DNA of 42,932 bases from NCBI GenBank assembly GCA_011390205.1, contig JAABSX010000034.1, positions 1 to 42,932 of the forward strand, read 5' to 3'. This stretch comes from Microscillaceae bacterium. GTDB taxonomy: Bacteria > Bacteroidota > Bacteroidia > Cytophagales > Microscillaceae. The notes beneath the pieces are model-generated. The model searched no databases. It was not told the DNA's origin and worked only from the letters and a program-made list of their open reading frames with translations. How positions within the stretch are numbered: position 1 is the stretch's first letter; each line of letters starts with the position of its first letter. The position numbers were made by a program, and so were the translations under genes. This document shows positions 1 through 42,932 of the stretch, in pieces.

Positions 1-2017
1 TGGTGAGCGTAATAATCATCGGCTCGGTGCTGGCATCTTCAAAGACACGCAGCTCGAAGAAATCCGTAATCTGCAAGATGTCAAAGGCTTTGAGGTATTG
101 GCGGAGGGCAGTGCCGTATTTGGTTTTGAGCCATTTGTTGGGCGTGATAAAGCCGAGGTAGCCTTTGGGCTTAAGGAGCTGGGCAGCTCGGGCATAGAAA
201 TAGACATACAAATCAGCCGTGCCACTATAGACCTGCGGAAAATGCTTTTGGAGGGCTTGCTTTTGTTCGTTGCTGAGGAGTTCTTGCCTTACATAAGGCG
301 GATTGCCGATGATGACATCAAAATCTTGGGCGGGGGCTTTGTCTAGCAAGGTATTGACCTGAAAGATATTTTGGGAGAGGTCGGCAAGGCTCACAAATTT
401 ATTGGCAGTGAGCAGCCACAGTGCCAATTTACTAATCTCTACACTCTGCATATTGATATCAAAGCCAAAGAGATTATTTTGAACAATGTTTTTTTTGATT
501 TCCCATTCTTGTTGGTTGTCTTCTATGCTTTCTTTGGCATCGGCGAAGATGCCCTGCTTGCTTTGAATTTTGCTGCTAGGCTGTTTGATTTTGTGGATTT
601 CGTCTGTCAGGATTTTCCATTCATCATACAAAAAATTAAAAACCTGGGTCAGAAAAGCCCCCGAGCCACAGGCAGGGTCTAGGATTCGGATTTGTGCCAA
701 AAAGGAGCGATATTCTTCCCAGAAGTGTATATTTTCTTCTTTGTGCTTCTGGAGCAAGGCTTTTTTTTGAGCCATCAGATAAGTGCCGAGTGTATGCAAG
801 ATGATGTACTGCGTGATGTAATCAGGCGTATAAAAGATGCCGTCTTGCTTGCGTTGATTGGGTTTGGGCGAGTTTTGGGTGGTTTTTTGGGCCAATCTTT
901 CTAAATCGGAGAGCGATTGCTCAAAGATATGCCCTAGCAAGTTTACGTTGAGTTCACTCTGAAAGTCATATTTTAGCACAAAATCAATCAAGGGCATAAG
1001 CTGATAATCTTGCACCTGAAGCTGTGTGTCTAGCAAGTCATCTTTTTTGAAAAGTCCTCCGTTAAAATGAGGTATTTTGGGCAAAAACCCTTGATTAAAA
1101 GAATGAAAGGCTTTTTTGAGTTCTATCCAAAAAATATCTTTTTGCAGATAATGCTCCGACAATGCCGCCAGACCTTTTTTGATATTGCCCAAGATATTAA
1201 TCATCGGCAGGGTATCTCTCACAAAACAGATAAAAATAATGCGGTCTATCAGCTTCTGGGTAAGCGATAAAATGACCGAAGGGGAGAGGGCAGGGTTTTC
1301 TTTGCAGAGATTTTGAAACAAAATAGCCCGAATCTCTTCGTATTGAAAATAAAATTCATTGGAAACTTTTTCTTCAAAAATTCTTCTTTCTGTTAGTAGC
1401 TGGTCTATGCGGCTTTGTGTGTGGTTTTCTTTTAAGAAAAGGCGGTCTTTTTTGAGCAAAAATAAAAATTTGGCAAGTACTGGCTCATTGAGCAAAGCCA
1501 TGACTTCAAATTTTTCGTATCGGTTGCTGTCGCTGGCGTGGTAAAGCCTTATTTCCAAAAAATTAGAGACAATCACCCATCTGCACGTTCCGCCCATTTT
1601 GGGTACATAGCCAAAGGCTTGCTCTACGGGAGAGCCTTTTTTTTCTCTGAGTTGTGGCTTGTCTAAGTTGATATTTGCCCCTTTGAGCTCGATGACTGCC
1701 CTGACCGTTTTTTCTCCATTCGTACCAAAATAGCCCAAGCTGGCATCGGGTCTGGTGGCATCTTGGAGTGTTTTGGGTTTAATTTCTATTTGCCACAGGG
1801 CTTCATTTTGATATTCGTAGCCTAGCACCTCCCCGAATATTTGGTGGATGAAGCTCATATCTAGCTGTGTCTCAGAGAGTTGGAATATTTTACCACTCTC
1901 GATGTACTTTTGCCATTGGCGGAGGGCTTGTTTTTTTTGCTCTAGCTGTGGGGTATTGCCCAAGACAGTGCTTAACTCATGGGCAGGAAAATCTTTGAGA
2001 GCAAATATATTTTTCAT
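1..2017 (-). CDS. Type IIG (Eco57I-like) restriction-modification enzyme, C-terminus cut off by window edge
   Basis: One polypeptide that should both methylate adenine and cut DNA. I translated 672 uninterrupted codons from the ATG at 2015-2017 to the window edge. An N-terminal PD-(D/E)xK nuclease core is visible (P90-D91, then E110-L-K112 in VIELKGA). A helical linker and the GIFYTPDYI element (about 393-401) follow, then an N6-adenine methylase with motif I DPACGSGAFL (447-456) and catalytic motif IV NPPYV (572-576). The target-recognition part would lie beyond base 1, so the recognition site cannot be judged. No Shine-Dalgarno is seen. An ISP-type or other Eco57I-family relative is also possible, but the nuclease plus methylase on one chain argues for type IIG. 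It stands alone on its strand, 150 bases from repeat copy 1. Confidence 0.88.
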   Translation of the reverse strand, partial: MKNIFALKDFPAHELSTVLGNTPQLEQKKQALRQWQKYIESGKIFQLSETQLDMSFIHQIFGEVLGYEYQNEALWQIEIKPKTLQDATRPDASLGYFGTNGEKTVRAVIELKGANINLDKPQLREKKGSPVEQAFGYVPKMGGTCRWVIVSNFLEIRLYHASDSNRYEKFEVMALLNEPVLAKFLFLLKKDRLFLKENHTQSRIDQLLTERRIFEEKVSNEFYFQYEEIRAILFQNLCKENPALSPSVILSLTQKLIDRIIFICFVRDTLPMINILGNIKKGLAALSEHYLQKDIFWIELKKAFHSFNQGFLPKIPHFNGGLFKKDDLLDTQLQVQDYQLMPLIDFVLKYDFQSELNVNLLGHIFEQSLSDLERLAQKTTQNSPKPNQRKQDGIFYTPDYITQYIILHTLGTYLMAQKKALLQKHKEENIHFWEEYRSFLAQIRILDPACGSGAFLTQVFNFLYDEWKILTDEIHKIKQPSSKIQSKQGIFADAKESIEDNQQEWEIKKNIVQNNLFGFDINMQSVEISKLALWLLTANKFVSLADLSQNIFQVNTLLDKAPAQDFDVIIGNPPYVRQELLSNEQKQALQKHFPQVYSGTADLYVYFYARAAQLLKPKGYLGFITPNKWLKTKYGTALRQYLKAFDILQITDFFELRVFEDASTEPMIITLT

Positions 2018-2166
2018 CAAGCGGTTAATTTTTTGAATAATGCCAATTACAAATGTAGATTTTTTTGCTCAATCTTCAAAAAACTTTTAATCCTTTTATT
2101 GAAGACTTGTTGTGAGTAAATTGAGAATGAGTGAATTGTAAGTATCTGAGTATATTTAGTTTACAT

Positions 2167-2414
2167 CCCACTTTCCGCACCCTCTTTTTATGAATGAATG
2201 ATTTACAAGTAAAACGATATAAGATTTCACACCTACGGTATTTCTGTTTCTTGACATGACATTTTCTACAAAGATTTCAGTCTTAACGGACTTAAAAAAG
2301 CCGCAGGCTTTTCATCTTTGTAGCCTAAGAGAGCAAAAAATATGTCCACCACTTTTAGGTGTGGTATCTTTGACCTAAATCAAGGAATAGTTAAGAAAGG
2401 GTGCGGAAGGAGGG
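2167..2414. repeat. MITE-like structured repeat, copy 1
   Basis: A 248 bp non-coding element related along its length to 42385-42627. The ends are imperfect inverted repeats sharing TTCCGCACCCT (2173-2183 with 2398-2408). The identical six bases TTACAT lie just outside each end (2161-2166 and 2415-2420), as a target-site duplication would. Inside are a small hairpin around CCTACGG (2229-2241), a 10 bp inverted repeat CTACAAAGAT/ATCTTTGTAG (2266-2275 with 2314-2323) enclosing two mini-hairpins, and a third hairpin near 2346-2364. There is no ORF. With the inverted repeat at 2440-2483 it accounts for the 516-base gap between the flanking genes. Confidence 0.82.
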
Positions 2415-2439
2415 TTACATGATTCTGGAGCAAAATTTA

Positions 2440-2483
2440 GCCATTCGATTGCCACTAGATGAATCTGGTGGCAATCGAATGGC
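2440..2483 (-). terminator. 16 bp perfect inverted repeat, probable terminator of the Smr gene
   Basis: GCCATTCGATTGCCAC (2440-2455) pairs perfectly with 2468-2483 across a 12-base loop that can itself pair further. It lies 50 bases past the stop of the minus-strand Smr gene, and on that strand the stem is followed by TAAATTTTGC. The T stretch is weak, so a role linked to the adjacent repeat element is an alternative. Confidence 0.6.
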
Positions 2484-2533
2484 AAGTATAGTTGCAAGCT
2501 AGGATAGGGGGCAGTCTTATAAAAGATTGCATG

Positions 2534-3553
2534 CTATTTAAGCCTGACGAGTGTAGCCCCGTAGCCAAATTTTTCTTTTTGGGCATCTTTATAAAAATCA
2601 ATATCAGGATGTCCGCTGAGGCGTTTGTGCAGTTCGTGTCTTAGTTTGCCATTGCCTACACCGTGTATGAATGTAATCTCACGCAGCCCTGCCACGATGG
2701 CACTCTCGAGATTTTGCTCAAAAGTTTTAATCTGTAGCTCGAGTATTTCTCCGCTATTCATCAGGGCGTACTCCTTGCTGAGTTCTTCTATGTGCAAATC
2801 TACCTCTATCTTGGGTGCTTTGATGACTATTTTTGTGTCTATGGTAGTGGCTTTTTCGTGATTTTCATACATTTTTTCTTTAAGCTTGACAGGGTCAATG
2901 ACAGGTGTTTGTATGATTTGCTCACTTTCGGCGGTGCTAGGTTCATCTTGGTCAAGCTGAAATAAGAAAGCATCTTTGCCTATGACGGGTGCTTTTTGTT
3001 GCGCCTTAAAGAAAGTCTTTGCTCTAAATCTCAGTTTTTTGATAAACGGAGGTCGGTTTTGGTGCTTGACAAGGTCAAAGAATAAAAACTGGAAGATAAA
3101 CACGCCCCATTCATTGATGTCTAAGATATTGACTTCATAGACTCTCTGGTGTGAGCGGGCATCTAGTTTGCCTGCAAAAAGTGGCAAGTATTTACTTTCT
3201 TTTTCATTACCGACCACAAAGGGCAGGGTATAATCTGTGTTATTGATGACATAGAGCGTATGCTGTCGGTCATTGACAGGCACAAAAGCGATATAAATTC
3301 CTTTTTGTGCTATGACAGGCTCTGATTTTCTGATTTTAGAAATGCTTGATTTATCTTCATTGCTAGATTTTTTGGCGAGTAGTGAGCCAAATTGCTGTGC
3401 TTCTTCCTTGGCAATGCGTACCACTTCTGAGCGTTTTACGGGGATGTTGAATCCTTCTTCTATCTCTACTTCTACCAAAAAAGCATCAATGAGCTTTGTG
3501 ATAATTCCTTCTTCGCTTGAATGAAGCATTCTTACTTTGTCTCCGATATTCAT
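2534..3553 (-). CDS. DUF2027 and Smr domain protein (MutS2-like C-terminal nuclease domain)
   Basis: About 339 residues starting MNIGDKVRMLHSSEEG. A longer reading frame reaches 3601, but this ATG (3551-3553) begins the conserved N-terminal domain. The N-terminal half resembles DUF2027, a family common in Bacteroidota. The last ~80 residues form an Smr domain: VDLHIEEL, where the D-L-H is conserved, then ITFIHGVGNGKLRHEL and a closing FGYGATLVRL. Smr domains nick or bind branched or mismatched DNA, or act on RNA during ribosome rescue. The MutS ATPase part is absent, so this is a stand-alone Smr protein rather than MutS2. Cytosolic; no signal peptide. Its exact substrate is unknown. Confidence 0.85.
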   Translation of the reverse strand: MNIGDKVRMLHSSEEGIITKLIDAFLVEVEIEEGFNIPVKRSEVVRIAKEEAQQFGSLLAKKSSNEDKSSISKIRKSEPVIAQKGIYIAFVPVNDRQHTLYVINNTDYTLPFVVGNEKESKYLPLFAGKLDARSHQRVYEVNILDINEWGVFIFQFLFFDLVKHQNRPPFIKKLRFRAKTFFKAQQKAPVIGKDAFLFQLDQDEPSTAESEQIIQTPVIDPVKLKEKMYENHEKATTIDTKIVIKAPKIEVDLHIEELSKEYALMNSGEILELQIKTFEQNLESAIVAGLREITFIHGVGNGKLRHELHKRLSGHPDIDFYKDAQKEKFGYGATLVRLK

Positions 3554-3639
3554 GGGGCAATGGTTATGAGTGAATAATTGATTATGGGCAAGGATACACA
3601 AATGCCCTTACAAAATTACAAAAAAAGCTTCATTTATGG

Positions 3640-4602
3640 CTAAAAGTACAGAAAATGAAAGCGTAGCTTTCCTGTGTTGTTGTATTCTAGGGCAGGGCTA
3701 GGGATTTTGATAAGGTTGGCAACAAAACGTAGGACTTTAAAAAATTTTCGGCGAGCAGGGATTGCCATGATATTAAAATCAGGGGCTAGATAAAACTGCC
3801 TGTAGGCACGGTTGCCACCTAGCACACGGTTTTCTGTGGGGTTGGCGTAGGTCATTCCTTCTGCACCATAGCCTACTGCCACGTTGAGCCATTTAGGGAA
3901 ACGGGTTTGGGGGAGAAACTTTGCCATATCAAAAGACAGCCAGTAGGTCTGCCCATTGTAATCTTTCAGGATTTCTTCTTGGAGGTTTTTCCCCAGCAAA
4001 CTAGGTCTGAGTGCTGCAAACTCTGTACGGTGAAAAGAAAATTTTGGGTGTATTCTTACTTCATTCCAGAGCAGATGCTGCCCATACAAAAATGCAGCTC
4101 CCGAGGTATTTGCCAATAAATCTCCCCAAGAAGCACCATAATCTGCCGAAAAGCCGTCAAAGATTTCTATCGGGAGCATCACGGCCATGCCCGTAAGTGC
4201 CCCCCAAAACATGGCTTTTCTTTCCTTTAAGCCTGCCCACTTAAAAGCCTCTGCTGTGGCACTGCTAAAATGAAAAGTAGAGTAAAAATGCCCTACCTTG
4301 TCCATCTGCTGCCAGTCTGCATTGTCATTGGCAAATCTAAACTGAGGCTCTAGCCCATCTTGATACCACAAAAAATACAAACCTGTGAGGGTAGTAGCAT
4401 ACAGGGCCGAGCCCACAATGGCGAAAGTTTTGAGCCGCTTGGGGTGAAGACTATCTTTGGGCAATTCAAAGTGCTGGTAAGCAAAGCGGGCATTGCCGAA
4501 ATTTGGTTTTGAAAGAGACAGATGGCTCAAGGCAAGGCTTTGGGCTGCACAGTGATACATTGATAAAAACAGGAAAATAATAAGCCATGGCAAAGATTTC
4601 AT
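3640..4602 (-). CDS. DUF2279 (YfiM-like) envelope protein
   Basis: 320 residues with an N-terminal signal peptide (LPWLIIFLFLSMYHCAAQ). A hydrophobic segment near residues 55-75 (AIVGSALYATTLTGLYFLWYQ region) is followed by the family's core: DKVGHFYSTFHFSS, EIFDGFSADYGASWGDLLANTSGA. The conserved D-K-x-G-H and D-x-x-A-N positions are those of DUF2279/YfiM, predicted periplasmic or outer-membrane-associated proteins of unknown function. The C-terminal ~100 residues (LPQTRFPKWLNVAVGYGAEGM and on) are rich in alternating aromatics and may be beta-structured. It is transcribed away from the Hpt gene across a 168-base AT-rich spacer that probably holds both promoters. Confidence 0.75.
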   Translation of the reverse strand: MKSLPWLIIFLFLSMYHCAAQSLALSHLSLSKPNFGNARFAYQHFELPKDSLHPKRLKTFAIVGSALYATTLTGLYFLWYQDGLEPQFRFANDNADWQQMDKVGHFYSTFHFSSATAEAFKWAGLKERKAMFWGALTGMAVMLPIEIFDGFSADYGASWGDLLANTSGAAFLYGQHLLWNEVRIHPKFSFHRTEFAALRPSLLGKNLQEEILKDYNGQTYWLSFDMAKFLPQTRFPKWLNVAVGYGAEGMTYANPTENRVLGGNRAYRQFYLAPDFNIMAIPARRKFFKVLRFVANLIKIPSPALEYNNTGKLRFHFLYF

Positions 4603-4770
4603 CTGAAAGAAAATTAATATTTAGTGAACTGTTAAAATAATGCTAAATAAGATGGCGTGGATACCTTATAATTTATTTAAAGTATTTTTTTCTGCTTTAA
4701 AGTTACTATATTTATAATGTAAAATCTAGTTTAAGGTTTTAGAAAAATAGTTATCCTAAAATAAATACGA

Positions 4771-5121
4771 TTGAAAACATTAGATTTTAGCAGTATTGAG
4801 CTTATCACAGGTGAGGATAAAGACTATCACCAAGAACTAATAGGGCTGTATGTGCATCTTTTTGAAGACCTGTCCATCAAGTATAAAACACAAATGCTAT
4901 CAGGAGATGGAGAAAAACTGTATGCCACCATACACCGTGCAAAACCTTCTCTGATTACGCTCGGACTGACAGAGCTGCTAGAGGACATGAAGCAAAGCAT
5001 AGCATTATTTAGCCAAGACCCAATAGATACTGAAAAGGTGCAGGCTGCCATAGAGTATGCCCAGAAATATTGTGAAGATGTGATAATTCAGCTAAAAAAA
5101 TACCGAGAACGCATGAAGTAA
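4771..5121 (+). CDS. Orphan Hpt (histidine phosphotransfer) domain protein
   Basis: 116 residues, nearly all alpha-helix, consisting of one Hpt domain. The motif ATIHRAKPSLITLGL puts the phosphoacceptor at H55, with the family's following lysine and glycine (H-x-x-K and L-G). It should relay phosphate between a hybrid kinase and a response regulator. The only start is TTG at 4771: an in-frame stop lies at 4762-4764 and the next ATG falls inside the domain. No receiver or kinase gene adjoins it; the nearest kinase is about 8 kb away. It lies 83 bases ahead of the amidase gene on the same strand. Confidence 0.75.
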   Translation: MKTLDFSSIELITGEDKDYHQELIGLYVHLFEDLSIKYKTQMLSGDGEKLYATIHRAKPSLITLGLTELLEDMKQSIALFSQDPIDTEKVQAAIEYAQKYCEDVIIQLKKYRERMK

Positions 5122-5158
5122 GTATCTAAAAATCAGGGGCTAGTCAGTAGTATTTTTG

Positions 5159-5166
5159 TAACTTTG
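5159..5166 (+). promoter_or_regulatory. Candidate Bacteroidota -7 box
   Basis: TAACTTTG matches the TAnnTTTG consensus 38 bases ahead of the amidase start. No clear TTTG -33 element is seen, and this motif turns up by chance in AT-rich DNA. Confidence 0.3.
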
Positions 5167-5204
5167 AGTCTTGACGAAATTGTCCTGATTATTTTAGATA
5201 CAAA

Positions 5205-5798
5205 ATGGCGCAAAATCAAGATTTAGACAACATATCCTTGTGCTCATACTATGAACTTTATGACCAAGTCCAAGACGGGGACATCCTGATGTATTCGGGT
5301 GAAGATGATATTTCTAAACTCATACGGAAGGCTACACAGTCTATGTGGAGTCATGTAGGCATTTTGTTTAAGATAGAACCTTGGAAGCGTCTGATGCTTT
5401 TAGAAAGTGTAGAAAACATGGGAGTGAGGCTGATTCCTATTTCTAGGTACATTCAGAATATAGAAAGAGAAAAGGAAGAAGAAGAGTTTTTTGCTCGTCT
5501 GGTGGTGGCAAGGCACGAATCACTTCAGCCCGAGAGTGTAGATAAGCTCATTAATTTTGGGATTAACCTCGTTACTCGCCCTTATGATGTGGCAGAGATT
5601 GAGCGAATTATGGAGCGTTTAATCACGGGGCAGGGCAAAATGGAGAGAGACCAAGCCTATATGTGTTCAGAGCTGGTCTATGAGTGCTATCAAAAGATAG
5701 GCATTACCCTTAATCATCACCCTTTTGGTTTTGTATCACCAGAAGATATTTGGCTAGATGAGCATGTGCGTGCCATTTTAGAGATAGACCATCTGTAG
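5205..5798 (+). CDS. YiiX-like permuted papain-fold amidase/peptidase
   Basis: 197 residues without a signal peptide. The N-terminal part has the family signature GDILMYSG (25-32) followed by WSHVGIL with the putative catalytic H50. The C-terminal part has AYMCSELVYE with the putative nucleophile C154 and E156. This circularly permuted NlpC/P60 arrangement (His before Cys) is that of YiiX/YaeF, cysteine amidases or lipid-acting hydrolases. The substrate cannot be read from sequence. It may be co-transcribed with the Hpt gene, though a promoter-like box lies in between. Its end converges on the DUF2461 gene with a 12-base gap. Confidence 0.78.
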   Translation: MAQNQDLDNISLCSYYELYDQVQDGDILMYSGEDDISKLIRKATQSMWSHVGILFKIEPWKRLMLLESVENMGVRLIPISRYIQNIEREKEEEEFFARLVVARHESLQPESVDKLINFGINLVTRPYDVAEIERIMERLITGQGKMERDQAYMCSELVYECYQKIGITLNHHPFGFVSPEDIWLDEHVRAILEIDHL

Positions 5799-5810
5799 TT
5801 ATTTTTTAGC

Positions 5811-6461
5811 TTATTCTAAGGCACGGTTCAGAAAATCAATGACAGGCTTCATGGCTAGTGCTGCATCTAAGATGGTTTTCTTGAAATTCTCTCCTTTTAC
5901 GAGGGCATCAGTGCAGGGCTGTATCACCACGAAGCTTTTCATGCGGAGCAGGTCAATGTTGGGGTTATCTCTCTGATAGCCCTTAGGGGCAGTACGCAGT
6001 GCATCCCCGTGTAGTTTTCCAAATAATTTTTGAAAATCCTCTGCATTCAGGAGTTCCCTAAACTCTTCGGCATTGTAATCTATCTCTTGTCTAATCTTCG
6101 CCAAATCTGCTGAGGGAGGCATGTAGATTCCTCCGCCTATAAAAGATGCCTGAGGCTGTATGTGTACATAATACCCTGCTGTATTGGCTTTTTTGCCACC
6201 TTTTTGGAGAGATGCCCCGAAGTTATCTTTGTAAGGGCTTTTATTTTTACTAAAGCGAATATCTCTATTGATTCTAAACACACAGTGCTTGACCTCTAGA
6301 GGAGCGATGTCGGCATCAAAAAGTCCTATTTCTTGGATAAGCGTTTTTACAAGCATCTGAAATTCCTTTTTGGCTTGTTCGTAGCTTGCTTTATTTTCGG
6401 TAAACCATTCTCTGTGGTTATTTTGGGCTAAATCTTCTAAAAATCCTAGTGTAGTGTGCAT
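5811..6461 (-). CDS. DUF2461 family protein
   Basis: 216 residues. It carries the family hallmarks FLEDLAQNNHREWFTENK near the start and RINRDIRFSKNKSPYKDNFG in the middle, followed by GGGIYMPP. Family members are soluble, ~210-230 residues long, widespread, and of unknown function. The length is normal and the ATG at 6461 is well placed. It is convergent with the amidase gene and shows no functional link to its neighbours. Confidence 0.85.
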   Translation of the reverse strand: MHTTLGFLEDLAQNNHREWFTENKASYEQAKKEFQMLVKTLIQEIGLFDADIAPLEVKHCVFRINRDIRFSKNKSPYKDNFGASLQKGGKKANTAGYYVHIQPQASFIGGGIYMPPSADLAKIRQEIDYNAEEFRELLNAEDFQKLFGKLHGDALRTAPKGYQRDNPNIDLLRMKSFVVIQPCTDALVKGENFKKTILDAALAMKPVIDFLNRALE

Positions 6462-6619
6462 TGTGTAGAGAGTAAAAATGAATGATGCCTATAAGCAAAC
6501 TTCAAAAATAAGCAATAAAACTTTATTTAAGACCAAGTATTTAATCTAAATTCATAAAAACTAGATTAGATGTAAAGTATTGATATACAGTTATTTACAA
6601 AATATACATTGGTTGAGAA

Positions 6620-8428
6620 TCATCTATCTAACTTGCTTTGCATCTCGAGGGCGAGTTCTATGACTTCTGTCTCATCTGGATACATATCTAGGATAGCGTC
6701 AAAATCATCTAGGGCTTGCTGGTATTGTTTTGTGGCCTTGTATGCCAATCCTCTTTGATAAAGTGCCCTGACCGCCTTCGGGTTTTGGCGAATGACTGCA
6801 TCGGCATCTTGTATGGCAAGTGCATAATTTTGGAGTTCTAAATAGATATTGGTTCTTTCGTTGAGGTAGTCTTCATTTTGAGCCTCTAGGGTGAGGGCTT
6901 TGTTAATCTCTAAGAGGGCTTCTTTGTAGTCATTTTTGCGCAGGTGTAGGAGTGTTTTTTCAAAATAGATAGCAGCCTTTTGCGGGTCAATGCTTTGGGC
7001 TTTGTCTAAAAAGATCTGTACAGAGTCCGGCTGGTTTTGAGCTTGATAGAGCAATGCTTTGAAGTAGTAGTTTTGTGCCAAATTTTGTCCTTTGCTGAGT
7101 TTTTCGGCTTTGTTTAAGTTGCTGAGGGCTTCTTTGTAGCTTTTGCTAATCAGGTATGCCCCTGCTTTGAGTGTGTGGTTATATGAGACAAGAGAATCAA
7201 GATTAATTGCTGCATTGCAAGTGGCTACGGCTCGGTTAGAGTCTCCACTGGCAATCATTCTTTCGGCACGTGCTTGGTATCCTTTGATGAGGACACTGTC
7301 TAGCTTTGGGTATTGGTTTTCTAGCTTGAGCATGGTGAGGGCATTGGATAAAAGGGGGATATCTTCTCCCTTGTTATTTTTTTGGTTGATGATTTCGGGC
7401 ATCAGGTAGATTGATTTCAAGAAATCATTTTCGGCTTCTTGGCTGTTTTTTTGTTTTGAGTTTACGATGGCTCGGTCATAGTAAACGGCTGCGATTTCTT
7501 CGGGCTGTGCATCTTTCCAGATTAGGATGGTTTCATTCAATTTAATGAGGGCGGAGTCAGATTGATTGAGGTGATAATAGACTTTTCCTAGATAATGGTA
7601 AATCATAGGGAGCTGGGGTTCTTCGGGCAGTTCTAGATAAAACTTTGCTTCTTCATACTTTCTCAAAAAATAATAAGCTTGCCCCCAGTAGAAAAAATCT
7701 TCTTCTTCAAAGACCATATCATCGTCTTTTTCTAGGCTCTCAAAGACTGAAATGGCACTATTGTGTTTATTTTGGGCTATCAAAATCATTGCTTTGAGTC
7801 TTTGCCCATCGGGTTCACTGGGTTCGAGGCTGTTATATTGTGTGATATCAGCCCAGGCTTGGTCAAGGTTTTTATTTTCATAATAAGCCAAGGCTCTGTA
7901 GTAGTAAGCAAGTGCATCTTTGGGGTCTTTCAGGATAGATTTACTAAAATAATGAATGGCATCTTCGGGGAGCTCCATCCAGTAATAGAGTGTGCCAAGG
8001 GCATTGCTTACGTCTATCTGTGTGCTATCTATTTGGTAAGCGATGAGGTAGTCTTCTTCTGCTTCTGCAAAAAGCCCAAGCAAGAGATAAGCTTGCCCTC
8101 TGTAGAGGTAGAGTTCGTGGTTTTTTGGGTTTTGTCGGAGGAGGTATTGGTATTCGTGGAGGGCATTTTGGTATTTGCCTTGCTGCATGGCATAGTAACT
8201 GAGGGCATACCTTGCCTCTTCGTAGTCTGGGTTTTCTTCTATGATTTCTTCGAGGAGGGCAGTGCCTTGGCTTCCTTTGTTTTGGTTGATGAGTGTGATT
8301 GCCTGCTCATATTTTTGGATTTGCTCTTTGCTTTGTGCGTAGAGGCTTTGGCTTGTGAGTAGCACCAATGAAATAAATACAAGATAACAAGTGCAGCAAA
8401 AACGCATGTAAATTTGGTGATTGGTCAT
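6620..8428 (-). CDS. Exported TPR-repeat protein
   Basis: 602 residues. An N-terminal signal peptide (RFCCTCYLVFISLVLLTSQ, ending near LYAQS) is followed by about 14-16 tetratricopeptide repeats covering the rest of the protein. Examples of the TPR pattern (A/G at 8, A at 20, P at 32) are ALHEYQYLLRQNPKNHELY and ALSNLNKAEKLSKGQN. An alternative start at M8 (8407) gives a more usual signal sequence. TPR arrays in the periplasm act as protein-protein scaffolds; no catalytic domain is visible. The partner is unknown. The gene stands alone between its weak downstream AT-rich hairpin and the DUF2911 terminator. Confidence 0.85.
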   Translation of the reverse strand: MTNHQIYMRFCCTCYLVFISLVLLTSQSLYAQSKEQIQKYEQAITLINQNKGSQGTALLEEIIEENPDYEEARYALSYYAMQQGKYQNALHEYQYLLRQNPKNHELYLYRGQAYLLLGLFAEAEEDYLIAYQIDSTQIDVSNALGTLYYWMELPEDAIHYFSKSILKDPKDALAYYYRALAYYENKNLDQAWADITQYNSLEPSEPDGQRLKAMILIAQNKHNSAISVFESLEKDDDMVFEEEDFFYWGQAYYFLRKYEEAKFYLELPEEPQLPMIYHYLGKVYYHLNQSDSALIKLNETILIWKDAQPEEIAAVYYDRAIVNSKQKNSQEAENDFLKSIYLMPEIINQKNNKGEDIPLLSNALTMLKLENQYPKLDSVLIKGYQARAERMIASGDSNRAVATCNAAINLDSLVSYNHTLKAGAYLISKSYKEALSNLNKAEKLSKGQNLAQNYYFKALLYQAQNQPDSVQIFLDKAQSIDPQKAAIYFEKTLLHLRKNDYKEALLEINKALTLEAQNEDYLNERTNIYLELQNYALAIQDADAVIRQNPKAVRALYQRGLAYKATKQYQQALDDFDAILDMYPDETEVIELALEMQSKLDR

Positions 8429-8557
8429 TATTAAGTATAAAAGAAATCAGGGGGTACATTTACTTCTTATTCAAAGATACGAATATAAGTAAAAAAGGCT
8501 ACATCTCAAGCAGCTCTAAGGAGAAGATTTTGAAAAAGTCAAGTGGGTATTACACAA

Positions 8558-8595
8558 AAAAGCAAGCCTTGATTTGATTTGGTAGGCTTGCTTTT
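8558..8595 (-). terminator. Perfect 12 bp stem terminator after the DUF2911 gene
   Basis: AAAAGCAAGCCT (8558-8569) pairs perfectly with AGGCTTGCTTTT (8584-8595) over a 14-base loop, 28 bases past the stop of the minus-strand gene. On the minus strand it ends in a T run, the classic intrinsic terminator. Confidence 0.85.
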
Positions 8596-8622
8596 GGCAT
8601 TTTCTAGTGAGAATTATTTATC

Positions 8623-9189
8623 TTATCTATCTAAAAAAGTAATGGGAAGTGCTATTTTGCTGCGTTCCCAGACGATGATAAGCTCAGCCCCTTTGCGGGT
8701 CTGCTCAAAGAACATGGTAAGCCCTTCATAAATATCTTCGGAGGTATCTGTGGGCATTCTGACACTGAGAATATTTTCGCTTTTATTTTCATCATATTTG
8801 TAAGCACCCCATTGCCCAAGTACTTTGTTGAAAATAATTGTCCATTGCCCATCTTCTGGGATAGCAAACATGGTGTAAGTGCCTGCTGGAAGGGTTTTTT
8901 TGTCTATTTTAATATCTTTGGTAGCAGTGATTTCAGTAGCTTCATTTGCTCCCAAGCGCCAAATCTCACCATAAGGCACAAGGTTTCCGAATATTCTCCT
9001 ACTTTTCATCATAGGTTGCCCATAAGTAACTTTCAGGTAAGTATTGTCCTCTGCCAAAAAGCTCGCCATAGCAAGAGGACTTGCTTTAGGTCTGGGGCTA
9101 ATCAGTTTAGGGCTTTCTTGTGAGAGTAAAACCTGTGAAGAGCCTAAAAATAAGCCCAAAAAGAAGATACAAAACAGCGCACGTGTCAT
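8623..9189 (-). CDS. DUF2911 domain exported protein
   Basis: 188 residues with a clean signal peptide (MTRALFCIFFLGLFLGSSQV, ending near LLSQ). The mature protein matches DUF2911: VTYGQPMMKSRRIFG, VPYGEIWRLGANEATEI, LPAGTYTMFAIPEDGQWTII and FNKVLGQWGAYKYD. The family is periplasmic, all-beta and frequent in Bacteroidota; its function is unknown. Single gene with its own terminator. Confidence 0.85.
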   Translation of the reverse strand: MTRALFCIFFLGLFLGSSQVLLSQESPKLISPRPKASPLAMASFLAEDNTYLKVTYGQPMMKSRRIFGNLVPYGEIWRLGANEATEITATKDIKIDKKTLPAGTYTMFAIPEDGQWTIIFNKVLGQWGAYKYDENKSENILSVRMPTDTSEDIYEGLTMFFEQTRKGAELIIVWERSKIALPITFLDR

Positions 9190-9419
9190 ATGGATAAGTT
9201 TAATTTTGCTTTTTTTGTGAAAATATGTATTGACTACTTAAAAACGCATAAAATTGTTTAGCAAGTATAAGAATTTTTATGTGCTATACAGACCTCTAAA
9301 ATGCAAAAGTACTTCATTTAAGGTATAATCAACTGACAGTGAAACCTTATATGTAAATGGGCAATTTAAGATGATAGATGCTCACCGAGCAGACCCAAGC
9401 CCCTTCGATATTGATTGGT

Positions 9420-9893
9420 TTATTCTTTGCTTTTTTGAATGATAAGCCCTATTCTAGTAATGCCTCCTATGGATACAGGCTCGTCTGCCTGCAAGATTTC
9501 AAACGTATATTGCCCTGTCTCGCCAAGCTCGATACTTTCTTCCAGCACCTTGTCAATATCTCCATAATCACCCATAACATCTCCTAGTTGTTCACCTTTT
9601 GTATTTCGGATAAGGATGGCATAGTCTTCTAAAAAGACTTCTTTTTTGCTGGGTGAGGTGATTTTTAGTTGGAATTTAATCTCTTCTTGTGCGATGAAAG
9701 CCAAGTAAGAAAAAGCCACTTTTAGTTTGTATTTTCTTGGTTTTTTTATTTCTACGAGGTATTCCATGGGGTAGCTTTTGTCCCATTGTTTGCCAGGAAC
9801 TTCATGAAACTTTTCATAGACAGCGGTTTTGCAGCTTGCAAGGGTGCACAGCATCAGGATAAATAAGCAATAATAGGACAGTTTAGACATCAT
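9420..9893 (-). CDS. gldH: GldH-like gliding motility lipoprotein
   Basis: 157 residues. Lipoprotein signal peptide with lipobox LASC (cysteine 21, with KTAV after it). The mature part follows the GldH pattern: VYEKFHEVPGKQWDK near the N-terminus, a beta-rich middle, GEQLGDVMGDYGDID, then the signature end ETGQYTFEILQA and GITRIGLIIQK. GldH is an outer-membrane-linked lipoprotein needed for gliding in flavobacteria, working with GldB/GldD/GldJ and the type IX secretion machinery. No other gld gene is visible in this window. The assignment rests on motif resemblance by eye; a divergent relative is possible. Confidence 0.68.
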   Translation of the reverse strand: MMSKLSYYCLFILMLCTLASCKTAVYEKFHEVPGKQWDKSYPMEYLVEIKKPRKYKLKVAFSYLAFIAQEEIKFQLKITSPSKKEVFLEDYAILIRNTKGEQLGDVMGDYGDIDKVLEESIELGETGQYTFEILQADEPVSIGGITRIGLIIQKSKE

Positions 9894-9914
9894 AGGTTTT
9901 AAATAATAGAGTGT

Positions 9915-10676
9915 TTAAGATTTTTTAAAGGGATACTTCATAAAAGCAATAAATTCTCCAAAAGTATCTTTGGAAGTAAATACTGATTTAATCACCTTTA
10001 AATATTCACTGCTGCTTGGTTTTTTTTCTTGATTTTCATCTGCTGCTCCTGCCTCTGTGCCTTTGGGTTGTTTGAGAAGACGCTCTGCTTCTATCCTTTG
10101 TTTTTGTTTGGTTTCATATTCTTGCAAGATTTCTTCTAGCTGTGGTTTTTCAAAGTTTTTGCCTTTGTCTGCAATCTCATCTGCTTTTTTGAAATAAGCT
10201 TGTGCATTTTGTTTTTTTCCTAGTTTATCTTCGAGCAGCCCAAGGTTGTTAAGTGCAATGGCATCTTGTGGGTCTAGGCAGAGGGCTTTTTCATAATCTT
10301 CGATAGCCCCTTCGGTATCACCTATGAATGCCCTGATATAGGCACGGCTGGCATATCTGTAGGGGTTTTTAGGCTCTAGGTTAAGTGCTTCGTTGAGGTC
10401 TTGAATAGCCCCTCTGTTATCTTTGAGCAGGTGTTTTGCCACACCTCTTTCACTGTAGATGGCGGCATTTTGGGGTGCTAATGTGAGTGCAATGTCATAA
10501 TCTTGGATAGCATCTCGGTATTTTTCTAATTTTTGGTAGGCAAGCCCTCGGTTGTAGTAGCTTGCAATGTGAGTAGGCGCTTGGCTGATGGCTTCTGTGA
10601 AAGAAAGAATGGCAGCCTTGAAGTCCTCTTTTTTACAGTGCTCTATGCCAGCTAAGAAATAAGTGTTGTCGTTCAT
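9915..10676 (-). CDS. Cytoplasmic TPR protein with charged C-terminal tail
   Basis: About 253 residues from MNDNTYFLAGIEHC. A TTG at 10691 would add five residues, but the ATG at 10674-10676 begins directly at the first repeat. Four to five canonical TPRs span residues 1-165 (for example ASYYNRGLAYQKLEKYRDA and IYSERGVAKHLLKDNRGA). A charged coiled-coil-like stretch (IDEIADKG to EAERLLKQ) and a short amphipathic tail ending FMKYPFKKS follow. No signal peptide. It lies 21 bases ahead of the GldH-like gene on the same strand and is probably co-transcribed with it. Scaffold role inferred from the repeats alone. Confidence 0.8.
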   Translation of the reverse strand: MNDNTYFLAGIEHCKKEDFKAAILSFTEAISQAPTHIASYYNRGLAYQKLEKYRDAIQDYDIALTLAPQNAAIYSERGVAKHLLKDNRGAIQDLNEALNLEPKNPYRYASRAYIRAFIGDTEGAIEDYEKALCLDPQDAIALNNLGLLEDKLGKKQNAQAYFKKADEIADKGKNFEKPQLEEILQEYETKQKQRIEAERLLKQPKGTEAGAADENQEKKPSSSEYLKVIKSVFTSKDTFGEFIAFMKYPFKKS

Positions 10677-10759
10677 AAATATTTTCAGCAATTTTCAAAG
10701 TAAATCATTTGCTCTAAAAAACTGCTTAGGAGGCTAAATGTTATCAGAGTTAGAATCAG

Positions 10760-11941
10760 CTATTGTGTAGAAGACAGATATTTCTGTCTTTTTTGGGCAT
10801 CTTGGATGATAGCCTCTAACCACTCTGCTTCGGCTTTGGCTGCGCCTTTGTCCATAGATTTGGGCAAGGCAGCTATGGCAGCCTCTGCTTTTTGGAGGGC
10901 TAGTTTGGGCTTGTCTTCTGCCAATGCCAGGGCAGCTTCGGCTCGGAATATTTGTGCTTTTGGGATGACTGCCCCTATGATGGCATTGTCAAAATAAGTG
11001 CGTGCTGTGTCTGCATCTTCTTCATAGCGTGCAGTATAGTAAGTCTTTTCTAACCAAAGAGCGGCTTGATAGCCCCCAGGTATTTGTGGGAGATATTGTG
11101 TATAAACATCTAGGTGTGTGCCTGCCTCTTGGGGCTGATGTGTGTCTAAGAAATACAGATACAAGAAGCTGTGAATATATGCCTTAAAAGGGGTATCTAC
11201 CTGAAAATCAAGTGCTTTTTGAAGGGGTTTGATGTCTATCTCACGTATGCGTGTGCCCGTCATAGATTGGGCAAGGGCTTGTAATAAAATGACCTCGAGC
11301 TGTGCTTGTTGTCCACCTTTCCATAGATTAAGGATTCGGCCACCATCCGAATAAAATCCCCCTGACTTCATCGGGATAATGGTAAGCACAAAGATAATCA
11401 GCGAAAAAATAGCACTTAATCCGAAGAAGGCACTCAATAGTGCTGTGCCCATCCAAAATGAGCCCTCAGGAGAAGTAGGCAAAGCTTGCCCTACCCCGAA
11501 GGCAAGCATTGCCCAGCACAGGCTTGCCACAGGGCCACCAGCGGCAAAGCGAATAAATTTGGGAGCGAGGTTTTCGGTATTTTGTGGCAGACAAAGAGCC
11601 AAGCCACCAAAGGTATTTAGGTTTTTATTCCACTTAAATAAAAGTTTGCCTTCTTCTTTTTCTATCATAAAAGGGCCTACGGTGTACATCCTAAAATCAA
11701 AGCCTACCGCCAGCCCTGCCAGCACATGCCCCAGCTCGTGCAGTGCCAGCACCAGCAAAAAAGCAAGCAGCATCAGCGGGAGGAGCAGTAGCTTAAATTC
11801 TAGGGGTGTATGACTGCTAGATTCTGGACTACTGAAAAACCGCCCCACACCATAGCCCACAGCTACTCCTGCAAGTGCAAGAATGAGAGGGAACAGCACA
11901 ACTTTCCAGTTGGTTTTTTTCTTTTGATTTTTATCAGACAT
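10760..11941 (-). CDS. M50-family membrane zinc metalloprotease
   Basis: 393 residues. A lysine-rich N-terminus leads into a transmembrane helix (16-34), then a helix carrying the zinc motif H68-E69-L-G-H72. A conserved A-A-G-G-P-V-A-S element sits near 133-140. Further membrane segments (142-150, 165-191) follow, and the third zinc ligand is probably D199 in FYSDGGRIL. The C-terminal ~170 residues are soluble and helical with TPR-like pairs (AEAALALAEDKPKLALQKAEA). M50 enzymes cleave membrane-embedded substrates. There is no PDZ domain, and the substrate is unknown. It lies 83 bases ahead of the TPR-gldH pair, possibly in one transcript. Confidence 0.82.
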   Translation of the reverse strand: MSDKNQKKKTNWKVVLFPLILALAGVAVGYGVGRFFSSPESSSHTPLEFKLLLLPLMLLAFLLVLALHELGHVLAGLAVGFDFRMYTVGPFMIEKEEGKLLFKWNKNLNTFGGLALCLPQNTENLAPKFIRFAAGGPVASLCWAMLAFGVGQALPTSPEGSFWMGTALLSAFFGLSAIFSLIIFVLTIIPMKSGGFYSDGGRILNLWKGGQQAQLEVILLQALAQSMTGTRIREIDIKPLQKALDFQVDTPFKAYIHSFLYLYFLDTHQPQEAGTHLDVYTQYLPQIPGGYQAALWLEKTYYTARYEEDADTARTYFDNAIIGAVIPKAQIFRAEAALALAEDKPKLALQKAEAAIAALPKSMDKGAAKAEAEWLEAIIQDAQKRQKYLSSTQ

Positions 11942-12019
11942 GGCTCTGCTTCTTTTGTTTTGTCAGTAAGTAGCCAATGTTTGCTTAGGATTACATTTAA
12001 AACCAGAATATTTTTTGTT

Positions 12020-13153
12020 TTACAAAATATCTTCTACTGGAGATTTCTTAAGTTGTTTGATGGTATCAATGAACAAATCATTGGCGATTGTGCCGTTTTC
12101 ATTTTCGGATAATTCTGGAAAAATACGTTCTACCACATAAGCCTCAATACCCCCCTCTACATTTTTGGCAATGATATTTCCTTGGTATCTCATTTGAAAA
12201 AAGTCTTTGACCAGCTTGTAAGTATTCTCCGAAATAAGCACTTTATCTACTTCTCCATTACTTTCTAGGCGGCTGGCTATGTTTACAGTATTGCCCCACA
12301 CATCATAGGCAAGGCGTTTTTTGCCGATGACTCCCGCTACTACCTCACCAGAGTTGATACCTATTCGGCACTGCCAATAATCTTTGCCGAGGGATTTCTT
12401 TTCATCGATTCTTTCTTGCATAAACTGCTGTATCTCTAGGGCTGCCAGTACAGTTTCTATGGCATTGGATTGGTTTGGGCTAGGGACTCCCCCCACACAC
12501 ATGTAAGCATCTCCGATGGTTTTGATTTTTTCAAGATTGTGTTTGTCTATGATTTCATCAAATTTCTCGAAGTAATAATCTAATTCAGCTACCAGCTCTG
12601 AGGCAGTCATATTGCGGGCGACACGTGTAAACCCTTGAAAATCAGTAAACAACACACTTGCCCTTACAAAGTATTTGGCTTCGGCTTGGTTGTATTTAAT
12701 GAGTTCTTCTGTGATGTCTTTGGGCAGTATATTATAGAGAAGGGTCTCTTTGTCTTTGACGGCCTTGCGTAATCTGAGAGCAGATTTTACCCTTGCCAAG
12801 AAGACTATTTTATCCACGGGCTTGCTGATATAATCTGTGGCTCCTGCCTCAAAGGCGATGGCAATATCTTCGGGCCGCATCATAGCCCCTGTCACCATAA
12901 TGACAGGAATGTCTTCTGTTTTTTCTTCTTTTTTGAGCATTTTGAGTGCTTCTATACCACTGACCACGGGCATATCCCAGTCCATGAGGATAAGGTCAGG
13001 GTTTCTTCGCAGTGCATCTTCATAAGCATCTTTGCCATTGGAGCCAAGAGAAATCTCTAGTGGCAAAAACTCTTGGGGCAAGTCTTTGAGGTAGTTTCTG
13101 ACGATGTGGCGGTTTTCACTTTCATCATCTACGATAAGGATTTTTGTAGTCAT
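12020..13153 (-). CDS. Response regulator fused to class III adenylate cyclase
   Basis: 378 residues from MTTKILIVDDES. A longer frame to 13183 would overlap the kinase gene; this ATG starts the receiver domain. Receiver 1-125: acidic pair D9-D10, phosphoacceptor D58 in LILMDWDMP, and K111. A linker helix (126-160) precedes the cyclase domain (165-345): metal ligands D171 (FTDFQGFT) and D215 (TIGDAYM), base-selecting K211 and D284 (YDVWGN), and transition-state N291 and R295. The K/D pair marks ATP rather than GTP as substrate, so it should make cAMP under phosphorylation control. It lies 10 bases after the kinase gene, so that kinase is the likely partner. Confidence 0.92.
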   Translation of the reverse strand: MTTKILIVDDESENRHIVRNYLKDLPQEFLPLEISLGSNGKDAYEDALRRNPDLILMDWDMPVVSGIEALKMLKKEEKTEDIPVIMVTGAMMRPEDIAIAFEAGATDYISKPVDKIVFLARVKSALRLRKAVKDKETLLYNILPKDITEELIKYNQAEAKYFVRASVLFTDFQGFTRVARNMTASELVAELDYYFEKFDEIIDKHNLEKIKTIGDAYMCVGGVPSPNQSNAIETVLAALEIQQFMQERIDEKKSLGKDYWQCRIGINSGEVVAGVIGKKRLAYDVWGNTVNIASRLESNGEVDKVLISENTYKLVKDFFQMRYQGNIIAKNVEGGIEAYVVERIFPELSENENGTIANDLFIDTIKQLKKSPVEDIL

Positions 13154-13163
13154 TTTTGTATGT

Positions 13164-15812
13164 TTAGGATAAAACTTTATCAATCAGTAACTTAAAACGC
13201 ACTTCATCAGATTTTTCGGCACAGTCCACCATCGCTTTTCTCCAATGTTGTATGCCTCCATTGATGCTAGGGTCTATTCTTTCTATGAGATTTTCTAGTT
13301 CGGAGTAATCTCTATAAATGATTCCTTTATCTTGAATTTCTTGGACGAAGGGCAGCAGGAATGTTTTTTCTTCTGGGCTTAGTTTTATTTTTTCTCTGCC
13401 ACCTATGGAGCTGATAGGATCGGCCATACTGATTTCTTCGATGTCAGATTTATGCAGGTAAAATGAGAAAGTAGAGCCTTCTTTTTCTACGGATTCTACC
13501 TTTATTTGAGTGCCATGAGCTTCTATAGCCATTTTGCAGAAAGTAAGTCCTAGCCCTACAGAGGAAGACCTGTTGAGTGATTTGGTGTCATCTTGTACGA
13601 ACTTATCAAAAATGCTGTGCATATTTTTTTCGGAGATGCCTTTGCCCGTATCTGATACATCCACCCTTATATAATGTCCTACTTGCTCTGCACTGAGTAT
13701 GATTTTGTCTCCTGCATCTGTGTATTTTATGGCATTGGAGAGTAGGTTGTCAAATACCCTGAAGATACATTCTTTGTCATATTTTGCCCAGATGTCAAGT
13801 GGGATTTTATTTTCTAGGCGAACGCCCTTTTGCTCTAGATAAATGGCAATCTGTCCTACGGCTTCCATGGATGTTTCGTAGAGGTTATTGTCTTTGGCAT
13901 TGATGGGCATGTCTTTGCCACTGTATTTTTGAATTTGCAAGATATTGACGCTCATTTGGTCTATGCGTCTTCCTGCTTGCTGTATGATATTGAGTCCTTT
14001 TTGTATTTCGGGAAGCGTTTTTTGGGCCATGTCAGGTTGGCTGTATGCTTTGATGTGGTTCAGTGGGTTTTTGAGGTCATGCACTATCATGGCCACGAGA
14101 GACTCCCTTGATTCTTGTAGTTCATCAAGTTCCGTCTGCTTTCTGTAAAGATCTTCTTTTTGAGCATCTATTTCTTCCTTAAGCTCTTCTGTTTTGGCAT
14201 TGGCTTCTTTGATTCGTTCTTCCTTTCTTTTGATTTCGTCATTCTTTGACTCTAGCTCGTGAACACGTGCAGCAAGTTCATTCTTGGTTTGTTCTAATTC
14301 TTGGATATTTTCATCTCCTGCTAGTTTTTCTTTTCGAGCCTTTTTTTCCAAGTAGAAAAAGAGTAAAAACAAGACAAGTGATAGCAAAGACATAATGGCT
14401 GCTACCCAAGCAATGACGTAAGTTATGTCATATTTGGCTTTGAGTTTTTTATATTCTTGAATGCTTTCTTGTTTGAGCTTGGCTATAGTCTCAAGCTCTA
14501 TTTGTTTTTCTTTGATGAGTCTGTCTTTCTCAAAGATATTTCCGAGTAGTTTTTGTTTATCTGCTTCTAGTTTCTCTATTTCGCTTTGTAGTTTCTCACC
14601 CAACAGTATTTTTTGTCTATATTCCTCGATTTTTTCGTTGAGTCTATCCAACTTTATTTTTTCGTCCTTTTTTTCTTTGTTTAACCTCGTAATATCGGCA
14701 TTGAGAGCATTTTCCCATTTATCGAGTTTATCGAAGGGGATAACTCTATTTTTTTGCTCGTCTGTCTCGCGAGGCTTGTCGGTCTTGTTAGTGTTGTCGG
14801 TCTTGTTAGTGTTGTCGGTCTTTTCTTCGCCAGGCTCATGTACGGGCGGAGGGGGGATGTCTGATTTTTGTTTTTCTTTATCGGTATCTTCTTCTGGTGT
14901 GACTATTGGGTTTGGTTTTGTGTGTACGCAAGGTTTGAAAGTAGGTTTGTAGCTAGGATACTTGTTCAAGAATTCTTCGAGTTTGTCGATGTTGTCAAAT
15001 TCTTTTTTGGAACAGTCATTGTCGCCTTTTTGAATGACAAACGTAAGCTTTTTCCTAAAGTCCATGTCTGGTCTGATTTTAAGCTCGAAGTAGCCCCTTT
15101 CATTCGTCTCTGTAAACAACTGAGGATATTCTTCTATATATATTTTGGTGCTCTCGTATCGTTTGTCAAGTCTGCCATGAATAAGTGGTTTTTTGAGTGT
15201 ATGTAGGTTTGCATGGGTTTGAAAATTCGCATAGTTGTCATATTCTTTCCTATACACTCGATAGCTTGGTGCCTCAATGACAAGTATCATTTTTTTATCT
15301 TTGTCAAAGTCACGGGCAATTTCTATGGTAAATTCCCCATTGTTTGCTGAGGTTGTTTCTTGTTCTTTATATCCTTCAATAAATACCCTAGCATCTTTAA
15401 TTCGCTCTCTAGATGTCCCTTGAACGTTTCCTTGCAGCCTGATAGGAGCATTCAGCATTTTCAAAGCAAAGTCTCTTTTTTCTGAATTATTTCTGTCATT
15501 ATTTTTGAAAGAGAATTTATTACTCTGAAATCCATCTTTCTCTGCCCTGAGATAAACTGTTTCATTGCGCCTCAGGGGAAGGCTAAGGGTGATGCTGTAC
15601 TTGCCAAATTGGTCTGTAAGCACTGAGTTGTTGGGGTTACTTTCTTCTGATATCTTAGCATTAGGAACGGGAGTCCCTCGGCCATAATATTGGTTGTAGA
15701 TTGTCCCTCTGATTTCTGTTACTTTCCTTTGAGCCTGCATAAACTGAGGCAAAAGTATAAGGCACAATAATACATAGATTACCCGCCTTGGGTTGTTTTG
15801 ATTTGGTGTCAT
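13164..15812 (-). CDS. Membrane histidine kinase with exported carboxypeptidase-regulatory-like domains
   Basis: 882 residues. Signal peptide (VIYVLLCLILLPQFMQAQ) and then two or three beta-sandwich repeats like CarboxypepD regulatory domains (residues ~35-290), e.g. VPNAKISEESNPNNSVLTD and IRLQGNVQGTSRERIKD. A Pro/Thr/Asn-rich hinge holds a tandem repeat. A long coiled coil (~370-460), a transmembrane helix (~463-488) and a second coiled coil follow. The kinase core has H578 in MIVHDLKNPLN, an N box (DNLLSNAIKYTD), G1 (VSDTGKGIS) and G2 (SSVGLGLTFCKMA). About 115 further helical residues follow the ATPase domain. The exported sensor and adjacent receiver-cyclase suggest envelope sensing that feeds cAMP output. 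Confidence 0.9.
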   Translation of the reverse strand: MTPNQNNPRRVIYVLLCLILLPQFMQAQRKVTEIRGTIYNQYYGRGTPVPNAKISEESNPNNSVLTDQFGKYSITLSLPLRRNETVYLRAEKDGFQSNKFSFKNNDRNNSEKRDFALKMLNAPIRLQGNVQGTSRERIKDARVFIEGYKEQETTSANNGEFTIEIARDFDKDKKMILVIEAPSYRVYRKEYDNYANFQTHANLHTLKKPLIHGRLDKRYESTKIYIEEYPQLFTETNERGYFELKIRPDMDFRKKLTFVIQKGDNDCSKKEFDNIDKLEEFLNKYPSYKPTFKPCVHTKPNPIVTPEEDTDKEKQKSDIPPPPVHEPGEEKTDNTNKTDNTNKTDKPRETDEQKNRVIPFDKLDKWENALNADITRLNKEKKDEKIKLDRLNEKIEEYRQKILLGEKLQSEIEKLEADKQKLLGNIFEKDRLIKEKQIELETIAKLKQESIQEYKKLKAKYDITYVIAWVAAIMSLLSLVLFLLFFYLEKKARKEKLAGDENIQELEQTKNELAARVHELESKNDEIKRKEERIKEANAKTEELKEEIDAQKEDLYRKQTELDELQESRESLVAMIVHDLKNPLNHIKAYSQPDMAQKTLPEIQKGLNIIQQAGRRIDQMSVNILQIQKYSGKDMPINAKDNNLYETSMEAVGQIAIYLEQKGVRLENKIPLDIWAKYDKECIFRVFDNLLSNAIKYTDAGDKIILSAEQVGHYIRVDVSDTGKGISEKNMHSIFDKFVQDDTKSLNRSSSVGLGLTFCKMAIEAHGTQIKVESVEKEGSTFSFYLHKSDIEEISMADPISSIGGREKIKLSPEEKTFLLPFVQEIQDKGIIYRDYSELENLIERIDPSINGGIQHWRKAMVDCAEKSDEVRFKLLIDKVLS
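14778..14822. repeat. 18 bp in-frame tandem repeat in the kinase gene
   Basis: GTCGGTCTTGTTAGTGTT occurs twice (14778-14795 and 14796-14813), and a third unit begins before decaying. On the coding strand it gives repeated D-N-T-N-K-T hexapeptides in the hinge between the exported domains and the coiled coil. Copy number is likely to vary between strains. Confidence 0.85.
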
Positions 15813-16087
15813 CAGGGCTTTGTGCTATTAAATTTGGTTTTGCTTAACTTTTAACCATGGTTGCATGGTAAGTCATACAATGCAAATAGGAGAGTTTTTT
15901 TGAAAAAAGCAAATTTTTCTTACTCTTTTCAAAAAAATAATCTAAGAAATATAATTTTTTGTGATTTGGAGTCAGATTTGTAGCTGCATTGTCCGTAAAT
16001 CAGCCCAAATTTATAACTTAGCATAGTTTGACTCGTTATAAATATATGATGAACTTACTAAAACTTAAATCTATCAAATCTCACTTT

Positions 16088-16420
16088 ATGACGAAATTTA
16101 CACAAAAAAACAGATACATTGCTTTTGTTTTGTTCTTGGGGATGTTTGTATTCTCTGCCTGCAGCAAGCGTTCTCAATGCCCCGCCTACATGGAGTTTCA
16201 GGGGGGGACTATCAGCGTGCAAGACAATGACAAAAGCCCAGAAGCCCTCCGCAAACAAAGCCAAAAATTACTTGACTCTCAGGATACCTACATCGTAGTG
16301 AAGCGAGATAAAAGAACAGGACTGGTAAAGAGTAAAAAGCGTGTCAAAAAAGGGAAAAATAACACCAAAAAGCACAAAGGCTTTGAAGTAGATCCACGTA
16401 CTATGAAGGGAGTTAAATAA
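16088..16420 (+). CDS. Small basic lipoprotein of unknown family
   Basis: About 110 residues starting MTKFTQKNRYIAFVLF. Upstream in-frame ATGs at 16028, 16046 and 16049 would put a long polar extension before the signal sequence. Lipoprotein signal with lipobox FSAC followed by SKRSQ. The mature protein has one more cysteine (CPAYMEFQGG) and a lysine/arginine-rich C-terminal half (SKKRVKKGKNNTKKHKG). I do not recognise the family. It is followed by a terminator on its stop codon and then, 46 bases on, by a basic secreted repeat protein in the same direction. The shared signal peptide and basicity suggest a joint envelope role, which is inference. Confidence 0.75.
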   Translation: MTKFTQKNRYIAFVLFLGMFVFSACSKRSQCPAYMEFQGGTISVQDNDKSPEALRKQSQKLLDSQDTYIVVKRDKRTGLVKSKKRVKKGKNNTKKHKGFEVDPRTMKGVK

Positions 16421-16435
16421 ACTCCCCTTTTTTTT
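16408..16435 (+). terminator. Intrinsic terminator overlapping the lipoprotein stop codon
   Basis: GGGAGTT (16408-16414) pairs with AACTCCC (16420-16426), followed by a C and eight T. The gene's TAA stop (16418-16420) lies at the loop and start of the 3' arm. Confidence 0.82.
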
Positions 16436-16466
16436 AATTCTGTTGTATCAAGATTTCTCCTAATTT

Positions 16467-17270
16467 ATGTTAGAAATATTACTCAAAAAATATCCATCCG
16501 TTTTTGCTCTCATTTTTTTATTGTTTTTCTTTTTCTTGTTTTATCACCCACTTAGCGCTCAAGATAAAAATAAAGACAAGAAAGAAAACCCTACAAGCTC
16601 TTACAGTGGCACAGAGGCAGTACGCAAAAAAGGCGATCAAGGCACTAAAGATGTAGTCAATAAAGAAAGACGCATCAAAACCAAAAGAGAACTTAAAGAA
16701 GATGCAAGTATGCGTGCCAGCTACAGAGGGCAAGAAAAATACATGGACTTGCCAGCACTCCGGGCCCAAAAAAATCAAAAACTAGCCAGCTATTCAGGCA
16801 AAGTTTCTCTCAGAAAATATGACCGATTCAAAAACCGAATAGACAACAAAGACCGAGATATGGCAAGTTACTCAGGCAGTGTCAGGTATGTCAATATCCC
16901 GAAGCAACGTGAAAAAATTAGCCAGAAAATGGCATCTTCCAAAGGACCTGTGCTTATCAGAGTCAGAAGGAAACCCAAAGGAGACATCACTTCCGAATAC
17001 AGGGGTGCACCCAGAAGGCCTCGCCAAGAAATTAAATACAGCAAAACCAACCTCAGAAAAGGAGCAAGAGTCAAAAAATCAGAATTGCCCAATTATGCCA
17101 AAGAGAAAAAACGCAAGCTGAAATATGACAAAGGCGAGACCATGATGTGGCAAAGAGGCGGCTCTACCATGCCCGGCTCTGGCAAAAGAGAACTTCCCAA
17201 AAAACAAAAAGGAAAGAAAAACAAACAAGAAAATAACAGCGAACAAGGCGAAGAAATCCCTGACAATTAA
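16467..17270 (+). CDS. Secreted, highly basic protein with ASYSG repeats
   Basis: 267 residues. Signal peptide: hydrophobic run FALIFLLFFFFLFYHPLSAQ, with likely cleavage after SAQ. The mature protein is very rich in K and R and built of about six degenerate units of 25-35 residues, each opening with a motif like A-S-Y-S-G: SSYSGTEA, ASYRGQEK, ASYSGKVS, ASYSGSVR, SSKGPVLI and SEYRGAPR. Between the motifs are basic stretches with conserved spacing. No known domain is recognised. It could be an outer-membrane or surface protein that binds polyanions, or a barrel with repeated turns; neither can be shown here. Its hairpin overlaps its own stop codon. Confidence 0.8.
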   Translation: MLEILLKKYPSVFALIFLLFFFFLFYHPLSAQDKNKDKKENPTSSYSGTEAVRKKGDQGTKDVVNKERRIKTKRELKEDASMRASYRGQEKYMDLPALRAQKNQKLASYSGKVSLRKYDRFKNRIDNKDRDMASYSGSVRYVNIPKQREKISQKMASSKGPVLIRVRRKPKGDITSEYRGAPRRPRQEIKYSKTNLRKGARVKKSELPNYAKEKKRKLKYDKGETMMWQRGGSTMPGSGKRELPKKQKGKKNKQENNSEQGEEIPDN

Positions 17271-17280
17271 GTCAGGGATT
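17255..17280 (+). terminator. Perfect 10 bp hairpin with the stop codon in its loop
   Basis: AATCCCTGAC (17255-17264) and GTCAGGGATT (17271-17280) pair perfectly around a 6-base loop containing the TAA stop of the repeat-protein gene. No T run follows, so it may stabilise the 3' end rather than terminate on its own. Confidence 0.6.
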
Positions 17281-17285
17281 GTGCC

Positions 17286-17409
17286 ACTGCACTGTGGCTC
17301 GAAAGTAATTGTCTTGGCAGAGCATTTTTTGCAATGCCGCAGGCATGAAATATTTGATATGCTTTCAATCCTAAATAGTTACATTTTAAAAATGCAACAG
17401 CAGTGCAGT
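17286..17409. other. Structured intergenic segment with nested inverted repeats
   Basis: Outer arms ACTGCACTG (17286-17294) and CAGTGCAGT (17401-17409) enclose a second pair, GCATTTTT (17322-17329) and AAAAATGC (17388-17395). Inside lies ATGCC-GCA-GGCAT (17334-17346). It contains no ORF. It fills most of the 296 bases between the repeat-protein gene and lpdA and could be a small RNA or a decayed mobile repeat. Confidence 0.45.
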
Positions 17410-17511
17410 AAGAGATTTTATTTTAGATAAAAACCATCCCGATAGCATAAATACCATACACTCCTTGCTTAGAAACCATGCCAAGAACTTAGACAATTCA
17501 CATAAAACTTT

Positions 17512-17519
17512 TAACTTTG
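17512..17519 (+). promoter_or_regulatory. Candidate -7 box for lpdA
   Basis: TAACTTTG fits the Bacteroidota TAnnTTTG consensus, 47 bases before the lpdA ATG. No matching TTTG is seen at the expected -33 distance. Confidence 0.35.
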
Positions 17520-17566
17520 CTTTTAAACAAATAATTTAGTTAAAAACACATAGCAGAACATCACTC

Positions 17567-18961
17567 ATGGCAGAAAAATATGATATTTTAGTGATTGGCA
17601 GTGGCCCAGGCGGTTACGTAGCAGCCATTCGTGCCTCTCAGTTAGGCAAAAAAGTAGGCGTCATCGAGAAGGAATCTCTCGGAGGGATTTGTCTTAACTG
17701 GGGCTGCATCCCTACCAAAGCACTCCTCAAAAGTGCACAAGTATTTGAATACATCACCCATGCCAAAGATTATGGCATCTCCGTCAAAGACCCCCAAGTA
17801 GATTTTACCGCAATGGTCAAAAGAAGCCGAGGCGTAGCAGATGGCATGAGCAAAGGCATTCAGTTTTTGTTTCGTAAAAATAAAATAGATGCCATCATGG
17901 GCTTCGGGAAGTTGCTGCCAGGTAAAAAAGTAGAAGTCAGCAACGACAAAGGCGAAAAGACCATCTATGAAGCAGAAAGCATCATTCTTGCTACAGGTGG
18001 GCGTGCCAAAGAACTGCCTAACCTCAAAATAGACGGCAAAAAAATCATAGAATACCGCAAGGCAATGTCTTTAGAAAAACAACCCAAGTCTATGGTCATC
18101 GTAGGTTCGGGGGCTATCGGGGTGGAGTTCGCTTATCTTTATAACTCCATCGGCACTAAAGTAACGATTGTGGAGTATCTCCCCAACATCGTGCCTAATG
18201 AAGATGAAGAAGTCTCCAAACAATTGGAGCGAATCTACAAAAAAGCAGGCATCGATATCCTGACCAATGCCGAAGTAACAGGTGTAGATACAACTGGCAC
18301 AGGCTGCAAAGTCAAAATCAAAACTGCCAAAGGTGAGCAAACGATTGAATCCGAAATTGTGCTTTCAGCAGTAGGTGTTGCCACCAACTTGGAGGGCATC
18401 GGGCTAGAAGAAACAGGTGTGAAAACCGAGCGAGGCAAAGTATTGGTAGATGAGTTTTATCAAACCAATGTGCCAGGTGTATATGCCATAGGTGATATCA
18501 CAGCGGGGCAAGCCCTTGCACACGTAGCCTCTGCCGAGGGGATTATCTGTGTAGAAAAAATAGCAGGGCATCACCCTGAGCCACTTGATTATAAAAATAT
18601 ACCAGGCTGTACTTATTGCCAGCCCGAAATCGCCTCAGTAGGCTATACCGAAAAACAAGCCCGTGAAGCTGGATATGAAATCAAAGTAGGGAAATTTCCT
18701 TTCTCTGCCTCAGGTAAAGCCAGTGCCGCAGGTGCGAAAGATGGCTTTGTGAAGGTCATCTTTGATGCCAAATATGGCGAATGGCTTGGTGCACACATGA
18801 TAGGTGCAAACGTAACTGAAATGATTGCAGAAGCCGTAACGGCACGTAAACTTGAAACCACAGGACACGAAATCATCAAATCGGTTCACCCGCACCCCAC
18901 CATGTCAGAGGCAGTCATGGAAGCTGCAGCTGCAGCCTATGATGAAGTGATTCACTTGTAG
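17567..18961 (+). CDS. lpdA: Dihydrolipoyl dehydrogenase (E3)
   Basis: 464 residues, the normal length. It reoxidises dihydrolipoamide on the E2 components of the pyruvate, 2-oxoglutarate or branched-chain dehydrogenase complexes, passing electrons through FAD to NAD+. The FAD-binding GSGPGGYVAA (11-20) is followed by the redox disulfide C42-LNWG-C47 (GGICLNWGCIPTK). A second dinucleotide fold (IVGSGAIGVEFAY) binds NAD, and GVYAIGDIT is the second FAD contact. The C-terminal H443 and E448 form the catalytic pair (HPHPTMSE). The other complex subunits are not nearby. It has its own candidate promoter and terminator. Confidence 0.96.
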   Translation: MAEKYDILVIGSGPGGYVAAIRASQLGKKVGVIEKESLGGICLNWGCIPTKALLKSAQVFEYITHAKDYGISVKDPQVDFTAMVKRSRGVADGMSKGIQFLFRKNKIDAIMGFGKLLPGKKVEVSNDKGEKTIYEAESIILATGGRAKELPNLKIDGKKIIEYRKAMSLEKQPKSMVIVGSGAIGVEFAYLYNSIGTKVTIVEYLPNIVPNEDEEVSKQLERIYKKAGIDILTNAEVTGVDTTGTGCKVKIKTAKGEQTIESEIVLSAVGVATNLEGIGLEETGVKTERGKVLVDEFYQTNVPGVYAIGDITAGQALAHVASAEGIICVEKIAGHHPEPLDYKNIPGCTYCQPEIASVGYTEKQAREAGYEIKVGKFPFSASGKASAAGAKDGFVKVIFDAKYGEWLGAHMIGANVTEMIAEAVTARKLETTGHEIIKSVHPHPTMSEAVMEAAAAAYDEVIHL

Positions 18962-18987
18962 CCTAGAGAGGGGCTTTCTAGGTTTTT
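18962..18987 (+). terminator. Terminator after lpdA
   Basis: CCTAGA (18962-18967) and TCTAGG (18977-18982) form a stem directly after the stop codon, followed by five T. Confidence 0.7.
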
Positions 18988-19142
18988 GAAGCTTGGAAAG
19001 CCTTTTTATGGCTGTTTGATTTTAATTGAAATGGACTTCCTGAAATGCTTTGATAACTAAACAGTGCTTTTATTGGTTAATGCTTTTCTGATATGGTAAA
19101 AAGTTTTTTCATTTAAAAAAATATTTATTTTAAGTTTTTCGT

Positions 19143-19601
19143 ATGTGGCAATATATTTTAATTTATTTTCTAGTCACCACTGGTACTTTCCTCTTGATGG
19201 AGGGAGTTGCTTGGGCTACACACAAGTACGTAATGCATGGCGTTCTCTGGACGTGGCACAGAGATCATCACCAACCTCATGAGGGCTTTTTTGAGCGAAA
19301 TGATTATTTTGCATTGGTTTTCAGTGTTCCCTCTATCGCCACGATTGTCTTGGGTTTTGAAGTGCCTTGGCTATGGCTGCTGAAGCCCATTGGTTTTGGC
19401 ATCTTGGCTTATGGCATTTTTTATGTGCTTTTTCACGATGTCTTGGTGCATCGCCGTGTGAAGCTTAAGTTTATAGCCAAGAACCGTTATCTGCGGCGCA
19501 TGATTCGTGCACATCAGGTGCATCACCGCTGCAGAGAAAAAGAAGGTGCAGAAGCCTTTGGTTTTTTGTATGCACCCAAAAAATATGAACCTAAAGTATA
19601 A
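19143..19601 (+). CDS. crtZ: Beta-carotene hydroxylase (CrtZ type)
   Basis: 152 residues, normal for CrtZ. A membrane di-iron hydroxylase that adds 3-hydroxyl groups to beta-ionone rings, giving zeaxanthin-type carotenoids. The histidine clusters are all present: H27-KYVM-H32, H39-RD-H42-H43, H98 with H103 (FHDVLVHRR) and H124-QV-H127-H128. Four hydrophobic segments fit the membrane topology. The rest of the carotenoid pathway is not in this window. It lies 19 bases ahead of the rhomboid gene, probably co-transcribed. Confidence 0.93.
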   Translation: MWQYILIYFLVTTGTFLLMEGVAWATHKYVMHGVLWTWHRDHHQPHEGFFERNDYFALVFSVPSIATIVLGFEVPWLWLLKPIGFGILAYGIFYVLFHDVLVHRRVKLKFIAKNRYLRRMIRAHQVHHRCREKEGAEAFGFLYAPKKYEPKV

Positions 19602-19620
19602 TTGATTATTTACCAAGACA

Positions 19621-20319
19621 TTGCAAAGAAAAATCACTTATCCCGGCAGCTTCATTCCAGGTACGGTCTTCGTTGTACTTGCTTGGTTGGTCAAGCTCTT
19701 TGAGCTTGCAAGTGGTTTTTCTTTGTCTTTTTTAGGTTTGTATCCTCAGCATTGGCAGGGCTTGGCTGGGATATTCACCTCCCCCTTTTTGCACGGAGGT
19801 TTTGAGCATTTGCTTTCCAATACCTTTCCGATGTTTTTTTTGTCGGCACTTGCCTTTCAGTTATATCCCCGTCTTTTTTGGTCATTGAGTACTTGGCTTG
19901 TGATTGCTACGGGTTTCTGGACTTGGTGCTTCGCCCGTGAGTCTTACCATATTGGGGCAAGCGGCTTGGTCTATGGCTTGGCTTCCTTTTTGTTTTTTGC
20001 GGGAGTATGGCGTGGCAAACGTACCGAATGGGCAGTTTCTCTGCTCGTATTGTTGTTTTACAGCAGCTTACTGCTGGGTTTAGTCCCCAAAGACATACAT
20101 ATTTCTTGGGAATCTCACCTCTCGGGCTTTCTGGCAGGGGGGAGCTATGCTTATTTTTCAAGAAAATGGGCTTTAGAAAGTACCTACTCAGAAAATGAAC
20201 CCTCAGAAGCCCAACAAGATGAAGATGTATTGCAACTGACAGAGATATATTTTAAGAAAAACAAAGAAGATTCTTTTAAAAAAATATACAGCAAATCTTC
20301 AGATGAATCCAAAAACTAA
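19621..20319 (+). CDS. Rhomboid-family intramembrane serine protease
   Basis: 232 residues from TTG at 19621; an in-frame stop lies at 19603-19605 and no ATG precedes the core. Rhomboid features: HGGFEHLLSN (H58, N67) in the second helix, the nucleophile S114 in HIGASGLVYG, and its partner H166 in SWESHLSGFLAGG. About six membrane helices are followed by a ~50-residue charged cytosolic tail (ENEPSEAQQDEDVLQLTE). It should cleave membrane proteins near their transmembrane helix. It sits behind crtZ and ends three bases from the convergent monooxygenase gene. Confidence 0.9.
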   Translation: MQRKITYPGSFIPGTVFVVLAWLVKLFELASGFSLSFLGLYPQHWQGLAGIFTSPFLHGGFEHLLSNTFPMFFLSALAFQLYPRLFWSLSTWLVIATGFWTWCFARESYHIGASGLVYGLASFLFFAGVWRGKRTEWAVSLLVLLFYSSLLLGLVPKDIHISWESHLSGFLAGGSYAYFSRKWALESTYSENEPSEAQQDEDVLQLTEIYFKKNKEDSFKKIYSKSSDESKN

Positions 20320-20322
20320 GAT

Positions 20323-21855
20323 TTATCTGGCAGCAATCAGCGAGGAAGATACTCTCTGATAATCACTTACTTTGACGAGGCGATAATCACAAGGGTTTAT
20401 CTTGCGTGTTTTCTGACGATATTCTACGGTAAGTCCTGGCCAAAGCGTTGTATTCTTGCCGCCTGAGGTCTGGTACCAGCTTTTGCAGCCCGATGCCCAC
20501 ACAGTGTCTGTAAGGCGGCTTTGGATATTTTCATTGAATTTTTTTTGTGCTTCTGCCTGCACGTCTAAGTAAGCATCTTCTCCGCCTTGGTCTAGTATTT
20601 TGAGATAATCCATGGCATAGTTGAGCTGTGACTCTATCATATGCACGATAGAATTATGCCCCAAGCCTGTATTAGGGCCTACCAAAAACAACAAATTGGG
20701 GAAGCCCTCGGCAGTGATTCCGTAGAAGGCTTCGGGACCCGTTTTGCTCCATTCTGCCATCAAATCTCTCTGCTGAAGTCCTCTAAAATTCAGTGTACCA
20801 ATAAACTCAGAAGCCACGAAGCCCGTGCCGAAGATGATGGCATCTAGGGGGTATTCTTTGCCTGCTTGGTCTGTGAGTTCATTTGCTTTGATTTCTTGAA
20901 TCCCTTCGGTAACAAGTTGCACATTTTTTCTTAGAAAAGTAGGGTAATAATCATTAGAGATAAGCACTCTTTTGCAGCCCATTTTGTAAGTCGGGGTCAG
21001 GGCTTTGCGTAATTGGGGGTCAGAGATGGCATTGTGGAGATGTTTCGTGGCGGTTTGTTCGCCGAATTTTTGGAGGGTTTCATTGCCCATAAATGACAAA
21101 CCTCTAAACTCATTGAGCCAGTAAATCAGCCCGCGGTGTGCTTGTTGAAAGATGGGAAATTTTTGAAATAACTGATGCTCAAATGCCGTGATTTTTCTAT
21201 CTTCTTTGGGGATAATCCAAGGGGCGGTGCGTTGAAAGACAGTGAGTTGCGCTACTTTGGGGGCTATCTCTGGCACAAACTGAATGGCGCTTGCACCTGT
21301 GCCTATTACAGCGATTTTTTTGTCTTTGAGTGGGTAGTTTTCTTTCCATTCAGAAGAGTGAAAAACATCTCCTTGAAAATTTTCTACTCCCTTTATTTTA
21401 GGAATGTGAGGGCGGTTAAGTGGGCCTATTGCCGAGATGACTACACGAGCTGTAGTGCTGTTTCCTTGAGTATCTTTCAATATCCAAAAGCCTTGGGCAG
21501 TATCAAATTTAGAATGGATAATCTCCGTCCGAAACCTGATATGGGGGCGTAAATCGTGCGTATCTACATATTTTTTGAGGTATTCTAAGATTTCGGGTTG
21601 TTTAGAATACATCCTAGACCAGTGGGGGTTTGGCTCAAAAGAGAATGAGTACAGGTGTGAAGGCACATCGCAGCCACAGCCAGGGTAAGTATTATCCCTC
21701 CAAGTGCCTCCTACCTCTTCGGCACGCTCGAATATAACAAAAGAAGTGCGGTGCTGCTGCCTGAGCCGAAATGCCGCCGCCAAGCCCGCAAAACCTGCAC
21801 CTATGATGGCTACTTGAAAATCAGGAGAAGTATGTTGTGCTGGGGATGTATTCAT
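20323..21855 (-). CDS. Flavin monooxygenase, Baeyer-Villiger type
   Basis: 510 residues. FAD-binding GAGFAGLAAAF (19-29) and NADPH-binding GTGASAIQFVPEIA flank the type I BVMO fingerprint F-Q-G-D-V-F-H-S-S-E-W (FxGxxxHxxxW). RDNTYPGCGCDVPSHLYS is also typical of the family. Such enzymes insert oxygen into ketones or hydroxylate N or S atoms using NADPH and O2; the physiological substrate is unknown. Soluble, no signal peptide. It is divergent from the TPR-SpoIIE gene across ~190 bases. Confidence 0.9.
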   Translation of the reverse strand: MNTSPAQHTSPDFQVAIIGAGFAGLAAAFRLRQQHRTSFVIFERAEEVGGTWRDNTYPGCGCDVPSHLYSFSFEPNPHWSRMYSKQPEILEYLKKYVDTHDLRPHIRFRTEIIHSKFDTAQGFWILKDTQGNSTTARVVISAIGPLNRPHIPKIKGVENFQGDVFHSSEWKENYPLKDKKIAVIGTGASAIQFVPEIAPKVAQLTVFQRTAPWIIPKEDRKITAFEHQLFQKFPIFQQAHRGLIYWLNEFRGLSFMGNETLQKFGEQTATKHLHNAISDPQLRKALTPTYKMGCKRVLISNDYYPTFLRKNVQLVTEGIQEIKANELTDQAGKEYPLDAIIFGTGFVASEFIGTLNFRGLQQRDLMAEWSKTGPEAFYGITAEGFPNLLFLVGPNTGLGHNSIVHMIESQLNYAMDYLKILDQGGEDAYLDVQAEAQKKFNENIQSRLTDTVWASGCKSWYQTSGGKNTTLWPGLTVEYRQKTRKINPCDYRLVKVSDYQRVSSSLIAAR

Positions 21856-22012
21856 TTTTGATGTTGTATGTTTTTGTAAATACCAATTTAGGGTTTATTC
21901 TGAGAATAAGCAAAGTTTTTAGAGGCTCTTTTTTAGTACTGTTCGGAGATTTTAGCACATTCAAAAAAAAGATTATTTGGTGGATATATCTCAAAAATAG
22001 GTATTTTGGCTT

Positions 22013-22020
22013 TACTTTTG
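22013..22020 (+). promoter_or_regulatory. Candidate -7 box upstream of the TPR-SpoIIE gene
   Basis: TACTTTTG matches TAnnTTTG 29 bases before the ATG at 22050 and 56 before the one at 22077. No -33 element is clear. Confidence 0.28.
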
Positions 22021-22049
22021 GGGATTTATGGCGATGCCTCCAAATCTAA

Positions 22050-24143
22050 ATGCTAAATATACAGAATGTACCTCATATGCTCAGAAAAAATACCAATAAG
22101 TGGATGAGACTATCCTGTTTATTATCAGGGGCTTTTGTATATATACTTGTCTTCTCTCAGTTGGTTTTGGGGCAAAACTCATACACAGACAGCCTACAAA
22201 ACCGACTCAATACTGCCCATGACAGTCTTAAGATTAGGATACACCTTGAGCTTGCTTACGAATACGTGGATTCTGATTTTTCTAAAAGTGTAGAAAACAG
22301 CAAGCAAGCCCTCAGAATAGCCCAAAAAAGAGGAAATAAACTTGCTCAAGCCCGTGCTTTAGATGTGCTAGGGGCAGTCTATGGCTACCAAGGTGATTAC
22401 AGTACTGGGCTTGATTACAAAATCAAAGCCCTCAAAATCTATGATACAGTAACTGACCTCAGGGGTGAAGGAAACCTGAGCAATAATATAGGAGTCTTGT
22501 ATTTTAGGCAAGGAGATTTTAACAAAGCTTTATTCTATTATCAAAAAGCCCTCAAAGTAGCAAAACAGCTACAAGATTCTGTGCTTATTTCTACGTATTT
22601 GCTCAATATCGGGGAGGTTTATTATGAGGAAGGAGATTATGAAAATGCCCGAAAATACGAGAAACAATCCTATGACATTAGCCTTGCTTTAAATCTATAT
22701 GACAATGAAGCCTATGCCTCAGGGATTTTAGGGAAAATATATCTACAAGAAAAAAATTATAAGCGTGCATTGAAACTTACAAAGGGTGCAGTCCAGCTTT
22801 TTAGACAAATAGAAGATGTGGGTGGAGAGGCAGAATACACGCTGCACATTGCCAAGATATTCCAGCAGCAAAGCCAAGCCGACAGTGCCTTATATTATGC
22901 TTACAATGCCTTGAGCCTTGCTCGGTCTTTGGGAGCCAAGGAGTTTGCAAAAGAAAGTTATCTATGTCTTGCACAAACTTATGCCCAAGCCCAGCAGATG
23001 TCCGAAGCCTACCGCTACCAACAGCTCTACACCCAAGTAAAAGACTCTATCTATAATGAGAACAGTGCAGAGAAATTTACACAAATGCAAATACTCTATG
23101 ATACTCAAAAGAAAGAAAGAGAAAATGAAATCTTAAGAAAAGACCAATCTCTCAAAAACGAAACCATCAAAGCACAGCAACGCATCACGCTCATCGTAGG
23201 TGTAGGTCTAGGGTTAATCCTTGTGCTTGCTTTTTTCTTGTATCGTAGCAATCTATACAAACAAAAAGCAAATCAAACTCTCCAGCTCAAAAACGCAGAA
23301 ATCAACCAGCAAAAAGAAGAGATAGAAGCCCAAAGAGATGCCATAGAGCTGCAAAGAAACGAAATAGAGCAAAAAAACCGAAATATCAATGCAAGTATCA
23401 ATTATGCCAGCAGAATCCAAAATGCACTCTTGCCCCTAGATCGCAATATGCAGGCTATTTTGCCCAAGCATTTTGTGTTTTTCCAACCCCGAGATACCGT
23501 AAGCGGAGATTCTTATTGGCTAGAAACCAAAGGAGATAAGGTTATTTTGGCTGCCATAGATTGCACAGGGCATGGCGTACCTGGGGCTTTTATGAGTATG
23601 ATTGCAGATTCTATCCTCAATCACATCGTACTGGACAGAGGTATCCTAGAAGCAGACCAGATACTGACCTTGATGCACCTAGAAATCAGAAAAACCCTCA
23701 AGCAAGACCTCACCGAGAACAGAGACGGAATGGACTTGGCTCTCTGCGTTATAGACAAAACACAGAAAACACTGGATTTTGCAGGGGCACACAATCCTCT
23801 TATAATTATCCAACACGGAGAAATGGCCAAGGTGAAAGGAGATAAATTCGGCATAGGAGGGATGCAGCTAGAAAAACAACGTGTTTTTCAAAAACATACT
23901 TTTGATATTTCGCAGCCTACACAGTTTTATATTTTTACGGATGGCTTCCAAGACCAGTTCGGAGGGGCAGAAAAACGAAAGTTTTTCCCTCGTGATTTTG
24001 AAAGACTTCTCTTTGAGGTACACGCACTAGAGCCACAAGCTCAGAAAGACAGACTTCATCAAGTGATTCATGATTGGATGGGCAAAGAGAATGAGCAAAT
24101 AGACGACATTCTGGTCATAGGTGTAGATTGTGAAGCACTCTGA
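22050..24143 (+). CDS. TPR sensor with SpoIIE/PP2C-type serine phosphatase
   Basis: 697 residues; M10 (22077) is an equally good start. A signal sequence (LLSGAFVYILVFSQLVLGQ) is followed by about six TPR units (~45-330), a transmembrane helix (~378-398, ITLIVGVGLGLILVLAFFLY) and a coiled coil (~410-455, INQQKEEIEAQRDAIELQR). A SpoIIE domain (~470-695) follows, with metal-site motifs SGDSYWLE, AAIDCTGHGVPGAFMSMI and a late DDILVIGV. Proteins of this layout are common in Cytophagales. They probably sense envelope signals by the TPRs and dephosphorylate an anti-anti-sigma-like protein; the partner is not obvious here. Confidence 0.9.
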   Translation: MLNIQNVPHMLRKNTNKWMRLSCLLSGAFVYILVFSQLVLGQNSYTDSLQNRLNTAHDSLKIRIHLELAYEYVDSDFSKSVENSKQALRIAQKRGNKLAQARALDVLGAVYGYQGDYSTGLDYKIKALKIYDTVTDLRGEGNLSNNIGVLYFRQGDFNKALFYYQKALKVAKQLQDSVLISTYLLNIGEVYYEEGDYENARKYEKQSYDISLALNLYDNEAYASGILGKIYLQEKNYKRALKLTKGAVQLFRQIEDVGGEAEYTLHIAKIFQQQSQADSALYYAYNALSLARSLGAKEFAKESYLCLAQTYAQAQQMSEAYRYQQLYTQVKDSIYNENSAEKFTQMQILYDTQKKERENEILRKDQSLKNETIKAQQRITLIVGVGLGLILVLAFFLYRSNLYKQKANQTLQLKNAEINQQKEEIEAQRDAIELQRNEIEQKNRNINASINYASRIQNALLPLDRNMQAILPKHFVFFQPRDTVSGDSYWLETKGDKVILAAIDCTGHGVPGAFMSMIADSILNHIVLDRGILEADQILTLMHLEIRKTLKQDLTENRDGMDLALCVIDKTQKTLDFAGAHNPLIIIQHGEMAKVKGDKFGIGGMQLEKQRVFQKHTFDISQPTQFYIFTDGFQDQFGGAEKRKFFPRDFERLLFEVHALEPQAQKDRLHQVIHDWMGKENEQIDDILVIGVDCEAL

Positions 24144-24161
24144 TTTTTGTTCGCTATATGG

Positions 24162-24213
24162 CAAACACTAAAGAGCAACTTGTCTGTACAGACAAGTTGC
24201 TCTTTAGTGTTTG
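24162..24213. terminator. 52-base perfect palindrome between convergent genes
   Basis: 26 bases (24162-24187) are exactly the reverse complement of 24188-24213, with no spacer. As RNA it makes a long hairpin in either direction, with A/T-rich outer ends giving a T run on both strands. It lies between the converging phosphatase and YceI genes and serves as a bidirectional terminator. Confidence 0.9.
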
Positions 24214-24231
24214 AGAACAAAAGAGGCTTTT

Positions 24232-24936
24232 TTATTTGGCAGCTTCTATATTAAATCCGATATGCACTGTAGGGCGGATAAATTTATCACCCAATGACTC
24301 ATCAGCACCGTAGCTCATGTTCCAATCTTTACGGTTGATGTTGAACTGAGCTGTTGCAGTTACTTTGCCATCAGCGATGCTTACTTTTGCAGGAAACTTA
24401 ATGTTTTTAGTTACCCCACGCATTTCTAGGTTGCCACTCACCATGTGCGTAGGGTCAGCCAAGATGTACTTTTTGTCTTCTTCGGATACCTCCTCTGTCT
24501 TCTCAGGCGCAGTATAAGGCTCTACACCCGTGATTTCAAACTTGGCAGTAGGGAATTTTTCTGCGTTAAAAAAGACTGTATCCGAAAGGTGTCCAGCAAG
24601 TTTGGCTTTAGTTTCGTCATCCATTCCTTCGTCAGTTACAGTAAGGCTTTTGACATCGATGATGTATGAGCCACCTACGATTTTATCACCTTCTACCTTT
24701 ACAGTGCCTTCAGTGATGTTAAAAGTACCTTCGTGCTTGCCTATAGGCTTCGTGCCTACCCAAGTTACTTTGCTTACTTCTGTATTGACTGCATAGTCTT
24801 CAGCACCTGCAGCAGCTGTAGAATCTACTTCTACTTCGTCACCTACTTCTGCTTTGTCTCCTTTAGGGTCAGAGGCACATGAGAAAGCTAAAAATGAGGC
24901 GATTACAATCCAAAGAGCGTTTTTCATTAATTTCAT
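24232..24936 (-). CDS. YceI-family lipoprotein
   Basis: 234 residues. Lipoprotein signal with lipobox FSC and Cys20 (LAFSCASDP). A short acidic linker (GDKAEVGDEVEVDSTAAAG) precedes a YceI beta-barrel: VSKVTWVGTKPIGKHEGTF, GSYIIDVKSLTV, DTVFFNAEKFPTAKFEITG, and the ending IRPTVHIGFNIEAAK. YceI proteins bind long isoprenoid or amide lipids, perhaps quinones or, in this organism, carotenoid-related lipids. Divergent from the gene at 25045 only by spacing; a single gene with the palindrome as terminator. Confidence 0.92.
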   Translation of the reverse strand: MKLMKNALWIVIASFLAFSCASDPKGDKAEVGDEVEVDSTAAAGAEDYAVNTEVSKVTWVGTKPIGKHEGTFNITEGTVKVEGDKIVGGSYIIDVKSLTVTDEGMDDETKAKLAGHLSDTVFFNAEKFPTAKFEITGVEPYTAPEKTEEVSEEDKKYILADPTHMVSGNLEMRGVTKNIKFPAKVSIADGKVTATAQFNINRKDWNMSYGADESLGDKFIRPTVHIGFNIEAAK

Positions 24937-25044
24937 AATACTAAAAAATTTGTTTTGTGATTAATACTGCAAATATAATGTATATACATTTATTGTGCAA
25001 ACATCTAATATTAAATAATTGTTGTTGAAGCCTTTGGGGCATTA

Positions 25045-25485
25045 TTAGTTGAGGATAGCATCATTGAGGGTATCAAAGTACTGAATATCCATTTCGTGAA
25101 ATTTCTTATCGGGGTATTGTCGGTCTATTTTTTCTCTGCCGATGCTCACACTCTTCACAAATATGGGGTCTTTTGGGAGTATTTTTCGGTGTATGCGTAG
25201 TCCCTTATAAAACATTCTTTCTTTCCACTCCACGAAATACCATTCCATAGAAGGCTGGTGAAAGACCCTCAATTCACGCTTGTCAAATACGAGTTTGCTG
25301 AGTCCTAGTTGCGTAACAGCAAGCGCTGTACTCTCAAAAATTTCTTGAAATTGTTCAATAGGGATGTACGATTTTAGCGTCTGTATAACTACAGTTTTTT
25401 CTGGTTCATACACATATACCTTGGCAGTATCAAAGGTGTATTTTAGTTGTAGGTTAGGATAATCTAAGGTTGTCTCAGTATTCAT
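25045..25485 (-). CDS. Small soluble protein of unknown family, possibly STAS-like
   Basis: About 146 residues from MNTETTLDYPNLQLKY. The frame extends to 25545, but this ATG (25483-25485) is the natural start. The order of elements is short beta strands (VYVYEPEKTVVIQT), a helix (IEQFQEIFESTALAVTQ), strand LSKLVFDKRELRVFHQ and a W-Y-F-V-E-W helix. This resembles SpoIIAA/STAS-like folds often found near SpoIIE phosphatases in Bacteroidota. The fold is a guess from the pattern; no conserved phosphorylatable serine is obvious. About 240 bases with no gene separate it from the next gene. Confidence 0.65.
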   Translation of the reverse strand: MNTETTLDYPNLQLKYTFDTAKVYVYEPEKTVVIQTLKSYIPIEQFQEIFESTALAVTQLGLSKLVFDKRELRVFHQPSMEWYFVEWKERMFYKGLRIHRKILPKDPIFVKSVSIGREKIDRQYPDKKFHEMDIQYFDTLNDAILN

Positions 25486-25726
25486 ATATTTGAAAATAAA
25501 AAAATGATGAAAAATAAGTTTTTGGTGTTGGCATAAATAATACAAATAATTCTAAAAAATAATTGCCACCTCTAAAATTGAATACAATTAAGAACTAAAA
25601 TTGTTTGAATAAACGCTGAAATAACATGTTTGCAAAGAAAAAAGTTTGTTTAGTGGTATTTTTTCTAGGCAGTGCTTTATTTAGGTGTTTTTAAGGGGTG
25701 TTATGTAGCAAAATAATAAGAGGCCT

Positions 25727-27286
25727 TTACATCCATTTTTCTTGTTTACTTTCTATTTGGTAGAGGATTTCATCTTGAAGTTTTTGAGCGATTTTTAATT
25801 TTTGGTAGGGTAGAATCACAAGCCCACCAGCGGAGATAAGGTAAACATCAGCCAAGTGTTTTCGATGCTGATAGACGTTTTGCTGGATTTTTATTTGTTG
25901 TATTTTGTGCCAAGCAAGCAGGCTATGTTTTCTCCCCCAGACTCCTGAGCAGAGCCAAAGCCCCTTTTGGCTGCAAGTCCATTGAAAATTTTGCTGCCAC
26001 TGATGGTAATAAACTGCTCCGTATAGCAGCAAAGGCAAGCCCAGAAAAGCCATATAAGGGTGAATCAAAAAATAAGCCCCCGCAGCCAAGAGCAAAGCAA
26101 GCGGCAGCACCAGCAGCAGGGTTTTTCTTATCCAATAGACCTTGGCGATGTTTCTGCTGTCTTTTCCTTCAAATGTTTTTTTTGAAAGGTAGTTTTGGGT
26201 GATAGAGAGTACCTTGCTAAGAGAAGTAAAAGGAAGGGAGTGTTTTTCCTGATTTTGGGCTTTGACTTGCCCAACGGTATGCACGGACACTATCCAGAAA
26301 TCTAGTTTTCTTCTAAGCCAGTTACTTTGATAAGAAATCATTTGGATTTTAGAGAATGGGATAATCTGCTGCTGACGTGTGGTAAGCCCCCAAGATACTC
26401 TCCAGTTTTGGGAGCTTTCTATGAGTTTAAAATCATAGTACTTAAATAAGGTACGCCCTGCGGAGATGATGACAGAGACAAAAGCCAGCAAGACAAGCCC
26501 TAGCAAGATACTAATGATGCTTTGTTTGAGTGCTTCATCGGCATATGACTGCATGAGTTCTTCTTCTTGGCTGCCTATCAGCTCTCCGAGGTCATCTATG
26601 ATTCTGAACCCAAGTGCTATGAGCAAAAAGAAAGCTTCTAAATGATTGGCAGAAAGGCTAAGTTTGAGAAGATCTGCAGTATCTAAACGGTAAGTCTGAG
26701 TGGCAATTGCTTGTTTTTTTAGGGCAGGTTCGGAGATTTTTTCGTTTTCTTCTGTGTCCGCATCACAGTCATTGTCTGGAAGCATATTTTCTTTTTGTTG
26801 GAGGATAATTTCTTTGAGTTTTTCTGCCTTCGGGATGGCAAGGGCATCCATTTGAGCCTCCACTTGGCTGCTTCCAGCACTGTCAAAAGATACTTTAGAA
26901 ACCTTGAACAATCTTTGCCATACGTCTTGCTCTAGCTGCACGCCTTGTATATTTTTGAGCGGGATAGAGAGTCGTTTTCTTTTCCACCAGCCAGACTGTA
27001 TGTGCAGGCTTCCTTCTGTGATGCTAAATGTATAGAACCAAAATTTTAGAACAGCAATCAGCACCGAGAGTAGCCCCAAGCCCAAGAGGATATACAAGAG
27101 CACGAAACTTGAGCCTTCTTCTTCTCTTCTAAAAAAATAAATCAGTGCTACTGGCCAAAAAGATTGAATGACCCTCCAGAGTGTTTTCAAGAATAAAATC
27201 AGAATGGCTACAGGTGATTGCCTTTGGGGTGTATCCCAGCTGTGAGATGTATCAGAGGGTTTAGGCTGTGCCTTGAATTTGCTCAT
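25727..27286 (-). CDS. Membrane protein with tandem bacterial PH domains (YdbT-like)
   Basis: 519 residues. A pair of membrane helices precedes each of about three bPH_2 (DUF304) domains: WFYTFSITEGSLHIQSGWWKRKR...IPLKNIQGVQLEQ, KYYDFKLIESSQNWRVSWG...IIPFSKIQMIS, and QWTCSQKGLWLCSGVWGRKH...WHKIQQIKIQQ. The recurring pattern is W/G-x-x-x-R-K followed by IP-x-x-x-I-Q. An acidic insert (NDCDADTEENEK) sits between the first and second units. The family is YdbT; function is poorly known but membrane-stress roles are reported. Its start overlaps the end of the smaller PH gene by 26 bases, indicating coupled translation. Confidence 0.82.
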   Translation of the reverse strand: MSKFKAQPKPSDTSHSWDTPQRQSPVAILILFLKTLWRVIQSFWPVALIYFFRREEEGSSFVLLYILLGLGLLSVLIAVLKFWFYTFSITEGSLHIQSGWWKRKRLSIPLKNIQGVQLEQDVWQRLFKVSKVSFDSAGSSQVEAQMDALAIPKAEKLKEIILQQKENMLPDNDCDADTEENEKISEPALKKQAIATQTYRLDTADLLKLSLSANHLEAFFLLIALGFRIIDDLGELIGSQEEELMQSYADEALKQSIISILLGLVLLAFVSVIISAGRTLFKYYDFKLIESSQNWRVSWGLTTRQQQIIPFSKIQMISYQSNWLRRKLDFWIVSVHTVGQVKAQNQEKHSLPFTSLSKVLSITQNYLSKKTFEGKDSRNIAKVYWIRKTLLLVLPLALLLAAGAYFLIHPYMAFLGLPLLLYGAVYYHQWQQNFQWTCSQKGLWLCSGVWGRKHSLLAWHKIQQIKIQQNVYQHRKHLADVYLISAGGLVILPYQKLKIAQKLQDEILYQIESKQEKWM

Positions 27287-27791
27287 TTATCCAGTCTTTA
27301 ATTTCTTGTGCTTTGCTTTCTTTTATTCCTCTCAGCTTAAAATCTGCCTGCGATGCCCCTGCAGTATAGACTGACAGAGAGGCAAGCCCATAATATCGCT
27401 CTATCATTCCTGAATCTATGCTCACATGCTGCACCCTGCTAAAAGGCACTACCCTTGTTTTTCTTCGCCACCAGCCCGAGCGTACGTGTAAGTCGTGCTT
27501 CCTCAAAGCATATCCACTGTATCTGAAGCTTAGCCCGTCTGAAACCCAATGCAAGATACACCCACCCAAAAACAGCAGAGTCAGCCCCGAAATGAATACG
27601 ATAGACTGTAAATAGGCTACAAAATACACAGCCAAGGCCAGCAAAATCAATATCACTAGATGAGAGATTGCCCAAGCAATGCGTTCTACATTCAGGTAAT
27701 TAGCTTCTAGGGCTTGATACTCAAGATGATGACTTTCGGGGATTTCTTCTCGGGAGTCTAAAAAAATACGTTGGTTTGAAAAATCCGTCAT
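27261..27791 (-). CDS. Membrane PH-domain protein (YdbS-like)
   Basis: 176 residues with two transmembrane helices (~38-58 and 62-83) and one bPH_2 domain: LSFRYSGYALRKHDLHVRSGWWRRKTR...PFSRVQHVSIDSGMIERYYGLASLSVYTAGA. These are hallmarks of YdbS. First gene of the YdbS-YdbT pair; the overlap suggests a complex. Divergent from coaX over 140 bases. Confidence 0.83.
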   Translation of the reverse strand: MTDFSNQRIFLDSREEIPESHHLEYQALEANYLNVERIAWAISHLVILILLALAVYFVAYLQSIVFISGLTLLFLGGCILHWVSDGLSFRYSGYALRKHDLHVRSGWWRRKTRVVPFSRVQHVSIDSGMIERYYGLASLSVYTAGASQADFKLRGIKESKAQEIKDWINEQIQGTA

Positions 27792-27931
27792 AGTTTGATT
27801 TTAATCTAAATCTAAGTGCAAATTTAATGGATTTATGCCAAGAAAGTGCGTTTTTTGGAACGCTTCATTCTTGATTGCTCACAAAAGGTCTTATATTCGC
27901 AAGTAAACTATCATCCAAATCATAAAAGCGT

Positions 27932-28708
27932 ATGTTACTTGTCATTGATATTGGTAACTCAAACATCGTTCTGGGGCTTTGCCAAGCCCAAACTTGGAAG
28001 CACATTTGGCGGCTGCCTACTTCACAGCAAAAAGAAGAAGCTAGCTATGCTACAGACATTAGCACGCTTTTTTTGGAAAGCAGGCTTAAATTAGAGCAGA
28101 TAAGTCAGATTGCCATGAGCAGTGTAGTGCCTTCTCTGACCCCAATCATTCAGCATGTTTGTAGCCAATTATTCAACATTAGACCTACAGTGATAGGTGC
28201 GGGGCTGTATTCAAAACTAAACATTGCCATAGACCGCCCCCACGAGATAGGTTCAGACCTTGTCGCCAATGCCGTGGCAGGCTACCAAAAGTTTGGGCAG
28301 GCCTGCATTGTCGTAGATTTCGGTACGGCACTTACCTTCACCACAGTTTCAGACACAGGGCAAATACTTGGCGTTGCCATCGCACCAGGCCTGAAGACAG
28401 CCATGTATTCACTCTTTAGCCACACTGCCCAGCTGCCTGAAGTGCCTCTAGAATTGCCCAGCTCTGCCATCGGCAAAAATACCACACAGGCACTACAGGC
28501 AGGTGTATTGCTGGGCTATGTAGGGCTTGCCGAATCACTCATCAAGCGCATCAAAGAAGAACTTCAAGTGCCGAGCAAGGTCATTGCTACAGGGGGGCTT
28601 TCTGCTATTTTAGACCCTGTAAAGCATCTTTTTGACGAGATAGACCCTCACCTGACCCTTAACGGGATTAAGACGCTTGCCGAGAAAGCACACAAAGATA
28701 TTTTATAG
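27932..28708 (+). CDS. coaX: Type III pantothenate kinase
   Basis: 258 residues, standard length. It phosphorylates pantothenate, the first step of coenzyme A synthesis. Motifs of the ASKHA fold: phosphate-1 MLLVIDIGNSNIVLGL with catalytic D6, the pantothenate site RPHEIGSDLVANAVAG, phosphate-2 CIVVDFGTALTFT, and adenosine-side KVIATGGLSAIL. The residue after GSD is L rather than the common R, a conservative variation. It ends 17 bases from the convergent SUKH gene. Confidence 0.93.
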   Translation: MLLVIDIGNSNIVLGLCQAQTWKHIWRLPTSQQKEEASYATDISTLFLESRLKLEQISQIAMSSVVPSLTPIIQHVCSQLFNIRPTVIGAGLYSKLNIAIDRPHEIGSDLVANAVAGYQKFGQACIVVDFGTALTFTTVSDTGQILGVAIAPGLKTAMYSLFSHTAQLPEVPLELPSSAIGKNTTQALQAGVLLGYVGLAESLIKRIKEELQVPSKVIATGGLSAILDPVKHLFDEIDPHLTLNGIKTLAEKAHKDIL

Positions 28709-28725
28709 AATGCTAGAGATTTTGA

Positions 28726-29751
28726 CTAAAAGTTATTTTTGGCAAACAAACTCTCATCACTTACTCCAAAGCGGTGGTTCTGAAGATTCTCCCAATAAAT
28801 GAGCAAAAAATCAGTCCAATCTATGCCGATGTATGTCATTTTGTTTAGGTAGAGCTGCTCGTTGAGCAAATCCATATAGAGTAAATCTTTGTCATTACTC
28901 AAGATAGGGAGTAGGAGTTTTCCATTGCCCTTTTGCCCCGCAATCTCACGCATCATCTCTTCTACGGAGAGCAGATAATAGCTTTTATCTTCATAAAAAA
29001 ACAGGCGAAACTCGGAGGTCTGCCCATTGTGTGCTCGGAGGGTCATCCGCAGAGATTCGGGCAGGTCATTATAAGCCAATTCATTAAAGTTGGGATGTAT
29101 TTGGCGAATTGTCTTGAGGAGTTTTTGCTGGTCATTGAGGGCTATTTTAGGTCTGAATAATTCTCCTCTGTGTGCTAAGTAGCCATTTAAAAATTTACGA
29201 ATATTTTGCCACAGTTCGCTCACTTCTATTTTGCGTATTCCGCCATATTCATCTAATTGGTAGCGCCCCTTCTCGAGTCTGTCAGCCATTTGCCCTATAA
29301 ATTCACTCAAATCATAAAAAGTATGTGAGCTGTCTCCCTCTTGTGAGATATAGACCAGCTCACCCGTATCAGGGTGCAAGTAGCTAAAATCACCTGAGAG
29401 ATAGAGCAATACAGGCAAGCGATGAGGGTGAAAAGGCAGTTTAAGTTCTTGTGCCATTTCTTCTTGTGCTTCTATGGTGATTTGCTGTGTTTTGTATTCA
29501 GCTTTGATTTCATTGGCACTTAATAGGCGGCAGACTTCATGCCCATCAAAGAGCACAAAGGCATCCGTGCCGTTGTGCTGCTGTAGCATAGCTTTCAGGC
29601 TTTCGGGCAATTTTATACCGATTTCAGCCTCTAGCAGTGTTATTTCTTCTGATGAGATACCCTCATTAAAGCCATCTACCACTACAGGCTGATGTATTTC
29701 ATACCAAGCTTTGAGACGGTCAAGGGATTGCAGGAGTAATTTTGAAGACAT
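28726..29751 (-). CDS. Protein with two SMI1/KNR4 (SUKH) domains
   Basis: 341 residues, no signal peptide. The first SUKH domain (~20-165) opens with ISSEEITLLEAEIGIKLPESLKAMLQQHNGT. A second, more diverged copy (~205-325) has FNELAYNDLPESLRMTLRAHNGQ and ends DWTDFLLIYWENL. The L-P-E-S-L and H-N-G marks recur in both. SUKH proteins are often immunity proteins against polymorphic toxins, but stand-alone ones also exist with housekeeping or binding roles. No toxin gene lies beside it, so immunity is unproven. The two halves probably arose by duplication. Confidence 0.78.
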   Translation of the reverse strand: MSSKLLLQSLDRLKAWYEIHQPVVVDGFNEGISSEEITLLEAEIGIKLPESLKAMLQQHNGTDAFVLFDGHEVCRLLSANEIKAEYKTQQITIEAQEEMAQELKLPFHPHRLPVLLYLSGDFSYLHPDTGELVYISQEGDSSHTFYDLSEFIGQMADRLEKGRYQLDEYGGIRKIEVSELWQNIRKFLNGYLAHRGELFRPKIALNDQQKLLKTIRQIHPNFNELAYNDLPESLRMTLRAHNGQTSEFRLFFYEDKSYYLLSVEEMMREIAGQKGNGKLLLPILSNDKDLLYMDLLNEQLYLNKMTYIGIDWTDFLLIYWENLQNHRFGVSDESLFAKNNF

Positions 29752-29843
29752 ATTTTGTATAAATTTTCAATTAGCAAATGTCTAAATTAAAGCATTTTTA
29801 TTATTTATTGAATTTTTTTGTTGGAGATGCTTTTCCTTTTCCT

Positions 29844-30629
29844 TTATTTGGTGATGTTGCTGGCAGAGAAGTGATGCTGCCGAAAGTGCCAAGCGATGTC
29901 GGCATAGGCATATTGTGTGCCACGGTGTGCCCTCCCATAAGGGAATGCTTTGATATACATCCAGCGTTCTATTTCGGCTTGGTTATTCTGAAAGCCCCTG
30001 TTATAGGCTGCTGCCAAGAATCTTATTTTCTTTTCCTCTGAGAAGCCATCCATATCAAATCTCTGTGCTACCACCGCCTGAAAACAACTCAAATAGCGTA
30101 GCTGCCAAGCAAGTGAGCCGAGTCTATTGACACGCTCTTGGCGGATTTCTTTCTCATCTGTGCTTTCAAACCTTGTAATAAAATAAAAACGAGTAATTTT
30201 ACGCTTGATGACTGCTTGCTCTAGTTCTTCAATAAAAGAGGGCTTCATCTGAAATCTGCCGATAGAAAAATTAGCATAGCTAGGCCCAAAACGCACATAC
30301 AGGAGGTTGAGTGTGAAAGTCTCTACGTGGTCTTTCATGCCAGAGTAGCGCACGGTCTCGGGGAATACAGCAGGGATGAGCAGCTCTAGGGGAGCTTTGT
30401 ATTTGCTAATTTCTTTTTTGATAAGGACTTTGTTTTCTTTCAAAAAATCCAGTGCATCGTTGTAAGAGCTGCTAAAAGCACGCTGATAGTCTTCACCCGT
30501 TTGCCCAAATGCCTCCGTGCAGCCGAGCAAGCATGTAAAGTAGCAACAAAGATAAAAAAAAAGGCTTTTTGTTTTGGGGTATGATGTTAGGTAAGGGCTT
30601 TTTGTGTGTTTTATAGAAGTATTTTGCAT
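29844..30629 (-). CDS. Exported lysozyme-like (lytic transglycosylase-related) protein
   Basis: 261 residues. Signal-anchor or signal peptide around residues 22-43 (SLFFYLCCYFTCLLGCTEAF), possibly a lipoprotein at C36. The core has PLELLIPAVFPETVRYSG, with E92 or thereabouts placed like the catalytic Glu of SLT enzymes. IGRFQMKPSF follows, like the G-x-x-Q-x-x-P element, and AAAYNRGFQNN resembles A-Y-N-A-G. This order is that of lysozyme-fold transglycosylases, which cut peptidoglycan between MurNAc and GlcNAc. The similarity is at motif level only, so activity is inference. Confidence 0.55.
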   Translation of the reverse strand: MQNTSIKHTKSPYLTSYPKTKSLFFYLCCYFTCLLGCTEAFGQTGEDYQRAFSSSYNDALDFLKENKVLIKKEISKYKAPLELLIPAVFPETVRYSGMKDHVETFTLNLLYVRFGPSYANFSIGRFQMKPSFIEELEQAVIKRKITRFYFITRFESTDEKEIRQERVNRLGSLAWQLRYLSCFQAVVAQRFDMDGFSEEKKIRFLAAAYNRGFQNNQAEIERWMYIKAFPYGRAHRGTQYAYADIAWHFRQHHFSASNITK

Positions 30630-30941
30630 CTTAGGGATAGATTTTTTAGAAGATTGTACTTATTTTTTTATAGATTTGATAACGTAATATTCTCTACTCT
30701 GGTCTGAATCTAAGGAGGGCACAGGCTATGGAGGGCATCATTTTCGGCTAAAACAGATAACTTACCTCCAAAAAAATAAAATGATGGCTAATTTTTTTAA
30801 ATTTGTAAAAACTATAAACCGTGAAGCTTTTGTTTAAACATTTTGGGTCTAAAAACAATAGGAGTTAACTTAGACCTGATATTTGGCTACAAAAGTAAAT
30901 ACACCTACAAAAATAATGTACTACATTTATTTCATAAAAAC
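30630..30941. other. Divergent intergenic region
   Basis: 312 bases between two genes transcribed outward. AT-rich, with one TAAATTTG box (30798-30805) facing the plus-strand gene; the rest shows no clear hairpin, repeat or ORF. A TTG-initiated extension of the right-hand gene to 30843 is possible but unlikely. Confidence 0.5.
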
Positions 30942-31700
30942 ATGCGCCTAAAAATAAAATTATACGCTTTCTTGCTGAGTCTATTGTGCCTTCCTTTTTA
31001 CAGCAAAGCCCAAGATGTGGATGTGCCTGAAGATTATATCAGCGAACTCATCTACGGCATCAACCTCAACACTAACGGGGGGCTCATCGGTGGGTTTATG
31101 CTCAAATCTACCAAAATCATAAAACCCAAGGTATATCGGAGCATCGGCATAGAAATCGTGCATGTCAAAAGTCCTAAAGAAATCCGAATCACAAGCCCCA
31201 ACACAGGCAATTCTTTTATCTATGCCAAAAGGAATTACTTGTATTCATTTCGCCCTCAGTACGGGCGTGACATTATCCTCTTTCGGAAAGCACCCGAAGA
31301 AGGCATTCAGGTTTCTGGTATTTTTGCTGGCGGCCCTTCGTTTGGGCTTGTTGTGCCTTATTACATCTTGTACAATTCATCAAGTGGGATTCGCTCGGTG
31401 CAGTATGACCCCAATATTCATACAAGCATCACTGATATGCTCGGGCCAGGAAATCTATTGGATGGCATCGGAGGCTCAAAGATTATCTTAGGCTTACACG
31501 CCAAAGTAGGTATGAGCCTTGATTTTGGTACATTTCGAAACAGCATCTCTGGGGTAGAGGTAGGCGTTACAGTAGAAGGTTTTGGACAAACACCAGAGCT
31601 TGTTGCCAACCCTGACACAAGCTCTACGGCACTCGAAGCCCCTAACAAAAGAATCTTTACGGCTTTTTATGTCAATATATTCTTTGGTACTCGTAAATAG
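30942..31700 (+). CDS. Probable outer-membrane beta protein, unknown family
   Basis: About 252 residues from MRLKIKLYAFLLSLL; a TTG 99 bases earlier would place 33 polar residues before the signal peptide. Cleavage is likely after FYSKAQ. The mature chain alternates short amphipathic strands and turns: LIYGINLNTNGGLIGGFML, YLYSFRPQYGRDIILF, GGPSFGLVVPYYILY, LGLHAKVGMSLDFGTF and the closing FTAFYVNIFFGTRK. The final aromatic-rich strand fits a beta-barrel outer-membrane protein. I do not recognise the family or function. Convergent with aspartokinase. Confidence 0.7.
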   Translation: MRLKIKLYAFLLSLLCLPFYSKAQDVDVPEDYISELIYGINLNTNGGLIGGFMLKSTKIIKPKVYRSIGIEIVHVKSPKEIRITSPNTGNSFIYAKRNYLYSFRPQYGRDIILFRKAPEEGIQVSGIFAGGPSFGLVVPYYILYNSSSGIRSVQYDPNIHTSITDMLGPGNLLDGIGGSKIILGLHAKVGMSLDFGTFRNSISGVEVGVTVEGFGQTPELVANPDTSSTALEAPNKRIFTAFYVNIFFGTRK

Positions 31701-31730
31701 CACTTGCCAAGAGTGGCATCACAAAAGAGG

Positions 31731-31765
31731 AGGCTGTATCAGCGTATCAGTGCTTGGTACAGCCT
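31731..31765. terminator. Bidirectional hairpin at the aspartokinase stop codon
   Basis: AGGCTGTA (31731-31738) pairs with TACAGCCT (31758-31765). The 3' arm side is inside the last codons of the aspartokinase gene and the stop (31739-31741) is in the loop. It lies between two convergent genes; T-rich sequence follows on both strands. Confidence 0.55.
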
Positions 31766-33007
31766 GCTTTCCCTTACCTGTAGCACTATTTGTTTATCAA
31801 AAGTAATACGTCTGATGGTAGTTTCATCAGCATCTTTGATGGTGAGCATCTCTAAATCTTGAATTACTTCAATCTGAAAATTTTCACCTGCCCACCTTTG
31901 CAAGGCTTTGAGTTTGAGGGGGCGTTCGTCTAGGCAGATATGAATCTCACGTGCAGATTTATACAGCATATGCACCCTTAGCCCTAGCTTGTCTATGATT
32001 TTAAAGATAACAGCAAGGTCAGCTTCTTTTAGAAAGTGAAGTGGTGGGACTTCTATCCTCACAAGCATTTGTTGGGCTTTAAAGATAATACTGGGCAAAA
32101 ATTTGCGTGCTTCTGTATTGTCTATGCAAGTGCCACTTTGTGAAGGATACAAAAAAGATTTTACATACAAAGGGATATTCTTTGCAGCAAGCGGAGCGAT
32201 TGTCTTGGGGTGTATGACTGTAGCACCGTATTTACTCATTTCGGCAGCTTCGGCATAAGAGAGTTGTGCATAAAGCTGTGCATCGGGCACTCGTTTGGGG
32301 TCTGCATTGAGCACTCCAGGCACATCTTTCCAGATAGTGAGGCTCTCGGCTTGCAGGCAAGATGCCATAATTGCGGCTGAGTAATCTGAGCCTTCACGCC
32401 CTAGAGTCGTTACTTTTCCTTGGGCATTGCCTCCTGTGAAGCCCTGAGTCAGCACGATGCCTTTGGATAAAAGTGGAAGGGCTTTGGTTTCTATATTTTT
32501 GAGTGTGGCATCCCACTGTACGTTTCCCTCTCTCCATTGGCTATCTGTGCAGATGAGTTGTTTGGCATCTATCCAAGTGCAAGCGCCTGTTTTTTTGTGA
32601 ATATAATAAGACACAATGCTTGCAGAAAAGACCTCACCCATAGAGACGATGGCATCATAGAGTGCATCAAAATCTTTGTCCTCTCTATCTTGGAGAGGTT
32701 TTGCTACGAGTGCCTTCAGGGTCTGAAAGTTTTTTTCGTAAATTTTATAAATTTCTTCTTTCTCATCAAGAAATAAATCTTTTATGATTTTATGGTGAAA
32801 TTCGTAAATTTGCAGCAGGGAGTCTTCGCAGTCTTGCTGGTTCCAATATTTTTGTAACAATGCCTCGAGTGCATTGGTGATTTTGCCCATTGCCGAGACC
32901 ACCACACAGAGAGAGGCTTTGTGGGGCAGTTTTTGAATTATCTTAAGTAAATTTTTGACAGAAGGCGCATCTTTGATAGAAGCACCTCCAAATTTATACA
33001 CTTTCAT
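31739..33007 (-). CDS. lysC: Aspartate kinase (monofunctional)
   Basis: About 422 residues from MKVYKFGGASIKDAPS; the frame extends to 33034, but this ATG starts the kinase fold. It phosphorylates aspartate, the first step to lysine, threonine, methionine and diaminopimelate. Motifs: KFGGASI (5-11), VVSAMGKITNALE, GFTGGNAQGKVTTLGREGSDYSAA with the G-R-E-G-S-D substrate site, and MSKYGATVIHPKT. A C-terminal regulatory region (~300-422, VRIEVPPL..., AVIFKIIDKLGLRVHMLY) looks like diverged ACT domains. It is not fused to homoserine dehydrogenase as ThrA is. Single gene. Confidence 0.93.
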   Translation of the reverse strand: MKVYKFGGASIKDAPSVKNLLKIIQKLPHKASLCVVVSAMGKITNALEALLQKYWNQQDCEDSLLQIYEFHHKIIKDLFLDEKEEIYKIYEKNFQTLKALVAKPLQDREDKDFDALYDAIVSMGEVFSASIVSYYIHKKTGACTWIDAKQLICTDSQWREGNVQWDATLKNIETKALPLLSKGIVLTQGFTGGNAQGKVTTLGREGSDYSAAIMASCLQAESLTIWKDVPGVLNADPKRVPDAQLYAQLSYAEAAEMSKYGATVIHPKTIAPLAAKNIPLYVKSFLYPSQSGTCIDNTEARKFLPSIIFKAQQMLVRIEVPPLHFLKEADLAVIFKIIDKLGLRVHMLYKSAREIHICLDERPLKLKALQRWAGENFQIEVIQDLEMLTIKDADETTIRRITFDKQIVLQVRESRLYQALIR

Positions 33008-33314
33008 TTTTCCTGTTTTTTCATTGACTTGCAAGCCTTTATAAATTGCTACAAAACAAAAGATTAGTGGTCATATTCGCAAATTTGTTTTTTTGGGTTT
33101 TACTCCGAAATCGTTTGCATAAATTGATTATTATTGCAAATGAAATCAAGTAAACAGTGATGATTTTTTAATGATATAGTATGCGTTTTGTAACTTGTTG
33201 TTTATCAATGTCTTATATCTAAAAAACAACATAAACTCATTTAAACCCAATACTTACAGAGATAATGACTCATCATTCATAATAAATTCTATTTTAATTA
33301 AATTTTAGGAGAAC

Positions 33315-34334
33315 ATGGATTATAACCTTGCCTCGCCTGTAGGCACGACTGTAGGCACTACCTTAGACCGCTTTATTAGCAAAAAACAAGAGCAATTTCC
33401 GTATGCGACAGGTGAGCTTTCTCAGCTTTTGAGAGATATTGCCTTGGCTGGTAAAATCGTAAACCGTGAAATCAACCGTGCAGGGCTGATTGACGTAACG
33501 GGCGCTTACGGAAGCCAAAACATACAAGGAGAAGAGCAGCAAAAACTAGATGTGATAGCCAATATAAGATTTATCAGGGCATTGAGAAATGGGGGGGAGG
33601 TCTGTGGCATTATTTCAGAAGAAGATGACGACATTATAGACACAGGCAAGCCCAATGGGCGCTATGTCGTGGCTATTGACCCTTTAGATGGCTCTTCTAA
33701 CATAGATGTCAATGTATCTATAGGCACTATCTTTTCAGTGTATCGCAGGCTTTCACCTAGAGGCACACACGTAGAAGAGCGTGATGTGATGCAGCCTGGC
33801 AAGCAGCAAGTGGCAGCAGGTTATTTGCTTTATGGCTCATCTACGATGCTGGTCTATACTACAGGCTATGGAGTGCATGGCTTTACTTATGAGCCGTCTT
33901 TGGGAGAGTTTTTTCTTTCACACCCAGATATGCTTATCCCAGACAAAGGAAGTATTTTTTCTGTCAATGAGGGCAATTACGAAGATTTTTCAGAGCCCAT
34001 TAAAGAATACCTCTCTTTTTGTAAGAAAAACCGCTACTCTGCAAGATACATCGGCTCATTGGTTGCTGATTTTCATAGGAGTTTGTTTAAGGGCGGTATT
34101 TACCTTTACCCTGATACAGCTACTGCCCCCAAAGGAAAACTGAGGCTATTGTATGAGTGCAACGCTTTGGCCTTTATCGTGGAGCAGGCAGGAGGGAAGG
34201 CTACAGACGGTAAGCAGAGAATCTTGGAGATAGAGCCAAGCAGCTTGCATGAGCGTTGCCCTTTTTATATCGGCACGAGTGCCATGGTAGATGATGTAAG
34301 CACAAGAATACAACAATACAAACAGCCTTCTTAG
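33315..34334 (+). CDS. fbp: Class I fructose-1,6-bisphosphatase
   Basis: 339 residues. It removes the 1-phosphate of fructose-1,6-bisphosphate, the committed step of gluconeogenesis. Metal and substrate motifs: [14 protein letters not shown] (the E-E pair), [46 protein letters not shown] and [25 protein letters not shown]. Length and motif order are normal for the cytosolic class I enzyme. AGGAG (33307-33311) sits three bases before the ATG, an unusually good Shine-Dalgarno for this group, though closely spaced. A large nested hairpin follows. Confidence 0.96.
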
Positions 34335-34343
34335 TGATCAAAA

Positions 34344-34445
34344 AGAAGCGAAGTGCAAGATTACCTAACTATTTTTTTGTGAATCTCGTACCTAATATTA
34401 AATTTCACAAAAAATAAAAAGAGTGGATTCTTACACTTCACTTCT
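34344..34445. promoter_or_regulatory. Nested inverted repeats between fbp and the SKYDA gene
   Basis: Outer arms AGAAGCGAAGTGCAAGA (34344-34360) and 34429-34445 match in 15 of 17 positions. Inner arms TTTTTTGTGAA (34373-34383) and TTCACAAAAAA (34404-34414) match perfectly. The inner hairpin suits an fbp terminator. The outer arm ends six bases before the next ATG and could hide its start. Confidence 0.6.
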
Positions 34446-34451
34446 CTTAAA

Positions 34452-34802
34452 ATGTCCAAAAACATGCAAAAAACTTTTTTTTACAGCCTTCTCTTTATCT
34501 TCTTTGCAGCTACACAAACCAATGCACAGACAGTCCACAAAGTATCTTCAAAATATGATGCTGACATCAAGGTCTATGTAGCTTCCTCAAAATATGATGC
34601 TGACCTCATCGTATTCGAAGTAAGATCAAAGTATGACGCTAACAAAGACGGACTTTGGTTTTTTACCAGTTCAAAGTATGATGCCAAGAAAAAAATTTAT
34701 TTTGTGCAGTCAAAATACGATGCAGATTTAATCATCTATTTTGCCAACAGCAAATATGACGCAGGCTGGAGAGAGCAATCTAAGAAGCATTTACTCAAAT
34801 AA
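34452..34802 (+). CDS. Secreted SKYDA-repeat protein (DUF6150-like)
   Basis: 116 residues. Signal peptide (KTFFYSLLFIFFAATQTNAQ), then six copies of S-K-Y-D-A spaced 12-17 residues: SSKYDADIKVYV, SSKYDADLIVFEV, RSKYDANKDG, SSKYDAKKKIYFV, QSKYDADLIIYFA and NSKYDAGW. Each repeat begins a short strand, so the mature protein is probably a small repeat beta structure; the repeated Asp could bind cations. This corresponds to DUF6150, found in Bacteroidota, with no known function. Its start may be covered by the hairpin just upstream. Confidence 0.85.
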   Translation: MSKNMQKTFFYSLLFIFFAATQTNAQTVHKVSSKYDADIKVYVASSKYDADLIVFEVRSKYDANKDGLWFFTSSKYDAKKKIYFVQSKYDADLIIYFANSKYDAGWREQSKKHLLK

Positions 34803-34819
34803 AATCACTGCTCACAAAC

Positions 34820-34850
34820 TGCTCTTAGCATCTTGCTGAGAGCATACTTT
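34820..34850 (+). terminator. Terminator-like hairpin after the SKYDA gene
   Basis: An 11 bp stem with one T-G pair, 34820-34830 with 34834-34844, three-base loop, then TACTTT. Eighteen bases past the stop codon. Confidence 0.6.
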
Positions 34851-35119
34851 ACGAATCATTTAAAATAAAATTCTGAAAATAACCCCTGCCAGTTCTTCGT
34901 AGTTTCCGCTACGCTCATGTCTTGCAGTAGTGGAGTCGGAATGTCTGTAAACTCACTTCTCATCCTTTATGAACTACTGGACAGCCATTTTTAAACACCA
35001 ATCAGAGAATAGGAATAAGTCTTAGACATAAATAAGAACCACACTTACTAGGATGAATCACAAACAATTAAGTATTTTTACGCCTTTAATTTTTTGTTAA
35101 AAAACATAAATACTTAATT
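34851..35119. other. Gene-free region before the SDR gene
   Basis: With the hairpin before it this makes a 317-base gap. It holds a small CGTAG/CTACG hairpin (around 34899-34914) in a patch less AT-rich than its surroundings (about 34885-34990), perhaps a decayed repeat, followed by an AT-rich leader. No ORF or RNA gene is seen. Confidence 0.4.
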
Positions 35120-35914
35120 ATGAACAATCCTTCTTTTAAAGTAAATGACTTATTCTCTGTCAAAGGCAAAGTAGCCTTGGTTACGGGAGGCTCTAGAGGT
35201 ATAGGGCTTATGATAGCCCAAGCTTATGTAGAAAATGGTGCAAAGGTGTATATCAGCTCTCGCAAAGCCGAAGTATGCCAAGACATTGCCAAGGCACTTT
35301 CAGAACTAGGGGAGTGCATCGCCATTCCAGCAGACTTGGCGACAAGCCAAGGGCAAGAGGCACTTGTAAACACACTTCAGCAAAAAGAAGAATCTCTAGA
35401 CATTCTAATCAACAATGCAGGAGCGGCTTGGGGAGCTTCTTTTGATGACTATCCCGAAGAAGGCTATGATAAAATCATGGACATCAACGTAAAAGCCATC
35501 TTTATGCTTACTCAAAAACTTATGCTTTTGCTTGAAAAAAATGCCAACACCCTCAACCCCGCTAGAGTCATTAACATCGGCTCCATAGATGGCATCAGTG
35601 TCTCAGATTTGGATAACTTCGCTTACGGAGCAAGCAAGGCGGCTGTGCATCACCTGACACGTGTGCTTGCAGTAAAGCTTGCCCACAGAGGGATTACTTT
35701 CAATGCCATCGCTCCTGGCCCTTTTGAGAGCAAAATGACTGAATGGATGCTTGGCAAAATGAAGGATAAAATAGAAGCGTCTTGTCCGCTCGCCCGCATA
35801 GGATACCCCGAAGATATGGCAGGATTGGCCCTCTTTTTGGCATCACCCGCAGGGGCTTATGTCAATGGTGCAGTGATTCCCTTAGACGGAGGCATTCATT
35901 TAGGAAGAGGATAA
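35120..35914 (+). CDS. Short-chain dehydrogenase/reductase
   Basis: 264 residues. Classical SDR: NAD(P)-binding VTGGSRGIGLMIA (near 22-34), the structural NNAG (LINNAGAAWGA), the catalytic S in NIGSIDG, Y-x-x-x-K in FAYGASKAAVHHL, and GPFESKMT after the IAPGP element. The ending YVNGAVIPLDGGIHLGRG is typical. An R after the glycine motif suggests preference for NADP. It resembles 3-oxoacyl-ACP reductase and glucose-dehydrogenase-like SDRs, but the substrate cannot be fixed. Single gene with a good terminator. Confidence 0.9.
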   Translation: MNNPSFKVNDLFSVKGKVALVTGGSRGIGLMIAQAYVENGAKVYISSRKAEVCQDIAKALSELGECIAIPADLATSQGQEALVNTLQQKEESLDILINNAGAAWGASFDDYPEEGYDKIMDINVKAIFMLTQKLMLLLEKNANTLNPARVINIGSIDGISVSDLDNFAYGASKAAVHHLTRVLAVKLAHRGITFNAIAPGPFESKMTEWMLGKMKDKIEASCPLARIGYPEDMAGLALFLASPAGAYVNGAVIPLDGGIHLGRG

Positions 35915-35948
35915 AGCAACCTCATCTCCCTAAAATGAAAATAAAATC

Positions 35949-35999
35949 CTAAGCCCATATCCACACACAGAGCGCAGTGATGTGTAAGTATGGGCTTAG
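35949..35999 (+). terminator. 11 bp perfect stem after the SDR gene
   Basis: CTAAGCCCATA (35949-35959) pairs with TATGGGCTTAG (35989-35999), with an inner ACACA/TGTGT pair. The loop is long and only a modest T run follows (about 15 bases later). Confidence 0.6.
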
Positions 36000-36131
36000 A
36001 TAAAGTCATGTTTTTACAAAACGGCTAGACTCTGGGGGCTTTCGTTAATCAAAATAGAACATTCATAAAGAATAACCTACTGGAATAAAACTTTACATAT
36101 ATTTTTGCACACTTTATAAAACATTAAATTC

Positions 36132-36980
36132 ATGCAAAAATATACAACCCTCCTACTCTTTTTGGGTTTAATTTGCTTGTGTCATCCTGTTGCCCAAGCC
36201 CAAACTCAAGATTCTCTCACAACCAGACAGTTAGACTCACTGACTCGCCTCAAAGAAGATGTACAGCGTCAGATTAAGCTACTTAAGCCAAGCCCAGAAG
36301 CCACCAAAGAGCCCGATTTCAAACTCAAATTTACAGGGCGTGCCATCCTTACCTCTGGAAATATCAACCGCTCCTTCTTAGAAGGAAAGGTTTCTCTATC
36401 CTATCAAAGGCCTAGCTCTGTCATCACATTAGATATGAACCCCCGCTTTGCTTACGGAAGGCAGTCAGGGCTACTGGCTGAGAGAGATTATGGCACTGAC
36501 TTTAGTGCAAATATTTTGGATTATATGCCATTGCACGGAATTGTTTTTGGCTTTGTAGAAAGAAGTAATCTTCGCAAGATTGATCTAAGAGCTTTGGCAG
36601 GGGGGGGGATTGCTTGGCGAATATTGAAGGGAGAGCAGCACAAACTCTCTCTAAGCAATGCAGTGATTTATGAAGTTACTGACTTTGCCACAGATACAAG
36701 GTCAGACATTAACATCATCCGAAACTCTGCCCGAGTCAAAGGAGAGCATATTTTATTTCAGAAAAAGCTACGCATCAAGCATTTATTACTTTTTCAGCCT
36801 GCCATCAATGCCAATAATTTACGCTGGAATGGTACTTTTACCTTAGAAATGCCCATCACAGCTCGCTTTTCTATGCAAGCATCTCTGGATAATTCTTATG
36901 AAAGTGAAGTGGTAGAGGGGCGTAAAAGGAATGATACTCGCTTGACTGTAGGCTTTTCTCTCAGTAACTGGGCAAGATAA
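36132..36980 (+). CDS. DUF481 outer-membrane beta-barrel protein
   Basis: 282 residues. Signal peptide (YTTLLLFLGLICLCHPVAQA) then a short coiled coil (LTTRQLDSLTRLKEDVQRQIK) and a barrel of alternating strands. DUF481 features: LKFTGRAILTSGNINRSFL, the YGRQSGLLAERDY region, SLSNAVIYEVTDF, and the closing TRLTVGFSLSNWAR with aromatic end. Family members sit in the outer membrane; the function is unknown, often induced by salt or metal stress. Single gene. Confidence 0.82.
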   Translation: MQKYTTLLLFLGLICLCHPVAQAQTQDSLTTRQLDSLTRLKEDVQRQIKLLKPSPEATKEPDFKLKFTGRAILTSGNINRSFLEGKVSLSYQRPSSVITLDMNPRFAYGRQSGLLAERDYGTDFSANILDYMPLHGIVFGFVERSNLRKIDLRALAGGGIAWRILKGEQHKLSLSNAVIYEVTDFATDTRSDINIIRNSARVKGEHILFQKKLRIKHLLLFQPAINANNLRWNGTFTLEMPITARFSMQASLDNSYESEVVEGRKRNDTRLTVGFSLSNWAR

Positions 36981-37121
36981 ATAAAAGTAAAGAAAGCAAT
37001 CCTAGATTTTTTGTGATATTTTTATCAAATTTGTAAGATTGATGTATGAAATAGCCGTATGATAAAACATCCATTCATTGATTTTATAGAACAGTCAGTG
37101 GATTTTTTTTGTAAGGGCTTT

Positions 37122-37174
37122 TTTGCCAAAGCTGGGTTTGAGATTCATTCTTTCCTTTATTTTACTTTGGCAAA
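37122..37174. promoter_or_regulatory. Inverted repeat in the leader of the processing-protease gene
   Basis: TTTGCCAAAG (37122-37131) and CTTTGGCAAA (37165-37174) pair perfectly over a 33-base loop, 24 bases before the ATG. It could be an operator or leader hairpin. Confidence 0.45.
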
Positions 37175-37198
37175 GCAGCAATTTTATTAAATTTTTAA

Positions 37199-38884
37199 AT
37201 GACTGCGGCACAAAACTATTTGGCATTAAAATTACTTTATAAGAAAATAAAACTACCTGACAAAGTGAGCAAACCCATTCAAAATACCCCCTACCAAATC
37301 AGACTTCCGCTTTTGCTGAGCATAGCCATCGCAGGAGGGATTCTTTTAGGAGCTACCATCTTCGGAGACAATACGCAGCTCAACGCCCTGAATGCAGGCT
37401 ATGCAAAATACAGAGACATTTTATTACACATCAATGAAAGCTATGTAGATTCGGTAGATACTGAAGAGCTGGTAGATTATTCTATTGAAAAAATGCTCGA
37501 AAAGCTAGACCCACACACGGTGTATATCCCTGTAAAAGATGTAGAGAAATACAATATGCAGCTAGAAAGTGATTTTGATGGCATAGGCATAGAATTTAAT
37601 ATCTTCCGAGATACGATTTATGTGGTTGCTCCGCTTAGTGGAGGCCCCTCAGAAGTCGTAGGGCTGCAGTCTGGTGATAAAATCGTAACAGTAGATGGAG
37701 AAAGTGTAGCAGGTGAAAAGGTCAAACCTGACAACAACAAAGTTTTTGAATGGCTCAGAGGAAAAAGCGGCTCAGTAGTAGAGCTAGGCATCGTGCGAAG
37801 GGGAGTCAAAGGCATTACTAAGTATAAAATCACCCGTGACAAAATCCCGAGCTATTCTGTAGAAGCAAGCTTGATGATCAATGAGCAGACAGGCTTTATC
37901 AAGGTCAGCAGGTTTGGGGATGCCACGTATCGTGAGTTTAAATCTGCCCTCCTAAAGCTCAAAAAGGCAGGAATGAAATCACTGATACTAGACCTAAGAG
38001 ATAATCCTGGGGGCTATATGGACCGTGCCGTGAATATGGTGGACGAACTCGTAGGGGGCAATCCTAAAATCGTCTATACAGATGGCAAAGGCTCACGCTA
38101 CGACTCGGAGATGCGTGCCAAATCGGATGGCGTATTTGAGCAAGGTGCTGTCATTGTGTTGATTAATGAAGGAAGCGCCTCCGCTTCTGAGATAGTAGCT
38201 GGTGCTTTGCAAGACAATGACCGTGCGCTCATCGTGGGCAGACGCTCATTTGGCAAAGGTTTGGTACAGATGCCCATAGAGCTACAAGATGGCTCGGAGC
38301 TAAGGCTCACTATTTCAAGGTATTATACCCCCAGTGGGCGTTCTATTCAAAAGCCTTATGACTCTTATGAAAATGACATAGAAGATAGATTTTCGCACGG
38401 GGAGCTTTTTAACAAAGACAGCGTCCGCTACGACAAATCCCTCAAATACAAAACAGCCAAAGGGCGTACTGTCTATGGTGGTGGAGGTATTATGCCCGAT
38501 TATTTCGTGCCCCTAGACAGCACCACTTATACATATCTTAATGAGCTTTATAAGGTCAATCTGCTGCGTGAGTATGCCGTAGAATACACCAATTCACACA
38601 AAGAAGAACTGCAGAAAATGTCTGTAAAAGATTTTCAGAATAAGTTTATAGTTACCGAAGAGATGCTCAAGGCAGTCATTAAACTTGCCCAAGAAGTATC
38701 TGTACCTTATGATGAAGCCAGTTTTCAGAAATCAAAACCTGTCATCAAATTACACATCAAAGCACTCATCGCACGTGGTATGTGGGATTCGGAAGGATAT
38801 TACCCTGTGATGCTCCGAGAAGATGATGTGTTTCAGAAAGCACTCACACTCATAGAAGAAGCAAAAAAACTTTCACAGAAATAA
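37199..38884 (+). CDS. C-terminal processing peptidase (S41, Ctp family)
   Basis: 561 residues. An N-terminal membrane anchor (PLLLSIAIAGGILLGATIFG) follows ~35 cytosolic residues. N-terminal helices (~60-120) precede a PDZ domain (~120-205; VAPLSGGPSEVVGLQSGDKIVTVDG). The S41 catalytic domain has the Ser motif EGSASASEIVAGALQ and the Lys of RRSFGKGLVQ. A helical C-terminal tail (~420-561) follows. Such proteases trim or degrade periplasmic proteins from the C-terminus, using PDZ to choose substrates. ATG at 37199. Single gene with a strong terminator. Confidence 0.93.
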   Translation: MTAAQNYLALKLLYKKIKLPDKVSKPIQNTPYQIRLPLLLSIAIAGGILLGATIFGDNTQLNALNAGYAKYRDILLHINESYVDSVDTEELVDYSIEKMLEKLDPHTVYIPVKDVEKYNMQLESDFDGIGIEFNIFRDTIYVVAPLSGGPSEVVGLQSGDKIVTVDGESVAGEKVKPDNNKVFEWLRGKSGSVVELGIVRRGVKGITKYKITRDKIPSYSVEASLMINEQTGFIKVSRFGDATYREFKSALLKLKKAGMKSLILDLRDNPGGYMDRAVNMVDELVGGNPKIVYTDGKGSRYDSEMRAKSDGVFEQGAVIVLINEGSASASEIVAGALQDNDRALIVGRRSFGKGLVQMPIELQDGSELRLTISRYYTPSGRSIQKPYDSYENDIEDRFSHGELFNKDSVRYDKSLKYKTAKGRTVYGGGGIMPDYFVPLDSTTYTYLNELYKVNLLREYAVEYTNSHKEELQKMSVKDFQNKFIVTEEMLKAVIKLAQEVSVPYDEASFQKSKPVIKLHIKALIARGMWDSEGYYPVMLREDDVFQKALTLIEEAKKLSQK

Positions 38885-38922
38885 AAAAAAGCCCTTTGAC
38901 TAGAAATTCAAGGGGCTTTTTT
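38885..38922. terminator. Bidirectional terminator between convergent genes
   Basis: AAAAAAGCCCTTTGA (38885-38899) and TCAAGGGGCTTTTTT (38908-38922) pair with one G-T, giving T runs on both strands between the peptidase and the DUF697-SHOCT gene. Confidence 0.85.
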
Positions 38923-38955
38923 AGGCATATTCACAAAAAAATAAGGCTTGTTTAC

Positions 38956-39579
38956 TTAGATTTCTTCTAAAAGACTTGCTTTTTTTACCTGAAATTCATC
39001 ATCTGTGATAAGCCCTTTGGCGTGTAAATCTTTGAGCTTGGTAAGTTTCTCAAATACATCATTTTTAGAATATTCAGGATTTATGGGCTGTTCGGTTACG
39101 GGAGGCTCAGGTTTTCTGGGAGCCTCACCAGAGGCATACCTGCGGAGGTCTTCCACATAATCTTTGCCTTTTTCATAAGCTTCATTGTAAATCTTTTGGG
39201 CATTGTCAAAACTGAAAGCAGACATCATACCGCCTATTTCTAAATGTTTTTTGAATACCTGCCCCATTCCGTAAGTAGAAGCACCCGAAAGCACGACCAT
39301 CGGTACGCCTCCTAAGAGTGAACCAATGCCTGGAATTGCCTTGATAAAACTTGCACCCACTTTGGCAAGTGTAGCCCCAGCAAGTGAGCTAATGATGTTT
39401 TTGCCGAAAGATTCATTGTAATCGACTTGATAAATCATACATAATTCTTTGAACATATTGAGCTGGATGGCGGTAACTGCTGCCATGTCTAAGATGGGAA
39501 GAGGAATCGCTCCTGCACCCATTGCCCAAAGTACATGACTGTCTATGCTGTCATCAGCCATGGAAGATTGATTTGCCAT
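38956..39579 (-). CDS. DUF697 plus SHOCT domain protein
   Basis: 207 residues. DUF697 part (~8-125): AMGAGAIPLPILDMAAVTAIQLNMFKELC, then glycine-rich hydrophobic segments (IISSLAGATLAKVGASF, IPGIGSLLGGVPMVV) that may insert in a membrane. A proline-rich linker (PRKPEPPVTEQP) leads to a C-terminal SHOCT motif (~175-207): EKLTKLKDLHAKGLITDDEFQVKKASLLEEI. SHOCT helices mediate oligomerisation. DUF697 appears in stress-linked GTPase-associated membrane proteins, but no GTPase is adjacent. Function unknown. Confidence 0.82.
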   Translation of the reverse strand: MANQSSMADDSIDSHVLWAMGAGAIPLPILDMAAVTAIQLNMFKELCMIYQVDYNESFGKNIISSLAGATLAKVGASFIKAIPGIGSLLGGVPMVVLSGASTYGMGQVFKKHLEIGGMMSAFSFDNAQKIYNEAYEKGKDYVEDLRRYASGEAPRKPEPPVTEQPINPEYSKNDVFEKLTKLKDLHAKGLITDDEFQVKKASLLEEI

Positions 39580-39689
39580 AAGAATAGAATTTATTATTGA
39601 AAAACTTTAATTACTTTGTAATGCAAGGTACTAAATTTGTTACGAAAAATGTCTATTTTTGGTTTATATTTTTGAAGAATAGCATCTTA

Positions 39690-39720
39690 TGAGGTTAGCA
39701 ATACCTCACATATTTTTTTT
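39690..39720 (+). promoter_or_regulatory. Terminator-like hairpin in the pruA leader
   Basis: TGAGGT (39690-39695) and ACCTCA (39703-39708) form a 6 bp stem followed, after a few bases, by eight T (39713-39720). No plus-strand gene lies just upstream, and two TAnnTTTG boxes (39632-39639, 39654-39661) precede it, so it could attenuate pruA. Confidence 0.45.
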
Positions 39721-39756
39721 AAATTGTATTATTCCAAAACAAAACATAAGTAAACA

Positions 39757-41382
39757 ATGAGTCAAGCCTTTTTTAATACGCCCATCGCGATTAACGAGCC
39801 AATTTTAAGTTATGCACCTGGAAGCCCTGAGCGAGCTGCTTTGCAGGCTGCCGTCAAAGAAATGAGAGCAGAAACCATCGAAATCCCGATGTTTATTGGA
39901 AGTGAGCAGGTTTATACAGATAAAAAAGTCAGAATGAGTCCTCCTTATGACCATCAACATACATTGGGGTATTTTTGTGAAGGAGATGCAGGGCATGTAA
40001 CACAAGCCATAGATGCCGCTCTAGCTGCCAAAATTGACTGGGCAAACCTAGATTGGCAAGAGCGTGCAGCCATTTTCTTAAAAGCGGCTGACCTCATCGC
40101 AGGGCCTTACCGTGCCAAAATCAATGCAGCCACGATGCTCGCCCAATCCAAAAACGCTTTTCAGGCAGAGATAGACTCGGCTTGTGAGTTGATAGATTTT
40201 TTGAGGTTTAATGTGCAGTATGTCACAGAGATATATTCACAGCAGCCCGTATCTTCTTATGGTGTCTGGAATCGCTTAGAATATCGCCCATTAGAAGGCT
40301 TTATTTTTGCCATTACACCCTTTAATTTTACAGCCATTGCAGGTAATTTACCCTCTTCTGCAGCACTGATGGGCAATACCGTAGTGTGGAAGCCAGCCTA
40401 TCCCCAAGTGTATTCTGCAAAAGTGATTATGGAAGTATTCCGTGAAGCAGGTTTGCCTGATGGCGTGATTAACCTTATCTATGTAGATGGACCTGAGGCG
40501 GGAGAAGTCGTCTTCAAACACCCTGATTTTGCAGGTTTGCACTTTACAGGTAGCACAGGCGTATTCAAGCATCTCTGGAAAACCATCGGGGTGAATATCG
40601 ATATTTATAAGACTTATCCAAGAATAGTAGGGGAGACAGGTGGAAAAGATTTTGTGGTAGCCCATAAATCTGCCAATGCCAAAGAACTGGCTACAGGGCT
40701 TATCAGAGGGGCTTTTGAGTTTCAAGGACAAAAATGCTCGGCTGCTTCTCGGGCTTATATCCCTTCTAACCTTTGGGAAGATGTAAAGGCCTTTATGAAA
40801 AAAGACCTCGCAGAAATCAAAATGGGCAGCCCCGAAGATTATACCAATTACATCAATGCAGTCATAGATGAGCGTGCTTTTGACAAAATAGCCAAATACA
40901 TAGAGGAAGCCAAAGAAGACAAACTGGTAGAAGTAGTGGCAGGAGGCAATTACGACAAGTCAAAAGGATATTTTATAGAGCCTACAGTGCTAGAAAGCAA
41001 AGACCCACATTCTAAGACAATGGTAGAGGAAATCTTTGGCCCAGTGCTGACAGTGTATGTCTATCACGAAGAAAATTTTGAGCAGACTCTAGAGCTAGTC
41101 GACCAAACCTCTCCTTATGCACTCACAGGTTCTATTTTTGCAAAAGATAGGTATGCAGTGGCATTGGCTACTAAAAAACTCCAAAATGCAGCAGGTAATT
41201 TTTATATCAATGACAAGCCCACAGGGGCAGTCGTAGGGCAGCAGCCTTTCGGAGGAGCTAGAGCCTCAGGCACGAATGACAAGGCAGGTTCTATACTCAA
41301 TCTTCTACGCTGGGTTTCGCCTCGCACACTCAAAGAAACTTTCGTAACACCTACGGATTATAAATATCCTTTTTTAGGCTAA
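39757..41382 (+). CDS. pruA: L-glutamate gamma-semialdehyde (P5C) dehydrogenase
   Basis: 541 residues, the length of monofunctional P5C dehydrogenases rather than PutA fusions. It oxidises glutamate semialdehyde to glutamate with NAD+, the second step of proline breakdown. ALDH motifs: FAITPFNFTAIAGNL, TVVWKPA, HFTGSTGVFK, the catalytic glutamate in VGETGGKDF, and nucleophile C327 in FEFQGQKCSAASRAY. EEIFGPVLTVYVY and QPFGGARASGTNDKAG complete the fold. No proline dehydrogenase gene is adjacent. Divergent from DUF697-SHOCT, with a possible leader attenuator. Confidence 0.95.
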   Translation: MSQAFFNTPIAINEPILSYAPGSPERAALQAAVKEMRAETIEIPMFIGSEQVYTDKKVRMSPPYDHQHTLGYFCEGDAGHVTQAIDAALAAKIDWANLDWQERAAIFLKAADLIAGPYRAKINAATMLAQSKNAFQAEIDSACELIDFLRFNVQYVTEIYSQQPVSSYGVWNRLEYRPLEGFIFAITPFNFTAIAGNLPSSAALMGNTVVWKPAYPQVYSAKVIMEVFREAGLPDGVINLIYVDGPEAGEVVFKHPDFAGLHFTGSTGVFKHLWKTIGVNIDIYKTYPRIVGETGGKDFVVAHKSANAKELATGLIRGAFEFQGQKCSAASRAYIPSNLWEDVKAFMKKDLAEIKMGSPEDYTNYINAVIDERAFDKIAKYIEEAKEDKLVEVVAGGNYDKSKGYFIEPTVLESKDPHSKTMVEEIFGPVLTVYVYHEENFEQTLELVDQTSPYALTGSIFAKDRYAVALATKKLQNAAGNFYINDKPTGAVVGQQPFGGARASGTNDKAGSILNLLRWVSPRTLKETFVTPTDYKYPFLG

Positions 41383-41483
41383 GTTAATTTGTGAGTGTGT
41401 GAATATGCTGAGGTGCTTATCTGTCCCCTTAATTATCAAAGAAATGCTCAACGTAATAACTTACTTAGAATAACTGGGTTTTA

Positions 41484-41514
41484 GAAGAGTAAGAAGTCTA
41501 ATTTCTTACTCTTC
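41484..41514 (+). terminator. Perfect 12 bp stem after pruA
   Basis: GAAGAGTAAGAA (41484-41495) pairs perfectly with TTCTTACTCTTC (41503-41514) over seven bases; an AT-rich but not pure T tract follows. It separates pruA from the TetR gene. Confidence 0.65.
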
Positions 41515-41636
41515 GATTTATTTATCGGTTGATAAAGCACAAAGAGCTAAACCAAAGAATGTGCATTCAGTTAGTATATTCAGATTCAATTGCCTATTTT
41601 AGTAAAATCATTCAAAAACATAAACACAGACAACCA

Positions 41637-42272
41637 ATGGGGGTTGCCGAACGCAAACAAAGAGAAAAAGTACAACGCCGCAATGCCATCGTAGATGCCG
41701 CAGAAGATGTATTCTTCAAAGAAGGAATTGAAAATGCCTCTATGGACCAAGTTGCCAAAAAGGCCGAACTGAGCAAAGGGACACTCTATCTTTACTTCAA
41801 AAGCAAAGAAGAGCTTTACCGAGCCATTATTTTACGGGGCTTTATCATCCTTAAAAGAAAACTTAAAGAATCTGCTTTGTCCCAATCCACTGGTTTTGAA
41901 CAGGTGAGGGCTATTTCAGAGGCTTATATCAAATTTGCAAATGAGCATCTGGGCTACTTCAATGCGATTTTACACTATCAAAATGATATTTTTGATAGAA
42001 AAAACAGTGAGCCTACTTCAGTACAGTCATTAGAAGGGGGCAATGCCGTCATCCAAGTACTCATCAATGCCCTCGAGAAAGGCGTAGAAGATAAGAGTAT
42101 TCATCCTACCATCAATTCTGTGGAAACCGCCTTCGTATTGTGGAGTCAAATCACAGGACTATTACAAGTAGTACAGCGTAAAATGAGTATCATCACCTAC
42201 CACTACAAAGTCAAACAAAATGATTTATTAGAAAATTACTTTACCTTATTAGAGCGTTCTTTGAAGGTGTAA
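41637..42272 (+). CDS. TetR-family transcription regulator
   Basis: About 211 residues from MGVAERKQREKVQRRN. The frame runs back to 41529, but residues before this ATG do not look like a TetR N-terminus. The helix-turn-helix reads AAEDVFFKEGIENASMDQVAKKAELSKGTLYLYFKSKEELY (in pieces: A-x-x-V-F-x-x-x-G near 21-31, S-K-G-T-L-Y-x-Y-F near 46-54). The C-terminal helices form the ligand and dimer domain. It probably represses a nearby or distant gene when unliganded. pruA, 255 bases upstream in the same direction, is a possible but unproven target. Confidence 0.9.
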   Translation: MGVAERKQREKVQRRNAIVDAAEDVFFKEGIENASMDQVAKKAELSKGTLYLYFKSKEELYRAIILRGFIILKRKLKESALSQSTGFEQVRAISEAYIKFANEHLGYFNAILHYQNDIFDRKNSEPTSVQSLEGGNAVIQVLINALEKGVEDKSIHPTINSVETAFVLWSQITGLLQVVQRKMSIITYHYKVKQNDLLENYFTLLERSLKV

Positions 42273-42384
42273 TGGTGATTGCAAATTAAAGAATCTTATA
42301 AGGGTATAATTTCAGTATGATGTAAATAAAACAGCTTTTTCAAGGATTTTAAGCCTATTTAATCTTTGAAAATATACCTAAAAT

Positions 42385-42627
42385 CCACTTTCCGCACCCT
42401 CTTTTTGGGAATGAAAGATTTGCCTCATGAAGCTGGCATATTTCACGCCTACGGCGTTGCTCGTTTTTAGCTTGGCATTTTCTACAAAGATGACAAGCCT
42501 ACGGCTTTTTTAAGTCCCTTAGGACTTAAATCTTTGTAGCAAAAGAGGTTCAAAGCGTAACCAACACCTCTGGGTGTGGCATCTTTGGCCTAAATCAGAG
42601 AACAGTTGAGAAAGTGTGCGGAAAGTG
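42385..42627. repeat. MITE-like structured repeat, copy 2 (core inverted relative to copy 1)
   Basis: Perfect 12 bp terminal inverted repeats CACTTTCCGCAC (42386-42397 with 42616-42627). Hairpins: ACGCC-TAC-GGCGT (42445-42457), the CTACAAAGAT/ATCTTTGTAG pair (42482-42491 with 42530-42539) with two mini-hairpins inside, and ACACC/GGTGT (42564-42577). The outer parts align with copy 1 in the same orientation at roughly 70% by eye; the 38-base inside of the central arm matches copy 1 only after reverse complementing. No target duplication is convincing. With ~110 plain AT-rich bases before it, it fills the 362-base gap after the TetR gene. Confidence 0.85.
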
Positions 42628-42634
42628 AGCTAAC

Positions 42635-42932
42635 CTACTCAATCCCCACCCCATCAATCACCCTCATAATCCTATCAGTCTCAGTCAGGGCTATGATAAT
42701 TTTTTGGTAGTGTAAGATGTCCTCAAACTCCAATACTCTGCCTTTGCGGTCTTTGAGCCACTTTTGGGCAGGCTGATAACCACCAATGTAGAACTCCCAA
42801 GCAACCGCAGGCACTCCCTCAAAGTATTGTGTATCATTGATATAAACTCTGTTACCTTCGTATTTGGGTTTATCTACTTCATTGTTGCCATTGATGGGGT
42901 ATTGGGTGAGGTACTGCTCTACCACGGGGCTT
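42635..42932 (-). CDS. C-terminal end of a type IIG/ISP-like restriction-modification protein (partial)
   Basis: About 99 codons, open at the right edge; the GTG at 42925 is internal and not the true start. Residues GGYQPAQKWLKDRKGR, EFEDILHYQKIIIALTETDRIM and a final short acidic end match the C-terminal region found in ISP-type and Eco57I-like restriction-modification enzymes and related helicase-methylases. That domain helps recognise or contact target DNA. It ends with TAG only 7 bases from repeat copy 2. It may be a paralogue of the left-edge enzyme, which would have such an end outside this window; not provable here. Confidence 0.7.
   Translation of the reverse strand, partial: SPVVEQYLTQYPINGNNEVDKPKYEGNRVYINDTQYFEGVPAVAWEFYIGGYQPAQKWLKDRKGRVLEFEDILHYQKIIIALTETDRIMRVIDGVGIE

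What the first reader, a model, noticed from the sequence alone, without database searches (positions are those of the whole stretch)
2266..2323. Core of a repeat element inverted between its two copies
Both copies contain a 58-base arm bounded by CTACAAAGAT/ATCTTTGTAG (copy 1 2266-2323, copy 2 42482-42539). The 38 bases inside agree at 33 of 38 positions only when one copy is reverse complemented, but at about 17 of 38 in direct register, while all surrounding sequence aligns in direct orientation. The same holds for the mini-hairpin loops. So the segment has flipped in one lineage, using the 10 bp inverted repeats or cruciform processing. A miniature invertible element inside a MITE-like repeat is unusual and could be a switch or a mark of hairpin-transposition.
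Basis: seen in the sequence. Interest (0 to 1): 0.8.

Follow-up and report, generated by a model that had tools for sequence, protein, structure and literature searches.

The report
One-time flip inside a mobile repeat
A short, foldable piece in the middle of a small bacterial mobile repeat really is turned round in one copy relative to the other, but most of the other copies that could be judged keep one orientation, so it looks like an old copying accident rather than a working genetic switch.

Summary
The 38 bases inside the CTACAAAGAT/ATCTTTGTAG arms agree at 33 of 38 positions only when one copy is reverse complemented (17 of 38 direct; best of 20,000 shuffles 21), while both flanks align directly. 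The host is a ~248-bp MITE with ends CCCACTTTCCGCACCC, 6-bp target duplications in 5 of 7 full copies and no ORF of 60 aa or more. I examined 20 copies in the genome. Of 14 whose outer and core orientation could both be scored, 12 carry the 2266-2323 orientation and 2 (window 42384 and contig C30) the other. Decayed copies combine outer arms like those of the flipped pair with the common core orientation, so the flip is probably derived in that pair; one change suffices on an unrooted tree (the pair's own clade is unsupported). The core folds into two hairpins on a 10-bp stem. Best explanation: an ancestral spacer inversion between the 10-bp arms, probably by polymerase template switching, then spread by transposition. 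An active switch is not supported. The core belongs to a Bacteroidota-wide four-hairpin repeat. A second genome hints, weakly, that flips recur.

The parts
2167..2414 (+). Full MITE copy, common core orientation (called B)
   Evidence: 97-98% identical to four other copies; target duplication TTACAT on both sides
2161..2166 (.). target-site duplication, left (TTACAT)
2415..2420 (.). target-site duplication, right (TTACAT)
2167..2182 (+). terminal inverted repeat, left (CCCACTTTCCGCACCC)
2399..2414 (-). terminal inverted repeat, right (CCCTCCTTCCGCACCC read on the - strand)
2229..2242 (.). left outer hairpin (approximate limits)
   Evidence: read; homologous part aligned
2266..2323 (+). 58-base core: 10-bp arms around two hairpins; three-way fold
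   Evidence: -12.6 kcal/mol as DNA, z -5.7
2347..2366 (.). right outer hairpin (approximate limits)
   Evidence: read; also found as a terminator-like stem on the - strand
42384..42629 (+). Full MITE copy with the flipped core (called A)
   Evidence: 87% to the contig C30 copy, 72-73% to the B copies
42444..42458 (.). left outer hairpin
42482..42539 (-). 58-base core, inverted relative to 2266-2323
   Evidence: fold -15.3 kcal/mol, z -7.8
42564..42577 (.). right outer hairpin
   Evidence: read; aligned

Best explanation
A non-autonomous mobile element (MITE) of about 248 bp carries a four-hairpin palindromic insert. Its 58-base core is two hairpins on a 10-bp perfect inverted-repeat stem. In one ancestral copy the polymerase switched templates between the two 10-bp arms, which the core's own hairpins can bring together, and copied the spacer from the opposite strand, so the spacer was inverted while everything outside stayed in place. 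That copy then gave rise to two present copies (window 42384 and contig C30:48446). Shown: the inversion, its position between the arms, and its rarity among scorable copies. Well supported: which state is derived. Inferred: template switching as the mechanism, and a single event rather than two. In several comparisons the core is conserved beyond the arms in either orientation, which suggests that its foldable structure, not its direction, is what matters.
For: Inversion exact, with collinear flanks. The breakpoints lie within the 10-bp arms, because the bases next to CTAC and GTAG keep the direct orientation. Of 20 copies 14 scorable: 12 common, 2 flipped. With the two flipped cores turned back, the 20 copies align as one family. 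All 13 decayed copies match the flipped pair's outer arms at more diagnostic sites than those of the B copies (e.g. C69 18 against 2, C70 19 against 3; smallest margin C30b 9 against 8), yet the 7 of them that are scorable have the common core orientation. One change on the tree; three outer columns carry a base shared by the two flipped copies and by at most one other. Core fold z -5.7 to -7.8. Core against outer divergence between flipped and B copies: 1 of 58 against 37 of 190 and 2 of 58 against 52 of 189, p 0.0003 and 2e-5. Precedent: spacer inversion by template switching, seen only at arms longer than 9 bp (PMC8604942, passages).
Against: The precedent's inverted spacers were 2-5 bp, here 38. 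The tree is unrooted and the clade of the two flipped copies is unsupported (58/4.8), so two independent flips are possible. The core is not more conserved in every comparison: C69, C33 and C102 show no significant difference, and between c2167 and C124 the trend is the other way (3 of 58 against 3 of 191, p 0.14). Six of 20 copies could not be scored firmly, and unfiltered scores label four of those as flipped. In G022 the commoner arrangement resembles the flipped state here, which would fit repeated flipping.
Confidence: 0.7

Rival explanations
1. The core is an actively invertible switch, flipped by a site-specific recombinase at the 10-bp arms.
For: Both orientations exist in one genome; the arms are perfect inverted repeats.
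Against: 12 of 14 scorable copies share one orientation, including five 97-98% identical copies and seven older decayed ones. Each orientation among full copies goes with its own lineage of outer arms. No sigma-70 promoter-like site at the first copy (the second copy was not scanned, Bacteroidota promoters are not covered). Recombinases were not searched for.
Confidence: 0.04
2. The core of the flipped copies was replaced by another copy's core in inverse direction (ectopic gene conversion, or a nested palindromic unit inserted the other way round), rather than inverted in place.
For: The C30 core is 57 of 58 identical to a B-type core while the outer arms are 81%. The core-plus-hairpin unit occurs with other outer ends in other genomes.
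Against: Decayed copies in the common orientation (C59, C22b, C50) also have better-conserved cores than arms, so conversion is not needed. By eye no target duplication surrounds the core.
Confidence: 0.17
3. Flips recur: the inverted-repeat core turns round now and then in this repeat family, as in plastid small inversions, and the two flipped copies may be two events.
For: The clade of the two copies is unsupported. In G022, of 33 cores listed, 9 have outer hairpins of opposite type on the two sides: 7 have the arrangement that is rare here and 2 the other; with one-ended copies 17 against 6.
Against: Ten of the 33 G022 cores gave no polarity, and polarity rests on one base per outer hairpin; p 0.18 and 0.035. 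In the Prolixibacteraceae-type repeat 14 of 14 readable copies from 8 assemblies keep one orientation.
Confidence: 0.2
4. The flip is a mark of hairpin or cruciform processing during transposition of the element.
For: The whole element folds well (z -4.4 and -5.4).
Against: The element has terminal inverted repeats and 6-bp target duplications in 5 of 7 full copies, as for ordinary MITEs; 12 of 14 scorable copies show no flip.
Confidence: 0.05

Closest known systems
Inverted-repeat spacer inversion by DNA polymerase template switching (S. cerevisiae genes; PMC8604942, passages read)
   Same: Perfect inverted-repeat arms of about 10 bp; only the spacer is inverted; flanks collinear.
   Different: Inverted spacers there were 2-5 bp in yeast coding genes; here 38 bp, itself two hairpins, in a bacterial mobile element that later multiplied.
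Small inversions in plastid hairpin loops (PMC6824564, passages read)
   Same: Loop of a stem-loop turned round between relatives; short stem (9 bp in the one table row I saw).
   Different: Plastid loops in that paper were 4-24 bp and change state several times; here one flip suffices in this genome.
Bacterial MITEs
   Same: Short, no ORF, terminal inverted repeats, 6-bp target duplications, several copies.
   Different: Carries a four-hairpin palindrome; no autonomous partner found.
REP/BIME palindromic repeats, GTAG and CGTC tagged (PMC3733652, passages read; CGTC repeats are reported there from Bacteroidetes among other phyla)
   Same: Paired hairpins in inverted orientation, extragenic; by my reading of ORFs, 4 of 7 full copies lie between converging frames.
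   Different: The conserved tag is CTACAAAGAT within a paired stem, not an unpaired GTAG or CGTC next to the hairpin; no such hairpin pair flanks the two Y1 transposase matches.

Membership tests
MITE | terminal inverted repeats | tested here: met
   CCCACTTTCCGCACCC ends
MITE | target-site duplication | tested here: met
   6 bp in 5 of 7 full copies (sequences also); absent in c42384 and C63
MITE | no coding capacity | tested here: met
   no ORF of 60 aa or more inside either window copy
MITE | autonomous partner with the same ends | tested here: inconclusive
   ends (up to 1 mismatch) in the own genome and 33 of 290 further genomes; 23 of the 33 have a single match and the reversed control pattern also matches in many, so most are likely chance; in 19 stretches of G005 and G006 ten pairs of ends enclose only 195-224 bp
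Template-switch spacer inversion | perfect inverted-repeat arms longer than 9 bp | tested here: met
   10 of 10 bases
Template-switch spacer inversion | only the spacer inverted, flanks collinear | tested here: met
Template-switch spacer inversion | event observed or dependent on replication | not testable with these tools
   needs an experiment
Invertible DNA switch (inverton) | both orientations at one locus in one population | not testable with these tools
   no reads available
Invertible DNA switch (inverton) | promoter or gene end inside the invertible part | tested here: inconclusive
   0 promoter-like sites in 2000-2600 by a sigma-70 scan, which does not cover Bacteroidota-type promoters; copy 2 not scanned
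Invertible DNA switch (inverton) | dedicated recombinase | not tested
   -
REP (GTAG type) | unpaired GTAG next to the hairpin | tested here: not met
   GTAG is paired within the 10-bp stem in the predicted fold
REP (GTAG type) | flanks a RAYT gene | tested here: not met
   two Y1_Tnp matches. Around one (L266) two one-mismatch arms lie 145 bases apart without the hairpin core, one of them in the stretch just before the gene; around the other none. This is one genome in 124 contigs

The most novel reading that the evidence does not exclude
The core is an orientation-neutral structural unit (two hairpins on a conserved CTACAAAGAT stem) of a Bacteroidota-wide repeat family. It is kept by selection or by repeated template switching and has been turned round more than once: this genome's common arrangement is the opposite of the commoner one in G022. 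It would then be a natural recorder of template-switch inversions in bacteria.
Probability: 0.2. Interest if true: 0.5.

Novelty: new member of a known kind. Interest (0 to 1): 0.3.

Why it matters
It separates a real but rare inversion from a supposed DNA switch. It offers a multi-copy setting in which spacer inversion at short inverted repeats can be placed on a tree. It also points to a widespread four-hairpin Bacteroidota repeat with a CTACAAAGAT core; my searches of the paper library for such repeats returned one paper, PMC3733652, and the passages of it that I read do not describe this one.

Tried and rejected
Hairpin swap without inversion: at most 22 of 38 over ten cut points. Chance: best of 20,000 letter shuffles 21 of 38. 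An autonomous transposon with the same ends: searched in the own genome (31 matches with up to 3 mismatches, 8 for the reversed control) and in 291 genomes of the order, own included, then read in 19 stretches of G005 and G006. Ten of the 19 show paired ends, 195-224 bp apart. I listed ORFs for 7 of the 19: two of these have paired ends, with the ORFs outside them, and in the other five only one end lies in the stretch; their proteins were not searched against families. Ownership by the genome's Y1 transposase: the L266 gene is flanked by other palindromes, by eye; L267 was only scanned for arms and ends. Rfam: 0 matches at gathering threshold in the window. Polarity in G022: a first regular-expression count held overlapping duplicates and was replaced. 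G065 and G129 copies gave no clear polarity. On alignment A1 (10 own and 23 G022 cores) I counted only the stem and the first hairpin, because the loop of the second differs by one base between genomes. Result: 4 pairs with changes on both sides against 0-2 in slid versions, and 14 cells against a shuffled mean of 6.3, but further pair types 9 against 9.3, and two stem pairs are unpaired in 15 and 12 of 33 rows. This is modest evidence, as the sequences are related.

Rows not used: of 63 matches I examined the 20 strongest distinct places; weaker ones such as C43, C58, C28 and C40 were not oriented. The margins used to of the 20 copies scorable (core score difference 20 or more, outer 15 or more) were set. 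Raw labels mark 6 of 20 as flipped: c42384, C30, and also C22a (tie), C91, C115 and C32. Junction reading favours the common orientation for C91 clearly (0 against 4 errors). For C115 it does so only if my by-eye outer orientation holds, and the outer score leans the other way (58 against 51). For C32 it does so barely (4 against 5), and C22a stays uninformative. C30b and C124b lean to the common orientation. In G022, 10 of 33 cores (6 without outer hairpins found, 4 with like or unclear types) were left out of the polarity count, and one listed core (L188) is doubtful. For the Prolixibacteraceae-type repeat the stems of both core hairpins were listed by script in 8 of the 14 copies and read by eye in 6 (L116, L124, L128, L133, L148, L163). 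The 14 come from only 8 assemblies, and ambiguous copies such as L159 and L164 and those with like outer hairpins on both sides were not counted.

Full report
Observation. The two cores, 2266-2323 and 42482-42539, are bounded by perfect CTACAAAGAT/ATCTTTGTAG arms. Their inner 38 bases agree at 33 of 38 positions when one is reverse complemented and at 17 of 38 in direct register. Swapping the hairpins without inversion reaches at most 22, and the best of 20,000 shuffles reaches 21. The outer arms align in direct orientation (score 172 direct against 58 reverse for the 42384 copy). The finding is confirmed.

The element. In the window's own genome (4.51 Mb, 124 contigs) the query finds 63 matches at E up to 10. 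Seven are full copies of about 248 bp with ends CCCACTTTCCGCACCC or close to it. Five of the seven have a 6-bp target duplication: c2167 TTACAT, C97 TTACAG, C124 TGAGCA, C30 TTCAAA, C31 TTTGAT. C63 and c42384 have none (also readable). No ORF of 60 aa or more lies inside either window copy. It is therefore a MITE by anatomy. Short A+T-rich elements with the same ends but another interior occur in this genome (C119:3896-4116, C117:3947-4165) and in two genomes of the same family, G005 and G006. No autonomous partner was found.

Core orientation across copies. Five full copies (c2167, C63, C97, C124, C31; the other four 97-98% identical to c2167) carry the core as at 2266-2323. Two (c42384 and C30:48446) carry it inverted. 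I scored 20 copies for outer and core orientation separately. With margins set afterwards, 14 are scorable: 12 common, 2 flipped. Of the other six, C91 reads as common at its one remaining junction, C30b and C124b lean to common, and C115, C32 and C22a are ambiguous or uninformative. Raw labels without margins would mark six of 20 as flipped, four of them with a tie, a small margin or almost no core left.

Which state is derived. When the two flipped cores are turned back, the 20 copies align as one family. All 13 decayed copies have outer arms closer to those of the flipped pair than to those of the B copies at 27 diagnostic columns (for instance C69 18 to 2, C70 19 to 3, C102 8 to 0; smallest margin C30b 9 to 8), yet the seven of them that are scorable have the common core orientation. 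So the pair seems to keep the older outer arms with a newly inverted core. On an unrooted tree of outer arms the trait needs one change, but the pair's own branch has support 58/4.8 only. Three columns carry a base shared by the pair and by at most one other copy. One event is the simplest reading; two are not excluded.

Why the core may be prone to this. As single-stranded DNA the 58 bases fold into two hairpins on the 10-bp stem in either orientation (-12.6 to -15.9 kcal/mol, z -5.7 to -7.8), which would bring the arms together. The breakpoints fall within the arms, because the bases just outside them keep direct orientation. Template switching between short inverted repeats is reported to invert spacers, only for arms longer than 9 bp, with spacers of 2-5 bp in yeast genes (PMC8604942, passages). 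Plastid hairpin loops of 4-24 bp invert repeatedly (PMC6824564, passages). Here the spacer is longer but folded. The mechanism is inferred, not shown.

Constraint on the core. Between flipped and B copies the core differs at 1 of 58 against 37 of 190 outer positions (C30, p 0.0003) and at 2 of 58 against 52 of 189 (c42384, p 2e-5). C59, C22b, C50 and C115 show the same trend. C69, C33 and C102 do not reach significance, and c2167 against C124 goes slightly the other way. A core kept in both directions suggests a structure whose direction does not matter.

The wider family. A scan of the named genome collection (84,980 species) for arms with 24-54 bases between them gave 59 stretches; records of the own genome may have been left out. 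Some are matches in unrelated bacteria or look like paired promoters. Many are Bacteroidota repeats with the same plan: outer hairpin, spacer, arm-hairpin-hairpin-arm, spacer, outer hairpin. In the Prolixibacteraceae type the core orientation is constant relative to the outer hairpins in 14 of 14 readable copies from 8 assemblies, 8 from stems listed by script and 6 by eye. In G022, same order, the two core halves are clearly homologous to those here. Polarity there rests on one base per outer hairpin. Of 33 cores, 9 have outer hairpins of opposite type on the two sides and 7 of these have the arrangement that is rare in this genome; with one-ended copies 17 of 23; ten cores gave no polarity (p 0.18 and 0.035). 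This is a hint of recurrent flipping, no more. Base pairs of the stem and first hairpin covary modestly across 33 cores of the two genomes, with one of the five measures not above its shuffles.

Is it a switch? There is no support. Among full copies the orientation goes with the element's lineage, no promoter-like site was found at the first copy (that scan does not cover Bacteroidota promoters), recombinases were not searched for, and no reads were available to test a population. Papers searched. None of the listings shows, by title or abstract start, an inverted core inside a bacterial MITE; the library holds only open-licence papers.

Noticed in passing
window 2-2020 (- strand) and 42635-42931 (- strand): Both window copies sit near restriction-modification genes: an Eco57I/MmeI-type methylase, cut by the contig end, starts at 2020, about 150 bases from copy 1, and a Type ISP C-terminal domain gene ends 6 bases beyond copy 2. 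A third place with a match to the ends, C31:70109 (2 mismatches), also adjoins a Type ISP gene.
   Followed up: partly
L064 (C119:3896-4116), L063 (C117:3947-4165): A second short A+T-rich MITE shares the terminal inverted repeats but not the interior; elements of 195-224 bp with such ends occur in G005 and G006.
   Followed up: partly
L041 and, in part, L047 (G011); L045 and, right end only, L043 (G014): CTACAAAGAT hairpin units lie inside other terminal inverted repeats in relatives (GAGCCTGTTCAAAA; TTGGTACTCTGACAATTTTAGT), as if the palindrome is cargo of different mobile elements.
   Followed up: no
window 2440-2483: A 21-bp inverted repeat, 95% complementary with 2 bases between the arms, just beside copy 1.
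   Followed up: no
L266:1426-1977 (C47): A 183-aa Y1 transposase gene with its own flanking palindromes (around AAGTCTGAGCGAAGCGGGGACTTG and its near complement) and a TATCTTTGTA stretch just upstream; in G022 the outward-reading arm of many copies has the same TATCTTTGTAG.
   Followed up: no
L139, L146, L151: In some Bacteroidales the arm pair without hairpins looks like two divergent promoters (TAnnTTTG, consensus recalled, not from a call) rather than a repeat.
   Followed up: no
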